From the NCBI RefSeq assembly GCF_002846365.1, contig NZ_PJMW01000002.1, forward strand, positions 3,224,001-3,288,000: a DNA stretch of 64,000 bases. Direction: 5' to 3'. Positions 1 to 64,000 of this stretch are shown here, piece after piece; position 1 is the first letter of the stretch; every line of letters begins with the position of its first letter. The stretch is from Nocardia fluminea. GTDB lineage: Bacteria > Actinomycetota > Actinomycetes > Mycobacteriales > Mycobacteriaceae. A program made the translations under genes and the position numbers. A model generated the notes under the pieces. The model was not told the DNA's origin and searched no databases. It was given only the letters and a program-made list of their open reading frames with translations.

Positions 1-335
1 TGGATCGCCCGTTTCGCCCCGAGCGCGGTGCGCAGCATCAGGGCGAACGACGGTTCCAGGCAGAAGTCCTCGCCGCGAGTCCGGGTGATCGAGCAGGAGA
101 TGATCACGTCCAGGTCGGCGGCGGCGTAACGCGAATTGTCCAGTGCGCTGCGGGCGGCGGCGAGGGCGATGGTGAACGAGTCCTCGGAATCGCCGCGCAC
201 CCTGCGTGCCCTGACTCCGCTGACCTTCTCCAGATCCAGCGGCGCGTCGACGGCCAGCTGCGCCAGCAAGTCCGCCGTGGTCACTTCCCTGGCCGGCAGA
301 TACGCGCCGACGGCTTCGATTGTCGAACTCACCAT
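1..335 (-). CDS. 3-oxoacyl-ACP synthase III (FabH-like) family protein, 3' part cut off
   Basis: Only the first 111 codons lie in the window; the gene runs off the left edge. It starts with ATG at 335 and reads MVSSTIEAVGAYLPAREVTT. The N-terminal pattern (xIxAxGxYLPxxxVTxxDL), the GVRxRR stretch, a DLDVIISCS beta-strand segment and the LRTALGAKRAI helix are typical of the first thiolase-fold half of ketosynthase III enzymes, which condense an acyl-CoA starter with malonyl-ACP or act as acyl transferases in secondary metabolism. The catalytic Cys-His-Asn region lies mostly outside the window, so activity cannot be judged. It faces a P450 gene across a 110-bp gap holding a palindrome, which suggests a shared pathway. 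Family confident, substrate unknown. Confidence 0.75.
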   Translation of the reverse strand, partial: MVSSTIEAVGAYLPAREVTTADLLAQLAVDAPLDLEKVSGVRARRVRGDSEDSFTIALAAARSALDNSRYAAADLDVIISCSITRTRGEDFCLEPSFALMLRTALGAKRAI

Positions 336-412
336 GCTTGTTCACTTCCAGATATCGCGTGATGCACGGATCACCACCAGCGCATCTCGTCGATCCTAGC
401 CACAGACCTTCA

Positions 413-434
413 CTAATCGGGCCTGCTCGATTAG
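413..434. promoter_or_regulatory. Inverted repeat between divergent ketosynthase and P450 genes
   Basis: A perfect 7-bp inverted repeat, CTAATCG (413-419) and CGATTAG (428-434), separated by 8 bases. It lies 11 bases before the preferred P450 start and in the shared divergent promoter region. Size and placement fit a dimeric repressor operator; no regulator gene is adjacent. Confidence 0.45.
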
Positions 435-445
435 ATTCTGCCGGG

Positions 446-1657
446 GTGTGGAGTTCCGCCCGACGCCATGAACTAACCCTACTCGCCGCTGGTCAACCCT
501 GGTTGCCCGGATTATTGCTGCTGGGACGGTTCGCGCGGCCGATCCGCAAGGTGCCCGAACTCGGCTGGTTCGTCGCCGATCCGCTGGTGGCCCGCCAGAT
601 CTACAACGACAGCACACATTTCAGCATCGTGTCCGAGGGCGCGGCCGGGCACTGGTGGGCGCAGGTCATCGGCGACTGGGTGGAGGATCTGTTCGAGGGA
701 CCCGGCCATACCGACCTGCGGACCAAGGTGCGCGACCTGTTCACCCTCGCCCACACCGATGCCCTGGTCGAGCGTGTGATCGGCCCTGACTTGCGTGACC
801 TGCGCGAACGCCTCGCGGCCGGCGAGACCGTCGACATCGCCGCCCGCGCGCAGATCCTGGTCGGCCGCAGCGTCTCCGACCTGGTCGGGATGCGCCCCGA
901 AGACATCGCCGCGGCGATCGGCGGCGACTACACCGACGACCAGGACGCGCTGTTCCTGCGCCTGTTCCATCATGTCGAAGAGCTGGTGAACCTGGGTTTC
1001 GGCACCATGGCCTCGACCACCCTCGACCCGGTCGCGCTGGCCCGCGCCCGTGAGCTGGCCACCCAGCTCGCCGTCAACGTTCCCGACGCGTACGCCCGCG
1101 CCGACCCCGACACCACCCTCGGCCGCTGCCGCGAACTGGGCCTCGACGTCGAGCACGCGGGCGGCCTGGCGATCCTGATGGCCGTCGCGGGCACCGACAC
1201 GCTCGCCAGCGCGATGACCAGAATGGTCGCGATCATGCACGACACCGGCCAGCACCGCGCGCTGCTCGCCGCCCCCGACCGCTTGCCCGACGCGGTCCGC
1301 GAGACTCTGCGCGTGACGAGCCCGGCCTACCTGGTCGGCCGCTCGGTCACCGCGGACGTCCGCGTCGCCGACCGCGACCTGCGGGCGGGCGAGCACGTGA
1401 AGATCCTCACCTGGACCATCAACAACGCGGCGGGGGAGTTCCGGGTCGACCGGGAGTACAACCCGGAAACCCGCCAGCTCTGGTTCGGCGGGGGCCGCCA
1501 CCTCTGCCTCGGCGCCCAACTGGTCCACTCCGAACTCACCGCGCTGCTCGAAGCGTTGACTGCCGCCGGTCGCCCGTGGGAGATCGTCGAACGCCGTTAC
1601 CGCAGAAAGGTTTTCATCCCCACCTACGAGAAGCTCCGCATCCGCCTCGCGTCGTGA
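446..1657 (+). CDS. Cytochrome P450
   Basis: Haem-thiolate monooxygenase that inserts oxygen from O2 using electrons from ferredoxin/reductase partners, none of which is nearby. Visible motifs are the I-helix oxygen-binding AGTDT, the K-helix ExxR (ETLR) and the haem-binding loop WFGGGRHLCLG with the cysteine ligand. From the GTG at 446 the protein is 403 residues, the usual length for a soluble bacterial P450. Longer starts exist (ATG 362, or 320, which would overlap the divergent gene), but the palindrome at 413-434 would then lie inside the gene. The segment before the haem loop (EYNPETRQL) is unusual: most P450s carry a D-x-x-R-x-P-x-H/N pattern there. The facing ketosynthase-III gene suggests a lipid or polyketide substrate, which is inference only. 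Confidence 0.85.
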   Translation: MWSSARRHELTLLAAGQPWLPGLLLLGRFARPIRKVPELGWFVADPLVARQIYNDSTHFSIVSEGAAGHWWAQVIGDWVEDLFEGPGHTDLRTKVRDLFTLAHTDALVERVIGPDLRDLRERLAAGETVDIAARAQILVGRSVSDLVGMRPEDIAAAIGGDYTDDQDALFLRLFHHVEELVNLGFGTMASTTLDPVALARARELATQLAVNVPDAYARADPDTTLGRCRELGLDVEHAGGLAILMAVAGTDTLASAMTRMVAIMHDTGQHRALLAAPDRLPDAVRETLRVTSPAYLVGRSVTADVRVADRDLRAGEHVKILTWTINNAAGEFRVDREYNPETRQLWFGGGRHLCLGAQLVHSELTALLEALTAAGRPWEIVERRYRRKVFIPTYEKLRIRLAS

Positions 1658-1666
1658 ACACCCGGG

Positions 1667-1696
1667 AAGGCCCCGTCCTCGAATGGACGGGGCCTT
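1667..1696. terminator. Bidirectional hairpin terminator after the P450
   Basis: Perfect 12-bp stem, AAGGCCCCGTCC (1667-1678) and GGACGGGGCCTT (1685-1696), with a 6-base loop. It sits between the convergent ends of the P450 gene and the secreted-protein gene. Confidence 0.8.
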
Positions 1697-1707
1697 CGCG
1701 ACGATCC

Positions 1708-2427
1708 CTACTGGTTCTCGGGGGCGTTGATCCGGTTGTGGAAGCCGATGCCGATGGCGATCGCGGCGGGGACGCCGGTCAGGACCAGGCCGGCGGCCGC
1801 GCCCAGGGGGATGCCGACGGCGGCACCGGCGAGGCAGCCCGCGATACCGGTGGCGCCGCCGAGGGCGAGCACCGGGATGCCCAGGACCAGGCCGCCGACG
1901 CCACCGATGGCGCAGCCGGCGAGGCCACCGGTGAGGGTGCCGACGAGGGTGCCGATGGCGGTGATGATGCCGAACTGGGTGGCAGCGGCGCCGACGGCGT
2001 CATCGAAGGCCTCCTGGCGGACGACATCCTTCAGCAGGGTCGACGGGCGGGCCGAGGCCGCGTCGGTGCGCGGGGTGAGGGTGGCGCGGGTGCCGTCGAT
2101 GACCGCGTCGATCGGGTATTCGAGGTCGTCGAGTGTGTAGGCGAGCGGCAGCGCGGTGACGATGGTGCCCTGATTGTCGCGGACCTGGAACTGGTTGTTC
2201 TCGGTGGTGAGCGAGCCCGCATCGGTCTCGACGACGACCGCGTCGCCCTCGATGCCGGTCTTCCAGTTGATGCCGGGCAGTACCTGGTTCACGCCCTGGT
2301 TCACACCGTCGAGGAAGGCCGCGACGGGTGCGGGAGCGGGCGCCGGAGCGGCATGCGACGTGCCGGTGGCGACGCCGAGTGCGGCAATGACGAGTGCGGA
2401 GGTGGCGGCGACCTTGCTGATGTTCAT
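1708..2427 (-). CDS. Secreted or surface hypothetical protein with glycine-rich hydrophobic C-terminus
   Basis: A 239-residue protein of unknown function. The start chosen is the ATG at 2427 because it begins a clean signal peptide (MNISKVAATSALVIAALG, cleavage after SHA-A) and follows an AGGGAAAG ribosome site; a reading frame open further upstream lacks such features. After an Ala/Pro stretch comes a 100-residue polar domain with several acidic turns. The last ~110 residues are a Gly/Ala-rich hydrophobic region (GGLAGCAIGGVGG, GGATGIAGCLAG) that resembles glycine-zipper membrane segments. Proteins of this layout are common and uncharacterised in Nocardia and Rhodococcus. It may insert in the envelope; no enzymatic motif is visible. 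Confidence 0.65.
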   Translation of the reverse strand: MNISKVAATSALVIAALGVATGTSHAAPAPAPAPVAAFLDGVNQGVNQVLPGINWKTGIEGDAVVVETDAGSLTTENNQFQVRDNQGTIVTALPLAYTLDDLEYPIDAVIDGTRATLTPRTDAASARPSTLLKDVVRQEAFDDAVGAAATQFGIITAIGTLVGTLTGGLAGCAIGGVGGLVLGIPVLALGGATGIAGCLAGAAVGIPLGAAAGLVLTGVPAAIAIGIGFHNRINAPENQ

Positions 2428-2593
2428 GAATGCAGTCTTTCCCTCAATGGCGATGCCCCCTGGGGAGCGCAGGCCCTCGATCGAGCACCCATGATCAAGT
2501 GTCCAACTGTTTGTTGCTGAGATGTAACTTAAAAAGTCGTAAGAGTTCAAAACGGACAGTGACGTGCATCATCATTAGTGAATCCTATTAGCT

Positions 2594-2608
2594 GTGAACA
2601 GCTTTCAC
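2594..2608. promoter_or_regulatory. Palindrome GTGAA-N5-TTCAC upstream of secreted-protein gene
   Basis: GTGAA (2594-2598) and TTCAC (2604-2608) flank CAGCT; the overlapping AGCTGT-GA-ACAGCT (2590-2603) is also palindromic. It lies about 170 bases upstream of the secreted-protein start and just after the DprE1-like gene. It could be a CRP/FNR-like operator or a weak hairpin; spacing is one base off the CRP consensus. Confidence 0.3.
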
Positions 2609-2639
2609 GCGAAATGCATCCACCGTGATCTGAAACACG

Positions 2640-4037
2640 TCATTTCCGGGGGCCGGTGACCAGGCGCAATCGCCGCGAGAGGTCGGAGGCGAACACACGC
2701 TCGGGATCGACTCGGTCCCGCACCCGCTGCCATTCGGCGAGCCGCGGATACATCGTCGCGATCATTTCGGGGGTGGTCCGTGATTCCTTGGCGAGGTACA
2801 AGCGTCCACCCGCCGCCAGCACCCGTTCGTCGAGGCCGACACAGAACCGGTCGAGTCCGCTGGTGAGCGCGAAGTCCAAGCTCAGCATGTATCCGGGGTG
2901 CGGCCACGCCAGCGGTGCTGGGTTGCTCGCGCCCATGCGCTTGAAGACGTTGAGGAACGAGTGGTGTCCCGACTCGGCGATGGTGCGAACCGCGTCGGCC
3001 AGCTGCTGCTCGGCCCCGAACGGCATCGAGAACTGGTACTGCAAGAACCCTCGCTTGCCGTACGCCCGATTCCATTCGCCGAGCAGATCGAGCGGGTGAT
3101 AGAACTGCGTCAGATTCTGGATCCGTCCCCGCGCGCGCCGAGGAAACAGGCGATGGGCGGCCTCGGCGGCGATTCGGGTGGTCACCGAATTGACCATCCC
3201 GTTCGGAAAGATGTCGGGCACGGTGAACAATTGCGGGGCATCAAAATTCAGAGGTTTGCTACGCAATTTCGACGGCAACTGATCGACCGTGGCCAGTGAA
3301 CCCCGGCTGAATCCGGCCCGCCCGAGTTTCGCCCCGGTGGAAATGGTGTCGGGCACCGCCATCGAGTAGTCGTATCCGTCATCGGAACCATCGGTGAGCA
3401 ATGTCATCGTCTCGTCGAGATCGCGGGTCCGATCGTTGTCGACGACGAAATACGCGGTCTCGGTGTGCTTCAGCCGAACTCGCGCACCGACGATGATGCC
3501 GGTGAGTCCCATCCCGCCCACCGTCGCCCAGAACAACTCCGGGTCGGGCCCCTCCGGCGTCAGAGTGCGCACCGATCCGTCGGCGGTCAGCAGATCCATC
3601 GACACCACGTGATTGCCGAAGCTGCCCTGCGAATGATGGTTCTTACCATGGATATCCGCGCCGATCGCCCCACCGACCGTCACCTGCCGGGTGCCGGGCA
3701 GCACCGGGACCCACAGCCCGAACGGCAGCGCCGCCCGCATGAGCGTGTCCAGGCTGATGCCCGCTTCGACCGCGACGATTCCGCTGTCGGGATCGATGCT
3801 GTGGATCCGGTCCAGTGCGGTCATGTCGACGACCAGTCCGCCCGCGTTCTGTGCCGGATCCCCGTAACTGCGCCCGAGCCCGCGCGCGATCACCCCGCGT
3901 GGCCCCGCGGTCCGCACCCGTTCGGCGATCACCGCGATGTCGGGCGTGCGCAGCACCTCGGCGACGGTCGGTGCGGTGCGGGCCCAGCCGCTGAGGCTGC
4001 GGCACCCGCTGGCTGGATTCGGTTGCGTGAATGTCAC
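2640..4037 (-). CDS. FAD-dependent DprE1-like oxidoreductase
   Basis: 465 residues, close to the 461 of M. tuberculosis DprE1, which oxidises decaprenylphosphoryl-ribose at C2 in arabinan precursor synthesis in the periplasm. An N-terminal VAO-type FAD domain ([16 protein letters not shown], then [20 protein letters not shown] and [15 protein letters not shown]) precedes the substrate domain with [20 protein letters not shown] and LYLAKESRT, which retains the active-site lysine. The residue aligned with DprE1 Cys387 (NICVDF) is serine here (MLSLDF). No dprE2-like reductase or other arabinan gene is adjacent, so this may be a second copy or a specialised relative. GTG start at 4037; no strong ribosome site is visible. 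Confidence 0.8.
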
Positions 4038-4089
4038 AGGGGCTCACGCTAAAACGGGTTCCTGTGCGCAGCCTGAGGTAATCGTGGGG

Positions 4090-4731
4090 TTATTGCGGAG
4101 ATGGTCGCGCGGGGGCGAGCGTGCCTTCGCGAAGGGTGGTGACGCGGGTGCAGGCGGCCTCGAGGAGGGGTTCGTCGTGGCTGATGACAAGGACACCGAG
4201 GTTGTCGCCCGCGCGATGCATGACCAGGCGGACGATGGTGGCGGTGGTGGCCGCGTCGAGCATGGCGGTGGCTTCGTCGAGGACGAGGTAACGGGGGTGC
4301 TGGGCGAGGGCGCGGGCCAGGCAGGCACGTTGGAGTTGGCCGTCGCTGAGGGCGTGCGGACGGCGGTCGAGGAGGTCGGGGGTCAGGCCGACAGTCGTGC
4401 ACAGCGCCGCGAGATCAGGGACCGTGGCGCGGCGGATGCGGGCGGGCTCGGCGATGATCTGGGCGAGGGTGAAGTGGGGATTGGTTGCGGCACGCGGGGA
4501 TTGGAAGACCATGGCGATGGTGCCGCGAGCTCGGTGGGGTGCCCGGCCGTCGACGGTGACGGTGCCGGAGGTGGGCGTCAGCAGTCCGGTCATCGTTCGC
4601 GCGAGCGTGGTCTTGCCCGATCCCGAGTCGCCGGTGAGCCCGACGATCTCGCCCGGGGCGATCCGCAGGTCGACCCCGCGCAGGACGGGTTGCGCGCCGT
4701 AGCCCGCGGTAAGGGAGTCGGCGATCAGCAT
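4090..4731 (-). CDS. ABC transporter ATP-binding protein (DppF/NikE type)
   Basis: 213 residues. Complete nucleotide-binding domain: Walker A GDSGSGKTT (residues 34-42), signature LSDGQLQRA, Walker B YLVLDEA and switch histidine in VISHDE. It is the second ATPase of the five-gene transporter to its right in this listing and powers import through the two permeases. The ATG at 4731 overlaps the preceding stop by one base (TGATG), so translation is coupled. The C-terminal oligopeptide-type extension usual in DppF is missing, making it shorter than typical family members. The signature has Asp in place of the second Gly (LSDGQ), a tolerated variant. Confidence 0.88.
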   Translation of the reverse strand: MLIADSLTAGYGAQPVLRGVDLRIAPGEIVGLTGDSGSGKTTLARTMTGLLTPTSGTVTVDGRAPHRARGTIAMVFQSPRAATNPHFTLAQIIAEPARIRRATVPDLAALCTTVGLTPDLLDRRPHALSDGQLQRACLARALAQHPRYLVLDEATAMLDAATTATIVRLVMHRAGDNLGVLVISHDEPLLEAACTRVTTLREGTLAPARPSPQ

Positions 4732-5669
4732 CAGGACCTCAGTCGGCGAATCATGCGCGGCGGCTGTGCGATCAGCTGCGTGGGACCACCCGCGTACACG
4801 CAGATCTCGGTCAGGTTCGTCAGCGCGCGCGGGGGATGGGGGAGTGGGTGCAGGCCACGTTCGGGCAGGGCGGCGAGCAGGTCGCGCGTGTAGTCGTGCC
4901 ACGGATCGTCGAGTACGTGCGCGCCGGGGCCGACCTCCATCAGTCGTGACGCGTACATCACGGCGACGGTGTCGGCGATACCGGAGCGGATCAGATGGCC
5001 GAGATCGTGCGTGATCAGCAGTACCGCAGCACCGGCGTCGGCACACTCGCGCAACAGCTTTCCGAGCTGGTCGGTGCGTGCGCGATCGAGCCCCGAGGTG
5101 GGTTCGTCGGCGATGATCACCTCGGGATCGCCCGCCAGAGCCGCCGCGACGGCCGCCCGCTGGGCCATGCCGCCGGAGAGTTCGTGCGGATACAGGTCCA
5201 GCGCGGTGGTGGCGAGTCCGGCCCGCTCGGCGAGATCGGCGGGGGTGTGTGCTGTGCCCAGCGCGGTGATCGTTTCCCCGATCTGGGATCCGACGGTGCG
5301 CACCGGGGTGAAGGAGGTACTCGGTGACTGGGGGACCAGGGCGATATGACGGCCACGATAGGCACGCTCGCCTGCGAGGATATCGATGGATTCGGCTGAT
5401 GCGTGAGCTGGACCTGCCCCGGCGAGTCGCAGGCGAACGGACCCGGTGGTGACGGCTTCACGAGGCAGCGCGCCCATCACCGCACTCGCGACAATCGACT
5501 TCCCGCAACCGGATTCGCCGACGAGCGCGGTGATCGAGCCTGCCACGATGTCGAGGGACAGTTCGGTGACCGCGTGCACCACCGCACCGCCGCTCACCGG
5601 AATTCGCACCGTGAGCGCGTCGATGGACAGGCGGGTCCGCGCATCCTGCTGGGTTTTCGTACTGGTCAT
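4731..5669 (-). CDS. ABC transporter ATP-binding protein (DppD/NikD type)
   Basis: 312 residues. Walker A GESGCGKS, signature LSGGMAQRA, Walker [13 protein letters not shown] and H-loop ITHDL are all present; a C-terminal extension of about 60 residues follows but lacks the usual Cys motif of oligopeptide ATPases. The ATG at 5669 is preceded by a strong GAGGAGGG ribosome site. It pairs with the shorter ATPase that overlaps its end, forming the heterodimeric motor of a peptide/nickel-family importer. Confidence 0.88.
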
Positions 5670-5697
5670 ACGCCCTCCTCGGCGGGCCTCGGGCAGG

Positions 5698-6570
5698 TCA
5701 TCGCGGCATCCTCGACGGCTTCGGCGGGGCAAGCAGGCCGCGTAGCGACGATCCCGCGACCGCGACCGCCACCGTCGTCAGCACCAGGAGCCCCGCGGGG
5801 AACACCAGCGTCCACCATCCGCCCAGCAGCAGCGACGTGCGCGCTTCCTCCAAGAGCGTGCCGAGGCTCGGTTCGTGCGGCGCGAGCCCGAAGCCGAGGA
5901 AGGACAGCGTCGACTCGTGCCAGATCGCATGGGGCAGCAGCAGCACCACCGCGATCAACGCCTGCGGGGCCACGGCGGGCAGCAGGTGCCTGACCAGCAG
6001 GTGCGTTCGGCTCGCGCCCGCGAGCACCGCCGCGGACACGTACTCGCGCTCGCGCAGACTCGAGCTCTCGGCCCGCACGATTCGCGCCACCTGCACCCAG
6101 TGGGTGAGTCCGATCGACAACACCACCGCCAGCGCGTTCCCCCGGAACAGCGCCACGATCACGATCCCGAGCAGCAGGTGTGGCAGCGCGTTGGCCGTAT
6201 CGGCGAACCGCATCACCACCCGGTCCACCCACCCGCCGGCCAGCGCCGACACCGCACCGACGAGCACTCCGATGATCGTCGACACCGCCGCCGCGCAGGC
6301 CGCGACGATCAGCGAGGTCCGCAGCGCCGCCGCGATCCGCACGAACAGCGAGCGCCCGGCCGAGTCGGTCCCGAACCACCACTGCCCCGACGGGGCCTGC
6401 CGTGCGCTCGCGAAATCGGTCAGCCGATCATCGACTCCGCCCACCCACGGCACGATCACCGCGTACAGAACTATCGCGAGCAGCACCGACAGCGCGAGAC
6501 CGAACCGTCGCTCCCCGCGATCGCCGTCGGACGCGGCGCCAGCGGACATACCGCGCCACCGTTCACCCAT
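5698..6570 (-). CDS. ABC transporter permease (DppC/NikC type)
   Basis: 290 residues with an N-terminal membrane segment ([18 protein letters not shown]), a periplasmic [13 protein letters not shown] motif typical of DppC-type permeases, and further membrane helices. The cytoplasmic coupling loop [23 protein letters not shown] matches the EAA motif that docks on the ATPase. The start is ATG 6570, overlapping the upstream permease stop by eight bases, as expected for co-translated subunits; longer forms would sit deep inside the neighbour. Part of the transporter operon. Confidence 0.88.
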
Positions 6571-7555
6571 CGGCGCGCACCCTCGGATCGAGCAGCACCA
6601 CCGCGACATCGGCGAGCAGCGACCCGAGCATCACCGCACAGGTCGTGCCGACGGTCAGAACCGCCAGCAGCGCCATGTCCAGGTCCTTCGCCGACTGCAC
6701 GAACGCGCCCGCGATCCCCGGCCACGAGAAGATCTCCTCCACCAGCACCGCCCCGACCACGACCTCCGGCAGCCGCGCGCCGAGGATTGTCACGAACGGG
6801 GCCAGCGAGGTCGGCAGGATGTGCCCGCGGGTGATCGTCGCGGTGTCGATGCCGCGGGCAGCGGCACCGACCACGAAGTCCTCACCGCGATTGCCCGACA
6901 CCGATTCCCGTACGGCCAGTAGCAGCCACGGCACCTGCGAGACGGCCAACGCGGCGGCGGGCAGCACCAGATGCCGCGCCACCTGACCGACTCCGACCTC
7001 GGCCCCGGCGTCGGTGAGCCCCGCGGGCGGCAACCAGCCGAGTCCGACCGCGAACAGTCCGATCGCCGCCAGTGACACCACGAACGGCGGCAATCCCTGC
7101 ATCGCCACACACGACGCGGTGACCAGCCGATCGAGCACCCCACCACGATGCATGCCCGCCCAGACGCCCGCCCCGAGCGCGACGGCGATCGCCGCGGTCA
7201 TCGCGACCACGACCAGCAGCGCTGTCCACGGAATCCGTTGGGCGAGCAGGGTACTCACCGGCTGGGCGAATCCACGGGAAACGCCGAGATCGCCGCTGAG
7301 CAGCTCGCCGATCCAGCGTCCGTACAGCTGGTACCACGGCGCGTCCAGTCCGAGTCGATCCGTGAGCAACGCCCGGTCCGACGCGCTCGTCGTCTCGTAG
7401 CGAGCGCCGAGGTAGCCGACCAGCGGATCGAACGGCGACACCGCCGCCGCCGCGAACAGCGCGGCCGATACGGCGACCAGCACCGGAATCAACGTCACCA
7501 ATCGCCACCCCACCATCGCCCGGAGGCCGCGCCCACGTACGCGACTGCGCCCCAT
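6563..7555 (-). CDS. ABC transporter permease (DppB/NikB type)
   Basis: 330 residues, about six membrane helices. Characteristic DppB features are the N-terminal helix, the LTDRLGLDAPWYQLYGRW segment, GDLGVSRGFAQPV, and the EAA loop DFVVGAAARGIDTATITRGHILP. It pairs with the DppC-type permease to form the channel. The ATG at 7555 overlaps the solute-binding protein stop by one base (TGATG), the second such coupling in this operon. Confidence 0.9.
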   Translation of the reverse strand: MGRSRVRGRGLRAMVGWRLVTLIPVLVAVSAALFAAAAVSPFDPLVGYLGARYETTSASDRALLTDRLGLDAPWYQLYGRWIGELLSGDLGVSRGFAQPVSTLLAQRIPWTALLVVVAMTAAIAVALGAGVWAGMHRGGVLDRLVTASCVAMQGLPPFVVSLAAIGLFAVGLGWLPPAGLTDAGAEVGVGQVARHLVLPAAALAVSQVPWLLLAVRESVSGNRGEDFVVGAAARGIDTATITRGHILPTSLAPFVTILGARLPEVVVGAVLVEEIFSWPGIAGAFVQSAKDLDMALLAVLTVGTTCAVMLGSLLADVAVVLLDPRVRADG

Positions 7556-9138
7556 CAGCGAGTCCAGCTCTGCAGCGACCACCACGGTCCCCAGGTGACC
7601 CCGTGCGCGTGCGGCTCGAGAATCGGCCCCGACATCGTCCAGGAAGACTCCTTCACCACATAGGTGTGGTCCAGGTGCACCAGGAAGACGTGGCTCGGAT
7701 CCTGGGCGTACCGGCTCTGTACCTCCCGGTAGGCGGCGGCGCGCACCGCGGGATCGGCACTGCGCCTGGCGATGTCGAGTTGGGCGTCGATCGCGGAGTC
7801 CGCGTGCCTGCTCGCATTGTCGTAGGGGCTGGCCGCGCTCGGGTCGAGCGAGGGCGAGTGCAGGGTGTTGTAGGCCTGGGTGTCAGGATCGTAGGGCTCG
7901 CTCCCGCCGCCGAGCAGGATCGCGGCCTGTGTGATGCGCGGCTCGATCCGATCCCAGGACAGCGCCTCCAGATCGACCTCGACGCCCACCCGCCGCGCAT
8001 CGGAGGCGAAAGCCAGTGCGAGGTCGCGGCGCAGCGTATCGGTGGAGTTGTACATCACGGTGAATCGCGCGCGCACACCGTCTTTCGCGCGGACACCGTC
8101 CGCGCCGACCCGCCATCCCGCAGCGCCGAGGATCTGCTCGGCACGCGCGCGATCGAACGCGAAGGAGACTGCCGGGTTGTGGGAGGCGCCGTAGACCTCC
8201 GCGAAGGGCGTGTAGGCAGGTCGGCCGTAGCCGCCGAGGATGTTGTCGATCATCGCCCGGCGGTCCACCGCGTGGTTCAGCGCGAGCCGGACGGCGGGGT
8301 CCCCGGCGACCGGATCTCTCGCGGGCATCGACACGCCGCGCCAATCCGCGGAAGTGTTGGACTGCACCGACATTCGCTGGGCGAACGTCGCGGCCAGCAG
8401 CGGTGGCAGCGAGGTGCCGTCGAGTTCACCGCCGGCCATCCGCTGTGCGCGGGTGTTGTCGTCGGGCACGTAGAGCACCGTCAGCTTCTTCACCGAAGGG
8501 CTTCCACCCCAATAGTTTTCATTGGCCTCGAACACCGCCCGCGTCGGCTCGAGCGCCGTGAGCCGGTAGGGGCCGGTGCCGATCGGGGCGGTGTTGAGCG
8601 GTGATTCGGTCGCGGGTCCCGGCGTAGCGACGGATTCCGACGGCACGATGCCGATCAGCAGCTTGGCCGGGAACGCGGCATAGGGATGACGCAGGGTGAA
8701 CCGCACCGACAACGGATCGACGGCCTCGACCCGGTCGATCATCGAAAACGACGACCGCACCTCCGAAGCCGACGCGGGATCCAGAATCGCCCGATAGGTC
8801 GCCACCACGTCGGCGGCATCGAACGCCGACCCGTCACTGAACCGCACTCCGGGACGCAACGGCACCGACCAGACCGTGGCCGCGGCGTCGGGTGCCGGCA
8901 TGGCCGTTGCCAAGGCGGGCGCGAAGCCCGGCATGCCCGTGCCGCCGGTCAAACGCAGCAATCCGTCGTAGACCTTGGCCTCACCAGCCGCGCCGTACCC
9001 CGCGACCGGGTTGTATCCGCCCAGCTCATAGGCGTCGGCGAGCACGAGCGAATCGGTGGATCCGCTACCGGGCGCTCCGCACGACGTCAGCGCGACCACC
9101 AACGCGGCCCCTACAGCGAACAGCGGCCGAGTGCGCAT
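7555..9138 (-). CDS. ABC transporter substrate-binding lipoprotein, family 5 (peptide/nickel type)
   Basis: 527 residues. The N-terminus MRTRPLFAVGAALVVALTSC is a lipoprotein signal with lipobox LTSC and the lipidated Cys at residue 20, so it is anchored outside the membrane. The fold-defining family-5 segments are visible (VRFSDGSAFDAADVVATYR, NTAPIGTGPYRL, FEANENYWGG, ALNHAVDRRAMID). The C-terminal PHAHGVTWGPWW contains two histidines that could help bind a metal. Substrate is uncertain: the family includes dipeptide, oligopeptide, opine and nickel carriers. The facing ArsR-type regulator, a family rich in metal sensors, makes nickel/cobalt or a metal chelate a reasonable guess. First gene of a five-gene operon. 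Confidence 0.85.
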   Translation of the reverse strand: MRTRPLFAVGAALVVALTSCGAPGSGSTDSLVLADAYELGGYNPVAGYGAAGEAKVYDGLLRLTGGTGMPGFAPALATAMPAPDAAATVWSVPLRPGVRFSDGSAFDAADVVATYRAILDPASASEVRSSFSMIDRVEAVDPLSVRFTLRHPYAAFPAKLLIGIVPSESVATPGPATESPLNTAPIGTGPYRLTALEPTRAVFEANENYWGGSPSVKKLTVLYVPDDNTRAQRMAGGELDGTSLPPLLAATFAQRMSVQSNTSADWRGVSMPARDPVAGDPAVRLALNHAVDRRAMIDNILGGYGRPAYTPFAEVYGASHNPAVSFAFDRARAEQILGAAGWRVGADGVRAKDGVRARFTVMYNSTDTLRRDLALAFASDARRVGVEVDLEALSWDRIEPRITQAAILLGGGSEPYDPDTQAYNTLHSPSLDPSAASPYDNASRHADSAIDAQLDIARRSADPAVRAAAYREVQSRYAQDPSHVFLVHLDHTYVVKESSWTMSGPILEPHAHGVTWGPWWSLQSWTR

Positions 9139-9156
9139 CCATCATCCCCACATGTA

Positions 9157-9178
9157 TATCTGAACAGGTGAACAGATA
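9157..9178. promoter_or_regulatory. Candidate ArsR-type operator in divergent promoter
   Basis: TATCTG (9157-9162) and CAGATA (9173-9178) form an inverted repeat with a 10-base spacer that also contains a direct repeat of TGAACAG/GTGAACAG. It lies between the transporter operon (start 9138) and the ArsR gene (start 9232), so one dimer could control both. Confidence 0.45.
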
Positions 9179-9231
9179 ATAGTCGCGGGTAGTGCCGTGC
9201 TGTCCACTCGACGATTAAGCTGGGCACCGCC

Positions 9232-9564
9232 ATGGGAGAGCCACGCACACTGCACGGATCGCCGGTCGAACTCGGCCGTCGCGCGATCGGCGACGTCGAG
9301 ATCAGGGCATGGGCCCAGCGCTTCGACCTGCTGTCGGATCCCGGCCGCCTGGAAATCCTGCTGTGTCTGCACCGCTCGCCCGGCATCAGCGTCGGCGAAC
9401 TCGCCGCCGCGGTCGGCCGCAACGAGAACGCGATCTCGCAGGCCCTGCGCGTGCTGCGCCACGAAGGGTGCGTCACCTCGAGTCGCGAAGGCCGATCGGT
9501 CACCAACCGGCTCACCGACCCGATCATCCACGAAATTCTCCACACCATCGGCGCCGGGCACTGA
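9232..9564 (+). CDS. ArsR-family winged-helix regulator
   Basis: 110 residues, the usual ArsR/SmtB size. Helix-turn-helix segment SVGELAAAVGRNENAISQALRVLRHEG followed by the wing (VTSSREGRSVTNRL). The C-terminal helix DPIIHEILHTIGAGH has three histidines and a glutamate, positions where NmtR/KmtR-type nickel-cobalt sensors place ligands, but this is an eye comparison. No alpha-3 CxC arsenic/cadmium site is present. Divergent from a peptide/nickel-type ABC importer with a palindrome between them, so it probably regulates that operon and itself. Confidence 0.8.
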   Translation: MGEPRTLHGSPVELGRRAIGDVEIRAWAQRFDLLSDPGRLEILLCLHRSPGISVGELAAAVGRNENAISQALRVLRHEGCVTSSREGRSVTNRLTDPIIHEILHTIGAGH

Positions 9565-9620
9565 CGCCGGCGTCGCCACGCCGGAATCGTTACCCGTCGC
9601 CGGCTACCGCCTCTGTTCGG

Positions 9621-10067
9621 TCACGCGGCTGATCCGGGACGCACGATCATGAGAACGACCACGGCCGTCCACAGCAGGTTGTAGATGCCGGCGAGCATCG
9701 ACAGCACCCGCAGGCGTTTGCCGTCGTCGGGATCGTCGAGGGCTTCGCGCTGCATCGGAACGATCTGCACGGCGAGCAGCCCGCCTGCTATCGCGGTCGT
9801 CACCATGGCGGTGGTGATCCAGATTTCGTTCATCCGGCCCTGGATCGTGGCCAGCACGATGCCGATCACCGGCACGATGATCGCGAGTTTCGCGTAGGTC
9901 CCGGTGATCCGGTGCATGGCGAGCGCGGCCGGCCTGCTGCGCACCGACTCTGGATCCGGAGCGCCCGCGACCGGGGCGTACCGGGGAAAAAGACTGGTGG
10001 CGACCGCTGAGCCGCCGACGAAGACGATGCCCGCGAGCACATGCACGGACAGCAAGACGTGTTCCAA
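9621..10067 (-). CDS. Four-helix integral membrane protein, DUF2269-like
   Basis: 148 residues with four predicted membrane helices: HVLLSVHVLAGIVFVGGSAV, LAIIVPVIGIVLATIQG, ITTAMVTTAIAGGLLAVQIV and LAGIYNLLWTAVVVLMIV. The N-terminal LLSVHVLAGIVFVGG with its histidine resembles DUF2269/copper-resistance-D-like four-helix proteins; biochemical role unknown. It lies immediately downstream of a MarR gene, on the same strand, with two palindromes in the 73-bp gap, so its expression is probably controlled by that regulator. No cleavable signal peptide. Confidence 0.65.
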   Translation of the reverse strand: MEHVLLSVHVLAGIVFVGGSAVATSLFPRYAPVAGAPDPESVRSRPAALAMHRITGTYAKLAIIVPVIGIVLATIQGRMNEIWITTAMVTTAIAGGLLAVQIVPMQREALDDPDDGKRLRVLSMLAGIYNLLWTAVVVLMIVRPGSAA

Positions 10068-10080
10068 CTACCGACTCCTT

Positions 10081-10135
10081 CCGACCTTCAATGTGGTTGA
10101 AGCCTAGCTCGAGTTTCAGTCACATTGAAGGTCGG
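10081..10135. promoter_or_regulatory. Large inverted repeat with two TTCAA-N5-TTGAA operators
   Basis: CCGACCTTCAATGTG (10081-10095) is repeated perfectly inverted at 10121-10135 around a 25-bp centre. Within it are two smaller palindromes, TTCAA-N5-TTGAA (10087-10101) and TTCAG-N5-TTGAA (10115-10129), 28 bp apart, suitable for two MarR dimers. It could also work as a hairpin after the MarR gene. Confidence 0.6.
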
Positions 10136-10140
10136 ATTCG

Positions 10141-10617
10141 TCACGCCCCGGGTCGGGGCGGAATCTGCCCCGCGAACGCGTCCACGATCGCCGCGCCGAC
10201 CCGCCGCAGAATCGGATCCGATTCCGCCCCGAACAGCTGGGTGTCCACCCGCGCCACCGCTTTTCGCGCCTCCGCGAGCAGCGCCGCCCCCGCCTCCGTC
10301 AATTCGATCGCCGACGCCGACCCGGCCCGAGCCGTCCGATCCTGCACCAACCCCGCCCCCACCAACCCCTTCACCGCGGCGTGCACACTCTGCACACTCG
10401 TCCCCGACATCCGCGCCAACTCACTGAACGAGGCCCCCGGCACCCCATTGATATGCCCGAGCAACCCCAACCGGGCCACCGTCAAGTCCAGCGCCCCCAA
10501 CTCCACCCCCAACGCCGCCTCCACCCGCCGCGACATCGTGATCACCACAATGCTCGGGCTCATAGCCGGCGGTCCAGGACGCTCGTTCTCGGTGGTCACC
10601 CCATCATTTTCCCGCAC
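10141..10617 (-). CDS. MarR-family transcriptional regulator
   Basis: 158 residues. Central winged helix GASFSELARMSGTSVQSVHAAVKGLVGAGLVQDRT with wing residues before the dimerising C-terminal helix ([19 protein letters not shown]). MarR proteins are small-ligand-responsive dimers that bind palindromes; two candidate sites lie directly after this gene and before the co-directional membrane-protein gene. GTG start at 10617; a second GTG at 10599 (VTTENERPG) is equally possible and would remove six residues. The wing segment is short and lacks the usual DxR motif seen in many MarR proteins. Confidence 0.8.
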   Translation of the reverse strand: MRENDGVTTENERPGPPAMSPSIVVITMSRRVEAALGVELGALDLTVARLGLLGHINGVPGASFSELARMSGTSVQSVHAAVKGLVGAGLVQDRTARAGSASAIELTEAGAALLAEARKAVARVDTQLFGAESDPILRRVGAAIVDAFAGQIPPRPGA

Positions 10618-10698
10618 GACACCCCGACAGTCGTGCTCCGGGAGCCGTATCCACCTCGCGCCCCGCGAAACAGCTTCGGGCCCAGCGAGTTCGCTGAC

Positions 10699-11022
10699 CT
10701 AGGCCGGGAGGGCGGGGAGGGTTCTGGTGTGGGTGATCTCGGGGGTGACGGTGATGATGTCGCAGGCGGCGACGATGCGGTGGGGGAGGTCGGAGCCGAG
10801 GTGGGTGAGGCTCGGGGTGACGATCGCGGCGGCTTCGGTGGTGGTGACCACGTCGAGCAGGCGGCCGATCGGGTCGGCGGTGCGATCACTGAAGACGACG
10901 GTCTTGGTGAAGCGGTAACCCAGACGTTCGGCTAGGGAACGGATCTGCGTTTCGTCCCAGGACTGGGCGACACCCGAGATGTCGCGGCGCAGGTAACCGA
11001 TCGCCGGTGGCTTCATGGGCAT
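10699..11022 (-). CDS. Small protein with degenerate serine-recombinase-like N-terminal fold
   Basis: 107 residues from ATG 11022. The opening AIGYLRRDISGVAQSWDETQIRSLAERLGY resembles the N-terminal strand-helix of serine recombinases (GYxRVSxxxQ...Q...L...G), followed by the expected spacing to AAAIVTPSLTHLGSDLP. The nucleophilic serine is displaced (RRDIS rather than RVS), and no DNA-binding helix-turn-helix follows, so strand cleavage is unlikely. Stand-alone proteins of this type recur in Nocardia and Rhodococcus; function unknown. A second Met two codons in is an alternative start. Confidence 0.5.
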   Translation of the reverse strand: MPMKPPAIGYLRRDISGVAQSWDETQIRSLAERLGYRFTKTVVFSDRTADPIGRLLDVVTTTEAAAIVTPSLTHLGSDLPHRIVAACDIITVTPEITHTRTLPALPA

Positions 11023-11205
11023 GACGGTACCGGCGGACGGTGTCGTGGTTGTGAACGCGAGCGAACGCGAGTCGAATTCGAAATCTGAACGAGATCTATT
11101 TCGGATTTGGATCCACCGGGGACCATGGCGTGATCTACTGCTCGCCACTCGGGCGAATCAGCGCCTCGACGACGTCGAGGGCGTCCGGCACGTAGTTGGA
11201 GACAC

Positions 11206-12063
11206 ATGATGGTGGACAGAAGAGTGCAGCGCGCGGCCGTGTTCGCCGCCGCGGCGGGGCTGGCGATGACAGCGTTTCCGGGCTCGGTCGTAGCCGCTCC
11301 CGGGGCGATCACCTGGGATGACGGCAACAGCCGGCTCACCAGGACGGTATCGAACACCAACCCGGTGGTCGGCGACACGATCACCGTGACCACGAAGTTC
11401 GAGCGCACCGGCATCCCGGTGGAATACATCTACTCGATCAAGGACCTGCACCCGGCGTGCCTGACGCCCGTCGCGGGCTCGGCGAAGATGTCGGGTGACG
11501 CCGTCTCGATCGACACGTCGTCCTCGGACTGGATCCGCGCCGAGTTCGGGATCACCAAATACCCGGTGTACCCGAACATCTCGCCGAAATCGCAGACCTT
11601 CGAGATCCAGTACAAGGTCGGGGTGAACTGCGCCCGCGACACCCCGCTGCCGACGTCCGTGCACTACGGCGGATCGCTCGGCGACGGCATCTACCAGGCC
11701 AAGGGACCGGCCGTCACGGTGTCGGGCGACGCCGTGTCCAGCACCGCCATCACCGCGGTGTCGGGCGCGCAGGTCGGCAAAGCCGTCACGCTGGAAGCGA
11801 GCGTGACCCCGGCCGCGGCGGGCGGGACGATTCAGTTCAAGGCGGGCGACAACGTGCTCGGCGACATTCCGGTCGGCGCGAACGGCAAGGCGAGCATCGT
11901 GTGGACACCGGGTGCACCGGGTTCCTACAGCATCGGCGCGGCGTTCTCCGGGCGCAGCGGAGTGGCGGGTTCGTCGAGCACCGCGACGGTGACCGTGGCC
12001 GAGGTGCCGACCGACGGCGGCGGTGGCGGCGGCGGCGTCGACACGGGGTCGTTCAGCTTCTGA
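11206..12063 (+). CDS. Secreted bacterial Ig-like domain protein
   Basis: 285 residues. Signal peptide at 1-31 (AAVFAAAAGLAMTAFPGSVVAAP). Residues ~33-170 form a beta-rich domain with two cysteines (HPAC, VNCARD) that may pair. A Big_3-type Ig-like domain follows (AITAVSGAQVGKAVTLEASVTPAAAGGTIQFKAG through SSSTATVTV), then a Gly-rich tail ending GVDTGSFSF. The ribosome site GGAGA sits 8 bases before ATG 11206. The same domain plan appears in the gene at 62274-62702. Probably an exported surface or matrix protein; no catalytic motif seen. Confidence 0.75.
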   Translation: MMVDRRVQRAAVFAAAAGLAMTAFPGSVVAAPGAITWDDGNSRLTRTVSNTNPVVGDTITVTTKFERTGIPVEYIYSIKDLHPACLTPVAGSAKMSGDAVSIDTSSSDWIRAEFGITKYPVYPNISPKSQTFEIQYKVGVNCARDTPLPTSVHYGGSLGDGIYQAKGPAVTVSGDAVSSTAITAVSGAQVGKAVTLEASVTPAAAGGTIQFKAGDNVLGDIPVGANGKASIVWTPGAPGSYSIGAAFSGRSGVAGSSSTATVTVAEVPTDGGGGGGGVDTGSFSF

Positions 12064-12088
12064 GTGCTACCCGGCACGGAATCGATTG

Positions 12089-13093
12089 CTACCAAGCATC
12101 ATTGGCGATCAGGGCGGTGAGCAGCGTGCGAATCGCCGCCACCCGCCGTTCCGTGCCGGGCAGCTGATCGAGCGCGCATTCGGGATCGGCGGGCGGGCCG
12201 AGATGGGTACAGCCACGCGGACAGTCCTCGATGGCGCCTGCCAGGTCGGTGAACGAGGCGATCACGTCGTCGGGGGTGATGTGGGCGAGGCCGAACGAAC
12301 GCACGCCCGGCGTGTCGATCACCCAGCCGCCTTCGGGTAGCGGAAGCGCCACCGACTGCGTCGAGGTGTGCTTGCCCTTGCCGACGCCGGACACCTCGCC
12401 CACCGCCCGATAGGCATCGGGCACAAGACGATTCACCATCGTCGACTTGCCGACGCCGGAGTGGCCGATCAGCGCGGTGAGCCGGTCGTTCAGGATTTCC
12501 AGCACCGGCTCCATCGGATCGTCGATGCCCGCGTAGAGGATCTTCAGCTCGAGACCGTCGAAGGCCGAGGCGAATTCCGATTCCGCGACCAGGTCGCGCT
12601 TGGTGAGCACCAGAATCGGTTCCAGCCCACCCGCGTACGCCGCCACCATCGCCCGTTCGACGAAACCGGTGCGCGGCGGCGGATCGGCCAGCGCGACCAC
12701 GATGAACAGCTGCTGGGCATTGGCGACCACGATGCGTTCGAACGGATCGGTGTCGTCGGCGGTGCGGCGCAGCACGGTGCTGCGCTCGCTCACCCGCACG
12801 ATCCTGGCCAGACTGTCGGGCTTGCCGGTGAGATCGCCGACCACGTCGACCTGATCGCCCACGACGATCGGGGTGCGGCCCAGCTCGCGGGCGCGCATGG
12901 CGACGATGCGCCGGTCGGCATCCCCGTCGAGCACACATCCCCAGCGGCCGCGGTCGACGGCCACCACCATGGCGGCCTCGGCGTCGGCGTGCTGCGGACG
13001 GGTCTTGGTGCGGGGACGCGACGACGCCTTACCCGGGCGCACCCGGACATCGGATTCGTCGTAGCTGGCTGAGGATCGCCCCTGGCGGCTCAG
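12089..13093 (-). CDS. rsgA: Ribosome small-subunit-dependent GTPase RsgA
   Basis: Circularly permuted GTPase that assists late 30S maturation. An N-terminal OB-fold is followed by GTPase motifs in permuted order: G4 TKRDL, G1 [10 protein letters not shown]2 around KGKHTSTQ, G3 DTPG; then a zinc-binding region [16 protein letters not shown]. The frame stays open past the nearest GTG (13042) and encodes [13 protein letters not shown], a segment I recall as conserved in mycobacterial RsgA. Upstream the only start-like codon before a stop is CTG at 13093, seven bases after GAGGGAG and overlapping the aroA stop. I therefore prefer 13093 (334 residues); 13042 (317 residues) is the conventional alternative. 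Co-directional with aroA. Confidence 0.9.
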
Positions 13094-14382
13094 CGCGCCA
13101 CTCCCTCACCGGATAACGCGGGAGCCAGCATCTGCTCCCACAGCGCGACGAAGGTCGGCAGGGTTTTGGCGGTGGTGCCGATGTCCTCGATCTCCACGCC
13201 GGGCACGCGCAGGCCGAGAATCGCGCCGGCGGTGGCCATTCGATGGTCGGCGTAGGAGTGCCACTGACCGCCGTGCAGCGGGGCGGGCACGATCTCGAGG
13301 CCGTCCTCGGTCTCGGTGACATTGCCGCCGAGTCGATTGATCTCGGCGCACAGCGCTGCGAGACGGTCTGTTTCGTGGCCGCGCAGATGGGCGATGCCAC
13401 GCAGCCGCGACGGGGAGTCGGCCAGTGCCGCCAGCGCGGCGACGGTGGGGGTGAGTTCGCCGACGTCGTGCAGGTCGATGTCGATGCCCGCCAGGCGTTC
13501 CGGGCCGTGCACGGTGAGGACGCCGTCGAAGATGCGGGCCTCGGCGCCCATCCGGACGAGGATCTCGCGGATCACGTCACCGGGCTGGGTGGTGCCGCGC
13601 GGCCACATCGGGATGCTCACCTCGCCGCCGGTGACGGCGGCCGCGGCCAGGAACGGGGTGGCGTTGGACAGGTCGGGCTCGATCTCCCAGTCGACCGCGC
13701 GGATCGGGCCGGGGGCCACGGTCCATGTCTGGGCGTTGCCCGAGTCGGCGGGGGTCTGCACCGCCACGTCGGCGCGGCGCAGCATCTCGACCGTCATCTC
13801 GATGTGCGGCATCGACGGCAGCGCCTTGCCGTCATGGTGGACGGTGATGCCCTCCTCGAAGCGGGCGGCCGAGAGAAGCAGCCCCGACACGAACTGCGAG
13901 GAACCCGACGCGTCGATGGTGACGGCGCCGCCGCGCAGTGCGCCGGTGCCGTGCACGACGAACGGCAGCGCGTCACCGTCGACATCGAGACCGAGCTTGC
14001 GCAGGGCCTCGAGAATGGTGGACAGCGGGCGCAACTTCGCCTGCTCGTCGCCGAAGAACGCCACATCGCCGGTGGCGAGGGCGGCGGCGGGCGGCAGGAA
14101 TCGCATGATGGTGCCCGCGAGGCCGCAGTCGACAGCGGCACTGCGCAGGGGCGCCGGGGTGACCTCGAGGGTTTCGGCGTCGCCGGTGATCTCGGTGCCG
14201 AGGGCGCGCAGGGCGCCGATCATCAGATCGGTGTCGCGGCTGCGCAGGGCGCCGGTGAGCGTGGACGGCCCATCGGCCAGTGCGGCCAGGATGAGCGCGC
14301 GATTGGTGATGGACTTCGATCCGGGCAGGGTCACGGTCGCGTGGACGGGGACCTCGATATGGGGCGCAGGCCAGAAACTCAC
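13090..14382 (-). CDS. aroA: 3-phosphoshikimate 1-carboxyvinyltransferase (EPSP synthase)
   Basis: 430 residues from GTG 14382. Sixth step of the shikimate pathway: transfers enolpyruvyl from PEP to shikimate-3-phosphate. Signature segments are [18 protein letters not shown] (S3P binding), [12 protein letters not shown] (the LGNAGTA-equivalent loop), [33 protein letters not shown] and [12 protein letters not shown]. The 12-residue lead before LPGSKS matches actinobacterial forms. A GATGGGGA ribosome site precedes the GTG; an upstream in-frame ATG at 14520 would overlap the divergent SRAP gene and is rejected. Downstream, rsgA overlaps the stop. Confidence 0.95.
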
Positions 14383-14481
14383 GTCCCCATCTTCGCTTAT
14401 GTGCGGTTCGGACGCACCGGTGGTGCGCTTTTTCGGCGTGGGGTGGTGTCGTCGTCGGCGCCTGCTGTCGGTCCCCGCGCG

Positions 14482-14487
14482 TATCTT
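14482..14487 (+). promoter_or_regulatory. -10 element TATCTT for leaderless SRAP transcript
   Basis: TATCTT ends seven bases before the ATG at 14495. This TANNNT-to-start spacing is the arrangement seen for leaderless mRNAs in actinobacteria, and no Shine-Dalgarno sequence is present. Confidence 0.5.
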
Positions 14488-14494
14488 GACCTTT

Positions 14495-15280
14495 ATGTGT
14501 GGACGATATGCGACGACCACGAATCCGGGCCGGTTGGCGGCCGAACTGGACGCTGTCGACGAGACGGGGCTGGACGAGCCGGACGCCGCCGTGAGCTACA
14601 ACGTCGCGCCGACCACCCAGGTGCTCACCGTCGTCGAGCGGCACGAGCACGGCAGGCCCGACGACGACCCGCGCCTGCGGATCCGGCGGATGCGCTGGGG
14701 CCTGATCCCGCACTGGACCAAGGCGGCCGAACCGGGCGTACCCGCCAAGGGGAAACCGCTGTTCAACGCCCGCGCCGACAAGGTGACCACCGCGCCCTCG
14801 TTTCGCGATTCCGCCAAGCACAAGCGCTGTCTGGTGCCGATGGACGGCTGGTACGAGTGGTTGGTCGAACCGTCACCGACCGGTAAGGGCAAGGCGGTCA
14901 AGCGGCCGTTCTACATGTCGCACAGCGACGGTTCCCTGCTCTATATGGCCGGGCTCTGGTCGGTGTGGCGTGACCGCGACCTGCCCGACGCCGAGCCGTT
15001 CATGTCGTGCACGATCCTGACCACCGACGCCGGTGGCGAGCTGGCCGACATCCACGACCGGATGCCGTTGCCGATGCCGCGCGAACACTGGGACGCCTGG
15101 CTCGATCCGGATCACCCCGCGCCCGCCGAGCTGCTCCAGCCGCCCTCGCGGGCCGAGCTGGCGACGATCGTGGCCCGCCCGGTCTCCACCCTGGTCAACA
15201 ATGTGCGCAACAACGGTCCCGAACTGCTGGTCCCGGATGGGTCGTGCGACGACGAGGCCGGGCAGACCACCTTGTTGTGA
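14495..15280 (+). CDS. SOS response-associated peptidase (SRAP/YedK/HMCES family)
   Basis: 261 residues. It begins MCGRYA, giving the catalytic Cys at position 2 after methionine removal. The other active-site elements are visible: NARADKV (Asn/Arg), GWYEW (Glu) and DIHDRMP (His). SRAP proteins form a covalent thiazolidine link to abasic sites in single-stranded DNA and so protect forks; the same site removes the N-terminal Met. The start is fixed by the Cys2 requirement. It faces aroA and ends in a hairpin that overlaps its stop codon. The last ten residues ([12 protein letters not shown]) are a variable tail. Confidence 0.93.
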
Positions 15281-15295
15281 TCGTGCCCGGCCTCG
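15253..15295 (+). terminator. Hairpin overlapping the SRAP stop codon
   Basis: CGAGGCCGGGCA (15253-15264) pairs perfectly with TGCCCGGCCTCG (15284-15295); loop of 19 bases containing the stop codon. No U-tract follows. It could serve both SRAP and the convergent small secreted-protein gene. Confidence 0.6.
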
Positions 15296-15307
15296 GGTCT
15301 CAGTTCC

Positions 15308-15628
15308 TCAGAGCGAGCAGGGCACCGAATCGGTGGCGATGTTCAGCCCGCACTTGATGATTCCGGTGATCAGATCGATCACCTCGGTGGCGACCCCACC
15401 GCCGAGCTTCTCCGACTTCTCGGCTCTCTCGTCGGTTTCGGGTGCGGTCTTCGGCGAACTCTTCGGTGCGGTGCCCTGACCGTTGAGTGGATAGTCACCG
15501 GGTTCGGCCTGCGACGGCGGAACCACCTGCGGAACCGCGGTGGCCGGGGCCATGGCGGCAGCGCCGAAAGTGATCACCAGAGCACCGGACAGGGCGGCGA
15601 TCGTCGAACGAGCGGACATTTTTCGCAT
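15308..15628 (-). CDS. Small secreted hypothetical protein
   Basis: 106 residues from ATG 15628. Signal peptide MRKMSARSTIAALSGALVIT to AAMAPATA; mature part begins with a Pro/Gln-rich stretch, then a charged Lys/Glu segment (TDERAEKSEKLGGG) and a C-terminal hydrophobic helix with two cysteines (KCGLNIATDSVPCSL) that may form a disulfide. Function unknown; no family recognised. Lies between SRAP and ybaK, a position not occupied in the mycobacterial order I recall. Confidence 0.6.
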   Translation of the reverse strand: MRKMSARSTIAALSGALVITFGAAAMAPATAVPQVVPPSQAEPGDYPLNGQGTAPKSSPKTAPETDERAEKSEKLGGGVATEVIDLITGIIKCGLNIATDSVPCSL

Positions 15629-15707
15629 CACATCCTCAGGTCGAATCGGTCGTACCGGGCGCAGAATGCGTCGAAGTGATTCGGAACGGAACGCCGACCG
15701 GATTGCC

Positions 15708-16184
15708 TCAGCTGGTGATCGGGGCGGTGACGGCCGCGCAGGCGCGCACCAGATCCGCGGGCGCCAACTCGATCTCGAGACCACGTTTGCCCGCGCTGCA
15801 CAGCACCCGATCCCAGTCGAGCGCCGAGGCGTCGACAACTGTGGGCAACTTCTTGCGCTGACCCAGCGGCGAAACCCCGCCCAGCACATAGCCGGTGGTG
15901 CGCTCGGCCTTGGTCTTGTCGGCCATGCTCGCCTTCGACGCGCCGAGCGCAGCCGCCGCCGCCTTCAACGACAACCGCGCCGGCACCGGCACGACGGCCA
16001 CCGCGAGCGCACCGGATGAGAGTTCGATCACCAGCGTCTTGAAGATCTGCGCGGCACGCACTCCCAATTCGTCGCCGAGTGCGTCGACCGCCTCGTCGCC
16101 ATAGGAATCGGCGCGCGGATCGTGGGAATAGGAATGCACTTTGTGCGCGATACCGCTGAGGGCCTTGATCGCGGGAGTCGACAT
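15708..16184 (-). CDS. ybaK: Cys-tRNA(Pro)/Cys-tRNA(Cys) deacylase YbaK
   Basis: 158 residues, the typical size of free-standing YbaK/EbsC proteins that hydrolyse mischarged Cys-tRNA(Pro). Motifs are the FKTLVIEL strand with the key lysine, VVPVPARLSLKAAAAALG, and the substrate loop GYVLGGVSPLGQRKKLPTVVD. ATG 16184 is the first start in frame. Adjacent to sigR but divergent from it. Confidence 0.92.
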   Translation of the reverse strand: MSTPAIKALSGIAHKVHSYSHDPRADSYGDEAVDALGDELGVRAAQIFKTLVIELSSGALAVAVVPVPARLSLKAAAAALGASKASMADKTKAERTTGYVLGGVSPLGQRKKLPTVVDASALDWDRVLCSAGKRGLEIELAPADLVRACAAVTAPITS

Positions 16185-16241
16185 AAGCGGTCACCTTAAT
16201 CGCGACCACACCCGGTGCGGCAACCACTTTTGCGCCGGTGT

Positions 16242-16269
16242 GGGAACACGAATGCGGGGGTCCCTGTTG
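16242..16269 (+). promoter_or_regulatory. SigR/SigH-type promoter upstream of sigR
   Basis: GGGAAC (16242-16247) and GTT (16266-16268). The spacing GGAAC-N18-GTT matches the SigR/SigH recognition pattern exactly and would start transcription about 45 bases before the GTG at 16319, giving autoactivation. Confidence 0.7.
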
Positions 16270-16318
16270 CACACAAGTGACAAGCCAACGCGGCCCGAGA
16301 CGACGTGAAGGAGAGATA

Positions 16319-17062
16319 GTGACACTGCTGCTCGAGGAGCGTCCTGTCCTGCCACGGGGTGCGCGATTGCCTATCGATTCCGTCGTGCCGGTAGATTCGG
16401 CTACTACGGCGATCGAAGGGATTGGTGTGACGAGCGACGACGACGTGGTGTCCGACGGTGCGTCCGGGACAGAGGTCGACGAAGCCGAGCTGGCGGCCCG
16501 GTTCGAGCGCGATGCGCTCCCGATGATCGACCAGCTGTACGGCGCCGCCCTGCGGATGACCAGGAACCCGGCCGATGCCGAGGACCTGGTGCAGGAGACG
16601 TTCGTGAAGGCGTTCCAGGGGTTCAAGTCCTTCCGGGAGGGCACCAATCTGCGTGCCTGGCTGTACCGGATCCTGACCAACACCTACATCAATTCCTACC
16701 GCAAGAAGCAGCGTCAGCCCGCGCAGTACCCGACCGACGAGATCACCGACTGGCAGCTGGCGGCCACCGCCGAGCACTCCTCGGTGGGTCTGCGCTCGGC
16801 CGAGGTGGAGGCGCTCGACGCCCTGCCCGACGACGAGATCAAGTCCGCGCTCCAGCAGCTGCCGGACGAATTCCGGATGGCGGTGTACTACGCCGATGTC
16901 GAGGGCTTCCCGTACAAGGAGATCGCCGACATCATGGGCACCCCCATCGGTACCGTGATGTCTCGGCTGCACCGCGGACGTAAGCAGCTCAAGGGCCTGC
17001 TCGCCGATGTGGCGCGCGAACGTGGATTCGACCGTGGGGAACGCCAGGAGGTAGTCAAGTGA
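16319..17062 (+). CDS. sigR: ECF sigma factor SigR/SigH (thiol-oxidative stress)
   Basis: 247 residues from GTG 16319, which has an AAGGAGAGAT ribosome site. Region 2 ([57 protein letters not shown]) and region 4 ([40 protein letters not shown]) are nearly identical to M. tuberculosis SigH as I recall it. The first ~36 residues extend beyond the usual SigH start; a second GTG at 16427, preceded by GAAGGG, would give 211 residues. Streptomyces SigR has comparable long (unstable) and short forms. The gene overlaps rsrA by four bases. It directs transcription of thioredoxin and related genes when RsrA is oxidised. Confidence 0.95.
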
Positions 17063-17340
17063 GTGACGATCCCGATCTCGACATGGACTGCACCGCGGTC
17101 CTCGCGGATGTGTGGCTCATGCTCGACAACGAGTGCGATCAGGCCACCCGCCAGCGCTTGCAGGAGCACATGGATCACTGCAGCCCGTGCATCGAGGCCT
17201 ATGGCATCGAGGAGAAGATCAAGGGTCTGCTCAGCCGCAAATGCGGCGGCGAGCACGCTCCCGAAGGTCTGCGCGACCGGCTGAAACTGGAGATCCACCG
17301 GTCGATCTCGGTCACCAGGATCGAAACCACCGAAGGCTGA
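17059..17340 (+). CDS. rsrA: Zinc-binding anti-sigma factor RsrA/RshA
   Basis: 93 residues, start GTG inside the sigR stop (GTGA). ZAS signature H37-x3-C41-x2-C44 with Cys11, the same numbering as the zinc ligands of Streptomyces RsrA; further cysteines at 26 and 62. Reduced, zinc-loaded protein binds and silences SigR; disulfide formation releases it. Co-translation with sigR keeps the pair in balance. Confidence 0.95.
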
Positions 17341-17356
17341 TCAGCCCGGATACGGA

Positions 17357-17394
17357 AACAGCACGCTCTCAGTAGCTTCTGAGAGCGTGCTGTT
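17357..17394. terminator. Strong bidirectional terminator after rsrA
   Basis: A perfect 16-bp stem, AACAGCACGCTCTCAG (17357-17372) and its complement at 17379-17394, with a 6-base loop. It separates rsrA from the convergent bL37 gene. Confidence 0.85.
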
Positions 17395-17418
17395 GTCGTC
17401 TGTGCGCAGCGGCACGAC

Positions 17419-17493
17419 TCAAGCGTTAGGACGCTTGCCGTGGTTCGCGGCGTTGCCCTTGCGGCTGCGCTTCTTACGTCCACGCTTACCCAT
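17419..17493 (-). CDS. bL37-type 24-residue ribosomal protein
   Basis: A 24-residue, extremely basic protein starting MGKRGRKKRSRK and ending NHGKRPNA. It matches what I recall of bL37, a small actinobacterial 50S protein first seen in mycobacterial ribosome structures, whose gene lies beside the sigH locus as here. An AAGGGAG ribosome site sits 7 bases before the ATG. The gene is too short for routine gene finders. It shares an 85-bp divergent promoter region with the biotinyl-protein gene and ends at the terminator shared with rsrA. Confidence 0.88.
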   Translation of the reverse strand: MGKRGRKKRSRKGNAANHGKRPNA

Positions 17494-17578
17494 GGGAGCT
17501 CCCTTCTCTGTCTGGTCGAGAGCCATTGTTTCACGTGTGGTTGGCTGTAGCTTCGGCGGATACTAACGAAGGGGTGCC

Positions 17579-17794
17579 ATGCCTGAAGAAGTGCGCGCGG
17601 AGATGGTCTCGACCGTGCTCGCTGTCGAGGTCACCGTGGGCGAACACGTCCAGGTGGACCAGACACTGGTGCTGCTCGAATCGATGAAGATGGAGATCCC
17701 GGTGCTCACCGAGGTCGAGGGTGACATCACGTCGGTCGACGTCAGCCCTGGCCAGGTTCTCCAGGCGGGCGACCTCATCGCCACCATCGCGTAA
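17579..17794 (+). CDS. Biotin/lipoyl-attachment protein (TB7.3-like)
   Basis: 71 residues: a stand-alone biotinyl domain with the modification site ESMKMEIPV (the middle lysine). Symmetric beta strands VLAVEVTVGEHV and DVSPGQVLQAGDLIATIA frame it. It resembles M. tuberculosis TB7.3 (Rv3221c), the neighbour of sigH/rshA there; a likely carrier subunit for an acyl-CoA carboxylase or decarboxylase encoded elsewhere. 31 bases before pdtaS, so probably co-transcribed. Confidence 0.92.
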   Translation: MPEEVRAEMVSTVLAVEVTVGEHVQVDQTLVLLESMKMEIPVLTEVEGDITSVDVSPGQVLQAGDLIATIA

Positions 17795-17825
17795 GTAACC
17801 CGAGCGACGAAGCGGTAGATCCAGC

Positions 17826-19340
17826 GTGGCAACACTGAGCGAGCTCCTGGCCGAACACACCGACCTTCCCGGCATCGCCGTGGACCATCTGCAACGGGTG
17901 GTGGGTGATTGGCAGTTGCTCGCCGACCTCTCGTTCTCCGATCTGCTGCTGTGGGTGGGCGCCGGCCCGGTCGTCGACGGTTCCGATGTGGTATGTGTGG
18001 CCCAGATCCGGCCGACGACCGCGCCGACCGTGCATCTCGACGACAAGGTCGACACCACCGCCTCGCGCGCCGACTTCCCGCAGGTCTTCGATGCCCTGCT
18101 CAGCGGAAACACCGTGCGCACCGACGCCGAGGTCGAGGTGAGCGGGGTCTACCACCCCAGTCCGGTGCACGCGGTGCGCGAAGCGATCCCGGTGCGCTGC
18201 GGCGACGATGTGATCGCCGTGCTCAGCCGCGATTCCGACCTGGCGCGTTCGCGGGTCCGCAGCACCCTCGAAACGGCGTATGTCTCGTGCGCCGACGATC
18301 TGTGCCAGATGATCGCCGACGGCAGTTTCCCGACGCCGGAGGATCGCGCGGCGACGCACTCGAGCCCGCGCGCGGGCGATGGTTTCATCCGCCTCGATAC
18401 CGAGGGCATCGTCGTCTACGCCAGCCCGAACGCGCTCTCGGCCTACCACCGGATGGGCATGCAGGCCGATCTCGTCGGCCAGGATCTCGCGGTGACCACT
18501 CGTTCCCTGATCACCGACCCGTTCGACGCCCAGGAGGTGGTGGCCGATATCCAGGCCGCGCTGGCCGGGCGAACCGGGCGCCGGATGGAGGTCGAGGCCC
18601 GCGGGGCGACGGTGCTGTTGCGCACGCTGGTGCTGCGTCCGGTCGGGGAACTGGCCGGGCCCGCGGTGCTGGTCCGCGACGTCACCGAGGTGAAGCGGCG
18701 CGATCGCGCGCTGCTGAGCAAGGACGCCACGATCCGTGAGATCCATCACCGGGTGAAGAACAATCTGCAAACGGTGGCGGCGCTGCTGCGGTTACAGGCC
18801 CGCCGTACGGAGAACCCGGAAGCCCAAGTGGCACTGACGGAGTCGGTGCGCCGGGTCACCTCCATCGCCTCGGTACACGAGATGCTGTCGATGTCGGTGG
18901 ACGAGGAAGTCGACCTCGACGAGGTCATCGACCGGCTGCTGCCGATCATGGCCGATGTGGCGACGGTGCACACCGCGCGGATCAAGGTGCGCCGTGCGGG
19001 TTCGCTCGGGGTGTTCTCCGCCGAACGGGCGACGCCGCTGGTGATGGTGCTGACCGAACTGGTGCAGAACGCGATCGAGCACGCCTTCGACGCGGGGGAG
19101 AACGGTACCGTGACGATTCGCTCGGAACGTTCGGCCCGCTGGCTCGACGTGATCATCTCCGACGACGGCCGTGGCCTGCCGTCAGGGTTCAGTCTGGAAG
19201 GTTCCGACCGGTTGGGATTGCAGATCGTGCGCACCCTGGTGACGTCGGAACTGGGCGGCTCGATCGGTTTGCATCCCGGTGCCGATGTGGGCACCGACGC
19301 GGTGTTGCGAGTGCCGCTCGGACGTCGCTCCGGACGCTGA
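17826..19340 (+). CDS. pdtaS: Sensor histidine kinase PdtaS
   Basis: 504 residues, soluble (no membrane helix). Order of domains: N-terminal GAF-like domain (~1-150), PAS domain (~185-290, FIRLDTEGIVVYASPNAL), HisKA_2 with phospho-acceptor EIHHRVKNNLQTVAALL near residue 304, and HATPase (N-box ELVQNAIEHAF, G1 DDGRGLP, GLQIV). It corresponds to Rv3220c, which phosphorylates the ANTAR antiterminator PdtaR; no pdtaR is in the window. GTG start at 17826. Followed by a terminator hairpin shared with whiB1. Confidence 0.93.
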   Translation: MATLSELLAEHTDLPGIAVDHLQRVVGDWQLLADLSFSDLLLWVGAGPVVDGSDVVCVAQIRPTTAPTVHLDDKVDTTASRADFPQVFDALLSGNTVRTDAEVEVSGVYHPSPVHAVREAIPVRCGDDVIAVLSRDSDLARSRVRSTLETAYVSCADDLCQMIADGSFPTPEDRAATHSSPRAGDGFIRLDTEGIVVYASPNALSAYHRMGMQADLVGQDLAVTTRSLITDPFDAQEVVADIQAALAGRTGRRMEVEARGATVLLRTLVLRPVGELAGPAVLVRDVTEVKRRDRALLSKDATIREIHHRVKNNLQTVAALLRLQARRTENPEAQVALTESVRRVTSIASVHEMLSMSVDEEVDLDEVIDRLLPIMADVATVHTARIKVRRAGSLGVFSAERATPLVMVLTELVQNAIEHAFDAGENGTVTIRSERSARWLDVIISDDGRGLPSGFSLEGSDRLGLQIVRTLVTSELGGSIGLHPGADVGTDAVLRVPLGRRSGR

Positions 19341-19371
19341 AACCGCTGAAAATCTCAGGTGGGCAACAATA

Positions 19372-19398
19372 AACCCGGCACCGTGAAGGTGCCGGGTT
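19372..19398. terminator. Bidirectional terminator between pdtaS and whiB1
   Basis: AACCCGGCACC (19372-19382) and GGTGCCGGGTT (19388-19398), perfect 11-bp stem with a 5-base loop. Confidence 0.82.
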
Positions 19399-19454
19399 CT
19401 CACACATGCGTTACCGGACCGGGGCTGCTGGCCCGGCAACGCCAGGTCCGTCGA

Positions 19455-19709
19455 CTAGACGGAGGTACGCGTACGGGTGCGCGCGTTGCGCCGCTTGAGC
19501 GCGCGACGCTCGTCTTCGCTCATTCCACCCCACACGCCGGCATCCTGTCCGGACTTGAGGGCCCATGACAGGCAATCGGCCGTGACGGGGCAGCGGGCGC
19601 AGACCAGCTTGGCATCGGCAATCTGCGCGAGCGCAGGACCACTGTTACCCACCGGGAAGAACAGTTCGGGGTCCTCATCGCGACAGATGGCCTTGTGGCG
19701 CCAGTCCAT
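19455..19709 (-). CDS. whiB1: WhiB1 iron-sulfur transcription factor
   Basis: 84 residues from ATG 19709, the same length as M. tuberculosis WhiB1. The four [4Fe-4S] ligands are Cys9, Cys37, Cys40 and Cys46 (C-x27-C-x2-C-x5-C); GVWGG turn and basic C-terminal ERRALKRRNARTRTRTSV follow. The cluster reacts with NO; the protein binds the primary sigma factor and regulates its own and other genes. An AAAGGAG ribosome site precedes the start. The long upstream region carries two CRP-like sites. Confidence 0.96.
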   Translation of the reverse strand: MDWRHKAICRDEDPELFFPVGNSGPALAQIADAKLVCARCPVTADCLSWALKSGQDAGVWGGMSEDERRALKRRNARTRTRTSV

Positions 19710-19799
19710 TCCTCTGCTCCTTTGCGAGGGCGCCACAAAGGGCGCCTGTAGTTAGTGGATCGTTCACTTGTGCGACTCGAATGTTTCCGCACGGTTGCT

Positions 19800-19815
19800 T
19801 GTGAATGCTTTCACG
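19800..19815. promoter_or_regulatory. CRP-like site 1 upstream of whiB1
   Basis: TGTGAatgcttTCACG, nine of ten conserved bases of TGTGA-N6-TCACA, centred about 98 bases upstream of the whiB1 start. Confidence 0.65.
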
Positions 19816-19848
19816 ATCACCGTAGATGTCAATAGGTCTCCGGCGCAC

Positions 19849-19864
19849 CGTGGGGGAGATCACG
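19849..19864. promoter_or_regulatory. CRP-like site 2 upstream of whiB1
   Basis: CGTGGgggagaTCACG, seven of ten consensus bases, 49 bp from site 1. A two-site layout is known for the M. tuberculosis whiB1 promoter. Confidence 0.4.
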
Positions 19865-19960
19865 CTCTAGGCCCCCACTAGGGGAACCTGCCCGGTCCTT
19901 TGTACTCGCGTCTCCGGGTTTTCGCAGCGCAACCAGGAGATTTTTCTTGACGGTCGAGTG

Positions 19961-20905
19961 TCAGGACGGCTTGGGGGCCACCACGTCCAGGACGCTGGGG
20001 ACGGATGTGAAATGCACCATCTTGCGTTTTCCGATGAAGTCGCCATCGATTTGCAGGCCGATCTCCTCGCTCGTCTCGATGCGCACGGACGGCACGTCGT
20101 CGGCGCGGAAAAGTATGGGCGACTTGGGGTTTCCATTCTCGGCCAGCAACTGCCGGGCAAGCAGCAGGGTGCGGGGCACACTCATCGACCGCACCGCGAA
20201 CACGCCGAGGCCCGATTCGAAGGTGGTGGTGGGATTCGTGCGAACCGGACGATCCTCGAGATAGGTCCACGGGCTCGAATTCGTGACGAAGGCGTAATAG
20301 ACCTCCTCGACCGGATCCCGTCCCGTGACCTCGACGGTGGCACTCGGATCCCGGCGCCGGGCCCGGAAGAACTGCCGCACCGTGGTGCGCAGATAGCGCG
20401 CGGGCGTCGCCTTGCGGCCCTTGGCGCGCGCGGCGTCGATCGACTCGCACACATCGGCGTCGAGGCCGACGCCCGCGCTGAAGGTGAACCACCGGTCGTC
20501 GGCGAGGCCGAGCCCGATCCGGCGGTCGGCGTCGCGCGCCAGCAGATCGATGAGCTGATTGGTTGCCGTCACCGGATCGGCCGAGATGCCGAGCGCGCGG
20601 GCGAAGACGTTCGCCGAGCCGCCCGGGATGATCCCGAGACGCGGGCGCCACACCTGGTCGTCGCCGACCTGGGGCATCGGAAGGAAGCCGTTGATGGTCT
20701 CGTTGACCGTCCCATCGCCTCCGTGCACGACGATCAGGTCCATTTCCTGGGTCGATGCCCACTGGGCCAGTTCGGCCGCGTGACCGCGATGCTGGGTGTG
20801 CGCAACGGTGAGCTGCGTTCGGCTCTCCAAGGCGTGAGCGAGCAGATCCCGGGTGGCCGGGGTCGTCGAGGTGGCATTGGGATTGACAATGAGCAGCGTC
20901 CGCAC
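19961..20905 (-). CDS. Diacylglycerol/lipid kinase family protein
   Basis: 314 residues. DAGK catalytic domain with the nucleotide-binding VVHGGDGTVNETINGFL and LGIIPGGSANVFARALG motifs; C-terminal beta-sandwich ending in QIDGDFIGKR. Members phosphorylate diacylglycerol, sphingosine or polyprenol-type lipids using ATP; the substrate cannot be read from sequence. It corresponds in position to M. tuberculosis Rv3218. ATG start at 20905, 77 bases from the divergent membrane-protein gene. Confidence 0.88.
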   Translation of the reverse strand: MRTLLIVNPNATSTTPATRDLLAHALESRTQLTVAHTQHRGHAAELAQWASTQEMDLIVVHGGDGTVNETINGFLPMPQVGDDQVWRPRLGIIPGGSANVFARALGISADPVTATNQLIDLLARDADRRIGLGLADDRWFTFSAGVGLDADVCESIDAARAKGRKATPARYLRTTVRQFFRARRRDPSATVEVTGRDPVEEVYYAFVTNSSPWTYLEDRPVRTNPTTTFESGLGVFAVRSMSVPRTLLLARQLLAENGNPKSPILFRADDVPSVRIETSEEIGLQIDGDFIGKRKMVHFTSVPSVLDVVAPKPS

Positions 20906-20969
20906 AGTGCCGAGGGTAATGCGCGCGAACGAACACCCGGCGCGCGCCGGGCGCCACGACGCGTCGTCG

Positions 20970-20975
20970 TAGGCT
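20970..20975 (+). promoter_or_regulatory. -10 element TAGGCT for leaderless transcript
   Basis: TAGGCT ends seven bases before the GTG at 20983 and there is no ribosome site, which suggests a leaderless mRNA. Confidence 0.45.
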
Positions 20976-20982
20976 GGGGCAC

Positions 20983-21450
20983 GTGGCAGAGCAGGATGTG
21001 ACAGACGATGACCAGCGCGAGGGCGGCGACCAGGTGCCGAGCGGCATCCCGGCGACCGTACGGGTGGCCGGTGGGCTGGTTTCGCTGGAGGGACTGGCCG
21101 GGGTGGTGACCGCGATCGTGCTGATCGTGCGGGCCTCGACCGGACACGATCAGTCCGCGGCCAGCGGGGTCGGCACCGCGATCTGGTTCGGGGTGCTGTT
21201 CGGCGGCGTGCTCGCCGCGGGCATCGGGCTGCTGCGTGGCAAACGCTGGGGGCGGGCCATCGCGGTCATCGCGAACGTGTTGCTGCTGCCGGTGGCCTGG
21301 TCGTTGCTCACCGACTCGCACCAGCCGCTGTGGGGGAGTTTGCTGGGCCTGGTCGCGGTGGCCGGATTGGCCGCGCTGTTCGCCCCCGCCACGAGCCGGT
21401 TCATGGCGCAGGACTACGGCGAGATCCCCGGCGACGACGAGCGCCCGTAG
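20983..21450 (+). CDS. Integral membrane protein (Rv3217c-like)
   Basis: 155 residues. A polar 25-residue N-terminus is followed by four membrane helices (LVSLEGLAGVVTAIVLIV, AIWFGVLFGGVLAAGIGLL, AIAVIANVLLLPVAWSLL, SLLGLVAVAGLAALFA). The tail DYGEIPGDDERP is acidic. Function unknown; the family is widely kept next to the lipid kinase in mycobacteria. The stop lies one base before the convergent endonuclease V stop, with no terminator in between. Confidence 0.8.
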   Translation: MAEQDVTDDDQREGGDQVPSGIPATVRVAGGLVSLEGLAGVVTAIVLIVRASTGHDQSAASGVGTAIWFGVLFGGVLAAGIGLLRGKRWGRAIAVIANVLLLPVAWSLLTDSHQPLWGSLLGLVAVAGLAALFAPATSRFMAQDYGEIPGDDERP

Positions 21451-21451
21451 G

Positions 21452-22129
21452 TCAGGCCGTCGCCGCGCGCAGTGCCTCGCGGCACAGGTGGTCGGCTCGG
21501 CGGGTGGTCTCGGGTTGCCGAAACCCCTGCGTGAGGGCCAGTACCCGGTCGCAGGCGGTGTCGAGGTCGATGCGGTGGCCGACCGAGACGAACAGCGGCT
21601 TCACCTCGTCGCGGGTGCGCAGTGCCCGCCCCACGACCTCGCCGTCGATCGTCACATCGCTGGCGTCGCCGCGCCGTGGCCCGGGCGCGCGATATTCGCC
21701 CCACACCGATTTGGCGACACCGATGGTCGGAATTCCGGTCAGCAATCCGACGTGACACGCCAATCCGAAACGCCGCGGATGCGCCAGTCCCTGTGCGTCG
21801 CACACGAGCAGATCCGGTGTGGCGGTGAGTTTCCCCAATGCGGCAACCGTCGCCGGCAGTTCCCGGAACGCGAGTAGTCCCGGCACATAAGGGAATTCCG
21901 AAATACCGTGTGCGACTGCCGATTCCACCGTTTTCATGGTGGCGATGTCGATAATTACCGCAGCCGTCGCGACGGTGCCGTCCTCGGCATACGCCGAATC
22001 AATTCCGGCCGCCGTCGAAAATCGCGGTGGCGCGGGGTTTTCGGTGGATACCGAAGGGCGCAGTTCGTCCTGGAGTGCGATCGCCTCCTCGGGCGTCCGC
22101 GGCCAATCGTGGGGCAACGCGATGCGCAC
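21452..22129 (-). CDS. nfi: Endonuclease V (deoxyinosine 3'-endonuclease)
   Basis: 225 residues. Cleaves near deoxyinosine produced by adenine deamination. Conserved blocks are AGIDSAYAEDG (catalytic Asp), YVPGLLAFRELP (wedge and catalytic Glu), LLVCDAQGLAHPRRFGLACHVG (catalytic Asp/His) and PTIGVAKS. The second block reads CDAQG rather than the common VDGxG, keeping the acid. GTG start at 22129, three bases after the GNAT stop; likely one transcript phosphatase-GNAT-nfi. Confidence 0.93.
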   Translation of the reverse strand: MRIALPHDWPRTPEEAIALQDELRPSVSTENPAPPRFSTAAGIDSAYAEDGTVATAAVIIDIATMKTVESAVAHGISEFPYVPGLLAFRELPATVAALGKLTATPDLLVCDAQGLAHPRRFGLACHVGLLTGIPTIGVAKSVWGEYRAPGPRRGDASDVTIDGEVVGRALRTRDEVKPLFVSVGHRIDLDTACDRVLALTQGFRQPETTRRADHLCREALRAATA

Positions 22130-22132
22130 GGT

Positions 22133-22618
22133 TCAGCCCGCTGTGGCGGCCAGCGCCGACAGTTCGGCACCGGCGAGGCGATAGCCGATCCACTCGTCCT
22201 GCGGTGCGGCGCCGAGGGATCGATAGAACTCGATCGAGGGCGTGTTCCAGGTGAGCACCGACCACGACACCCGGCTGTAGCCGTGTTCGACCGCCTCGGC
22301 GGCCAGCGCCGCGATCAGCGCGCGGCCCAGCCCCGTACCGCGGGTCTCTGGCCGCACGTACAGGTCCTCCAGGTAGATGCCGTGCACGCCGTCCCAGGTG
22401 GAGTAGTTCAGGAACCAGATGGCACAGCCGACCACGTCGCCGTCGTTCTCGGCCACGTGCGCGAAGAGCGCGGGGGAGGGCCCGAACAGCGCGGACCGCA
22501 ACTGCTCCGGGGTGAGGGTGCACTCGGCGGGCGCCTTCTCGTACTCGGCCAGATCGTGGACGAGCCCGACCATGGCGGTCACGTCGGCGCGGGTGGCGCG
22601 GCGGACGAGTGCGCTCAT
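22133..22618 (-). CDS. GNAT-family N-acetyltransferase
   Basis: 161 residues; acetyl-CoA signature RPETRGTGLGRALIAALAAEA and catalytic-core SVLTWNTPSIEFYRSLGA. The C-terminal pattern is close to diamine/thialysine acetyltransferases (NYSTWDGVHGIYLEDLYV), so a small amine or amino acid is a reasonable substrate. The ATG overlaps the upstream phosphatase stop by four bases (ATGA). Confidence 0.9.
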   Translation of the reverse strand: MSALVRRATRADVTAMVGLVHDLAEYEKAPAECTLTPEQLRSALFGPSPALFAHVAENDGDVVGCAIWFLNYSTWDGVHGIYLEDLYVRPETRGTGLGRALIAALAAEAVEHGYSRVSWSVLTWNTPSIEFYRSLGAAPQDEWIGYRLAGAELSALAATAG

Positions 22619-23232
22619 CGCGCAATTCCTTCGATCGGCTCGATGCGGGTCGTCAGGTTGTGGCCCCAGATGGAGTGGGCGTCGTGGTCGAAGCCGAGCA
22701 CGCTCACCGCCCCGGTCGACAGCGCGAACCGGCGGCCCTCGCGCACCGCGAACTGCGCCCAGCGCGCGATCAGCACCCGCGAGAAGTGCCCGTGACCGAC
22801 CAGGACCACGTCGCGCTGCGGCAGCCGGGGCTCGACCCGGGACAGCACCCGATCGGCCCGCGCGCCCACCTGCTCGGCCGTCTCGCCGCCGGGGACGGGC
22901 GCGGTCCACACGGTCCAGCCGGGGACGGTCTCGCGGATCCGCGCGGTCGTGATGCCCTCGTACTCGCCGTAGTTCCACTCCACCAGATCGTCGTCGACCT
23001 CGATCGGCGACAGCCCGGCCAGTTCGGCGGTGTGCCTGGCCCGCAGCCGCGGACTGGTGAAGCAGAGCGGATCGCGCAGGTCGAGGGATTTCAGCACCAG
23101 CCCGGCCGCGACGGCTTGGGCTTCGCCCAGTTCGGTCAGCGGCAAGTCGGTGAAGCTGGTGTGCTTGCGCTGACTCGACCACTCGGTTTCGCCGTGGCGC
23201 AGCAGGACCAGGCGGGCATCGGAGGTGGACAT
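22615..23232 (-). CDS. Histidine-phosphatase (phosphoglycerate-mutase-like) family acid phosphatase
   Basis: 205 residues, similar in length and place to M. tuberculosis Rv3214. Phospho-histidine motif LLRHGETEWS near the N-terminus, second histidine in VLVGHGHFSRVL, acid catalyst in VEWNYGEYEG. It is annotated in relatives as a phosphoglycerate mutase but Rv3214 was reported to be an acid phosphatase. Start ATG 23232 chosen for the usual short lead before the RHG motif. First gene of a three-gene overlapping set. Confidence 0.9.
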   Translation of the reverse strand: MSTSDARLVLLRHGETEWSSQRKHTSFTDLPLTELGEAQAVAAGLVLKSLDLRDPLCFTSPRLRARHTAELAGLSPIEVDDDLVEWNYGEYEGITTARIRETVPGWTVWTAPVPGGETAEQVGARADRVLSRVEPRLPQRDVVLVGHGHFSRVLIARWAQFAVREGRRFALSTGAVSVLGFDHDAHSIWGHNLTTRIEPIEGIAR

Positions 23233-23255
23233 GGGTCCATCATGGCAGTGCGGTC

Positions 23256-24545
23256 TCAGCCGAGCGCGTAGAGCTGTCCGCCGCGTCGTTCGAAGACCGT
23301 GTTGCCCAGGACGGCGGTGGAGATGGTGTCGCCGCGGTAGTCCGTGCGCGTGAGGGGGATCTCGGCGACGGTCGCGCCGTTGCCGCTGTCCACCGCGAGC
23401 TGCCCGCCGGAGACCGGGACCAGCAGCCTGCCCGCCATCAGCGCGGGGGTGCCCAGCGCATCGCGCACGGTCCAGACCGGCTGCAAGGTGCTCGAGCTCA
23501 AGGCGATCAGGCTGTCGCCCGTGAAGACGTAGATCGCCGAGCCGAGGCGGGTCACCGTGGCGCGCTCGTCCCACGGCGCGGCGAGCTGGTGGGTCGCGAT
23601 CTCGTTACCGGTGCCGTCGTGCACGGCGATCCTGGCGGGCAGTCCGAGGCCGGTCGCGGTGGGCTCTGTCGGCGGATAGTAGACGGCGATCTTGTTGTCC
23701 GACACCGCGATCACCCGCACGTCAGGGGAGTCCGCGCCCGGTGCGGTGAGCACTCGCGAGCCGTGCTCCTCGGGGGCGGTCGACTCCTTCGGCGCCGGAT
23801 TGAGCACCGTGAGCCGGTTGGTCGCGTCGCCGGGGCAGCGCTCGAGCACCGCCAGACGCGAGGAACTCGACGCGGCCGACCGCAGCGCACATCCGCTGCG
23901 CGGCTGGGTGTTCGGGTTCACCGGGGCATCGACATAGCCGTACTCGAGGGTGCGCACCAGATCCGAGCGCCACATCTCCAGCCGGTTCGCGCCGAGCGCC
24001 AGCAGGTAGGTGCCGTCGCCGCTGACGCGGATCTCGTCGTCCATGTAGCTGCTGCGCGCGACCCGGCGCTCACCGGTATCGGCCTCGAGCATCACCGACT
24101 GACTGCACCCACGCTGATCGCGATAGGTGGCGATCACGGTCCCGAACTGCGACTCGACCCCGCACAGCGGCATGTCCCGGCGATACCACCACAGCTGATT
24201 ACCGCTGACCGGATCACGTCCGCTCACGGTGCCGTGGTCGCCGGTCACCACCACATTGCCCGAGGTGAGCGCCCGCCTGCTCGACTCGTCGGCGGCATGC
24301 CACTGCTCGCGCAAGGTGGTGGGCAGCTGGGTGGCCGCGGTGATGGTGGGTGCGGGCGAGGCGGCGGTCACCGAATCGGTCCCGGTGGCGTCGGCACGCG
24401 CCCAGACGACGAACGCCGCCACTATGAGAGTGACGGCGATTGCGATTGCTACGAAGATGTCGGCGCGTGTCCGCCGTTCGGGTGCGAGCACGAACGCGAC
24501 ACTAGTCGATCGGGATTTCCTGGCGGAGCCTGCCGTCGGGTGCAC
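23256..24545 (-). CDS. Membrane-anchored beta-propeller (PQQ-like) protein, Rv3212-like
   Basis: 429 residues. A short cytoplasmic lead with basic residues, one membrane helix (DIFVAIAIAVTLIVAAFVVWA, ~29-49), a Thr/Pro/Ala linker, then a large extracellular domain with repeated strand patterns (GTVSGRDPVSGNQLWWYRRD, TYLLALGANRLEMW, AIYVFTGDSLIALSS, GGQLAVDSGNG, GGQLYALG) that read as blades of an eight-bladed quinoprotein-like propeller. Three or four cysteines may pair. Function unknown; the position matches Rv3212. GTG at 24545. Confidence 0.8.
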   Translation of the reverse strand: MHPTAGSARKSRSTSVAFVLAPERRTRADIFVAIAIAVTLIVAAFVVWARADATGTDSVTAASPAPTITAATQLPTTLREQWHAADESSRRALTSGNVVVTGDHGTVSGRDPVSGNQLWWYRRDMPLCGVESQFGTVIATYRDQRGCSQSVMLEADTGERRVARSSYMDDEIRVSGDGTYLLALGANRLEMWRSDLVRTLEYGYVDAPVNPNTQPRSGCALRSAASSSSRLAVLERCPGDATNRLTVLNPAPKESTAPEEHGSRVLTAPGADSPDVRVIAVSDNKIAVYYPPTEPTATGLGLPARIAVHDGTGNEIATHQLAAPWDERATVTRLGSAIYVFTGDSLIALSSSTLQPVWTVRDALGTPALMAGRLLVPVSGGQLAVDSGNGATVAEIPLTRTDYRGDTISTAVLGNTVFERRGGQLYALG

Positions 24546-24655
24546 AGGGGACTCGACGGTGGCGGCTTCGGGGTGGCTGGGAGTGCGGTAGGGCTGTGGG
24601 CTCTGGCGGTGAGTGTGGCTGGGAGGGCGGTAGGGCTGCAGACGCAGGGGTTTGG

Positions 24656-24842
24656 TAGTCCCAGGCAGGTTTGACGCTGTGTTTGTTGGAGCGCTGGCGC
24701 GCTCGAGTCGCGGCCCTGAGGGGCCGCCGGTTAGCCACCGGGGCTTGCTCCTTCGTCGCCTACGCCCCGGCGGCTAACCGGCGGCCCGGCCGCGACCGGC
24801 CACTTCGTGGCCGTCCCTCCCTAGGGGTCGGGAGTGCGGTGG
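24656..24842. repeat. Dispersed structured repeat, copy A
   Basis: 187 bp, about 85% identical to 52194-52382. Predicted folding: a small hairpin (24689-24694 with 24699-24704); an 8-bp outer stem TCGCGGCC (24708-24715) with GGCCGCGA (24788-24795), then a bulge CTGAG; an inner 24-bp stem (24721-24744 with 24764-24787, one mismatch) closed by the loop TTGCTCCTTCGTCGCCTAC; and a third hairpin GGCCAC-TTC-GTGGCC (24798-24812). Differences from copy B in the stems are compensated. No open frame is shared between copies. Confidence 0.8.
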
Positions 24843-24948
24843 TTGGGAGTGCGGGGTGTGGAATACGGGGACATGCTTTGTGCGCGGTGTGGTTGGAAGT
24901 GCGGTAGGGCGGGCTTCGTGGCGCATCGGTGTGGCTGGGAAGTTTGGT

Positions 24949-24980
24949 CGTGGGAGGGCGGTGTGAACTGCCCTCCCACG
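24949..24980 (-). terminator. Terminator of rhlE
   Basis: CGTGGGAGGGC (24949-24959) and GCCCTCCCACG (24970-24980), perfect 11-bp stem, 10-base loop, 8 bases after the rhlE stop. Confidence 0.8.
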
Positions 24981-24987
24981 GTGTCGA

Positions 24988-26673
24988 TCAGGCGTCTACG
25001 GTGGCTGCCGCGTCCGACGCGGTGGCTTCCGCGGGCTTGCGGCGACGCCTGCGGCGGGCCGGCTTGGCTGCGTCGTCGCCGTCGGCCGGGGCCGATTCGG
25101 GGGCGTCGTCAGGTTCGCTGGTGGCCGACTCGGTGGTGCTTGCTTCGCCTGCTTCGGCGGGCTTGCGGCGGCGGCGCCTGCGGCGGGCGGGCTTGTCGCC
25201 TTCGGCGGCCTCGTCGGACGACTCGGTGGTTGTGGCCGATTCGGTGCCTTCGGTGATGGGGGTGCCCGCGCGGGTGCGGCGGCGGCTGCGGGAGGACTTG
25301 GGGCGCTCGGTGCGTTCCTCGACTACGGCGTCGTCGTCGCGGGCGGGGGCCGCGGGCTTGCGGATCACGCCGGTGATGCCCTCGGGGATGCCGAGGTCGC
25401 TGTAGAGGTGGGGGGAGCGCGAGTAGGTCTCGGCGGGGTCGGCCATGTTCAGGCCGAGGGCCTTGTTGATCGACTCCCAGCGGTGCAGCTCGTCCCAGTC
25501 GATGAGGGTGATCGCGACACCGGTGCGGCCGGCGCGGCCGGTGCGGCCGATCCGGTGCACGTAGGTCTTCTCGTCCTCGGGGCACTGGTAGTTGATGACG
25601 TGGGTGACGTCGTCGATGTCGATACCGCGCGCGGCGACATCGGTGGCCACGAGCACGTCGATGGTGCCCTTGCGGAACTTGGTCAGCGCCTTCTCGCGGG
25701 CGATCTGACCGAGGTCACCGTGCACGGCGCCGACATTGAAACCACGCTCGGCGAGATCGTCGGCCACCTTCTGCGCGGTGCGCTTGGTGCGGGTGAAGAT
25801 CATCGTCGCGCCGCGGGACTCCGCCTGCAGCACGCGCGCGACCAGTTCGGCCTTGTCCATCGCGTGCGCCCGATAGACGAACTGGGCGGTGCGATCGTGC
25901 ACCGCGGAGTCGTTGGCGAGCTCGGCGCGGATGTGCGTCGGCCTGGTCAGGAAGGTGCGGGCCAGGGTGATGATCGGGCCGGGCATGGTGGCCGAGAACA
26001 GCATCGTCTGACGCTTGTCGGGCACCATCGACAGGATGCGCTCGATATCGGGCAGGAAGCCCAGGTCGAGCATCTCGTCGGCCTCGTCGAGGACGAGCAC
26101 GCCGATCTTGCCCAGGATCAGGTGGTTCTGGTTCGCCAGATCCAGCAGGCGACCGGGGGTGCCGACGACCACGTCGACGCCGTCGCGCAGTGCGGCGATC
26201 TGGGTGTCGTACGGGCGGCCGCCGTAGATGGCGGCGACCTTCAGCGAACCCTGGTGGTTGGTCAGGTACTTGCTCGCGTTCTCCAGGTCCTTGGTGACCT
26301 GGATGCACAGCTCGCGCGTCGGCACGATCACCAGTGCGCGCGGGGTGCCGTCGAGCGGGGTGGTGCCGGTGTCGGCGGTGGCGATGCGGTGCAGCAGCGG
26401 CACGCCGAAACCGAAGGTCTTGCCCATGCCGGTGCGGGCCTGGCCGATGAGATCCTCGCCGGCCAGTGCCAGCGGAAGGGTGAGTTCCTGAATCGCGAAG
26501 GTGCGTTCGATCCCGATCTCGCCGAGTGCGCGCACGATTTCTTCGCGCACGCCCAATTCGGCAAAACTCGGCGGGATGTGGGTGGTGTCCAGCTCGGCCG
26601 TCAGGAGTGTGTCGGCCAAACCGGGTTCCTGTTCGACAGTGATCTTGCTCAGTGTTCGTGCCTTCCTCGTCAT
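24988..26673 (-). CDS. rhlE: DEAD-box RNA helicase RhlE-type
   Basis: 561 residues. Helicase core in order: Q-motif (FAELGVREEIVRALGEIGIERTFAIQELTLP), I ARTGMGKT, Ia PTRELCIQV, Ib TPGRLL, II DEAD, III SAT, IV MIFTRTKRTAQKV, V ATDVAARGIDI, VI YVHRIGRTGRAGR. The last ~120 residues are a low-complexity tail with several RRRRRRKPAEA-type basic blocks separated by acidic Ser/Thr/Glu stretches, typical of RNA-binding tails. ATG 26673 gives a 60-residue lead before the Q motif. A long AT-containing upstream region (to 27153) may hold a regulatory leader. Position matches Rv3211. Confidence 0.93.
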   Translation of the reverse strand: MTRKARTLSKITVEQEPGLADTLLTAELDTTHIPPSFAELGVREEIVRALGEIGIERTFAIQELTLPLALAGEDLIGQARTGMGKTFGFGVPLLHRIATADTGTTPLDGTPRALVIVPTRELCIQVTKDLENASKYLTNHQGSLKVAAIYGGRPYDTQIAALRDGVDVVVGTPGRLLDLANQNHLILGKIGVLVLDEADEMLDLGFLPDIERILSMVPDKRQTMLFSATMPGPIITLARTFLTRPTHIRAELANDSAVHDRTAQFVYRAHAMDKAELVARVLQAESRGATMIFTRTKRTAQKVADDLAERGFNVGAVHGDLGQIAREKALTKFRKGTIDVLVATDVAARGIDIDDVTHVINYQCPEDEKTYVHRIGRTGRAGRTGVAITLIDWDELHRWESINKALGLNMADPAETYSRSPHLYSDLGIPEGITGVIRKPAAPARDDDAVVEERTERPKSSRSRRRTRAGTPITEGTESATTTESSDEAAEGDKPARRRRRRRKPAEAGEASTTESATSEPDDAPESAPADGDDAAKPARRRRRRKPAEATASDAAATVDA

Positions 26674-27153
26674 TGCATCTCGCACGCACGAGGTGGGGCG
26701 GGCCGGTCGGCCCGCGACGACCACATACCCGCCTGTGATATTCACCGGGCCGGCGCCGGATAACCATCGCCGACCAGGCTTTACGCGTGGTCGTCGAGAC
26801 GGTGTCATCGGCGCGGCGCTGCGGTGATGCGGATTCGTTGCGCGCACATTTTCTTGGACATTGCTGTCCGGGCAACGCCGCTGACCGCCCGCGCTGTGCG
26901 CCGGTGGAGTGCCACGCCACGGAGTATGTCCGGGCATCGAAATCAGCGTTGTCCACGGCGATTGTAGCGTGATATTCTGCGGAATCCGAATTTTGACGTG
27001 GCTGAATGCCGCTCGAATATGGGCTGCCAGGGGATAGGCGCGGCATGAGTGGTGTGGCGCAGCGCAATTGATGATCGCCCGATTTCGCGAGTGTCCGCGG
27101 GTGTAATCGAGCTCACTGGTACCGGCGGTACCACGTGTGAGACATTTCTAGTC
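26674..27153. other. 480-bp gene-free region between rhlE and PhaC-like gene
   Basis: No credible coding sequence on either strand. It is less GC-biased than the flanks, with patches such as GTGATATTCTGCGG near 26970. It must carry the divergent promoters; a long 5' leader for rhlE is possible. A palindrome at 27117-27133 lies near the right end. Confidence 0.6.
27117..27133. promoter_or_regulatory. Palindrome TGGTACC-GGC-GGTACCA
   Basis: Perfect 7-bp arms (27117-27123, 27127-27133) 20 bases before the GTG at 27154, flanked by CTCAC/GTGAG in inverted order. Placement fits an operator over the promoter of the hydrolase gene. Confidence 0.45.
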
Positions 27154-28206
27154 GTGAGTATCACCGACACCGTCACCACTGCCGCGCGCAACGCGTGGGC
27201 GCTGAGCTTCGGCGCAGGAATCGAGCCCGTCGACCCGGCGCCCTCGACCGTGCTGTGGGACGAGCCGCACCGTCTGCTGCGTCGCTACGATACCGAATTC
27301 CAGTCCGCGGCAAGCGATTCCGCGGTCTTGTTGGTGCCGCCTCTGGCCGCGCCCGCCACCTGCTTCGACCTGCGCCGCGACCAGAGCCTGGCCAGGTACC
27401 TGGTGGAGACCGGCCGCGCGCCCTACCTGGTCGACTACGGCGACATCACCTTCGCCGATCGCCGGATGGGCTTCGAGGACTGGATCACCGACATCCTGCC
27501 CGAGGCGATCCTGCGCGTGAGCGCCGATCGCGGCGGTGCCCCGGTGGACCTGATCGGCTGGTCCGTCGGCGGGATGTTCTCGCTGCTCACCGCTGCCGCG
27601 AACCCGGAGCTGCCGATCCGGTCGGTCACCGGGGTCGGCCCGCCGCTCGACTACGACAAGATGCTCGGCATTCCGCAGCTGCGGGCGGTCGCCGGCCTCA
27701 CCGGCGGCTGGGGCGCCACCGCGGTCGTCCGGGCCGCGGGCGGCATTCCGGCACCGCTGACCAAGCTGGCCTACCGGCTCGCCGCCTACGACCGGGAACT
27801 GGCGCGACCGAGATTCATCGCCGGCAACATCACCAACACCGAGACCTTGGCCAAGATGGAATCCATCGACCGTTTCCAGGCCGCCATGCCCGGTTACCCC
27901 GGCCGCTTCTACAACCAGCTGTGGGGCCGGATGATGCTGGCCAACGACATCGGCAACGGCAGGCTCGAACTGCGCGACCGGACCGTCGAACTCGCCGACG
28001 TGCGTGTGCCGGTTCTGCTGATCGGCGGCAAGTCCGACGTGATCACCCCCCATGCCGCTGTCGAGGCCGGTTTGCGCACGCTGACGGGCGCGCCTTCGGT
28101 CACCTACGAGCTCGTTCCGGGCAGCCACCTCGGCATTCTCACCGGACCGCAGGCCCGCGAAACCACCTGGGCGCACCTGGACAAGTTCCTGGCCGAACGC
28201 GACTGA
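27154..28206 (+). CDS. Alpha/beta-hydrolase related to PHA synthase, Ser nucleophile
   Basis: 350 residues from GTG 27154. The N-terminal LLVPPLAAPATCFDLRRDQSLARYLVETG and YLVDYGDITFADRRMGFEDW segments follow the PhaC pattern, with C-terminal VPVLLIGGKSDVITPHAAVEA (Asp) and GSHLGILTGPQA (His). The nucleophile elbow is GWSVGG: serine replaces the cysteine (GxCxG) of true polyester synthases, so an esterase or lipase role is more likely than polymerisation. Stops 28 bases before the ferritin-like gene, which has its own -10 element. Confidence 0.8.
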   Translation: MSITDTVTTAARNAWALSFGAGIEPVDPAPSTVLWDEPHRLLRRYDTEFQSAASDSAVLLVPPLAAPATCFDLRRDQSLARYLVETGRAPYLVDYGDITFADRRMGFEDWITDILPEAILRVSADRGGAPVDLIGWSVGGMFSLLTAAANPELPIRSVTGVGPPLDYDKMLGIPQLRAVAGLTGGWGATAVVRAAGGIPAPLTKLAYRLAAYDRELARPRFIAGNITNTETLAKMESIDRFQAAMPGYPGRFYNQLWGRMMLANDIGNGRLELRDRTVELADVRVPVLLIGGKSDVITPHAAVEAGLRTLTGAPSVTYELVPGSHLGILTGPQARETTWAHLDKFLAERD

Positions 28207-28220
28207 GCGCCGAACGGGAC

Positions 28221-28226
28221 TATTGT
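28221..28226 (+). promoter_or_regulatory. -10 element TATTGT for leaderless transcript
   Basis: TATTGT ends eight bases before ATG 28235 with no ribosome site between, consistent with leaderless translation. Confidence 0.4.
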
Positions 28227-28234
28227 TGACGGTC

Positions 28235-28924
28235 ATGGGAGCCCAGACCTCTGCCGCGCCGGAATTCTTCTCGACCGAGCCGCTCGCCGCGGACCACGCG
28301 GGGGTGACGGAACTGTTCGCGGTCCTCGCCTACGGCGAGCTGTCCGCGTTCTACCGGCTAGCCGAAGAGGCGAAGCAGGCGCCGTCGCTGCGTGGCCGGA
28401 TCGGCGTCGCCAAGATGGCCGCCGCCGAGCTCGCGCACTTCGAGACGCTCGAGGCCGCGCTCACCGAGCGCGGCGCCGACGCCGAGGCGGCGATGGCGCG
28501 GTACCAGGGCGCGCTCGACTCCTACCACGCCTCCACCGACCCCTCGACCTGGCTCGAGTCGATGGTGAAGTTCTACGTCGCCGACGGCCTGGCCGCCGAC
28601 TTCTACACCGAGATCGCGGGCGCCCTGCCCGCCGAGGTCTCCGACGTGGTGCGCGACGTCCTCGCCGAGACCGGGCACTCCCAGTTCGTCGTCGACGAGG
28701 TCCGCAGCGCGGTGGCCGCCAGCCGCTCCGAGCGTGACCGCCTCACCCTGTGGGGGCGCAGGCTGCTCGGCGAGGCGATCACCCAGGCGCAGTTCGTGAT
28801 GGCCCAGCGCGACGAACTGGCCGAACTGGTCCTCGCCGCCACCGGCGACCTCAACGGCATCGCGACCCTGTTCGACCGCATGCAGGAACGTCACGCGGCC
28901 CGCATGGCCGAACTCGGGCTGTAG
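28235..28924 (+). CDS. Ferritin-like fold protein (Rv3210c-like)
   Basis: 229 residues. Mostly helical; metal-ligand-like E/H pairs occur in AYGELSAFYRLAEEA, AELAHFETLEAAL, YVADGLAADFYTEIA and AETGHSQFVVDEV, the spacing expected for a four-helix di-iron bundle of the ferritin-like/MiaE-like class. Function unknown; in mycobacteria it is neighbour to rhlE. A TTG four codons upstream (28223) overlaps the probable promoter and was not chosen. The stop is two bases from the convergent XRE gene. Confidence 0.8.
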   Translation: MGAQTSAAPEFFSTEPLAADHAGVTELFAVLAYGELSAFYRLAEEAKQAPSLRGRIGVAKMAAAELAHFETLEAALTERGADAEAAMARYQGALDSYHASTDPSTWLESMVKFYVADGLAADFYTEIAGALPAEVSDVVRDVLAETGHSQFVVDEVRSAVAASRSERDRLTLWGRRLLGEAITQAQFVMAQRDELAELVLAATGDLNGIATLFDRMQERHAARMAELGL

Positions 28925-28926
28925 GA

Positions 28927-29799
28927 CTACCCGCCGACCACGCGTTGCTGTATCAAGCGCAATTCCGGTGCGCGAGCGGCTGTTTCGCGCGGTAGCCAGA
29001 TGACGACCTGCTGGTCCTTGTCGGCGGAGAGCGTTTGCACCGTGTAGGTGAGGGTGCCCCGGCTGGGGTGTTCGAAGCCGAGCAGAGTGGGGACGTCCTC
29101 GGCCAGTCGGTGGGGTTGCCAGCGACGGGCGAATTCGGGTTCTTCGCACAGGGTGGTGATCACGCCCGCGATGCGCTCGTCGTCGGGTCGGCGCAGTCGC
29201 GTCCTGGCCAGCTGGTCGGCGAGGTGATCGGCGAACTGGGGCCAGTCGGTGACCACGGTGCGGGCCAGGGGATGGCGGAAGGCCCAGACGGCGAGGTTGA
29301 CCATCTCCGGGTTGTCGAGCAGGCCGAGTGGCGTGGCCAGGTCGGCCCAGGCGCTGTTCCAGGCGAGGACGTTGGCCCGGGGGCCGAGGGCGAAGGCCGG
29401 GGTGGGGGAGAGCGCGTCGAGAACGCTGCGGAGCGCGGCGGGCACCTGGTCGAGCTCTGGGTCGAAAGCCGTACTCGGGCAACGGGATTCGCTGCTGGTG
29501 GTCAGTGCGAGCCAGCCGAAATGGGAACGCTCGGTGTCGTTGAACCGCAGCGCGGTGGCGAGTGCGTCGACCACGGCCATCGACGGGTTGGTGTCGCGGC
29601 CCTGCTCGAGTCGCGCCAGGTAGTCCGCGCTCACCCCGGCGAGCACCGCGACCTCTTCCCGGCGCAGGCCGGGGGTGCGCCGCCTGCCGCCGCCGGGCAG
29701 GCCGACGTCCTCCGGGCGCAACTCGGCGCGACGAGCGATGAGAAGTTCCGCGAACGCCGACCGGGCGCCGGGATGATCCGTGTTGTCTGCGCCAACCAT
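28927..29799 (-). CDS. XRE-family regulator with MmyB-like ligand domain
   Basis: 290 residues from ATG 29799, which has a GGGAGGA ribosome site 7 bases upstream. N-terminal helix-turn-helix (FAELLIARRAELRPEDVGL, RRRTPGLRREEVAVLAGVSADYLARLEQGRDTNPS), then an MmyB-type domain (NVLAWNSAWADLATPLG, VTDWPQFADHLADQLA, FEHPSRGTLTYTVQTL) that in relatives binds fatty-acid-like ligands. Divergent from yceI with a palindrome in the gap, so YceI is a probable target. Confidence 0.88.
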   Translation of the reverse strand: MVGADNTDHPGARSAFAELLIARRAELRPEDVGLPGGGRRRTPGLRREEVAVLAGVSADYLARLEQGRDTNPSMAVVDALATALRFNDTERSHFGWLALTTSSESRCPSTAFDPELDQVPAALRSVLDALSPTPAFALGPRANVLAWNSAWADLATPLGLLDNPEMVNLAVWAFRHPLARTVVTDWPQFADHLADQLARTRLRRPDDERIAGVITTLCEEPEFARRWQPHRLAEDVPTLLGFEHPSRGTLTYTVQTLSADKDQQVVIWLPRETAARAPELRLIQQRVVGG

Positions 29800-29871
29800 G
29801 ATTAGATCCTCCCTGGTCGTGGAGTTTTCAGCCACGCCCTGCGGGGACCAGGATAACCGCGGTCTGGTTAA

Positions 29872-29885
29872 CGGACCGTAGTCCG
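29872..29885. promoter_or_regulatory. Palindrome CGGAC-CGTA-GTCCG between XRE and yceI genes
   Basis: Five-base arms with a four-base centre, 14 bases before the yceI start, in the 100-bp divergent gap. Confidence 0.4.
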
Positions 29886-29899
29886 GTCAGGGTGGAGGC

Positions 29900-30436
29900 A
29901 TGACTTCCTCGACACAGACCCAGCAGTTGAAGACCGGTTCCTGGGCCCTGGACACCGCCCACTCCTCGGTCGCGTTCACCATCCGCCACCTCGGAATCGC
30001 CAAGGTCCGCGGCGGCTTCACCCGCTTCGAGACCGAGTTCGTCGTCGACGAAGCGGGCGCGGCCACCCTCGGCGCCACCATCGAACTCGACTCCTTCGAC
30101 ACCGGCAACGCCGACCGCGACGCCCACATCCGCCAAGCCGACTTCCTCGACGTCGCCAACCGCCCGACCCTGAGCTTCCGCGCCACCGGGCCGGTTCGGG
30201 TCGCCGAATCCTTCACCGTCACCGGTGAGGCCACCCTCGGCGCGATCACCCAGCCGCTGACCCTCGACGTCGAATGGGGCGGGATCGCCGACTTCCCCGA
30301 CGGCACGCGGCACGCGGGCTTCTCCGCCACCGGCGCCATCAAGCGCACCGATTTCGGCGTCGGCGTCGCCATGCCCGGCATGCTCTCGGACACCGTGAAG
30401 ATCGAACTCGAAATCGAACTGATCGAGCCCGCCTGA
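29900..30436 (+). CDS. YceI-family lipid-binding protein
   Basis: 178 residues; YceI lipocalin-like barrel that binds isoprenoid-type lipids. Typical pieces: WALDTAHSSVAFTIRHLGIAKVRGGF at the start, SFDTGNADRDAHIRQADFLDVANRPTLSF in the middle and GVGVAMPGMLSDTVKIELEIEL at the end. No signal peptide is present, so this copy is cytoplasmic. Regulated probably by the divergent XRE protein. Confidence 0.92.
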   Translation: MTSSTQTQQLKTGSWALDTAHSSVAFTIRHLGIAKVRGGFTRFETEFVVDEAGAATLGATIELDSFDTGNADRDAHIRQADFLDVANRPTLSFRATGPVRVAESFTVTGEATLGAITQPLTLDVEWGGIADFPDGTRHAGFSATGAIKRTDFGVGVAMPGMLSDTVKIELEIELIEPA

Positions 30437-30535
30437 GCCGTTCGCTCAGAGCGCAGGCGGCTGTGACACCGATGTCGGCGGCCTGCACTAGCCTGGGAGC
30501 TGACAGCACAGGACTCTTACGTTCGGAGGTTGGCC

Positions 30536-30763
30536 GTGGAGGTCAAGATCGGTATCTCGGATAGCCCGCGCGAGCTCGTCATCAACAGTGCGCAGAGCCC
30601 TGACGAGATCGAGGCGCTGGTGTCCGATGCGCTGAGCGGCTCCGCCGGCGTCGTGTCACTCACCGACGAGAAGGGTCGCAAGTTCCTGATCCAGGCCACG
30701 AAGGTCGCTTACGTGGAAATCGGTTCCCCGGCCACCGGTCGCGTGGGCTTCGCCACGATCTGA
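30536..30763 (+). CDS. DUF3107 protein (TB9.4-like)
   Basis: 75 residues starting MEVKIGISDSPRELV, like M. tuberculosis Rv3208A (TB9.4). Start GTG 30536 lies 6 bases after GGAGG; an in-frame TTG at 30530 would abut the ribosome site. Small alpha/beta protein of unknown function, always near the TetR gene that follows. Shorter than the mycobacterial form, which has an extra C-terminal tail. Confidence 0.9.
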   Translation: MEVKIGISDSPRELVINSAQSPDEIEALVSDALSGSAGVVSLTDEKGRKFLIQATKVAYVEIGSPATGRVGFATI

Positions 30764-30775
30764 GCCGCGAACACA

Positions 30776-30808
30776 AAAATGCCCCGCCATGGGATGGCGG
30801 GGCATTTT
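30776..30808. terminator. Bidirectional intrinsic terminator
   Basis: AAAATGCCCCGCCA (30776-30789) and TGGCGGGGCATTTT (30795-30808), 14-bp perfect stem, 5-base loop and T-rich ends on both strands: a textbook Rho-independent terminator for the DUF3107 gene and the convergent TetR gene. Confidence 0.93.
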
Positions 30809-30821
30809 CGTTGTTCCGGAG

Positions 30822-31514
<693 letters not shown>

Positions 31515-31700
31515 CTATAGTCGATTCCCCGGACCGCCGGGTGTGCGGTCGGGTATCCCACGAACGATACTCGCACGGTGTTCACCCTGCGTCTCGCCCT
31601 GGAAATGTAGTACCAGTCCACGGAGTTCGCCGGGCCGTAACCGGGCGATCTCCTCCGGCCGCCCGCACGGCGGATTTGCGCACTGTGAGAATCTGATGGG

Positions 31701-32789
31701 GTGACCGACCGGACGGATGACCATGCCGACGGCGGGCGCGATGTCGCTCGCTCCACGCAACCCTCCGAGTCCGGTGCTGTCACGTCGGCGCCGGAGGGGC
31801 GGGAGTTGCAGGTCTACGACCCGCTCGGGCTCTATCAGCCCGCTGACCGATCCCGCCAGCCGCTGCGCGCCCGCTGGAACCCCACCGACCCCGACAACGG
31901 CCGCCCGCGCAGCCCACAGCGTGAGGCCAAGAAGCAGAGCGCGCTCGGCCGCTTCGTCTCCGACTACGGGTGGCGGGCCTACGCCCTGCCGGTGCTGCTC
32001 GCCATCACCGTGCTGGTCGTCGTCGACGCGGTGCGCACCGGACCGATCCCGCCGCCGAGCGATCCCGGCTTCGGTGCGCTGAGTCCCAAGGTGGCGCAGT
32101 CCGGCATCATCGGCGCACCCCCGGGCGACGGCAAGTTCCCCGCCGATCTGCCGCTGGGCGCCCTGCCGGAGGGCGGCGAGTACGTCGAGCGCGCGGCGGG
32201 CACCTGGCATGTGGTGCCGGGCACCAGCGCCCAGGTCGGCGCGGGCACCGAGCGCGTGTTCCGCTATACCGTCGAAGTCGAGGACGGCATCGACACCACA
32301 CCGTTCGGCGGCGACATCGCCGTGGCGAAGATGGTGGAGACCACCCTGGCCAATCCCAAGAGCTGGACCAACGACCCCAAATTCGGCTTCCAGCGCATCG
32401 ACGCGGGCCCGGCCGACTTCCGCCTCTCGCTGACCTCTCGGGAAAGCACCCGCGCCGCTTGCGGCTTCGAGATCCCCATCGACTCGTCGTGCTACAACGC
32501 CGACCTGGACCGGGTCGTGCTCTCGGAGGTCCGCTGGGTGCGCGGCGCGCTGGCCTTCGACGGCGACATCGGCTCGTACCGGCAATACCTGATCAATCAC
32601 GAGGTCGGCCACGCCATCGGCTATCACGGCCACCAGCCGTGTGAGACCGACGGCGGCCTCGCCCCGATCATGATGCAGCAGACCTTCGGCACCAGGAACA
32701 ACGACATCGCCCTGCTCGACCCGCACGGTGTGGTCCCCCCCGACGGCAAGACCTGCCGCTTCAACCCCTGGCCGTACCCGCGCGGATAG
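31701..32789 (+). CDS. DUF3152 membrane-anchored putative metalloprotease
   Basis: 362 residues from GTG 31701. Disordered cytoplasmic lead (~1-88), one membrane helix (YALPVLLAITVLVVVDAV), a linker, then an extracytoplasmic domain. This has a zinc-protease motif HEVGHAIGYHGH, equal to the metzincin pattern HExxHxxGxxH, followed by IMMQQTFG as a possible Met-turn. Four cysteines in the domain could form disulfides. It corresponds to Rv3207c. Proteolytic activity is inferred from the motif only. Confidence 0.88.
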   Translation: MTDRTDDHADGGRDVARSTQPSESGAVTSAPEGRELQVYDPLGLYQPADRSRQPLRARWNPTDPDNGRPRSPQREAKKQSALGRFVSDYGWRAYALPVLLAITVLVVVDAVRTGPIPPPSDPGFGALSPKVAQSGIIGAPPGDGKFPADLPLGALPEGGEYVERAAGTWHVVPGTSAQVGAGTERVFRYTVEVEDGIDTTPFGGDIAVAKMVETTLANPKSWTNDPKFGFQRIDAGPADFRLSLTSRESTRAACGFEIPIDSSCYNADLDRVVLSEVRWVRGALAFDGDIGSYRQYLINHEVGHAIGYHGHQPCETDGGLAPIMMQQTFGTRNNDIALLDPHGVVPPDGKTCRFNPWPYPRG

Positions 32790-32817
32790 TGGCCTCGCCC
32801 ATGCGGGAACATGAGCG

Positions 32818-32844
32818 GGGAAGAACAGCGCGGCAGGTCTTGTT
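32818..32844 (+). promoter_or_regulatory. SigR-like promoter upstream of moeZ
   Basis: GGGAAG (32818-32823) and GTT (32842-32844): spacing GGAAG-N18-GTT, one base off the SigR pattern GGAAC/T-N18-GTT. It lies 65 bases before the moeZ start. SigR-family control of the related moeB gene is recalled from Streptomyces. Confidence 0.4.
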
Positions 32845-32908
32845 GTAGTCAGCAGAGCGGCCACCGGTTCACGGCCGCGCCCGCCGCCACAGATACAGGA
32901 GTTCTCAC

Positions 32909-34090
32909 GTGTCTCTTCAAGGGACGTTGCCGCCGCTCGTCGAGCCGGCCGCGGAACTGACCAAAGACGAAATCGCGCGCTACAGCAGGCACCTGATCAT
33001 CCCCGATCTCGGTGTCGACGGTCAGAAGCGGTTGAAGAACGCCAAGGTCCTCGTGATCGGCGCGGGCGGGCTCGGGTCGCCTGCCCTGCTCTACCTGGCC
33101 GCCGCCGGTGTCGGCACGCTCGGCATCGTCGAGTTCGACGAGGTCGACGCCTCCAACCTGCAGCGCCAGATCATCCACGGCGAATCCGATATCGGTCGTC
33201 CCAAGGCCGACAGCGCCCGCGATTCCATCCTGGAGATCAACTCCGGGATCGACGTGCGGCTGCACAAGATCCGCCTCGAGCCCGAGAACGCGGTCGAGCT
33301 GTTCGCCGAATACGACCTGATCGTCGACGGCACCGACAACTTCGCCACCCGCTACCTCGTCAACGACGCCGCCGTCCTCGCGGGCAAGCCCTACGTCTGG
33401 GGTTCGATCTACCGCTTCGAGGGCCAGGTCTCGGTGTTCTGGGAGGACGCCCCCGACGGTCGCGGCATCAACTACCGCGACCTGTACCCGGAGGCCCCGC
33501 CGCCGGGAATGGTCCCGTCCTGCGCGGAGGGCGGCGTGCTCGGCGTGCTGTGCGCGTCGATCGGATCGGTGATGGTGACCGAGGCGATCAAGCTGATCAC
33601 CGGCATCGGCGAGACGCTGCTGGGCCGCCTGATGGTCTACGACGCACTGGACATGAACTACCGCACCATCAAGCTGCGCCGCGACCCGCAGCGTGAGCCG
33701 ATCACCGAACTGATCGACTACGACGCGTTCTGCGGTGTGGTGTCGGAGGAAGGCACCGCCGCCGCGGCCGGGTCGACCATCACCGCCGCCGAACTCAAGG
33801 ATCTCCTCGACGCCGACAAGGTCGAGCTGATCGACGTGCGCGAGCCGGTGGAGTGGGACATCGTCCACATCGCGGGCGCGACGCTGATCCCCAAGGACCG
33901 CATCCTGTCCGGCGAGGCACTGTCCGAACTGCCGCAGAACAAGCCGATCGTGCTGCACTGCAAGACCGGCATCCGGTCCGCGGAGGCACTGGCCGCGCTG
34001 AAGCGCGCGGGGTTCGCCGACGCGACGCATCTGCAGGGCGGCGTGGTGGCCTGGGCCAAGCAGGTCGACCCGTCGCTGCCGGTCTACTGA
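32909..34090 (+). CDS. moeZ: MoeZ adenylyltransferase/sulfurtransferase
   Basis: 393 residues. N-terminal E1-like domain with nucleotide loop GAGGLGSPALLYLAAAGVG, the RQIIH segment, DGTDNFATRYLVND and conserved Cys in PSCAEGGVLGVLC; C-terminal rhodanese domain with active-site Cys in LHCKTGIRSAE. It adenylates the C-terminus of small sulfur-carrier proteins (MoaD/CysO/ThiS type) and transfers sulfur, serving molybdopterin, cysteine and thiamine routes. An AGGAG-like site precedes GTG 32909. Corresponds to Rv3206c. Confidence 0.95.
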   Translation: MSLQGTLPPLVEPAAELTKDEIARYSRHLIIPDLGVDGQKRLKNAKVLVIGAGGLGSPALLYLAAAGVGTLGIVEFDEVDASNLQRQIIHGESDIGRPKADSARDSILEINSGIDVRLHKIRLEPENAVELFAEYDLIVDGTDNFATRYLVNDAAVLAGKPYVWGSIYRFEGQVSVFWEDAPDGRGINYRDLYPEAPPPGMVPSCAEGGVLGVLCASIGSVMVTEAIKLITGIGETLLGRLMVYDALDMNYRTIKLRRDPQREPITELIDYDAFCGVVSEEGTAAAAGSTITAAELKDLLDADKVELIDVREPVEWDIVHIAGATLIPKDRILSGEALSELPQNKPIVLHCKTGIRSAEALAALKRAGFADATHLQGGVVAWAKQVDPSLPVY

Positions 34091-34201
34091 CCCGATAGCC
34101 ACCGGTTTGCGACCTCGCCGCGTGTTGCGGTGAGGTCGCGAAGTGGGCTGTCACAGCGTGCCTTGGGTCGCCTGCGGTGATCGCGGGGTTACGGTACGGC
34201 C

Positions 34202-35053
34202 GTGACCTCAGTCGAACCTCCCGAGCATGTGCGAGCCACATTCGGGCTTCGCGAAGTGACGCCGGTTTCCCTCGGGGACTGGGACGGTGGCTGGCGCATG
34301 GGTGACGTGGTGCTCAGCCCCGTCGCCGATCACGCGCGGGCCGCGTGGTCGGCGAAAGTGCGCGAGCACCTGGCCGTCGACGGACTGCGCGTGGCCCGTC
34401 CCGTCCGCGCCACCGACGGTCGCTATGTTGTCTCCGGGTGGCGCGCCGACACCTTCGTCGACGGCGCCCCCGAGCCCCGCCACGACGAGGTCGTGTCGGT
34501 GTCCCTGCGTTTGCACAAGGCGACAGCGGAATTGGAACGCCCGCGTTTTCTGGTCCAGCCGCCCGTCGCCCCCTGGGTCGACGTGGACGTGTTCGTCGCC
34601 GCCGACCGCGCCGCCTGGGAATCGGTCCCCCTGCGCACCCTGCGCGCGGGCGGGGTCCCCATCGCCGCCACCCCCGACGGCCAGCGTTCCCTCGAACTGA
34701 TCGGCCAGCTCGCCACGCTGCGCAAACCCGTCCGCAGCCCCGACCAGCTCGTGCACGGCGACCTCTTCGGCACCGTCCTGTTCACCGGCGCCCACACCCC
34801 CGGCCTCACCGACATCACCCCCTACTGGCGCCCCGCCACCTGGGCCGCCGGCGTCGTCGTGGTCGACGCGTTGGCCTGGGGCGGTGGCGACGACGGCTTA
34901 CTCGACCGCTGGGCCACGCTGCCCGAATGGCCCCAAATGCTCCTCCGCGCCTTGATCTTCCGACTGGCGGTCCACGCCCTGCACCCCCGCTCCACCCCCG
35001 AGGCGTTCCCCGGTCTCGCCCGCACCGCGGATATGGTCCGTTTGGCGCTGTAA
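34202..35053 (+). CDS. TIGR02569-family protein (Rv3205c-like)
   Basis: 283 residues from GTG 34202. The order of segments (GDWDGGWRMGDVVLSPV, HGDLFGTVLFTG, DITPYWRPATWAAGVVVVDAL) resembles aminoglycoside-phosphotransferase/kinase-like folds in which HGDL is the catalytic loop, but the metal-binding DFD motif is replaced by DITPYW. Function unknown; the family is actinobacterial and follows moeZ in mycobacteria. It is the last gene here that keeps mycobacterial order. Confidence 0.85.
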   Translation: MTSVEPPEHVRATFGLREVTPVSLGDWDGGWRMGDVVLSPVADHARAAWSAKVREHLAVDGLRVARPVRATDGRYVVSGWRADTFVDGAPEPRHDEVVSVSLRLHKATAELERPRFLVQPPVAPWVDVDVFVAADRAAWESVPLRTLRAGGVPIAATPDGQRSLELIGQLATLRKPVRSPDQLVHGDLFGTVLFTGAHTPGLTDITPYWRPATWAAGVVVVDALAWGGGDDGLLDRWATLPEWPQMLLRALIFRLAVHALHPRSTPEAFPGLARTADMVRLAL

Positions 35054-35225
35054 GGGCGAATTGCGCGCAACGTGACCTTTGGGTCGTATGTGATCTCAAA
35101 TCCGTTGAGACCCAACGTTTCCTGCACCCCTGCGTGCTATCTTCATCGAGCATCGCCGCCATGTGTCCTGCCCTGGACCCGGGGGACCCACCGCGGCCCG
35201 TCACGAGCGGTGAGGATTGCTACGG

Positions 35226-37073
35226 GTGAGAATCCAGCCCAGACAGCAGATTCTGGACATTTGGAGCGCCATGCTCTCGGCTTGTTATCGAGACGAGAAA
35301 TGGCATTGGGACGGCGTCCTGGACGCCAATTCGATCAGCGATTCCGAACAGCTGCTGTGCCTGTTGTATCCGGCCACGGAGATCGAGAGCTTCGCGCTCG
35401 ATCGGCCGGAGATGATGTCCGACGATGTTCAGGTCGCGCTCAGCGCGTTCGGCGGGCCGACCCGAATCGGCGTCGCCATGATCGGGCTCATGGAGGAGTA
35501 CCTGCGGCGCAACACCGGTGACGACGGCACGCCGCGGTTCGACGCGGGCAGCTATCTGCGTGCGAACGCGGGCGAAGAACCCACCGAGCGGCAACTCGCG
35601 ATCGAAGTGGTCGACAGCTACTCGATGTCGGTGACGCTGTGCCTGGCCGGCCTCGGGTTCGCTCGCGTCTTCGATCGATGGGCCAACGCGGAGAACCGCG
35701 AGGACATCAGAATCCGGATCGCCGACCTCAGGACCGCGTTGAGCGACCGGCTCACGATCGCGATGACCGGCCTGATCCGCAGCTTCGTGGTCAACACGGT
35801 CTCGGTGCGCTCGCCCTCGGGCAAAGCGATGCTCGCCATGCTCAATCAATCCGGCGCACCGGAGAACTCGGTGGTCGAGTCGGTGCGCGACAACCTGGAT
35901 CGGGTACGCGCACGCCTGCGCACCGATGTGAAGCTGGGCCGGACACCGCACACCGACTTCGAAGAAGACGACCAGCTGTTCGAATGCGGTTGGAGCTGGG
36001 GGGTCGTGCAGGAGGCGGATCCGGTCGAGTTCGACGACCGGGTGGTCGAACAGACCGTCGGCATCGCCGATCCACGCCCATATCTGTACTTCACCGTCGT
36101 CGCGCTCGACGGCATCAACGATATTCTCTCCCAGCGCACCAGAGAGCTCGACCTGCTCAACAAGGAGCAACAGCGACTGGCCGACGCGCTGCGGCTGCGC
36201 TGGGACCTGACCCAGCGGTACTGGTCGACGGTCGCCCGGTTCGGTTCGGGGCGTTGGCCACTGGAGGACATTCCGTGGCGGACCTCCGACGGCGAGGAAT
36301 CCGACTACTTCAGTTTGATCGTGTCGGCGGTGCTGATCCAGGAACTGATCGCCCGCACCGCCTCCGACGACGATCTCACCCGCGCGGTGGCGATCTTCGA
36401 CGAACTGTCCCGGCGCGGCCGGATCACCCGGCGCCCGACCAAAGCCGACTCGGCGGTCACCCTGCACGACCCCGGTGTCCAGATGGTGCTGCGGGGTACG
36501 GAGCGAGTCGAGGGTGGCGGTCCCCAGCTCACCTGGATCGTGTCCGATTTCGCGACCGTGCTGTTGAAGCGGGCACTGCAGGCGGCACAACTGTCGGGCA
36601 ACATCGGCGCCCGTGACCAGCTGATGGAGCTGGCGAAGAACGTGATGGACCATCTGGATCGCCGCGTCATCGCCGATGGCGCCGCGGCGGGACTGTGGGA
36701 CGATCCGGCCGGTGTCTTCGGCGGGAAGCATCAGCAACATCCCTCCTGGTACCTGACCGAGCGGATGGTCGAATGCCTGGTGGCGGCCGACCGGACCTAC
36801 CGGGAAACACCGCTGCGTTCGACGGCGATGGTCAGCCGGGCCGTCGAAATCCTCAACGAGGCAGAACATCTGCTCAATCAGGCGATGCTCGAGGTGAGCA
36901 TCTTCGACACCTCGGCCAATCGGGTGTCACTCGATGAGATCGAACGCAAACTCGGGCGGGCGCGCGCATTGATCAACACCCAGCCCGCTACCTCCTTCAC
37001 GTTGGCCTCGACCGCGCTGAAGGAACTCGACGACCTCGCCTACGCGCGTGCCAATGCGATGAGGAGCACCTGA
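35226..37073 (+). CDS. SCO2524-family protein
   Basis: 615 residues from GTG 35226 (GAGGA ribosome site 9 bases upstream). Soluble, mostly helical. It begins MRIQPRQQILDIWSAMLSAC and has conserved-looking blocks GDDGTPRFDAGSYLR, GSGRWPLEDIPWRTSDGEESDYFSL, RRGRITRRPT and DPAGVFGGKHQQHPSWYLTERMVECLV. I recognise it as the uncharacterised Streptomyces family named after SCO2524. It is followed four bases later by the SCO2523-type gene. No catalytic motif identified. Confidence 0.8.
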   Translation: MRIQPRQQILDIWSAMLSACYRDEKWHWDGVLDANSISDSEQLLCLLYPATEIESFALDRPEMMSDDVQVALSAFGGPTRIGVAMIGLMEEYLRRNTGDDGTPRFDAGSYLRANAGEEPTERQLAIEVVDSYSMSVTLCLAGLGFARVFDRWANAENREDIRIRIADLRTALSDRLTIAMTGLIRSFVVNTVSVRSPSGKAMLAMLNQSGAPENSVVESVRDNLDRVRARLRTDVKLGRTPHTDFEEDDQLFECGWSWGVVQEADPVEFDDRVVEQTVGIADPRPYLYFTVVALDGINDILSQRTRELDLLNKEQQRLADALRLRWDLTQRYWSTVARFGSGRWPLEDIPWRTSDGEESDYFSLIVSAVLIQELIARTASDDDLTRAVAIFDELSRRGRITRRPTKADSAVTLHDPGVQMVLRGTERVEGGGPQLTWIVSDFATVLLKRALQAAQLSGNIGARDQLMELAKNVMDHLDRRVIADGAAAGLWDDPAGVFGGKHQQHPSWYLTERMVECLVAADRTYRETPLRSTAMVSRAVEILNEAEHLLNQAMLEVSIFDTSANRVSLDEIERKLGRARALINTQPATSFTLASTALKELDDLAYARANAMRST

Positions 37074-37077
37074 TCCG

Positions 37078-38013
37078 ATGATCGTGTTCGCCACCTCCGA
37101 CAAAGGCGGGACCGGGCGATCGGTCACCAGCTGCAACCTGGCCTATCGTCTCGGGCTGCGTGGAACCAGCACCGCGTATGTGGATTTCGACTTCGGCTCG
37201 CCGACGGCGGGCGCCCTGTTCGAGATCAGCAAGGTCGACAAAGGTGCCGAGCCGGGCCGCGGTCTGCACTCCTACCTGCGCGGCGAGATCACCGATCCAC
37301 AGCGGCTCGACGTGCGGGTGGCGACCGATCGCGAGGCCCTGCGGAGTCGGCGTTCCCGGGGCGGCAAACTGTTCCTGCTGCCCGGCGACGAAGGCGGCGG
37401 CGAGGCGATGGCGGCCGAGGACCCGCAGGTGGTCCGGCGGTGTATCGACCTGCTGCTCGAACTCGACGCCGCGTTCAAGGTGGTCATCGTCGATCTCAGC
37501 GCGGGCCGGTCGGTGGCGATGCAGATCGCGCTGGAAGCCACGGCGCCGAAGTACATGCCCGACAAAGAGGTGTACTGGTTGCTGTTCCACCGCTGGACTC
37601 GCCAGCACATCATGGCGGCCCACGGTTTGGTCAACGGGCCGAAGGGCCTGATCCAGACCGGCACCGCCGAGATCGGCAGGCAGCCGCTCTACACCGAGCG
37701 AGAACTGCGCCGGCGCATCCGTTTCGTGCGCACGGCGGTGCCGCGGCCGGGGGAGCAGCCGGAGACGGTGAGCGGCCCGCAGGCCGCGTGGCTGCTGCGC
37801 CAGGATGCCGCGCTGCGGTCGCTGGCCGCCGAGTACCGCCTCGGCGCGGGCTCGCTGCTCGGGCGTACGCCGGTGGAGCCCGTGCTGCAGTGGCGCGAGC
37901 AGATCATCCTCGACGCCGATGTCTCCGCCGGGATCGCCAACCGCGAAACCGTCGAGGCCTTCGAGGACCTCGCCAGGAAGCTGATCGCCGAGGACACCTG
38001 GGTTCCGATCTGA
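37078..38013 (+). CDS. SCO2523-family variant P-loop (ParA/MinD-like) protein
   Basis: 311 residues. It opens MIVFATSDKGGTGRSVTSCNLAYRL: a deviant Walker A of the ParA/MinD type (KGGxGKT/S) in which the catalytic lysine is arginine, matching the family name 'variant P-loop'. Also present: strand VDFDFGSPTAGALF (Walker A' region) and VVIVDLSAGRSVAM (Walker B). The central portion has a long insert with RSRRSRGGKLFLLPGDEGGGEA. Nucleotide binding may remain but hydrolysis is doubtful. Immediately follows the SCO2524-type gene, so the pair is co-expressed. Confidence 0.82.
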   Translation: MIVFATSDKGGTGRSVTSCNLAYRLGLRGTSTAYVDFDFGSPTAGALFEISKVDKGAEPGRGLHSYLRGEITDPQRLDVRVATDREALRSRRSRGGKLFLLPGDEGGGEAMAAEDPQVVRRCIDLLLELDAAFKVVIVDLSAGRSVAMQIALEATAPKYMPDKEVYWLLFHRWTRQHIMAAHGLVNGPKGLIQTGTAEIGRQPLYTERELRRRIRFVRTAVPRPGEQPETVSGPQAAWLLRQDAALRSLAAEYRLGAGSLLGRTPVEPVLQWREQIILDADVSAGIANRETVEAFEDLARKLIAEDTWVPI

Positions 38014-38059
38014 GGGCCGGTGTGTACCGCACCGGAAAACTCGTTAGGCTCCCTGTTTC

Positions 38060-39064
38060 GTGGACTCATTGTTCCAGGAAGCGACTGCCGCGACCCGAGT
38101 GGAATCCGTTGCGATGTCGCACGTATCCCTCGAGGTCGGCCATTTCTCGATGGACGAGCTCGCTAATCGTCCCGACGCGGTGCGCGCCCAATTCGAGCGG
38201 GTAGCGCCCTTGGTGCACGCCTTCACCGAAATGGCGCGTGACGAATTCGCCGAGCGTGCCGGTGGTCGTTCCCGGGTCAGGGTGAGTACGTGTTTCCTCA
38301 TCGACGACTACTTCCGGGGCACTACCGATCCGCGGGCGATCCTGCCGGGATTCCTGAGATCGGCACAGGAGTCCGGGATCCGGGTCGACTACCTCGGCCG
38401 GGAGGCGGGCTGCGCGGTCGTGCCCAAGAAGGACAGCAGCGGCGCACCGACCAAACTGGCCCAGATCGTCGCCGACATGGTGGTCGCGGAACCGCTGGAG
38501 GGTTATTCCGGTCGCAGGCCACCGACCACCGAACTCGGGTGGTTGAGCAACGGCAGGCCCTCCAGCGACGACGAACTGCGCGATGCCATGGACCTGCGCG
38601 ACTACGTGCCACCGTTGGAACTCAGCAGGCGCAATCATTCGATCTACCTCGACGTGGAGATGTGGCGCCGGGATCGCGAGCGCGACGACCCCTACTGGTC
38701 GTGCCCGTTCCTCGCCTCCGTCTGGCAGTTGTTGCGGCTCGGCATGGTTCGCTTCGAAGGCAAGCGCGTCGCCGAGCCCGCCGACTATCGCGACTGGGCC
38801 ACCCAGGAATGGGCCGAGAGCTGGGGGGTGTTGCCCTCGATCATGCAGTTGCACGATGCGGCGCCGTTCGCGGCGTTCCGCTCGGTGTCGATTCTGCCGA
38901 AACGCTATCTGGGAATCGAACATTCGGTGCAGCAGATCCTGGACCACCTCGATATCGACGCCGGAGTCAACGAGGTGTACGCCCAACGCGCGCAAGAGAA
39001 TCGGATCGTCGCCACCGACCACCTCAGCGACCGGCTCTCCCACTTCTTTCTCGGCGCGGGCTGA
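38060..39064 (+). CDS. SCO2522-family protein
   Basis: 334 residues from GTG 38060; an ATG at 38114 (MSHVSLEVGHFSMDEL) is an equally plausible start and removes 18 residues. Soluble; notable segments CFLIDDYFR, VDYLGREAGCA, GWLSNGRPS, YLDVEMWRRDRERDDPYWSCPFLASVWQLLRLG and SILPKRYLGIEHSVQQIL. Recognised as the SCO2522 family, no known function. It is separated from the P-loop gene by 46 bases holding a TTAGGCT element that could be an internal promoter, and from the SCO2521-type gene by six. Confidence 0.78.
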   Translation: MDSLFQEATAATRVESVAMSHVSLEVGHFSMDELANRPDAVRAQFERVAPLVHAFTEMARDEFAERAGGRSRVRVSTCFLIDDYFRGTTDPRAILPGFLRSAQESGIRVDYLGREAGCAVVPKKDSSGAPTKLAQIVADMVVAEPLEGYSGRRPPTTELGWLSNGRPSSDDELRDAMDLRDYVPPLELSRRNHSIYLDVEMWRRDRERDDPYWSCPFLASVWQLLRLGMVRFEGKRVAEPADYRDWATQEWAESWGVLPSIMQLHDAAPFAAFRSVSILPKRYLGIEHSVQQILDHLDIDAGVNEVYAQRAQENRIVATDHLSDRLSHFFLGAG

Positions 39065-39070
39065 GGGCCG

Positions 39071-40060
39071 GTGAGGGCGTACGCTGCAACGATGGAACTG
39101 CGCCCTCCGGTATCGGCGGTGCTCGGCGAAGTCCGCACCGGCCTGCTCCCCGCGGCGGCCGCGTTGTCGCGCGATTCCGCGGCCGAACTCATGGCACTCG
39201 TGCACGGCCATCCGGTGCCCTCGCGGGAACGCCCCGTCACCTGGGCGCAGTCACCGGTCGTTCTGGAAGGCATCGACTGCAGGCTGGCCACACCCGATCA
39301 GCGCCGGGTCAGGGCGGTGGGCACCGTCGCCGCCCGCGCCGCCGTGGTCGGTGGACGGATCCTGCGCAGTTCGGCCCGCAGCGCGATCGTGCCCGCGGCG
39401 TCGGATCGGCGGCAGAAGTGGGTGCACTACCTGGATCGGCCCGGCGTCGCCGAAGTCCTCACGCGCGCACCGGACAACCACGCCGCCGACCTCGCCGCGG
39501 GATTTCTCGCGGTGCGCGACGGTGCCACCGACACCTTCGACCCCGGTGCGGTCGCGGCCAGACTGGCGGTACGGGTGCGCCGCAACCCGATGCTCGATCA
39601 GCGTCCGCCACTGCACACCCCCACCACCCGGCTGCGGTGGGCGGCACGCGTCGTCGAGGGCGCCGCGGCCACGATGACCTTGACGCTGTACCCCGACGAA
39701 CTGCGCACCGCCGATTTCGTCGTCGGCGATTTCGCGGAACTGGCCGCGGTCCAAGGACTCTGCGACGACATCGCGCTGCACGACTGGTTGCTGACGGTAC
39801 TCACCGAGGTGATCGACGAAGCCGAGATGTCCGAGCTGTCGCGGACTCCGGTCGACAGGGTGATCAGCCCGCTGCTCGAGCACCTGGTCTACCTGTGGAT
39901 GCCCGGTGCCGCGACAGCGCCGGTGATCCGCCGGTTGTGGGACGTGCTCGAAGCCGACCCCGGCTTCAGCCGGCAGTGGAACGCCAGGGTGGGACAGTTG
40001 CGCGACCGGCTCGCGGTCGCCACGCTCGCGGCGCTGAACCGCTCCACCGCGGCGTGGTGA
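39071..40060 (+). CDS. SCO2521-family protein
   Basis: 329 residues from GTG 39071; ATG 39092 (MELRPPVSAVLGEVRTGLL) is possible and may be the true start. Soluble; GEVRTGLLPAAAALSR at the front, a central VTWAQSPVVLEGIDC and a C-terminal helical part (HDWLLTVLTEVIDEAE, PLLEHLVYLWMPG). Last gene of the four-gene set. Its stop TGA and the stop of the opposing gene lie back to back in one TGATCA. Confidence 0.78.
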   Translation: MRAYAATMELRPPVSAVLGEVRTGLLPAAAALSRDSAAELMALVHGHPVPSRERPVTWAQSPVVLEGIDCRLATPDQRRVRAVGTVAARAAVVGGRILRSSARSAIVPAASDRRQKWVHYLDRPGVAEVLTRAPDNHAADLAAGFLAVRDGATDTFDPGAVAARLAVRVRRNPMLDQRPPLHTPTTRLRWAARVVEGAAATMTLTLYPDELRTADFVVGDFAELAAVQGLCDDIALHDWLLTVLTEVIDEAEMSELSRTPVDRVISPLLEHLVYLWMPGAATAPVIRRLWDVLEADPGFSRQWNARVGQLRDRLAVATLAALNRSTAAW

Positions 40061-40912
40061 TCACAGGCGGAACAGCTGGCGCACCAGCAGGGCGAAGAAC
40101 ACCGAGATCGAGACGATGCCCGCGTAGGACTCGAGGATCAGGAGCACCCTGGCGGCGGTACCCGCGCTCTCGACGTCCTGGTAGCCCAGCGGATTGAGAA
40201 AGCTGACGAAACCCAGGTACACCGAGCGGCCGACGCTGGTGGTCGAGGTCGCGGCCACCCCCAGGGTGAACAGGGCGATCTGCGCGGCGATCCACGCCAG
40301 CAGCCGGAACGGCCGATAACCGTAGCCGCACAGCAGGTCCGAGCTCCGGCCGAGGAAGCGCCCGAGCCGGGAGCGGTCGGCGACGGTCCTGGCGCGTGCC
40401 TGGTTCAGACCGCAGCGATCCTGACCGCGCGCGTCCTCGGTCACCGTGTAGAGCCGCACGCCCTGCCGGTATGCCAGCGCGGCGTGCGCGGGCAGCCGAG
40501 CGTGGCGCAGGTGCGCGCCGAGATCTTCGTAGGCCTCGGCCAGCAGCCGGTCCTGGGTGCGGCTCAGTCGCAGTGGGCCACGCATCTCCACCTCGGCCGC
40601 GAACAGCGCGGCGAGCGCGGTGATCAGCACCAGGTTCTCGCCCGCCGTGCGGAGCCGGGCGGGGTCGGCATCGCGATACAGATGCGCGAAGACCAGGCTG
40701 TCGCCCGATCGTCGGCTCGTCGGCGGGGTATAGCTGAGCAGGATGCGTTCGACCCGGTGGTTGAAGTCGTCGAGCAGGACGTATTCGTCGGCCGCGCCCT
40801 CGCCGCGCCGGAAGTCGCCGATCTCGGCCGCGAAGGCATCGGCGTGACGTTGGATCAGGTCCGTCTTCGCCGCGACGAAGTCGCTGAGGTTTCTCTGGTC
40901 GGCGTGTTCCAT
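40061..40912 (-). CDS. Potassium-channel-like membrane protein with altered selectivity filter
   Basis: 283 residues. The N-terminal ~180 residues are helical and soluble, with a TPR-like stretch (LLAEAYEDLGAHLRHARL, HAALAYRQGVRLYTVTED). Then come one membrane helix (FRLLAWIAAQIALFTLGVA), a pore-loop-like SVYLGFVSFLNPLGYQDV and a second helix (RVLLILESYAGIVSISVFFALLVRQLF). This is the Ion_trans_2 layout, and GYQD stands where the K+ filter TVGYGD normally is; the preceding threonines are missing. It may conduct with different selectivity or be non-conducting. Lies 27 bases downstream of a GNAT gene on the same strand. Confidence 0.65.
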   Translation of the reverse strand: MEHADQRNLSDFVAAKTDLIQRHADAFAAEIGDFRRGEGAADEYVLLDDFNHRVERILLSYTPPTSRRSGDSLVFAHLYRDADPARLRTAGENLVLITALAALFAAEVEMRGPLRLSRTQDRLLAEAYEDLGAHLRHARLPAHAALAYRQGVRLYTVTEDARGQDRCGLNQARARTVADRSRLGRFLGRSSDLLCGYGYRPFRLLAWIAAQIALFTLGVAATSTTSVGRSVYLGFVSFLNPLGYQDVESAGTAARVLLILESYAGIVSISVFFALLVRQLFRL

Positions 40913-40939
40913 GCTGTCCCCCCGATTCGGCCGCGGCCG

Positions 40940-41485
40940 TCATCCACCCGGTGGCGCGTGACCGCCCTTGCGCCATCGCGGATCCATCCGGTCCAGGGGC
41001 GGCCAGCCGTTCCCCGCCGGTTCGATCCAGTGCACCAACAGCTCTCGGGGTTCGCCGGCACCGAAGTACTGGTCCTCGTACCCGGCCCAGGTGAAGCCGG
41101 ATTCCTTGTAGAGGTTGGCGGCGGGCACATTCGACGGGCGGACGGTGATGAAGACCGCGCCGATGCCGTCGGCCCGGCAGCGATCGACCGCGCGTTCCAG
41201 CAACGACCTACCGAGTCCGCGGCCCTGATGGGAGGCCGCGACGGCCAGTCCGACCAGCCACGCGGTGCCGCCCGGCGAGACCGCGAGCAGGGCGTAGCCG
41301 CAGATCGAACCGCCGAGTTCGGCCACCACCCAGTGTGATCCGTGCACATCGAACAGCTGACGCAACGCGAAGTAGGGGTAGGCCAGCGACATGAATTCGC
41401 TGGATTCGAGCTCGGCGATCGCGGGAAGGTCATCGACGACGGCCGACCTGAACACCGGTTCGGTCAACCCGCTCGAGATGTCCAA
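40940..41485 (-). CDS. GNAT-family N-acetyltransferase
   Basis: 181 residues. Acetyl-CoA loop AASHQGRGLGRSLLERAVDRC, followed by ITVRPSNVPAANLYKESGF; N-terminal FRSAVVDDLPAIAELESSEF. The pattern resembles ribosomal-protein or free amino-acid acetyltransferases; substrate unknown. ATG 41485. Likely co-transcribed with the channel-like gene. Confidence 0.85.
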   Translation of the reverse strand: MDISSGLTEPVFRSAVVDDLPAIAELESSEFMSLAYPYFALRQLFDVHGSHWVVAELGGSICGYALLAVSPGGTAWLVGLAVAASHQGRGLGRSLLERAVDRCRADGIGAVFITVRPSNVPAANLYKESGFTWAGYEDQYFGAGEPRELLVHWIEPAGNGWPPLDRMDPRWRKGGHAPPGG

Positions 41486-41622
41486 TTACCGCCCACCTCT
41501 GCTACGCCGATGCAAGGTCCGCTTTCCAGAGTAAGGGCAGGGTCGGTCACCCGGCCACAAACATTGATGAAAGCTGTTGGCTCACAGCGCAGTACCGCGT
41601 CGAATCGGACGACGCACGACAG

Positions 41623-41664
41623 CCGAAAGCCACGTTCGGGAGGGGATCCGAACGTGGCTTTCGG
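41623..41664 (-). terminator. Terminator of the first NarK gene
   Basis: CCGAAAGCCACGTTCGG (41623-41639) pairs over 17 bp with 41648-41664; 8-base loop. It lies 12 bases after the narK stop. Confidence 0.85.
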
Positions 41665-41676
41665 TGCGGAGGGCGA

Positions 41677-43158
41677 TTACACGTTGGCGTAGGCCAGGGA
41701 GGGGATCCTGTCGGTGACGAAGGAGGAGCGCAGGTAGCACCACCAGGTGACACTCGCCATCACCAGGAACGCGACGGCGTAGCCCCAGAAGGCGGGTGCC
41801 ATGGTGCCGAAGTTGATGTTGGACAGGCGAAGTGCCTGCTGCAGGACGAAGCCACCGAAGGCGCCGACGGCACCGATCACGCCGATCGCGGCACCGGCCT
41901 GACGGCGAGCCGAAGCCTGCGCCTCGGTGATCTCCAATCCGTGTTCGGCGGCGTACTTCTTGGCGGTGGCGCCGAAGATCGAGGGGATCATCCGGTAGGT
42001 CGAGCCGTTGCCGAGGCCGGTGAGCACGAACAGCAGCAGGAACGCGGCGAGGTAGAGCGGGAAGCTCTTCATCGTCAGCGCGGTCATGATCAACCCGACC
42101 GCTACGGACATCCCGGTGAACACGATCACCGTGATGCGCGCGCCGCCGACCTTGTCGGAAATCCATCCACCCACCGGGCGGCTGAACGATCCGACCAGGG
42201 CACCGAGGAAGGCCAGGTTACCGACCATGCTGATCCAGCTGATCTGGGTCAGATGCGGGAAGTTGGCCTTGATCAGGGTCGGGAAGGCGAAGGAGAAGCC
42301 GATGAACGACCCGAACGTGCCGATGTAGAGGAAGGACATGATCCACGTGTGCGGGTTGGTCAGCGCGAGCTTGTAGGACTTGCCGTCGGCCTTGGCGGAG
42401 ACGATCGAGTCCATGTACCGCAGTGCACCGAACGCGGCGATCAGGATGAACGGCACCCAGACCAGGATGGCCAGGGTGATACCGAACCGGTAGCCGGCGG
42501 CGTCCTTGGCCAGCAGGTGCGTGCCGAAGGTGATCAGCAGCGGTGCGACCAGCTGGGTTTGCGCGACGCCGAGGTTGCCGCCCGCGGCGTTGATGCCCAG
42601 CGCGGCGCCCTTCTTGCCCTCGGGGAAGAAGAACGAGATGTTGGCCATCGAGGACGAGAAGTTGCCGCCACCGACACCGGCGAGCGCGGCCAGCAGCAGG
42701 AAGACCCACATCGGGGTGCCGGGCTGGTTGACGAAGTAGGCGAGGCCGAGGGTCGGGATCAGCAGCATTCCCGCACTGAAGACGGTGAAGGCCCGACCGC
42801 CGAACTTGGGAACCGCGAACGTGTAGGGGATGCGCAGCGTGGCGCCGACCAGGGTCGGGACCGAGGTCAGCAGCAGTGCGTTGGCGACGGCGGTGGGGTT
42901 ACCTTTGCCGAGACCTTCGAGGAAGGTGAAGCCGGCGGCGCCCATCGCGGTGACAATGGAGCCGAACAGCACCCAGACGCTGAAGCCCAGATTCTCGGCG
43001 AACACGGAGAACCACAGGTTCTTCTTGGCGGTCTTCTCACCGCCCGATTCCCAGAACTTCGGGTTGTCGGGTTCCCACTGGGTCAGCCATCGACCCTTCT
43101 TCTCATATTCGAACGACGGAGATTCCGTCGCCTGGCCGGTGGCGGCGATTGCGGTCAT
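41677..43158 (-). CDS. NarK-type nitrate/nitrite transporter (MFS)
   Basis: 493 residues from ATG 43158 with GAGGAAG six bases upstream. Twelve membrane helices. Nitrate-porter signatures are AGVGGGNFSSSMANISFFFPEGKKGAALGINAAGGNLG and the second-half TGLGNGSTYRMIP, with arginines in LRIPYTF and STYRM that line the anion path. A 30-residue cytoplasmic insertion (ATAKKYAAEHGLEITEAQASARRQ) precedes helix 11. Opposite in direction to the nir operon; second transporter at 45732. Confidence 0.93.
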   Translation of the reverse strand: MTAIAATGQATESPSFEYEKKGRWLTQWEPDNPKFWESGGEKTAKKNLWFSVFAENLGFSVWVLFGSIVTAMGAAGFTFLEGLGKGNPTAVANALLLTSVPTLVGATLRIPYTFAVPKFGGRAFTVFSAGMLLIPTLGLAYFVNQPGTPMWVFLLLAALAGVGGGNFSSSMANISFFFPEGKKGAALGINAAGGNLGVAQTQLVAPLLITFGTHLLAKDAAGYRFGITLAILVWVPFILIAAFGALRYMDSIVSAKADGKSYKLALTNPHTWIMSFLYIGTFGSFIGFSFAFPTLIKANFPHLTQISWISMVGNLAFLGALVGSFSRPVGGWISDKVGGARITVIVFTGMSVAVGLIMTALTMKSFPLYLAAFLLLFVLTGLGNGSTYRMIPSIFGATAKKYAAEHGLEITEAQASARRQAGAAIGVIGAVGAFGGFVLQQALRLSNINFGTMAPAFWGYAVAFLVMASVTWWCYLRSSFVTDRIPSLAYANV

Positions 43159-43280
43159 CGGCTTCCTCTCGATCGAGCGCGTATGCGGTGTCGAGATAAA
43201 GGTAGGAGCCGGTTGTTGCGTGACAATGGCCTCAGGTGACGTTCCCGGCAACTACGGCTCACCGTGCGAATTCGCTGGTG

Positions 43281-43296
43281 GTGACAGCCCGGTTAC
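43281..43296. promoter_or_regulatory. Candidate GlnR site upstream of narK (41677-43158)
   Basis: GTGAC-N6-GTTAC, giving the AC-N9-AC spacing of GlnR boxes, 123 bases before the narK start. The downstream gntR gene ends at 43327. Confidence 0.35.
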
Positions 43297-43326
43297 CTGG
43301 ATTCAGTAAATGCCTCGCCGCGCTGC

Positions 43327-44064
43327 TCAGCGGTCCGGGTATTCGGCGATGAGCGAGCCGAGGAAGCAGTTGGCCGCCTGCACGGCCCGCTCGGCGTCAC
43401 CGTCGATGACGGCCTGCACCAGTTCGGCGTGCTCGGTGTCGTACGCGTCGTCGGATTTGGCGGTCCGCGCGTGGATCACCTGCTCGATGATCGGCAGCAG
43501 CGAGTCGTAGAACTCCAGGTATACCGCGTTGTGGCTGGCGACGACGATCGCGCGGTGTAATTCGACGTCGGCGGCGATGGCCACCGGGTCGGCTTCGGCC
43601 CAGTTCCGGTTGCTGCGTTCGGCGAGCAAACGCTGGAGGGTGGCGATATCGGCGTCGTCGCGGCGGCGCGCGGCCAGGCCCGCCGCGGTGGTGTCGAGGG
43701 CCTGGCGCAGTTCGAGGATGTCGCGTTCGTGCGCGTCGGCGAAGTACTTGCCCAGTGTGCCGCCGACCTCGGACGTGGCGATCACATAGGTGCCCGAGCC
43801 CTGACGGCGTTCGAGCATGCCCGCGTGCACGAGGGCCTGAACGGCTTCGCGCACGGTGTTCCGGCCGGTCCCGGTGAGCTCGGTGAGTTCCGGTTCGGTG
43901 GGGATCCGCTGACCCACCGGCCAACGGCCGGAACGGATCTCGGCCCGAAGCTGTTCGGTGACCTGGGCGATGAGGCTGGTACGCCGGACGGGTTGCACGT
44001 CAGCAAGGGTACTGGGCTCGTCCGCCGAGTCACCCCGTGTCCTCGCGGTCGGGAGATCGCTCAC
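43327..44064 (-). CDS. GntR-family (FadR/FCD) transcriptional regulator
   Basis: 245 residues. Winged helix LRAEIRSGRWPVGQRIPTEPELTELTGTGRNTVREAVQALVHAGMLERRQGSGTYV, then an FCD ligand domain with metal-type histidines (ELRQALDTTAAGLAARR, VELHRAIVVASHN, TEHAELVQAVIDGDAERA). Such regulators usually bind carboxylates. Divergent from an MFS transporter with only 42 bases between starts, so that transporter is its likely target. Confidence 0.9.
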   Translation of the reverse strand: MSDLPTARTRGDSADEPSTLADVQPVRRTSLIAQVTEQLRAEIRSGRWPVGQRIPTEPELTELTGTGRNTVREAVQALVHAGMLERRQGSGTYVIATSEVGGTLGKYFADAHERDILELRQALDTTAAGLAARRRDDADIATLQRLLAERSNRNWAEADPVAIAADVELHRAIVVASHNAVYLEFYDSLLPIIEQVIHARTAKSDDAYDTEHAELVQAVIDGDAERAVQAANCFLGSLIAEYPDR

Positions 44065-44094
44065 AGTCGCTTGGCACCAGTCATCGGGTCATCC

Positions 44095-44100
44095 TATGAT
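44095..44100 (+). promoter_or_regulatory. -10 element TATGAT for leaderless MFS transcript
   Basis: TATGAT ends six bases before GTG 44107, in the divergent gntR/MFS gap. Confidence 0.5.
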
Positions 44101-44106
44101 TTACCG

Positions 44107-45474
44107 GTGCCGCCACTCCGTGAATTTCAGCCAGGTTCAGGTGCCGGGCCTACTTTGGTGGGCGACCGGCGCGACGTCGTCGACCCTGTCAGCCCGTTCC
44201 CGGTGAGTCACCCGGGCGCTCCCGGCGTCAGCGCGTCTGCGGTCAGTGGTAGCGAGGTCGATTCTCCGGAGATCACTCGTCGGTCATTGATCGAGGGACG
44301 ACTGCTGGTGCTGGCGGCCATCATCATGTCGGCGCTGACCTTGCGCGCCGCGGTCACCGCGTTCAGCCCGCTGGCCGAGAAGATCGGCGCCGAGGTCGGG
44401 TACGGGACCGGGATCGTCGGGGTGTTCGGCATGTTGCCGACCGCGATGTTCGGGCTCGCCGGGCTGATCACGCCGCTGATCGCGCGCCGTTTCGGGCTCG
44501 AGCGCACCGTGTTCGTGGCGATGTTGCTGGCGGGGTTCGGGTCCCTGGTGCGCGTGTTCTCCTCCGGTACCGGCGAGCTGCTGGCGTTCTCGGGCGTGGC
44601 GCTGCTCGGCATGGGTATCGGCAATGTGGTGATTCCGCCGCTGGTGAAGCGGTATTTCGGCGATCACCTGGCCGCGATCAGTTCGCTCTATATCGTGATG
44701 GTGCAGCTCAGTACCGTCATCCCGGCCTTCATCGCGGTGCCGGTCGCCGAGGCGCACGGCTGGCGGATCTCGATGGGCGTGTGGGCGCTGGTCGGTTTCG
44801 CGGCCGCGATCCCGTGGTTGGTCGTGCTGCGCGGTCGCCGTGGTCGCGACACCGTCGACACCACCGCGTTGCCCGCCGAAGCGCCCGAGACCGGTCAGGC
44901 CTGGCGTTCGCCGGTGGCGTGGGGGATGGCGGGCATGTTCGGTATGACCTCGCTGACCACGTACGCGATGTTCGCCTGGCTGCCCAAGATCCTGTCCGAC
45001 GCGGGCGCGAGCGCCGGGTTCGGCGGCAGCATGGTCGGTCTGTTCGCGCTGATCGGGCTGGTCGGGGCGCTGGGCGCGCCCACCGTGGTCTCGCGGATGC
45101 GTAATCCGTTCCCCGTCGTGGTCGGCTGCGTGGTGCTGTTCGCGATCGCGTTCGCCGGCCTGCTGGTGTCGCCGATGCACGCCACTCTGCTGTGGGTCCT
45201 GCTCCTCGGTCTCGGCCCGTCCACCTTCCCGATGGCATTGACGCTGATCAACCTGCGCACCCGCACACCCCAGGGGTCCGCGGCGCTGTCGGGCTTCACC
45301 CAGGGCGTCGGTTACGCGATCGCCTGCGTCGGTCCGCTGCTGTTCGGCATGCTGCACACCTGGACGGGCGGCTGGCTCGCCCCGTTCGCCATGCTCGTCG
45401 TCGCCCTCGGTGTGCTCCTCGCTGGCGCCTGGCAGGCGTGCAAACCGCGCATGCTCGAAGACTCCTGGAATTGA
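44107..45474 (+). CDS. MFS transporter, CynX/NimT type
   Basis: 455 residues from GTG 44107. A 50-residue polar lead precedes 12 membrane helices. The first (LVLAAIIMSALTLRAAVTAFSPL), GIGNVVIPPLVKRYFGDHLA and LLGLGPSTFPMALTLINLRTRTPQGSAALSGFTQG match the cyanate/nitroimidazole-type MFS family. Substrate unknown, perhaps an anion or organic acid given the FCD regulator that faces it. Confidence 0.88.
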   Translation: MPPLREFQPGSGAGPTLVGDRRDVVDPVSPFPVSHPGAPGVSASAVSGSEVDSPEITRRSLIEGRLLVLAAIIMSALTLRAAVTAFSPLAEKIGAEVGYGTGIVGVFGMLPTAMFGLAGLITPLIARRFGLERTVFVAMLLAGFGSLVRVFSSGTGELLAFSGVALLGMGIGNVVIPPLVKRYFGDHLAAISSLYIVMVQLSTVIPAFIAVPVAEAHGWRISMGVWALVGFAAAIPWLVVLRGRRGRDTVDTTALPAEAPETGQAWRSPVAWGMAGMFGMTSLTTYAMFAWLPKILSDAGASAGFGGSMVGLFALIGLVGALGAPTVVSRMRNPFPVVVGCVVLFAIAFAGLLVSPMHATLLWVLLLGLGPSTFPMALTLINLRTRTPQGSAALSGFTQGVGYAIACVGPLLFGMLHTWTGGWLAPFAMLVVALGVLLAGAWQACKPRMLEDSWN

Positions 45475-45526
45475 TCTCACTGTTCGAGTTGCGAACCGGT
45501 GCGTCCGGAGTAATGCTGTGTAGATC

Positions 45527-45542
45527 ACACCCTCACGGGTGT
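45527..45542 (+). terminator. Weak hairpin after MFS gene
   Basis: ACACCC-TCAC-GGGTGT followed by TT. Only six base pairs; may stop MFS transcription. The adjacent TGTG-TAGAT-CACA (45517-45529) is palindromic as well. Confidence 0.35.
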
Positions 45543-45586
45543 TTCCGCCGATTTCTTGCCGCTTCCTTACCTGCGGAAATCGTTGC

Positions 45587-45602
45587 GATACATGCCTGAA
45601 AC
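45587..45602 (+). promoter_or_regulatory. Candidate GlnR box upstream of narK-nirBD
   Basis: GATACatgcctGAAAC matches GTNAC-N6-GAAAC with one mismatch, and GAAAT lies another six bases upstream (45576-45580). About 130 bases before the narK start; GlnR control of nitrite-assimilation genes is established in actinobacteria. Confidence 0.55.
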
Positions 45603-45613
45603 AAAAGGGCTGA

Positions 45614-45643
45614 TCTCACCTCCCTGATCGGGCGGAGGTGAGA
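45614..45643 (+). promoter_or_regulatory. Ten-bp inverted repeat in narK leader region
   Basis: TCTCACCTCC (45614-45623) and GGAGGTGAGA (45634-45643), perfect stem, 10-base loop. Between the GlnR-like box and the narK start, so an operator or an RNA hairpin in the 5' leader. Confidence 0.45.
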
Positions 45644-45731
45644 AACCGTTGATTCAAGCGACATTTCCCGCAGCATTTCGGCAATACCCATTTCCTACCG
45701 TTGGGCCATCGCACTTTTGGGAGGCCCAATC

Positions 45732-47183
45732 TTGAGCACGCTGAAGCGGAACCACGACATCGAGCACTGGGATGCCGAAGATGTCGCGGCCTGGGAGGCC
45801 GGCGGCAAGGACGTAGCCAAGCGCAACCTGATCTGGTCTGTGATCGCTGAGCACATCGGATTCTCGGTGTGGTCGATCTGGTCGGTGATGGTGCTGTTCA
45901 TGCCCACCGACAAGTACGGCATCGACGCGGCAGGCAAGTTCTTCCTCGTCGCCATGCCCACCCTGGTCGGCGCGTTCCTGCGCATCCCCTATACCGTCGC
46001 CACCGCCCGCTTCGGCGGCCGCAACTGGACGATCTTCTCCGCGTTCCTGCTGCTCATCCCGCTGCTGCTGACGCTGTACTTCGTCAACCAGCCCGGCACT
46101 TCCTACACCACCTTCCTGGTCGTTGCCGCGTTCGCCGGCTTCGGTGGCGGCAACTTCGCGTCGTCGATGACCAACATCAACGCCTTCTATCCCCAGCGCC
46201 TCAAGGGCTGGGCACTGGGCATGAACGCCGGTGGCGGCAACATCGGCGTCCCGGTGATCCAGCTGCTCGGCCTGCTGGTACTGGTCACCCTCGGTGGCGA
46301 CTACGCCTCGGTCATCTGCGCGGTCTACCTGGTCCTGGTCGGCGTCACCGCCGTCGGCGCCGCCCTCTTCATGGACAACCTGACCAACCAGAAGGCCGAC
46401 ATGTCCTACATGGTCAAGGCCCTGCGGGTACCGCAGTCCTGGGCGATCGCCTTCCTCTACATCGGCACCTTCGGTTCGTTCATCGGTTACAGCTTCGCCT
46501 TCGCGCAGATCCTGCAGATCAGCTTCAAGGCCGGCGGCGACACCGCCGCCCAGGCCGCCATCCACGCCGCGTCGATCGCCTTCGTCGGCCCGCTGCTCGG
46601 CTCGCTGGCCCGCCCCTACGGCGGCAAGATGGCCGACCGGATCGGTGGCAGCAAGGTCACCATCGCCACCTTCGGCGCCATGATGCTCGCGGCGCTGCTC
46701 GTGGTCACCGCCTCGACGATGGCCGACGGCAACAAGGGTGTTGCCACCGGCGCCACCATGACCCTGCTGGTCGCGGGCTTCATCGCCCTGTTCGTCCTGT
46801 CCGGTTTCGGCAACGGTGCCGTCACCAAGATCATCCCGTCGGTGTTCGAGGCCAAGTCCAAGAGCCTGCCGGTCTCGCGGGTCGAGCAGGCGGCCTGGTC
46901 GCAGAACACCTCCGGCGCCCTGATCGGCTTCGTCGGCGCCATCGGCGCCCTCGGCGGGGTCGGCATCAACATGGTGTTGCGCAGCTCCTACGCCAGCACC
47001 GCTTCGGCCACCAACGCGTTCTGGGTCTTCCTGGCCTTCTACGTGGTCTGCGCCGCCGTTACCTGGACGGTGTTCCTGCGCCGTCCGCGCCTTACCTCCG
47101 ACTCCGATGTCGTGGTCGAGGCCGAGTCCCTGGTCCTCGAGGCCGAAACAAACGCTTCGTCGGCCAATTCGTCGGCTCGCTGA
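45732..47183 (+). CDS. narK: NarK-type nitrate/nitrite transporter, first gene of nir operon
   Basis: 483 residues from TTG 45732, chosen because GGGAGG lies seven bases upstream; the in-frame TTG at 45717 overlaps that site. Twelve helices with nitrate signatures AGFGGGNFASSMTNINAFYPQRLKGWALGMNAGGGNIG and LSGFGNGAVTKIIP. It opens with a conserved amphipathic lead (HWDAEDVAAWEAGGKDVAKRN). 30 bases before nirB, so it supplies nitrate or nitrite to the assimilatory reductase. Confidence 0.93.
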   Translation: MSTLKRNHDIEHWDAEDVAAWEAGGKDVAKRNLIWSVIAEHIGFSVWSIWSVMVLFMPTDKYGIDAAGKFFLVAMPTLVGAFLRIPYTVATARFGGRNWTIFSAFLLLIPLLLTLYFVNQPGTSYTTFLVVAAFAGFGGGNFASSMTNINAFYPQRLKGWALGMNAGGGNIGVPVIQLLGLLVLVTLGGDYASVICAVYLVLVGVTAVGAALFMDNLTNQKADMSYMVKALRVPQSWAIAFLYIGTFGSFIGYSFAFAQILQISFKAGGDTAAQAAIHAASIAFVGPLLGSLARPYGGKMADRIGGSKVTIATFGAMMLAALLVVTASTMADGNKGVATGATMTLLVAGFIALFVLSGFGNGAVTKIIPSVFEAKSKSLPVSRVEQAAWSQNTSGALIGFVGAIGALGGVGINMVLRSSYASTASATNAFWVFLAFYVVCAAVTWTVFLRRPRLTSDSDVVVEAESLVLEAETNASSANSSAR

Positions 47184-47213
47184 CAACCGACCACAACCAA
47201 GGAGGTCACTCTC

Positions 47214-49763
47214 ATGAACAGCACTCGTAAAACAGCGGTCGTGGTCGGCCACGGCATGGTCGGACACCGTTTCGTCGAAGCCCTTCGCTCGCGCGACGAA
47301 GCAGGTCAGTGGCGGGTCATCATCCTGTCGGAGGAGAAGCTGCCCGCGTACGACCGCGTCGGCCTGTCCTACTACGTCGGCAACTGGAACGCCGACGACC
47401 TGGCCCTGCCCGGCAACATGTACGACGGTGACGACCTGGTCGACCTGCGGCTGGGCCAGCGCGGCGAGGCCATCGACCTCGCGGCCAAGACCGTCACCAG
47501 CACCAGCGGCGACGTCATCGCCTACGACGCGCTGGTCATGGCCACCGGTTCCTACCCGTTCGTGCCGCCGGTCCCCGGCCACGACCTGCCCGAGTGCTTC
47601 GTCTACCGCACCATCGACGACCTCGACGGCATCCGTGCCGCCGCCGAAGCGGCCGGTCCCGGCGCGCACGGTGTGGTCGTCGGCGGCGGTCTGCTCGGCC
47701 TGGAAGCGGCCAACGCGCTGCGCCTGCTCGGCATGACCCCGCACGTCATCGAGTACAACGGGCGCCTGATGCCCGCCCAGGTCGACGCCGGTGGTGGCGC
47801 GATCCTGGAGAAGCTCGTCACCGATATCGGCCTCAATGTGCACACCGGGGTCGGCACCGCCAAGATCGTCTCGATCGAGGAGGAGGGCGCCGACAAGGTC
47901 ACCGTGCACCTGTCCGACGATGCCGAGATCAAGGCCTCGCTGGTGGTGTTCTCCGCCGGTGTCCGCCCGCAGGACGCCCTCGCCAAGGCCTCGGGCCTCG
48001 AGATCGGCGCCCGCGGCGGCATCCTGACCGACCTCGCCCTGCAGACCTCGGACCCGAGCGTCTACGCCATCGGTGAGTGCGCCGCGATCGAGGGCGTCTG
48101 CTACGGCCTGGTCGCCCCCGGTTACACCACCGCCGAGATCGTCGCCGACCGCCTGCTGGGCGGCGCGGGCGAGTTCCCCGGTGCCGATATGTCCACCAAG
48201 CTCAAGCTGATGGGCGTCGACGTGGCGTCCTTCGGTGACGCGCACGGCACCACCGAGGGCGCCCTCGAGGTCGTGCTGCACGACGCGGCCAAAGGCACCT
48301 ACGCCAAGCTGGTCGTCTCCGACGACGCCCAGACCCTGCTCGGCGGCATCCTCGTCGGTGACGCCAGCCAGTACGCCGCCCTTCGCCCGCTGGTCGGCCG
48401 CCCGCTGCCCGCCGACGCCGCCGCCCTGATCTCCCCGGCCGGCGCCGAACTCGGTGCCGACTCGCTGCCCGACGACGCCCAGATCTGCTCCTGCAACAAC
48501 GTCAGCAAGGGCGCCATCTGCGGCGCGATCGCCGAGGGTGCCTGCGACATCCCGGCCGTCAAGAGCTGCACCAACGCCGGTACCTCCTGCGGTGGCTGTG
48601 TGCCGATGATCAAGAAGCTGCTCGAGCAGTCCGGTGTGGCCCTGTCGAAGTCGCTGTGTGAGCACTTCACCCAGTCGCGTGCCGAGCTCTACGACGTGGT
48701 CGCCGTCACCGGCATCCGCACCTTCTCCGAGCTGATCGCCAAGCACGGCAAGGGCTCGGGCTGCGATATCTGCAAGCCGACTGTCGCCTCGATCCTGGCG
48801 TCGACCTCGAGCGACCACATCCTCGAGGGCGAGCAGGCCGCGCTGCAGGACACCAACGACCACTTCCTGGCCAACCTGCAGAAGAACGGCACCTACTCGG
48901 TCGTTCCCCGGATGCCCGGTGGCGAGGTGACCGCCGACCAGCTGATCGTGATCGGTGAGGTCGCCAAGGAGTTCGGCCTCTACGTCAAGGTCACCGGTGG
49001 TCAGCGCATCGACCTGTTCGGCGCCCGCGTGGAGCAGCTGCCGCTGATCTGGAAGCGCCTGGTCGACGTCGGCATGGAGTCCGGCCACGCCTACGGCAAG
49101 TCGCTGCGCACCGTGAAGAGCTGCGTCGGCTCCACCTGGTGCCGCTACGGCCAGCAGGACTCGGTCGGCATGGCCGTGCTGCTGGAGAAGCGCTACCGCG
49201 GCCTTCGCTCCCCGCACAAGATCAAGCTGGCCGTGTCGGGGTGCGCGCGTGAATGCGCCGAGGCCCGCGGCAAGGACGTCGGCGTGATCGCCACCGAGCA
49301 CGGCTGGAACCTTTACGTCGGCGGCAACGGCGGCCTGACCCCCAAGCACGCGGTGCTGCTGGCCGGCGACCTCGACGACGAGACCCTGATCAGCTACATC
49401 GACCGCTACCTGATGTTCTACATCCGCACCGCCGACCGCCTGCAGCGCACCGCGCCGTGGCAGGAGGCCCTCGAGGGTGGGTTCGACTACCTCAAGGCCG
49501 TCGTCTGTGACGACAGCCTCGGTATCGCCGGTGACCTCGAGGCCGCCATGGCCAAGCACGTCGAGGGCTACAAGGACGAGTGGGCGGCCGTGCTCGAGGA
49601 CGAGAACAAGCTCTCGCGCTTCGTCTCCTTCGTCAATGCCCCTGACGAGGCCGACCCCACGATTTCGTTCGACGACAGCGGCGAACGCAAGGTACCAGTG
49701 CTCCTCGGTCTTCCCGGCATGCCCGTCGGTGTTGCTTCGGACACAGCACCGGCCGGGAAATAA
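47214..49763 (+). CDS. nirB: Assimilatory nitrite reductase large subunit
   Basis: 849 residues; AAGGAGG ribosome site before ATG 47214. Reduces nitrite to ammonium with NADH. Order: FAD/NADH domain (VVVGHGMVGHRFVEAL; second Rossmann VVVGGGLLGLEAANAL; ATGSYPFVPP; YAIGECA), BFD-like [2Fe-2S] domain (CSCNNVSKG ... CTNAGTSCGGC), then the sirohaem/[4Fe-4S] half with CVGSTWC (C-x5-C) and SGCARECAE (C-x3-C). All cofactor ligands are present. Confidence 0.97.
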   Translation: MNSTRKTAVVVGHGMVGHRFVEALRSRDEAGQWRVIILSEEKLPAYDRVGLSYYVGNWNADDLALPGNMYDGDDLVDLRLGQRGEAIDLAAKTVTSTSGDVIAYDALVMATGSYPFVPPVPGHDLPECFVYRTIDDLDGIRAAAEAAGPGAHGVVVGGGLLGLEAANALRLLGMTPHVIEYNGRLMPAQVDAGGGAILEKLVTDIGLNVHTGVGTAKIVSIEEEGADKVTVHLSDDAEIKASLVVFSAGVRPQDALAKASGLEIGARGGILTDLALQTSDPSVYAIGECAAIEGVCYGLVAPGYTTAEIVADRLLGGAGEFPGADMSTKLKLMGVDVASFGDAHGTTEGALEVVLHDAAKGTYAKLVVSDDAQTLLGGILVGDASQYAALRPLVGRPLPADAAALISPAGAELGADSLPDDAQICSCNNVSKGAICGAIAEGACDIPAVKSCTNAGTSCGGCVPMIKKLLEQSGVALSKSLCEHFTQSRAELYDVVAVTGIRTFSELIAKHGKGSGCDICKPTVASILASTSSDHILEGEQAALQDTNDHFLANLQKNGTYSVVPRMPGGEVTADQLIVIGEVAKEFGLYVKVTGGQRIDLFGARVEQLPLIWKRLVDVGMESGHAYGKSLRTVKSCVGSTWCRYGQQDSVGMAVLLEKRYRGLRSPHKIKLAVSGCARECAEARGKDVGVIATEHGWNLYVGGNGGLTPKHAVLLAGDLDDETLISYIDRYLMFYIRTADRLQRTAPWQEALEGGFDYLKAVVCDDSLGIAGDLEAAMAKHVEGYKDEWAAVLEDENKLSRFVSFVNAPDEADPTISFDDSGERKVPVLLGLPGMPVGVASDTAPAGK

Positions 49764-49826
49764 GCACTTAACGCTGCGGAAACAGGGCGCCTGTACCAAT
49801 AGGTAAGGCGTTCGGAGGAGGAACCG

Positions 49827-50207
49827 ATGACCGTTATCGACACACCCACCATCACCACTGAGACCGTGACCTGGACCCAGGCTTGCCGGCTCGATTTCCT
49901 GATCCCGGGGCGCGGCGTGGCTGTCCTGCTGAAGGGCGGCCGTCAGGCGGCTCTGTTCCTACTCACCGACGGCACGCTCGCCGCCGTCGGCAATATCGAT
50001 CCGTTCGGCCGGGCCGCGGTGATGTCACGCGGCATCATCGGTGATCGTGGCGGTGTTCCCGTCGTCGCGTCGCCGCTGCTCAAGCAGGCTTTCTCGCTGA
50101 TCGACGGCCGCTGTCTGGACGACGAGTCGCAGTCCCTGCCGGTGTACGCCGTGCAACTCGACGGCGGCGTCGTCGCGGTCTCCAACGAGCCGGTGCAGAC
50201 CCCATGA
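49827..50207 (+). CDS. nirD: Assimilatory nitrite reductase small subunit
   Basis: 126 residues with a GGAGGAGG ribosome site. NirD Rieske-like fold (GRGVAVLLKGGRQAALFLLTDGTLAAVGNIDPFGRAAVMSRGIIGDRGGVPVVASPL) without the Cys/His cluster ligands, which is normal for NirD. It partners NirB. The stop overlaps the nnaR start (ATGA). Confidence 0.95.
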   Translation: MTVIDTPTITTETVTWTQACRLDFLIPGRGVAVLLKGGRQAALFLLTDGTLAAVGNIDPFGRAAVMSRGIIGDRGGVPVVASPLLKQAFSLIDGRCLDDESQSLPVYAVQLDGGVVAVSNEPVQTP

Positions 50208-51448
50208 CCTCTCCCACCGACAGTGGCCCCTGCCTTGCCGGCTTCACCATCGGCGTCACCGCGGCTCGCCGCGCCGAGGAATTCAGCACCCTGCTCACCC
50301 GCAAGGGCGCGAGCGTCGTGTCAGCCCCTGCGATCCGCATCATTCCGCTGGCCGATGACACCGAGCTCGAGCGGGTCACCGAACTGCTGATCGCCGATCC
50401 GCCGCAGATCACCGTCGCCACCACCGGCATCGGCTTCCGCGGCTGGATGGAAGCGGCGGAGGGCTGGGGCCTGGCCGAGGTTCTGCGCGACACCCTCGCC
50501 TCGACCCGCATGCTGGCCCGCGGCCCCAAGGCCAAGGGCGCGATCCGCGCCGCCGAACTGCGTGAGGAATGGTCGCCTGCCTCGGAGTCCTCGGCCGAAG
50601 TGCTCGACCATCTGCTGGCCGAGGGCGTCGAAGGCGTCCGCATCGCGGTGCAGTTGCACGGCGCGACCACCGAGTGGGAGCCGGTTCCCGACTTCTGCGA
50701 GGTGCTGCGCTGCGCGGGCGCCGACGTGGTCCCCGTCCCGGTGTACCGCTGGGAGCCGCCGGCCGATCGTGGGCCGATGGACAACATGATCGATGCGATC
50801 ATCTCCGGCAGCCTGGACTGCGTCACCTTCACCAGCGCGCCCGCCGTGGCGTCACTGTTGATGCGCGCCAAGGAAACCGGGCTGCTCGAGTCGGTGCTGC
50901 ACGCGTTCCGCGGCCGGGTGCTCGCGGCCTGCGTCGGTCCGATCACCGCGGCCCCGCTGGAAGAACTCGGCGTGCCGACGACGATGCCCGGCCGTGCCCG
51001 GCTGGGTGCGCTGGCTCGCCATGTGGCAGAAGAACTTCCGCGTCGCGCCAGCCGCATCTACGCGGCCGGTCATCTGATCAGCGTGCGCGGTGGCTGTGTT
51101 GTCGTCGACGGGGAGGTGCGTCAGCTGGCGCCCGCCCCGATGGCCTTGATGCGATCGCTGGCTCGTCAGCCAGGCCGGGTCGTGTCGCGGGAAGATCTGC
51201 TGGCCGCGTTGCCCGGTGGCGGTGACGACACCCACGCGGTGGAGACCGCGATCGCGCGACTGCGCGCCGGACTGGGTACTCCCAAGGCGATCCAGACCGT
51301 GGTCAAGCGCGGCTACCGGCTGGCGCTGGACGCGGCCGACTGCTCCGACACGCCACCCGTGCGGGCGGCTGTCCAGGCACCGCACGCCGCGGGGATCGGA
51401 ACGCCCGCCCGCTCGCCCCGGCCCGCCCAAGCGATCGGAGTGTGGTGA
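50204..51448 (+). CDS. nnaR: NnaR: HemD-like domain fused to winged helix, nitrate/nitrite regulator
   Basis: 414 residues. Residues ~1-265 are a uroporphyrinogen-III-synthase-like bilobed domain (TIGVTAARRAEEFSTLLTRKGASV, TFTSAPAVASLL); residues ~290-380 are an OmpR-type winged helix (LAPAPMALMRSLARQPGRVVSREDLLAALPGG, THAVETAIARLRAGLG, VVKRGYRLAL). This fusion is the NnaR regulator that in Streptomyces and M. smegmatis works with GlnR on nitrate/nitrite genes. Co-translated with nirD. Confidence 0.9.
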   Translation: MTSPTDSGPCLAGFTIGVTAARRAEEFSTLLTRKGASVVSAPAIRIIPLADDTELERVTELLIADPPQITVATTGIGFRGWMEAAEGWGLAEVLRDTLASTRMLARGPKAKGAIRAAELREEWSPASESSAEVLDHLLAEGVEGVRIAVQLHGATTEWEPVPDFCEVLRCAGADVVPVPVYRWEPPADRGPMDNMIDAIISGSLDCVTFTSAPAVASLLMRAKETGLLESVLHAFRGRVLAACVGPITAAPLEELGVPTTMPGRARLGALARHVAEELPRRASRIYAAGHLISVRGGCVVVDGEVRQLAPAPMALMRSLARQPGRVVSREDLLAALPGGGDDTHAVETAIARLRAGLGTPKAIQTVVKRGYRLALDAADCSDTPPVRAAVQAPHAAGIGTPARSPRPAQAIGVW

Positions 51449-52179
51449 GCGCCGGGCAGCCGGGTGAGCCGGCTCTGGTACTGGTCGCGCACGGGACTCG
51501 CAGCGCGCGCGGCGTGGAGATGATCGCCGCGCTCGCCGACGCGGTGGCCGCCGAGCTCGGCGTCGCGGTGTCCTCGGCGCCGAATACCGCGCTGCGGACC
51601 GCTTTCGTCGACGTGCTCGGCCCGTCACCGTCGGAGGTGCTGCGGGACCTCGATGGGCCCGCTGTCGTAGTTCCGGCGTTCCTCGCTTCCGGCTATCACG
51701 TGTATCAAGATGTTCCGCGTGAGGTCGCCGAGAGTGGGCACAGCGCGGTGGCTGTGACCGAGGCGATGGGGCCGGATCCGGCGCTGACCAGGATCATGGC
51801 GGTGCGGTTGCGGGCAGCGGGTTGGAAGCCGGGGGATGCGGTCGTCTTCGCGGCCGCTGGGTCTTCGGATTCGCGTGCGCGCCAGGATGTTCGGCGGGCG
51901 GCGGGGATGCTGGCCGAGCAGCTGGGTGTGCCGGTGAAGATCGGCTATGTGGCGACCGGGACGCCCAAGGTGTCCGAAGTGGTTGCCTCGCTGCGTGAGT
52001 CGGGTGCTGGGCGGGTGTTCGTTGCTTCTTATCTGCTGGCGCACGGGCTGTTTCATCAGCGGTTGCACGATGCCGGGGCCGATGGGGTGGCTGAGCCGAT
52101 CGGGGTGCATCCGGGGGTTGTTCGGTTGATTGTGGATCGGTATCGGAGTGCTGCTCGGGAGCTGGTCGGGGTTCGGTGA
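51445..52179 (+). CDS. Sirohydrochlorin chelatase (CbiX/SirB type)
   Basis: 244 residues; GTG 51445 overlaps the nnaR stop by four bases. Metal-binding histidines in LVAHGTRS and GYHVYQDV; two similar halves (PALVLVAHGT and DAVVFAAAGSSD), the second half lacking one histidine as usual. It inserts iron into sirohydrochlorin to make sirohaem, the cofactor of NirB, which explains its place in the operon. Resembles Rv0259c. Confidence 0.92.
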   Translation: MSAGQPGEPALVLVAHGTRSARGVEMIAALADAVAAELGVAVSSAPNTALRTAFVDVLGPSPSEVLRDLDGPAVVVPAFLASGYHVYQDVPREVAESGHSAVAVTEAMGPDPALTRIMAVRLRAAGWKPGDAVVFAAAGSSDSRARQDVRRAAGMLAEQLGVPVKIGYVATGTPKVSEVVASLRESGAGRVFVASYLLAHGLFHQRLHDAGADGVAEPIGVHPGVVRLIVDRYRSAARELVGVR

Positions 52180-52193
52180 GGTTCGGGGTTCAG

Positions 52194-52382
52194 TAGTCCC
52201 AGGTGGTTTGACGCTGTGTTTGTTGGCGCGCTGGCGCGCGCGTGTCCGCGGCCCTGATTGGCCCGCCGGTCAGGCGCCGGGGCTTGCTCCTTCGTCGCCT
52301 ACGCCCCGGCGCCTGACCGGCGGGCCGGCCGCGGACCGGCCACTGCGTGGCCGTCCCTCCCTAGGGGTCGGGAGTGCGGTGG
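52194..52382. repeat. Dispersed structured repeat, copy B
   Basis: 189 bp, the same element as 24656-24842. Stems: GCGCGC-TGGC-GCGCGC (near 52226-52240); outer stem TCCGCGGCC (52245-52253) with 52327-52335, then a bulge CTGATT; a perfect 24-bp inner stem (52260-52283 with 52303-52326) closed by the identical loop TTGCTCCTTCGTCGCCTAC; GGCCAC-TGC-GTGGCC. Starts 15 bases after the chelatase gene. Confidence 0.8.
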
Positions 52383-52390
52383 CTGGGTTG

Positions 52391-52655
52391 GGTGGGTTGT
52401 TGAAGACGGGGACGCGCTGGGTGTGCTTGGTGGGTTGTTGGAGGCGGGGACGCGCTGGGTGTGCTTGGCGGGTTGTTGAAGGCGGGGACGCGCTGGGTGT
52501 GCTTGGCGGGTCGTTGGAGACGGGGACGCGCTGGGTGTGCTTGGTGGGTTATTGGAGACGGGGACAGTTCTGAGGGGGCTGGGTGGGTTGTCGACGACTG
52601 GGACAGTCCGGAGGGGGCTGGGTGGTCGTTGAAGACGGGGGCGGTCCGGGATGGG
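52391..52655. repeat. 38-bp tandem repeat (minisatellite), about seven units
   Basis: Units begin at 52391, 52429, 52467, 52505, 52543, 52581 and 52620, each opening GGYGGGTTGTTGRAGRCGGG. The first four are nearly identical and end GCTGGGTGTGCTT; the last three have diverged (GTCCGGAGGGGGCT). Length variation by slippage is expected. Confidence 0.9.
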
Positions 52656-52700
52656 TTGGGCGGCTAGGGTGGGGTGTTCCGGTTGGAGGGGAGTTCGGTG

Positions 52701-53375
52701 GTGTCTGATTCGTCTGCAGGTCAGGGGTATTCCTCGCAGGATGACGGGGTGACTGCGTATCCGGTGAATGCTCCGGGCTACGGGGCGAATCCGCAGCCGC
52801 CCGTTCTGTCGTCGCCCTATGGGTTGGGCGCTCCGTATCCCGTACCGGGGAGTGCGCCGGTGGACGCCGGGCCTCGGGGTGTTCCGCAGAGTGTGCAGAT
52901 CGCGTTCTATGTGATGCTGGCGGGGGCGGTGGTTACGTTGCTCGGTATGGCGTATTCGCTCACCATGCTCGATGAGACTCGTAGTAACGCGCTCGATGCT
53001 TCGGGTGGTGTGTTGCGGGGGAACGATCTGGATCTGCTGGTGTACGCGAGCGTCGGCGGGACTCTGCTGAGTGCGGTGGTGACGGCGGGGTTGTGGGTGT
53101 GGATGGCGTTCGTCTGCCGGGCGGGGAAGAACTGGGGGCGGATCACGGGGACGGTGTTCTTCGGGATCAACGCGCTGTCCTACGCGGCGGGCACGGTGCT
53201 GGCGTTCGTCACCTCGACGGCGGGGATCGCGCTGGTGTTCAGCACGGTCACGCTGGTTATCGGCCTCGCCGCTGTGATCCTGTTGTGGAACGGGACGTCC
53301 TCGCCCTTCTTCGCGGCGCGGGCGCCGCAGGGCTACCAGCCCTACCCGGGCTATCCGCCTACGGCGCCGTACTGA
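52701..53375 (+). CDS. Membrane protein with Pro/Gly/Tyr-rich N-terminus
   Basis: 224 residues from GTG 52701 (GGAGGGGAG ribosome site). The first ~70 residues are low complexity (AYPVNAPGYGANPQPPV). Four membrane helices follow (VQIAFYVMLAGAVVTLLGMAY, LLVYASVGGTLLSAVVTAGLWVWMAF, ITGTVFFGINALSYAAGTVLAF, VFSTVTLVIGLAAVILLW), and the tail GYQPYPGYPPTAPY is proline/tyrosine-rich. A common actinobacterial architecture, function unknown. The 3' end overlaps the convergent GlxA-type gene by 17 bases. Confidence 0.75.
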   Translation: MSDSSAGQGYSSQDDGVTAYPVNAPGYGANPQPPVLSSPYGLGAPYPVPGSAPVDAGPRGVPQSVQIAFYVMLAGAVVTLLGMAYSLTMLDETRSNALDASGGVLRGNDLDLLVYASVGGTLLSAVVTAGLWVWMAFVCRAGKNWGRITGTVFFGINALSYAAGTVLAFVTSTAGIALVFSTVTLVIGLAAVILLWNGTSSPFFAARAPQGYQPYPGYPPTAPY

Positions 53376-54309
53376 AGTTCGCACGGTAGGTGCTCGGTGA
53401 GACGCCGAGCTGGCGAACCATGTGCTGGCGCAACGACTCCGCCGACCCGATGCCGCTGTGCCGGGCGACCCGCTCGATCGGCAGGGTGGTCGATTCCAGC
53501 AGTTCCCTGGCGCGGTGGATCCGCTGACTCAGCAACCATTTCTGCGGGCTGAGGCCGGTTTCCTCGTGGAACCGACGGGTCAGCGTGCGCACGCTGACCC
53601 GTGCGTGCTCGGCCAGTTCGCGCAGGGACAGGGGCGTGTCGAGCCGTTCCAGCGCCCAGGTTCGGGTGGCGGAGAGGGACAGGTCGTCGTCGGCGGGTAA
53701 TGGTGTGTCGACGAATTGGGCCTGCCCGCCGGGCCGCACGGGCGTCACCACCGCGGCCCGCGCGGCGGCGTTGGCCACGGTGGCGCCGTAGTCGGCGCGG
53801 ATCAGGTGCAGGCAGAGGTCGATTCCGGCTGCCGCGCCTGCCGCGGTGGTCACCGGCCCGTCCTCGATGAACAGTGCGTCGCTGCGCACCTGCACGAGCG
53901 GATGGTCGCGAGCCAGTTCCTCGGCCAGTCCCCAGTGTGTGGTGGCGGTGCGCCCGTCGAGCAATCCGGCCTGGGCGAGCACGAACGCGCCGCTGCAGAT
54001 CGAGGTGACCAGGATGCCGCGATCGACAGCCGCGCGCAGTGCCTTCAGAGTCACCGGATCCGCGTCGGCGCGGTCGGCGGTGCTCGGCACGATCACCGCG
54101 TCGGCGGACTCGAGTACGTCGAGCCCGTGCCGGATCACGACGTCGAACCCACCGGGCGTCATCGAGGGCAGTACCCCTGGCACGGCTGTGCAGACCACCA
54201 CGCGATAGCCGGGCTCGCCGTCGATCATGACCGAGCCCATCACCGTTTCCGGCATCGACAGATCGAAGGACTTCACCGGTGGGACAGCCACCACGGCAAT
54301 GGTCTTCAT
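53359..54309 (-). CDS. GlxA-family regulator (DJ-1/PfpI domain + AraC helix-turn-helix)
   Basis: 316 residues. N-terminal DJ-1-like domain with nucleophile-elbow region VTSICSGAFVLAQAGLLDGRTATTHW; C-terminal AraC domain (LSLRELAEHARVSVRTLTRRFHEETGLSPQKWLLSQRIHRARELLE and VARHSGIGSAESLRQHMVRQLGVSPSTYR). It faces the epimerase gene with a palindrome in the gap, so the epimerase is its probable target. Ligand unknown. Confidence 0.92.
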   Translation of the reverse strand: MKTIAVVAVPPVKSFDLSMPETVMGSVMIDGEPGYRVVVCTAVPGVLPSMTPGGFDVVIRHGLDVLESADAVIVPSTADRADADPVTLKALRAAVDRGILVTSICSGAFVLAQAGLLDGRTATTHWGLAEELARDHPLVQVRSDALFIEDGPVTTAAGAAAGIDLCLHLIRADYGATVANAAARAAVVTPVRPGGQAQFVDTPLPADDDLSLSATRTWALERLDTPLSLRELAEHARVSVRTLTRRFHEETGLSPQKWLLSQRIHRARELLESTTLPIERVARHSGIGSAESLRQHMVRQLGVSPSTYRANFSTAP

Positions 54310-54387
54310 GGCTTGATCCTTGGGATAGCTGGCATTGCGGCCACTAGTTTAAGCGCCTCGGGGACGGAATCGTGGAAGACGCAAGCA

Positions 54388-54403
54388 CGAGCACTAGCGC
54401 TCG
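54388..54403. promoter_or_regulatory. 16-bp palindrome between GlxA-type and epimerase genes
   Basis: CGAGCACTAGCGCTCG: symmetric except at one base pair, 33 bases before the epimerase start. Confidence 0.45.
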
Positions 54404-54436
54404 CTTCGAAAGATGTTGTTGTGAAAGGGAATTCGC

Positions 54437-55381
54437 ATGCCCACTCATGTAGTGATCGGCCGTGGTGGCACCGCTACCGCCACCGCGTTGTCACTGGCCG
54501 AAACCGGTGATCGCGTGAGGATGGTGAGCCGCAGCGGGCTCGGCCCCACACACCCCGATGTGGAACCGATCGCCCTCGACGCGCTCGACACCACCGCCCT
54601 GTCCGAGATCGCGACCGGTGCGAGCACCGTCTTCAACATGGCGATGCCCGCGTATCACACCTGGCCGGAAACGGTTCCGCCCTTGTTCGGCTCGATCCTG
54701 TCGGCCGCCGAAACCGTCGGCGCCGACCTGGTCATGCTGGGGAACCTGTACGGCTACGGTCCGGTCGACGGTGTCGTCTCCGAACAGACCCCGCTCAGCG
54801 CGACGGGCAGCAAAGGCGTGGTCAGGGCAGCGATGTGGGCCGATGCGCTGGCCGCGCACGAAGCGGGCCGGCTGCGCGTCACCGAAGTGCGTGCGGGTCA
54901 GTTCCTCGGCGCGGGCGCGGTGTCGGTCTTCTCCCTGTTCGTCCAGCCCGCAGTCCTGTCGGGTATCCCGGCGAAGGTCCCGCAGGAACTCGATCTCGCG
55001 CACTCGTACACCGCGATCGGTGATGCCGCGGCCGCACTGGTGGCGGTCGCGCGTGACGAACGGTCGTGGGGGAGGGCCTGGCACGCTCCGGTGATCACCG
55101 CGACCGTGCGCGAGATCGCGAACAGGCTCGCCGAGCTAGCCGACGTGGCGGCACCCGAACTCGTGGTGCTCACAGACGCGGAGATCGCCGAATTCGCCGA
55201 GCATGACCCGTTCTGGACCGAACTGTTCGAGACGAAATACATGTCCCATCGCGAATTCCTCGTCGACGATTCGGCGATGCGCACCACCTTCGGCAGTACC
55301 GCGTCGAAGCTCGACGAGGTGCTCGCGGAGGTGGTCGCCGCCGGCGCGGCCGTGCGGCGATCCGTGCCCGACGCGGGGTAG
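54437..55381 (+). CDS. NAD-dependent epimerase/dehydratase family protein
   Basis: 314 residues. Rossmann nucleotide motif VVIGRGGTATATALSLAETG lacks the classic GxxGxxG third glycine, reading GRGGTATA. Later segments VFNMAMPAYHTWPE, VMLGNLYGYGP and LRVTEVRAGQFLG fit the atypical short-chain group of NmrA/epimerase type. The SYK triad is incomplete: LYGYGP carries Tyr but no clear YxxxK. Probably a redox enzyme or sensor, target of the facing regulator. Confidence 0.75.
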   Translation: MPTHVVIGRGGTATATALSLAETGDRVRMVSRSGLGPTHPDVEPIALDALDTTALSEIATGASTVFNMAMPAYHTWPETVPPLFGSILSAAETVGADLVMLGNLYGYGPVDGVVSEQTPLSATGSKGVVRAAMWADALAAHEAGRLRVTEVRAGQFLGAGAVSVFSLFVQPAVLSGIPAKVPQELDLAHSYTAIGDAAAALVAVARDERSWGRAWHAPVITATVREIANRLAELADVAAPELVVLTDAEIAEFAEHDPFWTELFETKYMSHREFLVDDSAMRTTFGSTASKLDEVLAEVVAAGAAVRRSVPDAG

Positions 55382-55439
55382 ATGCCGTAGGTTTGCCGGG
55401 GAACCAGTCAACGGTTGCTCCGAATCCTGGGAGGCCCCG

Positions 55440-58400
55440 GTGCGGCAAGATGAGGGTGGTATCGGCGCGGCGCATGCCGTGCTGGCGGCGGATGCGGCGC
55501 CGATTCCCTTGTCTTCCGGCCAGTTACGCTGGTGGGTAGCTCATCAGCTGGCGTCCGGCGTGCCCGCCACGATCGCCCTGTATCTGGATCTGTGTGGGCC
55601 ACTGGACATCGCGCGTCTGCGCACCGCGATCCGGTCGGCGGCAGTGCGACTGCAGTCGCCGCACGTGCGGATTCGGCTCGTCGACGGCACACCACACCAA
55701 TACCTCGACCCGGCGATCTTCGGCGACCTCACCGAGATCGACCTCACCGGCGTGTCCGTGGTGCTGCCGGAGGGCGCGGATCATGATGCCGCGGTGCTCG
55801 AAGCGCTGTCGCGGATGGAGCGGGATCGCCGCGCTCGGCTGGATCTGTGCGCGGATGCGATCACTGTCGCGACGTTGTACCGCGTGGGGCCCGAGCGGTG
55901 CTTTCTCTACCTGCGCAGTCATCATCTGGTGCTCGACGGTGTCGGTGCGGCGGCGCTGCTGCGGCTGGCCGCCGAAAACTATTCGCGGGGAGAAGGTCCG
56001 GGCCGGGGCACGGTGTTGTCGATCGAGGGTCTGGTCGACGCGGATCGGGCGTATCGCGATTCCTCCCGCGCGGTAGCGGATCGCGAGTTTTGGGTGAAAG
56101 AGACTGCGGGGCTGCCTGATCCGGTCGGTATCGCCGGCATCGCCGCACCCGCATCGGCGTGTCCGCACCGGGTGTCCGCCTGCCTCGACGAGCGCGCCGC
56201 GAACCTGCTGGCCGCCGCGCGACAGCGATACGCGGCGAGCTTTCCAGAGCTCACCGCTGCTGCCTTCGCCGCGTTCCTCGCCAGAATGTCGGGCTCCGAC
56301 GAGGTCGTTCTCTCACTGCCCGTGGCCGCTCGGCCCACCGCCGCCCTGCGGCGCTCGGCAGGATCGGTGTCCAATGTCGTGCCCTTGTGGCTGCGCGATC
56401 TCGGCACGGCAACAGTCCAAGAGCTGATCGATCAGGTGCGGCTCCGGGTGATCGGCGCCCTGCGCCACCAGTGCTACCGCTACGAGGACATTCAACGCGC
56501 CCGCGGCGAAACCCACTTGGCCCGAGGCGGATTCGGCCCGGTGATCAACCTGCTCGGCTTCACCGCTCCGCTGACCCTCGGTGCCGCGACCGGCCGCGCC
56601 CACCTGCTGAGCCTCGGCCCCGTCGAAGATCTCCTCGTCAACGGCTACCAACTCGGTCCCGACGACACCACCGCGACCATCGACTTCCAGGCCAACCCCG
56701 CCCGCTACGACGCCGCCACCCTGACCTGGTACCACCGCCTGTTCCTCGACTGGTTCGCCACCTTCCTGGCTGTCGAACCCACCGGGCGGATCAATGACCT
56801 GGCCGCCGAAATGCGCTCTGGCGCGGAGTCGGAAAGTTCCACACGCACGGCCGCATGTTCGGCAACGGCTTCGACGTTAGGCGCGCTGTTCAGCGAATTC
56901 GACAAGGCAGGCACCGTTGCGGTGGTAGACGGTGGCAGGTCGATGACCTATCGCGAGCTCGGCGAGTCGGCGGCGCGGTGGGCCAAGGTGCTGATCGCGT
57001 ACGGGGCCACGCCGGGAAGCCCGGTATTGAGCGCGATTCCGAGATCGCTCGAGTCGGTACTGGCGGTGCGCGCCATCGCGGCGGCCGGTGCCTGCCTGAC
57101 GCCGATCGATGTGGGCGACCCGGATGAGCGCGTCGCCCGGATCATCGCCGGATCCGGTGCGGTGCTCGGCCTGACGACACGGGCTGCCCACTCAGGAGGA
57201 TCCGGCGATTCTTCCGGCGTCACCTGGCTGATGCTCGATGACGCTGAAACCCTGGCCCGCGTTGCTGATCAGTCATCGGAGCCCGTCACGGATGCGGATC
57301 GTCGCGGACGGCTGACACCCGCGCATCCCGCCTACCTGATCCATACTTCGGGGACAACCGGGGCACCCAAAGGCGTCGCAGTCACGCATCGCGGCCTCGC
57401 GCCCTTGACCAACCACCTGCTCGCCCGCTATCGCGCAACACCGGATTCGGTTGTGCTGCACGCGCATTCACCCGCCTTCGACGCGCATCTGCTCGAACTC
57501 CTGGCCGCGTTCGCCGCGGGAGCGCGTCTGGTGATCGAACCGCCCACGGTTGTCGCGGGCCCGGAGCTGACCGCGCTCATCGCCGAGCATCGCGTCACAC
57601 ATCTGCTCACCACGCCCGCCGTGCTGGCGACCCTGCGTCCCGCCGACGTGCCGAGTCTGGCGGTGGTGGTCGTCGGCGGCGAGGCCTGCCCGCCGGATCT
57701 GGTCGCCACCTGGGCGCCCCGAGTCCGCTTGCACAACGGCTACGGCCCGACGGAGGCCACCGTGATGGCCACCCAGTCGGCGCCACTGGTGGCAGGAAAG
57801 CCCGTGACCATCGGCGCGCCGCTGCCGGAAGTGACTGCACTTCTGCTTGATTCACGCCTGCGCGCAGTCCCGGCCGGTGCGCGGGCCGAGCTGTACCTCG
57901 GTGGACCGTGCGTGGCGCAGGGCTACATCGGCGATCCCGCGAGCACCGCAGCCCGTTTCGTGGCAGCTCCCCGAGGCGGTGGCGAACGGGTCTACCGCAC
58001 CGGCGATCTCGTCGGCCCCCGCGCCGACGGCGGCTACGAGTTCCTCGGCCGCATCGATACCCAACTGGCCATCCGAGGCCGCCGCATCGAACCCGCCGAA
58101 ATCGAAACAGCCCTGCTCACCGACCCCACGATCGCCCACGCCGCAGTCGACATCGCCGACCCGGGCACCCCCACCGCCCGCCTCATCGCCTACGTCGTCC
58201 CGACCCGCCCCTCCGACCGCCCCGATCCACAGCAACCTTTCGCGCCGAGCACCATGCCCGGCAACACACCGACCCTGACCTGCGGCTCGTCGGATCCCGC
58301 TGCGTCGGAGACCACGTCCGCTAGCGCCCCACCACCGGCCAATCGCGCATCGGAGAAGGACGTGGTCGCCGCGGGCGTCACATTCGACGCCGCCGTGTCC

Positions 58401-59627
58401 CTAGCCCGGCTGCGAACTGTCCTGCCCGTAGCCCTGGTCCCCGTCGCTCTGGTCACCCTCGACCGCCTTCCGTTGACCGCCAACGGAAAACTCGACCGCG
58501 CGGCACTTCCCGCGCCGCCCTCCACCCTCTACCGTCCGCCGAAGACGGCGCTCCAACACCTGATCGCCACCACTTTCGCCGCCGCCTGCCACCTCGACTC
58601 CGTCGGCGCCAACGACGACTTCTTCGCCATCGGCGGCAATTCGCTCACCGGGGTGAGTGTTTCGGCGCAGCTGGCGCAGTCGACGAACACCCCGATCACG
58701 GTCCGCTGGCTCTACACCGCACCGACAGTCGCCGCTCTCGCCCACCGCATCGAGACCTATCGCGCCGACGCCGACCCGGGCGCCGACGCCCTGGCCACCG
58801 TGCTGCCCTTGCGCACGGGCGGGGACCACCCGCCCCTGTTCTGTGTCCACTCCGCCGTCCCGCTCGCCTGGTGCTACACCGGTTTGGCGCGTCACATCAT
58901 CGACCGTCCTGTCTACGGCTTACAGGCACCGACCTTGTCGGCCGCGCAGGTCACGTCAGGTGAGTACGCGACCGCGCGAACATCGCCACCCGAGGTCCTG
59001 ACCGTCGACTTCCTCGCGAGGACCTACGCCACCGAGATCACCCGCCTGCAACCCGACGGTCCCATCCACCTGCTCGGCTGGTCCCTCGGCGGCCAACTCG
59101 CTCACGCCACGGCCGTGCGCCTGCGTGCCGAAGGCCGCGACGTCGCCACCCTCGCCATGCTCGACAGCGTCGTCGTCCCCGATCAGGCCGACCCGCCCCC
59201 GCGCCCCCGCATGCGCGACCTCCTCACTCATCTGCTCGGCGACGAACCCGACGACGCCGACACCCTCCCCGACCTCTCGGCTGAGCAGGCGGCAGCCGAA
59301 TTGGCCGGAGCCGGCGCATCTCTCGGGTCCGGTCTCACCGCCGCGCAACTGACCCGACTGCACGAGGCCTACGCCGACGGGGTTCGCCTCTCACACGGCT
59401 ACCGCCCCGGCCGGTTCGACGGCGACCTCCTCTACTTCTGCGCCACCCAGGGCATGACCGCCTTCCTCGACGCCCAGATGTGGCGCCCGTTCGTCACCGG
59501 CCGTCTCGTCGAACACCCCGTCGACACCACCCACGCCCAGCTCACCAACGCCGACGTCGTCGCCCACATCGGCCCGATCCTGAACCGCCACCTGCGCGCG
59601 GTCGAAACCGCGACGGCCACACCATGA
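55440..59627 (+). CDS. Non-ribosomal peptide synthetase, one module C-A-T-TE
   Basis: 1395 residues from GTG 55440, five bases after GGGAGG. Condensation domain first (LSSGQLRWWVAHQLA; HHLVLDG near residue 160), adenylation domain ~555-985 (HTSGTTGAPKG near 634, NGYGPTEATV, YRTGDLV, LGRIDTQLAIRGRRIEP), a ~50-residue Pro/Ser/Thr-rich insert, then LPLTANGKLD, carrier domain with GGNSLTG (~1064) and thioesterase with GWSLGG (~1212). By-eye comparison with GrsA gives the pocket D-A-L-L-V-G-G-V; the substrate is not assigned. An N-terminal C domain in a single-module enzyme implies an acyl or amino-acyl donor from elsewhere. No MbtH gene nearby. Overlaps the next gene by four bases. Confidence 0.92.
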   Translation: MRQDEGGIGAAHAVLAADAAPIPLSSGQLRWWVAHQLASGVPATIALYLDLCGPLDIARLRTAIRSAAVRLQSPHVRIRLVDGTPHQYLDPAIFGDLTEIDLTGVSVVLPEGADHDAAVLEALSRMERDRRARLDLCADAITVATLYRVGPERCFLYLRSHHLVLDGVGAAALLRLAAENYSRGEGPGRGTVLSIEGLVDADRAYRDSSRAVADREFWVKETAGLPDPVGIAGIAAPASACPHRVSACLDERAANLLAAARQRYAASFPELTAAAFAAFLARMSGSDEVVLSLPVAARPTAALRRSAGSVSNVVPLWLRDLGTATVQELIDQVRLRVIGALRHQCYRYEDIQRARGETHLARGGFGPVINLLGFTAPLTLGAATGRAHLLSLGPVEDLLVNGYQLGPDDTTATIDFQANPARYDAATLTWYHRLFLDWFATFLAVEPTGRINDLAAEMRSGAESESSTRTAACSATASTLGALFSEFDKAGTVAVVDGGRSMTYRELGESAARWAKVLIAYGATPGSPVLSAIPRSLESVLAVRAIAAAGACLTPIDVGDPDERVARIIAGSGAVLGLTTRAAHSGGSGDSSGVTWLMLDDAETLARVADQSSEPVTDADRRGRLTPAHPAYLIHTSGTTGAPKGVAVTHRGLAPLTNHLLARYRATPDSVVLHAHSPAFDAHLLELLAAFAAGARLVIEPPTVVAGPELTALIAEHRVTHLLTTPAVLATLRPADVPSLAVVVVGGEACPPDLVATWAPRVRLHNGYGPTEATVMATQSAPLVAGKPVTIGAPLPEVTALLLDSRLRAVPAGARAELYLGGPCVAQGYIGDPASTAARFVAAPRGGGERVYRTGDLVGPRADGGYEFLGRIDTQLAIRGRRIEPAEIETALLTDPTIAHAAVDIADPGTPTARLIAYVVPTRPSDRPDPQQPFAPSTMPGNTPTLTCGSSDPAASETTSASAPPPANRASEKDVVAAGVTFDAAVSLARLRTVLPVALVPVALVTLDRLPLTANGKLDRAALPAPPSTLYRPPKTALQHLIATTFAAACHLDSVGANDDFFAIGGNSLTGVSVSAQLAQSTNTPITVRWLYTAPTVAALAHRIETYRADADPGADALATVLPLRTGGDHPPLFCVHSAVPLAWCYTGLARHIIDRPVYGLQAPTLSAAQVTSGEYATARTSPPEVLTVDFLARTYATEITRLQPDGPIHLLGWSLGGQLAHATAVRLRAEGRDVATLAMLDSVVVPDQADPPPRPRMRDLLTHLLGDEPDDADTLPDLSAEQAAAELAGAGASLGSGLTAAQLTRLHEAYADGVRLSHGYRPGRFDGDLLYFCATQGMTAFLDAQMWRPFVTGRLVEHPVDTTHAQLTNADVVAHIGPILNRHLRAVETATATP

Positions 59628-60301
59628 CCGCCCTGCGCTCGACGACCGGCCGCCGCACCGCCGCTACCTGGTGGTGCGTCTACGACGACCCCGGCCGCTG
59701 GTCGACCGAACACCCTCGTACGGCGCCGTTGATCGACTGGTTCGCCGACACCCTGATGCGACCCGATCCCGCCCAGGGGCGGCCCGGCCCGGTCTGCCCC
59801 TTCGTCAAACCCGCTGCCGCGCACCACACCCTGTGGATCGCCGAGCTTGCCGATACCGGATCGATCACCGAGGCGATCGACGATGCCTTCGACCTCTACC
59901 GCACCCTCGACCACACACCGGCCGTCCTCACAGTCTTTCCCGGTCTCGACGACACCACCCGCATCGACGCCGCCCACGCCGCGCGCAAGGACGACATCGT
60001 CCGCGCGGGCGCTATGCTCGGCCAGTTCTATCCCGGCTGCCCGGTCGCGGGCCTGTGGAATCGCGACTACCGCCCGCTGCACGCCCCACTGCCGATGCTG
60101 GTGATCCGCCCGATGATGAACACCGACTTCCCGTTCCTGGCCGGCAAACCGGAGTGGCTCTCGGCGTATCTCGCCCGGCACGCGCCGGGACTCCCGCGCA
60201 AGCTCCGCGCCACGATTGCGGACCGGATGCACGTCCCCGACGCGGGACCCGCCTCGATCACCGAACTGCGCGCGCATCTTCCGGATGAACACGCACAATA
60301 A
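59624..60301 (+). CDS. NRPS-coupled conserved protein, DUF6875-like
   Basis: 225 residues; its ATG overlaps the NRPS stop (ATGA). Soluble. Motif-like stretches are PGPVCPFVKPAAAHHTLWIAEL near the front and YRPLHAPLPMLVIRPMMNTDFPFL later, which I associate with a domain of unknown function (DUF6875) found beside biosynthetic enzymes. Its tight coupling says it works in the same pathway as the NRPS. No catalytic motif identified with confidence. Confidence 0.65.
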   Translation: MTALRSTTGRRTAATWWCVYDDPGRWSTEHPRTAPLIDWFADTLMRPDPAQGRPGPVCPFVKPAAAHHTLWIAELADTGSITEAIDDAFDLYRTLDHTPAVLTVFPGLDDTTRIDAAHAARKDDIVRAGAMLGQFYPGCPVAGLWNRDYRPLHAPLPMLVIRPMMNTDFPFLAGKPEWLSAYLARHAPGLPRKLRATIADRMHVPDAGPASITELRAHLPDEHAQ

Positions 60302-60357
60302 GGACACGAACCACGCAATGCCGGACATTAGCGGGGTCATGCGGCACACTACGTCGC

Positions 60358-61323
60358 ATGCGTCGGCTTGTGTGCTGTCTGCTCGTCCTGCTCGGCTGTG
60401 GAATCGTCGTCTCGCCAACGGCATCGGCGGAATCGGGGATCCTCGATGTTCGCCCGCTGGGGGGCAGGCAATTCGAGGTGGTCGTGTATTCCGCGGCGAT
60501 GAACCGCCCGATCACCCTCTGGATGTCGCATCCCGGGTCCGGCGCGCCCGCGCTGTATCTGCTCAACGCGGTCGACGGTGGCGAAGGCGGCGGGCCGTGG
60601 ATGCGGCGCACCGACGTGGTCGACTTCTTCGCCGGCAAACCGGTGAACGTGATCGTCCCGATCGGCGGTCGCGCCAGCATGTACACCGACTGGCAGCGCG
60701 ACGACGGCGTGCTCGGCCGCAACAAGTGGTCCACCTTCCTGACGAACGAACTGCCCCCGCTGCTCAACGATCGCTTCGGTATGACCGGCGCCAATGCCAT
60801 CGCGGGCCTGTCGATGTCGGCTACTTCGGCCTTGAATCTGGCGATCGCGGCGCCCGGCCTGTATCGCGCGGTCGGCGCCTTCAGCGGGTGCACGCAGACC
60901 AGTAATCCGCTCGCGGAGACCTTGGTCCGGTCTCAGCTGGCCACGTTCGGCGCCGACGCGACCAACATGTGGGGCCTGCCCGGCGACCCGGCGTGGGCGG
61001 CCAACGACCCCACCCTGCACGCCGATCGCCTGCGCGGCACCGCCATCTACCTGTCCTCGGGTAACGGAGCCCCCGGCCCGCACGAGGCCTTCAACGATCC
61101 GAGTATCTCGGGCAACGTCGGCGTCCTGCTCGACCGCTTGCTGGTCGGCGGCACGATGGAAGCCGTGGTCGGCAGCTGCTCCAGCCCGCTCGCGGGTCGC
61201 CTGGCCCAGCTCGGCATCCCGGCCGACGTCCGCTTCCGCGCCGCGGGCACCCATGCGTGGCCGTACTGGCAGGACGACGTCCACGATTCCTGGCCGATGA
61301 TCGCCGCCGCACTCGGCATCTGA
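60358..61323 (+). CDS. Ag85/mycolyltransferase-like secreted esterase
   Basis: 321 residues. Signal peptide (RRLVCCLLVLLGCGIVVSPTASA). Alpha/beta-hydrolase of the antigen 85 family: nucleophile elbow GLSMSATSALNLA, catalytic histidine in AGTHAWPYWQDD and fibronectin-like DDGVLGRNKWSTFLTNELPP. In mycolic-acid bacteria such enzymes move mycolates between trehalose and the wall. Mature cysteines (GCTQTS, GSCSS) may bridge. ATG 60358 starts the signal peptide directly. Confidence 0.9.
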   Translation: MRRLVCCLLVLLGCGIVVSPTASAESGILDVRPLGGRQFEVVVYSAAMNRPITLWMSHPGSGAPALYLLNAVDGGEGGGPWMRRTDVVDFFAGKPVNVIVPIGGRASMYTDWQRDDGVLGRNKWSTFLTNELPPLLNDRFGMTGANAIAGLSMSATSALNLAIAAPGLYRAVGAFSGCTQTSNPLAETLVRSQLATFGADATNMWGLPGDPAWAANDPTLHADRLRGTAIYLSSGNGAPGPHEAFNDPSISGNVGVLLDRLLVGGTMEAVVGSCSSPLAGRLAQLGIPADVRFRAAGTHAWPYWQDDVHDSWPMIAAALGI

Positions 61324-61358
61324 GCCTGCTTGTCGGTGGCTCGGCGCACACTGATTCG

Positions 61359-61691
61359 ATGGCATACGACGAGGAACTCGCCGAGCGGATCCGGGAGATC
61401 GTCTACCCACGGCCCGATCTCGACGAGAAGAAGATGTTCGGTGGTCTCGCCTTCCTGATCGGCGGCAATATGGCTGTCGCCGCCAGTGGCAAGGGTGGGC
61501 TGCTGGTGCGGGTCGCCCCGGCCGAAGGTGACGCCCTGCTCGACGGTTCGGCCGTCACGCCGATGGTGATGGGCGGGCGTGAGCTGCACGGCTGGCTGCG
61601 CGTGGCTCCCGAGACGGTCGAGGACGACGTGGCACTGCGGGAATGGGTCGAGCGCGGGGTGGGATTCGCGCAGACCTTGCCGCGGAAATAG
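61359..61691 (+). CDS. TfoX N-terminal domain protein
   Basis: 110 residues from ATG 61359 (MAYDEELAERIREIV). TfoX_N signatures: DEKKMFGGLAFLIGGNMAVAAS and LLVRVAPAEGDALL, C-terminal VEDDVALREWVERGVGFAQTLPRK. Stand-alone TfoX_N proteins occur outside competence systems and have no settled role. Confidence 0.88.
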   Translation: MAYDEELAERIREIVYPRPDLDEKKMFGGLAFLIGGNMAVAASGKGGLLVRVAPAEGDALLDGSAVTPMVMGGRELHGWLRVAPETVEDDVALREWVERGVGFAQTLPRK

Positions 61692-61770
61692 AAGTTCGGT
61701 GGATGTGTCGAAGCGCGATGGCCGGCTCCGGCCAGTGGGTGAAGCAAGCCACTCACCCTAGGAGCACATC

Positions 61771-62219
61771 ATGTCTGTCAGCACTTTCCTCTGGTTCGAC
61801 ACCGACGCCGAAGCGGCCGCCGAACTCTACGCGGCGACCGTCCCGAATTCGCGCGTCGCCGAGGTCACCCGCCAGGGCGACGGTTCGGCGTTCATCGTTA
61901 CCCTCGACCTCGATGGCCAGGCCGTCACGCTGATGAACGGCGGTCCCGGCCACCCGCACAGCGATGCCGCTTCGCTGCAGGTGGTCGTGGATACCCAGGA
62001 CGAGATCGACCGCCTCTGGGACGCGTTGACCGGCGGCGGCGGCGCCCCCGGCCCGTGTGGCTGACCGACCGGTTCGGGGTGTCCTGGCAGGTGGTTCCGG
62101 CGGTGCTGCCCAAGCTGATGGGCGGCGAGACCGATCGCGTCATCGCCGTCGGCACGGCGCTGCGCTCGATGTCCAAGCTCGACATCGCCGCCCTGCAACA
62201 GGCCTACGACAAGGCCTGA
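61771..62219 (+). pseudogene. VOC/PhnB-like protein gene with 4-bp frameshift
   Basis: The first 97 codons (MSVSTFLWFDTDAEAAAELY through LTGGGGAPGPCG) read a VOC/PhnB-like protein and then hit TGA at 62062. In the next frame WLTDRFGVSWQVVP and LMGGETDRVIAVGTALRSM continue the family to a stop at 62217. The junction TGTGGCTGACC would become TGTGGCTGGCTGACC (CGWLT) if a GGCT unit of a tandem pair were restored, so a 4-base slippage loss is the simplest cause. Either a recent pseudogene or a sequence error. Confidence 0.8.
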
Positions 62220-62227
62220 ACGCGCGA

Positions 62228-62261
62228 ACGGCCGCCGCGGGGAGAGGTTCGCGGCGGCCGT
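62228..62261. terminator. Hairpin between VOC pseudogene and Ig-like gene
   Basis: ACGGCCGCCGCG (62228-62239) and CGCGGCGGCCGT (62250-62261), 12-bp perfect stem, 10-base loop, between convergent genes. Confidence 0.78.
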
Positions 62262-62273
62262 CGTGCGGGTGGG

Positions 62274-62702
62274 CTAGCCGGCCGAGCCCGACAGCAGCCC
62301 ACCCAGATCGGCGGAACCGGTGCTCGTGCCACCGCCGGGCGTGGTCGGCTTCGGGACGACGGTGATCGTCACGGTCTTCGAGCTGATGAGCTCCTGCACC
62401 GCCTTGATCTCGTGGGCGCCCGTGGTCTTCGGCGTCCAGGTGATGGTGGCCTTGCCGTCGGCCACCGAGACCGGTTCGCCGATCTGGGTGCCGTTGTCGG
62501 TGAAGGTCACCTTGAACAGGAACGAGGTGGCCGTGACATCGGCGGTGACGGTGTAGGCGGTATCCACGTAGTGCGTGCTGCCGCTCACCGCGATTCCCTG
62601 CACGAGCGCGGATGCCTGGGGCGCCGCCAGCACGGCGGCGGCGGCCACCGCGGTGAAGGCCGTGAGTCCGAAACCGGCACGCCGCGCCTGGTAGATCTTC
62701 AT
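62274..62702 (-). CDS. Small secreted bacterial Ig-like protein
   Basis: 142 residues from ATG 62702 with AGGAGAACATC in front. Signal peptide (RRAGFGLTAFTAVAAAAVLAAPQASA), then one Ig-like domain (GSTHYVDTAYTVTADVT, PVSVADGKATITWTPKTTGAHEIKAVQ, KTVTITVVPKPT) and a Gly/Ser/Thr-rich end. The domain resembles the Big_3-type domain of the protein at 11206-12063, both with KA(T/S)I(T/V)WTP. No enzymatic motif; probably a surface adhesin-like or stalk domain. Confidence 0.78.
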   Translation of the reverse strand: MKIYQARRAGFGLTAFTAVAAAAVLAAPQASALVQGIAVSGSTHYVDTAYTVTADVTATSFLFKVTFTDNGTQIGEPVSVADGKATITWTPKTTGAHEIKAVQELISSKTVTITVVPKPTTPGGGTSTGSADLGGLLSGSAG

Positions 62703-62879
62703 GATGTTCTCCTGTTCGCGCTGTTGATGAGCGCGACATTAGCCACCGGATCGGGGCCGCGTCCCGGAAACTGAAATAACCATGTTTAAAAATGTTCGGG
62801 GGTGCGACGTAGCAGGTGGCGAGCGAATTCACCCGGAGCGGATGAGGCACCCTCGGCGACCGGCCGCGACACTGGAATC

Positions 62880-63098
62880 ATGTCGACGGGACCGCTGCGC
62901 TACCAGTTCGTCATCGAGGGCGAGCTGTCCGAGCGTGTCCTCGCGGCCTTTCCGGAGCTGCGTCCCAGTTCGCATTCGCCCACCGGAACCACCACCCTGT
63001 TCGGTCTGGTCGCCGACAGCACCGCCATGCGCGGCGTGATGGCCCGCATCGACACCCTCGGTCTCACGCTGCTGAGTATGTCCCAGTTGCCCGACTGA
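62880..63098 (+). CDS. Short conserved hypothetical protein
   Basis: 72 residues from ATG 62880 (MSTGPLRYQFVIEGELSE), chosen because no supporting ribosome site exists for the longer frame. Two alpha/beta repeats typical of a ferredoxin-like fold (FVIEGELSERVLAAFPEL, MRGVMARIDTLGLTLLSMSQL). Similar short proteins are common in Nocardia and Mycobacterium; no role known. Just upstream of the LuxR gene. Confidence 0.6.
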   Translation: MSTGPLRYQFVIEGELSERVLAAFPELRPSSHSPTGTTTLFGLVADSTAMRGVMARIDTLGLTLLSMSQLPD

Positions 63099-63243
63099 GT
63101 GTTCGCCGACGCGTGAACGTCGATCTGATAACGAGCGGCCCCACTTTCCCTCGCCAGCAACCGCACAGCCTCTGATTCGCCTACCGTCGATCTCGGCGGA
63201 GGTCGGCCGCCGCGCGGTGAACAGCGTGCTCAGGAGGGTGAAG

Positions 63244-64000
63244 ATGGCTTCGTCGTCGGGTTCTCTGGATTTTCACGGTGGCGGCTCGGTGATAGCTGTG
63301 GCGGGCCGGTCGGCCGGTCTTCCCGAGCTGTCCTTCGCCCCGGTTCGGTGCAACGAGGCATTCGCGCGCTTGGACCGGGCGCAGTCCGCGGCTGGGCAGA
63401 CGGTGCTGCTGTGCGGACCCGCGGGCAGCGGGAAGACGGTCGTGCTGGTCGACTGGGTGCGCCGCCGGTGCTCGGCGCGCGTCGCGTGGTCGACCGTCGC
63501 CGAACAGCCCGGATCCGATCTGCTGTCCGACATCGCCCGAACGCTCGAGCCCACTCCGGATATCGTGCCGCGCGGCGTGCTGCACACGCCGATGGACCGT
63601 GCCGTCGACCTCATCGCGGCGCTGGCCGACGTCGAGCCGACCGTGCTGGTGATCGACGACGCGCACCTGCTCACCGATCCGCTGCAGCTCGCCGGCCTCG
63701 AGTACTTGCTCACGCACCTGCCTGCTCAGGTCACCGCGGTGATCGCGAGCCGCTTCGACCCGCCGTTGCGCTGGCACGCCCTCGACCTGGCGGGCAGGCT
63801 CACCCGGATCGGCGCGCCCGAGCTGGCCCTCTCGCCGGATCGGGTCGCCCAGTTGCTCGCTCAGCACGGGTGCCGGCTCGACGACGCCGAACTCGCGGTG
63901 GTCCAGAACCTGACGCGTGGCTGGGCCGCGCTGGTGCGGATCGCGGCGATCTGTCTGTCGGCCAACGGAACCGACCGTGACACCGCCCTCGCCGCGCTGG
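63244..64000 (+). CDS. Large ATP-binding LuxR-family (MalT-like) regulator, 3' part cut off
   Basis: The first 252 codons are in the window; the gene runs off the right edge. An AGGAGGGTGAAG ribosome site precedes ATG 63244. STAND-type ATPase: Walker A GPAGSGKT (~residues 58-65), WVRRRC, Walker B TVLVIDDAHLL, sensor VIASRFDPPLRWHALDLAGRLTRIG. This order is that of LAL/MalT regulators, which carry TPR-like repeats and a C-terminal LuxR helix-turn-helix outside the window. Confidence 0.82.
   Translation, partial: MASSSGSLDFHGGGSVIAVAGRSAGLPELSFAPVRCNEAFARLDRAQSAAGQTVLLCGPAGSGKTVVLVDWVRRRCSARVAWSTVAEQPGSDLLSDIARTLEPTPDIVPRGVLHTPMDRAVDLIAALADVEPTVLVIDDAHLLTDPLQLAGLEYLLTHLPAQVTAVIASRFDPPLRWHALDLAGRLTRIGAPELALSPDRVAQLLAQHGCRLDDAELAVVQNLTRGWAALVRIAAICLSANGTDRDTALAAL

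Follow-up and report, generated by a model that had tools for sequence, protein, structure and literature searches.

The window analysed here is a stretch of 64,000 nucleotides of the Nocardia fluminea genome (8.06 Mb; G000:C2:3224001-3288000), referred to below as the own genome. Copy A of the repeat is flanked by a gene with a weak PQQ_2 match (23256-24545) on one side and a DEAD-box helicase gene (24988-26937) on the other, both on the minus strand, and copy B comes after a CbiX gene (51442-52179, plus strand). The initial annotation had described both as copies of an unassigned structured repeat, and re-reading of the sequence recovered the two copies in place together with the differences reported between them. 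However, its left starts (24656 and 52194) fall within a left extension of about 30 bp, and the family-wide left end is at approximately 24681 and 52218. All features of the repeat are assigned to the minus strand, which is the folded one.

In copy A, the left extension module (GTTTGGTAGTCCCAGG..., 24650-24680) ends in the junction motif GCTGT (24676-24680); such an extension is common to 14 of the 27 aligned own-genome copies. The core element (24681-24839), supported by BLAST, alignment, mismatches, triloops and covariation, begins with hairpin P1 (24689-24704), which has the four-base loop TGGC on the plus strand. It continues with the left arm of P2 (24707-24715, partner 24788-24796), the left arm of P3 (24721-24743, partner 24765-24787), the conserved apical loop (24744-24764), the right arms of P3 and P2 (24765-24796) and hairpin P4 (24798-24812), whose minus-strand loop GAA is a GNA triloop. 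The arms were read from the sequence, with covariation as additional evidence for P3, a comparison of loops for the apical loop and a triloop census for P4.

Copy B was resolved in the same manner. Its extension module (52188-52217, from the sequence and the own-genome alignment) also ends in GCTGT (52213-52217), and the core (52218-52379, from BLAST, alignment and covariation) contains P1 (52226-52241), the P2 left arm (52244-52253, partner 52327-52336), the P3 left arm (52260-52282, partner 52304-52326), the apical loop (52283-52303), the P3 and P2 right arms (52304-52336) and P4 (52338-52352), with the GNA triloop GCA on the minus strand. The apical loop CTTGCTCCTTCGTCGCCTACG and the right-hand end CTAGGGGTCGGGAGTGCGG are the same in both copies. 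The stems differ as reported earlier: P1 is GAGCGC/GCGCTC in copy A and GCGCGC/GCGCGC in copy B, the outer stem reads GTCGCGGCC/GGCCGCGAC in copy A against GTCCGCGGCC/GGCCGCGGAC in copy B, and the inner stem changes from TTAGCC/GGCTAA to TCAGGC/GCCTGA.

A transposase was found among 0 of 8 nearby proteins scanned, in agreement with the initial annotation, and no Rfam family reached its gathering score and no tRNA or tmRNA gene was found within the window. To the right of copy B (52391-52640) there is a tandem array of 6.6 copies of a 38-bp unit, which also follows several other own-genome copies.

Copy number and two types of the repeat in Nocardia

A BLAST search of the own genome with copy A gave 47 matches, several of them short or with the palindrome matched on the other strand, and the earlier count of two copies is therefore too low. 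The covariance model R1, built from 27 own-genome copies, found 34 matches in this genome at E<=1e-6. The expectation of further copies in related genomes was borne out by both kinds of search: at E<=1e-6, R1 had hits in 17 of the 20 Nocardia genomes selected (1 to 54 per genome), and at E<=0.001 it had hits in 11 of 12 selected. Across 60 genomes (own genome included), BLAST gave a match in 26, of which four were outside the genus, short and weak. When species genomes were scanned for the exact loop, at least 120 loci came up, and all 120 among the matches listed were titled Nocardia. A phage or plasmid origin was rejected, as the core of copy L027 had no match in phages or plasmids and viral contigs contained 0 exact loops. 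Copies A and B are thus two of many short mobile DNA repeats that form one large family, so far observed in Nocardia alone.

The elements are about 150-190 bp long, with three or four hairpins, and share one plan: P1, then P2 around P3 with the conserved apical motif, then often P4. Two types follow this plan. Copies A and B represent type I. Type II has the same left end, a P1 with the same TGGC loop, and P2, and its P3 is short and internally looped, with a strongly conserved interior around TACTCCTTCGTCGCACCCT. The core of the apical loop, CTCCTTCGTCGC, is present in both types. There are 22 type II matches in the own genome; another genome, G011, has 11 type II matches and no type I match. 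Own-genome places that match only the left half are mostly type II elements, plus variants and deletion derivatives. An autonomous version was sought among these half-copies and discarded, ten own-genome loci being type II elements, variants or deletion derivatives. The own-genome loci L271-L280 and L341-L348 hold type II elements and further variants, with other loops in L279 and L280.

In N. exalbida and N. gamkensis, type I units also form tandem arrays, repeating about every 122 bp (L071 800-1500, L072 700-1300, L178 and L179). The tail of the element itself contains a second degenerate unit, and the reading of these arrays as target duplications was therefore dropped.

Covariation and the folded strand

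Copy A as read folds with z = -6.2 under DNA energies, and its sister copy L027 with z = -8.0 under RNA energies; in each case 0 of 200 shuffles were as good. Covariation was scored for P2, P3 and the apical hairpin in a MAFFT alignment of 58 reverse-strand copies. With this larger number of copies it proved strong, with 332 double-changed cells against 110.4 in shuffled alignments and a covariation score of 0.420 against 0.122 +/- 0.007 (0 of 500 for both). Double changes occurred in 20 of the 35 pairs. In total, 92.5% of the cells were paired, and pairing fell to 30-45% when the partner was slid along; because the structure was taken from the same alignment, the pairing percentage is favoured by this choice and the double changes are not. 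P3 was 99.6% paired and P2 only 74.3%, a difference that may reflect register shifts between subfamilies.

The covariation on which the initial annotation based its claim of selection on the fold is thus strong, but covariation alone is no proof of selection on each copy, because some stems at orthologous sites have changed in complementary blocks more than their flanks. Among 46 orthologous site pairs (a few of them within tandem arrays), several showed such block changes, and other pairs had a few uncompensated changes. In the pair L167/L201, seven of 24 positions have changed on each arm, the flanks are 94% and 85% identical, and the arms are still complementary. Such changes would also fit conversion between copies by replacement of whole hairpins, which is how we read them. 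The same pair, together with the existence of deletion derivatives, speaks for the copies being inert debris of past insertions, in which one arm is rewritten from the other by hairpin-templated repair and by conversion between copies, with no selection on the fold. We regard this explanation as improbable in view of the strand-specific features described below.

Mismatches, clustered stems and fold energies show that the fold belongs to the reverse complement of the strand initially described. P3 was walked outward from the loop in 147 distinct copies with the exact loop. On the strand read initially, 185 mismatched cells were A.C or C.A, against 9 that were G.T or T.G. The ratio was 131 to 7 (A.C to G.T) among 96 distinct stems, 43 to 7 and 28 to 6 when related stems were collapsed into 21 and 8 clusters, respectively, and 29 to 7 without the three busiest positions (p = 0.0003). 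An A.C mismatch on one strand corresponds to a G.T pair on its complement, which places the tolerated wobbles on the reverse strand.

The loops point to the same strand. On the reverse strand, 34 of the 39 distinct P1 and P4 triloop hairpins carry GNA, and none do on the forward strand; background triloops from the same loci are GNA in 37 and 36 of 634 on the two strands (6%), with stems of at least six pairs in the background and at least five in the elements. Of the 33 distinct P1 hairpins, 18 have tetraloops, most commonly GCCA on the reverse strand (8 of 18). Moreover, the reverse strand gives the better fold in 57 of 58 copies with DNA energies and in 49 of 58 with RNA energies. A blind process in duplex DNA, as supposed for inert debris, would leave unexplained why the wobbles are one-sided, why GNA loops keep to one strand and why two types with different stems have an apical motif in common. 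The unpaired columns also have no clear strand bias of substitution, in small numbers (G>A 6, C>T 6, T>C 9, A>G 5).

Folded single-stranded DNA is known to form GNA loops, and in Streptomyces telomere overhangs GCA loops closed by sheared G-A pairs have been reported (PMC4513846). Because of this precedent, the reverse-strand wobbles, the GNA triloops and the fold energies, we prefer single-stranded DNA over RNA as the probable folded form. A structured RNA and a DNA hairpin recognised by a protein were the two options offered initially, and they were the right two. RNA can also have GNA loops and G.T-type wobbles, and wobbles on one strand would fit G.U pairs equally well. A structured RNA family would have its reverse strand transcribed as a 3'UTR or small RNA, the folded RNA binding a protein or protecting or ending mRNAs, and dispersal would be secondary. 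This reading agrees with the preference of the copies for convergent gaps, i.e., the 3' ends of genes (35 of 96 against 58 of 331, p = 0.0002, with a simple gene caller), with a reverse strand co-directional with the genes in 29 of 48 tandem gaps, and with orthologous copies that persist with their stems intact. RNA loops are usually GNRA or UNCG, whereas the triloops found here are GNA; copies occur in both gene orientations, and a low-stringency Rfam search gave, below the gathering score, nothing but weak hits to miRNA hairpins of animals and plants and similar families. On balance, we consider a structured RNA family possible but unlikely.

Insertion sites, orientation and candidate mobilisers

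For eight own-genome sites, the two flanks were joined and used as queries against 118 Nocardia genomes; a comparison with relatives covered five sites, and at four of them relatives without the element were found. The initial interpretation changes here too: the copies are insertions missing from relatives at several sites, and the repeat superfamily has moved in the past. At the cupredoxin/glmS site, whose gene names come from a reading of the frames and not from a family search, the element is missing from 17 of 20 relatives; two (G089 and G062) carry the insertion with differing yet complementary stems, and one (G085) has P1 only. The empty site reads, e.g., ATCACCGTCGAGTGA, and the own genome ATCACTGT|GTCATAGG-element-CGAG. 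The element is also missing from three relatives at L021, one at L026 and eleven at L022. In the L022 relatives a different hairpin segment stands where the element would be, and at L017 three relatives hold an apparent P1/P2 remnant; therefore, neither is a clean insertion, and L017 was rejected as an empty site.

The left end is marked by RCNGT followed across the junction by GTTTnTTG and then by P1. CNGT stands at 76 of 111 non-redundant left junctions, compared with 10-17 in background windows. Left of the junction nothing is conserved on average, apart from the extension of about 30 bp in one own-genome subfamily, a module that begins with GTTTnGG after CNGG in many copies. The CNGT target is clean at the cupredoxin/glmS site but not at L021, and what lies left of the units in arrays does not match it. 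The right side is fuzzy, with tails of varying length after the core. In the right flanks of L010 and L015, sequence that is similar between the two (GTGTGTTG...) and resembles insertion-sequence ends takes over at CCTAG.

Neither a long target-site duplication nor terminal inverted repeats were found at the sites examined, which argues against an ordinary MITE mobilised by a DDE transposase via such repeats, even though the many short, intergenic, non-coding copies would suit one. To look for helper genes, 2458 ORFs (>=90 aa, GC-rich third positions) around 160 loci were grouped, and ten sequences were scanned, eight from the largest groups and two from the insert of L014. Seven of the eight group representatives were kinases, RNase PH, AlkZ-like proteins or ABC transporters, and one had no Pfam match. 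No recurrent transposase or helper beside the copies was seen among the groups scanned, and a linked helper gene was rejected, as the grouping yielded household genes and shared orthologous sites. The insert of L014 (150-1500, own genome, about C2:2867755-2869103) is an IS3-like insertion that splits a type I copy at the apical loop and encodes proteins with rve and HTH_Tnp_1 domains. The transposase inside a copy (L014/L019) interrupts the element, and no autonomous insertion sequence with the same ends was seen in the loci read. A MITE of this kind is, in our view, very improbable.

Enzymes acting from elsewhere in the genome were searched for by family. The Y1 transposase of REP and IS200 type (PF01797) was found in 0 of 18 Nocardia genomes and in 5 of 14 control genomes, and mobilisation of the RAYT/IS200 kind was rejected for want of the enzyme. 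The Y2 HUH transposase (PF04986) was found in 0 of 9 genomes, with 0 in the control genomes as well. Reverse transcriptase (PF00078) is present in 4 of 13 genomes and missing from G007, G016, G021 and G008, which hold 38, 17, 33 and 13 element matches, respectively; spread by reverse transcription was rejected, as the enzyme is missing from several copy-rich genomes. The own genome has three reverse-transcriptase genes of equal length and score (G000:C1:1053978, C2:3726639 and C3:40181).

The orientation of the copies was compared with the position of dnaA, at 1.697 Mb of the own contig C2, with the terminus taken as opposite. On this contig, 25 of 31 type I matches point away from dnaA (p = 0.0009); the 31 are a hand list including partial copies, and the flip in orientation had been noticed before dnaA was located. 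In 12 other genomes, 75 of 126 among the matches listed point away from dnaA, copies common to relatives not being independent. Three genomes carry the bias (G062, G119 and G113, 50 of 73), the other nine giving 25 of 53 among the matches listed. A general replication-strand rule was rejected, since it holds only in the own genome and these three. Where it holds, the forward strand lies on the lagging-strand template. Type II elements are without bias (9 of 21). Of the 126 listed copies in the 12 Nocardia genomes, 98 lie in the chromosome half nearer dnaA.

Comparison with known elements and interpretation

Insertion sequences of the IS200/IS605 family insert 3' of a short tetranucleotide, have a subterminal hairpin and produce no long target duplication. 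The Nocardia element partly resembles them, with CNGT at most left junctions but not at L021 or in the arrays, a subterminal hairpin, no long target duplication and, in one clade, a lagging-strand orientation bias; unlike IS200/IS605, it has no Y1 transposase, its right end is undefined, and the wobbles and loops mark the other strand. Integron attC sites fold on the bottom strand and keep their fold while the stems vary, as observed here, but the Nocardia element forms no cassette arrays and has a conserved apical loop instead of conserved boxes.

REP elements, mobilised by RAYT/TnpA-REP transposases, and CGTC REPs with no known transposase have been described (PMC3733652, PMC6006769). The Nocardia repeats resemble REPs in being high-copy, intergenic and palindromic, with species-specific variants and a folded single strand, and resemble CGTC REPs in that no dedicated transposase has been found. 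They differ from REPs in their length (20-65 in REPs, about 150-190 bp and three or four hairpins here) and in the conserved apical loop. The GTAG/GTGG foot of REPs was absent from 111 aligned left ends, which have GTTTnTTG before P1 instead, and the lack of Y1 transposase in the 18 Nocardia genomes sets them apart from the REPtron arrangement. The telomeric 3' overhangs of Streptomyces (PMC4513846) likewise combine a GC-rich hairpin cluster with GCA-type triloops on one strand, whereas the Nocardia copies are internal to the chromosome and number in the tens. The element resembles a REP or an IS200-type single-strand element, yet lacks defining features of both. No description of this repeat family was found in the accessible open-licence literature on Nocardia, actinobacterial repeats or the loop sequence.

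We give somewhat better than even chances to a non-autonomous, strand-specific mobile repeat superfamily of Nocardia that probably folds as single-stranded DNA. The reverse strand would act as folded single-stranded DNA, in which a protein may read the hairpins and the apical motif, and a single strand would be the form or the intermediate in which the element spreads, with a separate enzyme moving it in trans. Conversion within a genome may then swap stems between copies, which would account for the species-specific subfamilies. Against this reading stand the failure of the searches to find a mobiliser, the variable left end (the extra module of 14 of the 27 own-genome copies, and the array units) and the replication-strand bias, expected for single-strand elements and here limited to the own genome and three near relatives. 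The sites L017 and L022, the tetraloops of P1 and the incomplete pairing of P2 also weigh against it.

A transposase-free route is also conceivable, although we hold it to be distinctly improbable: the reverse strand, freed as stable hairpin single-stranded DNA, would act like an Okazaki fragment and prime on the lagging-strand template at ectopic sites with a GT end. Such priming would explain the sharp CNGT end on the 3' side of that strand, the variable 5' side and the absence of target duplication, as well as a replication-strand bias where insertion is recent, as in the own genome.

The direction of wobbles and the type of loop show which strand of a palindrome works from its letters alone, and here they point to folded single-stranded DNA. 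If these repeats spread with neither an HUH transposase nor a reverse transcriptase, the old question of REP-like spread without a transposase would become directly testable.
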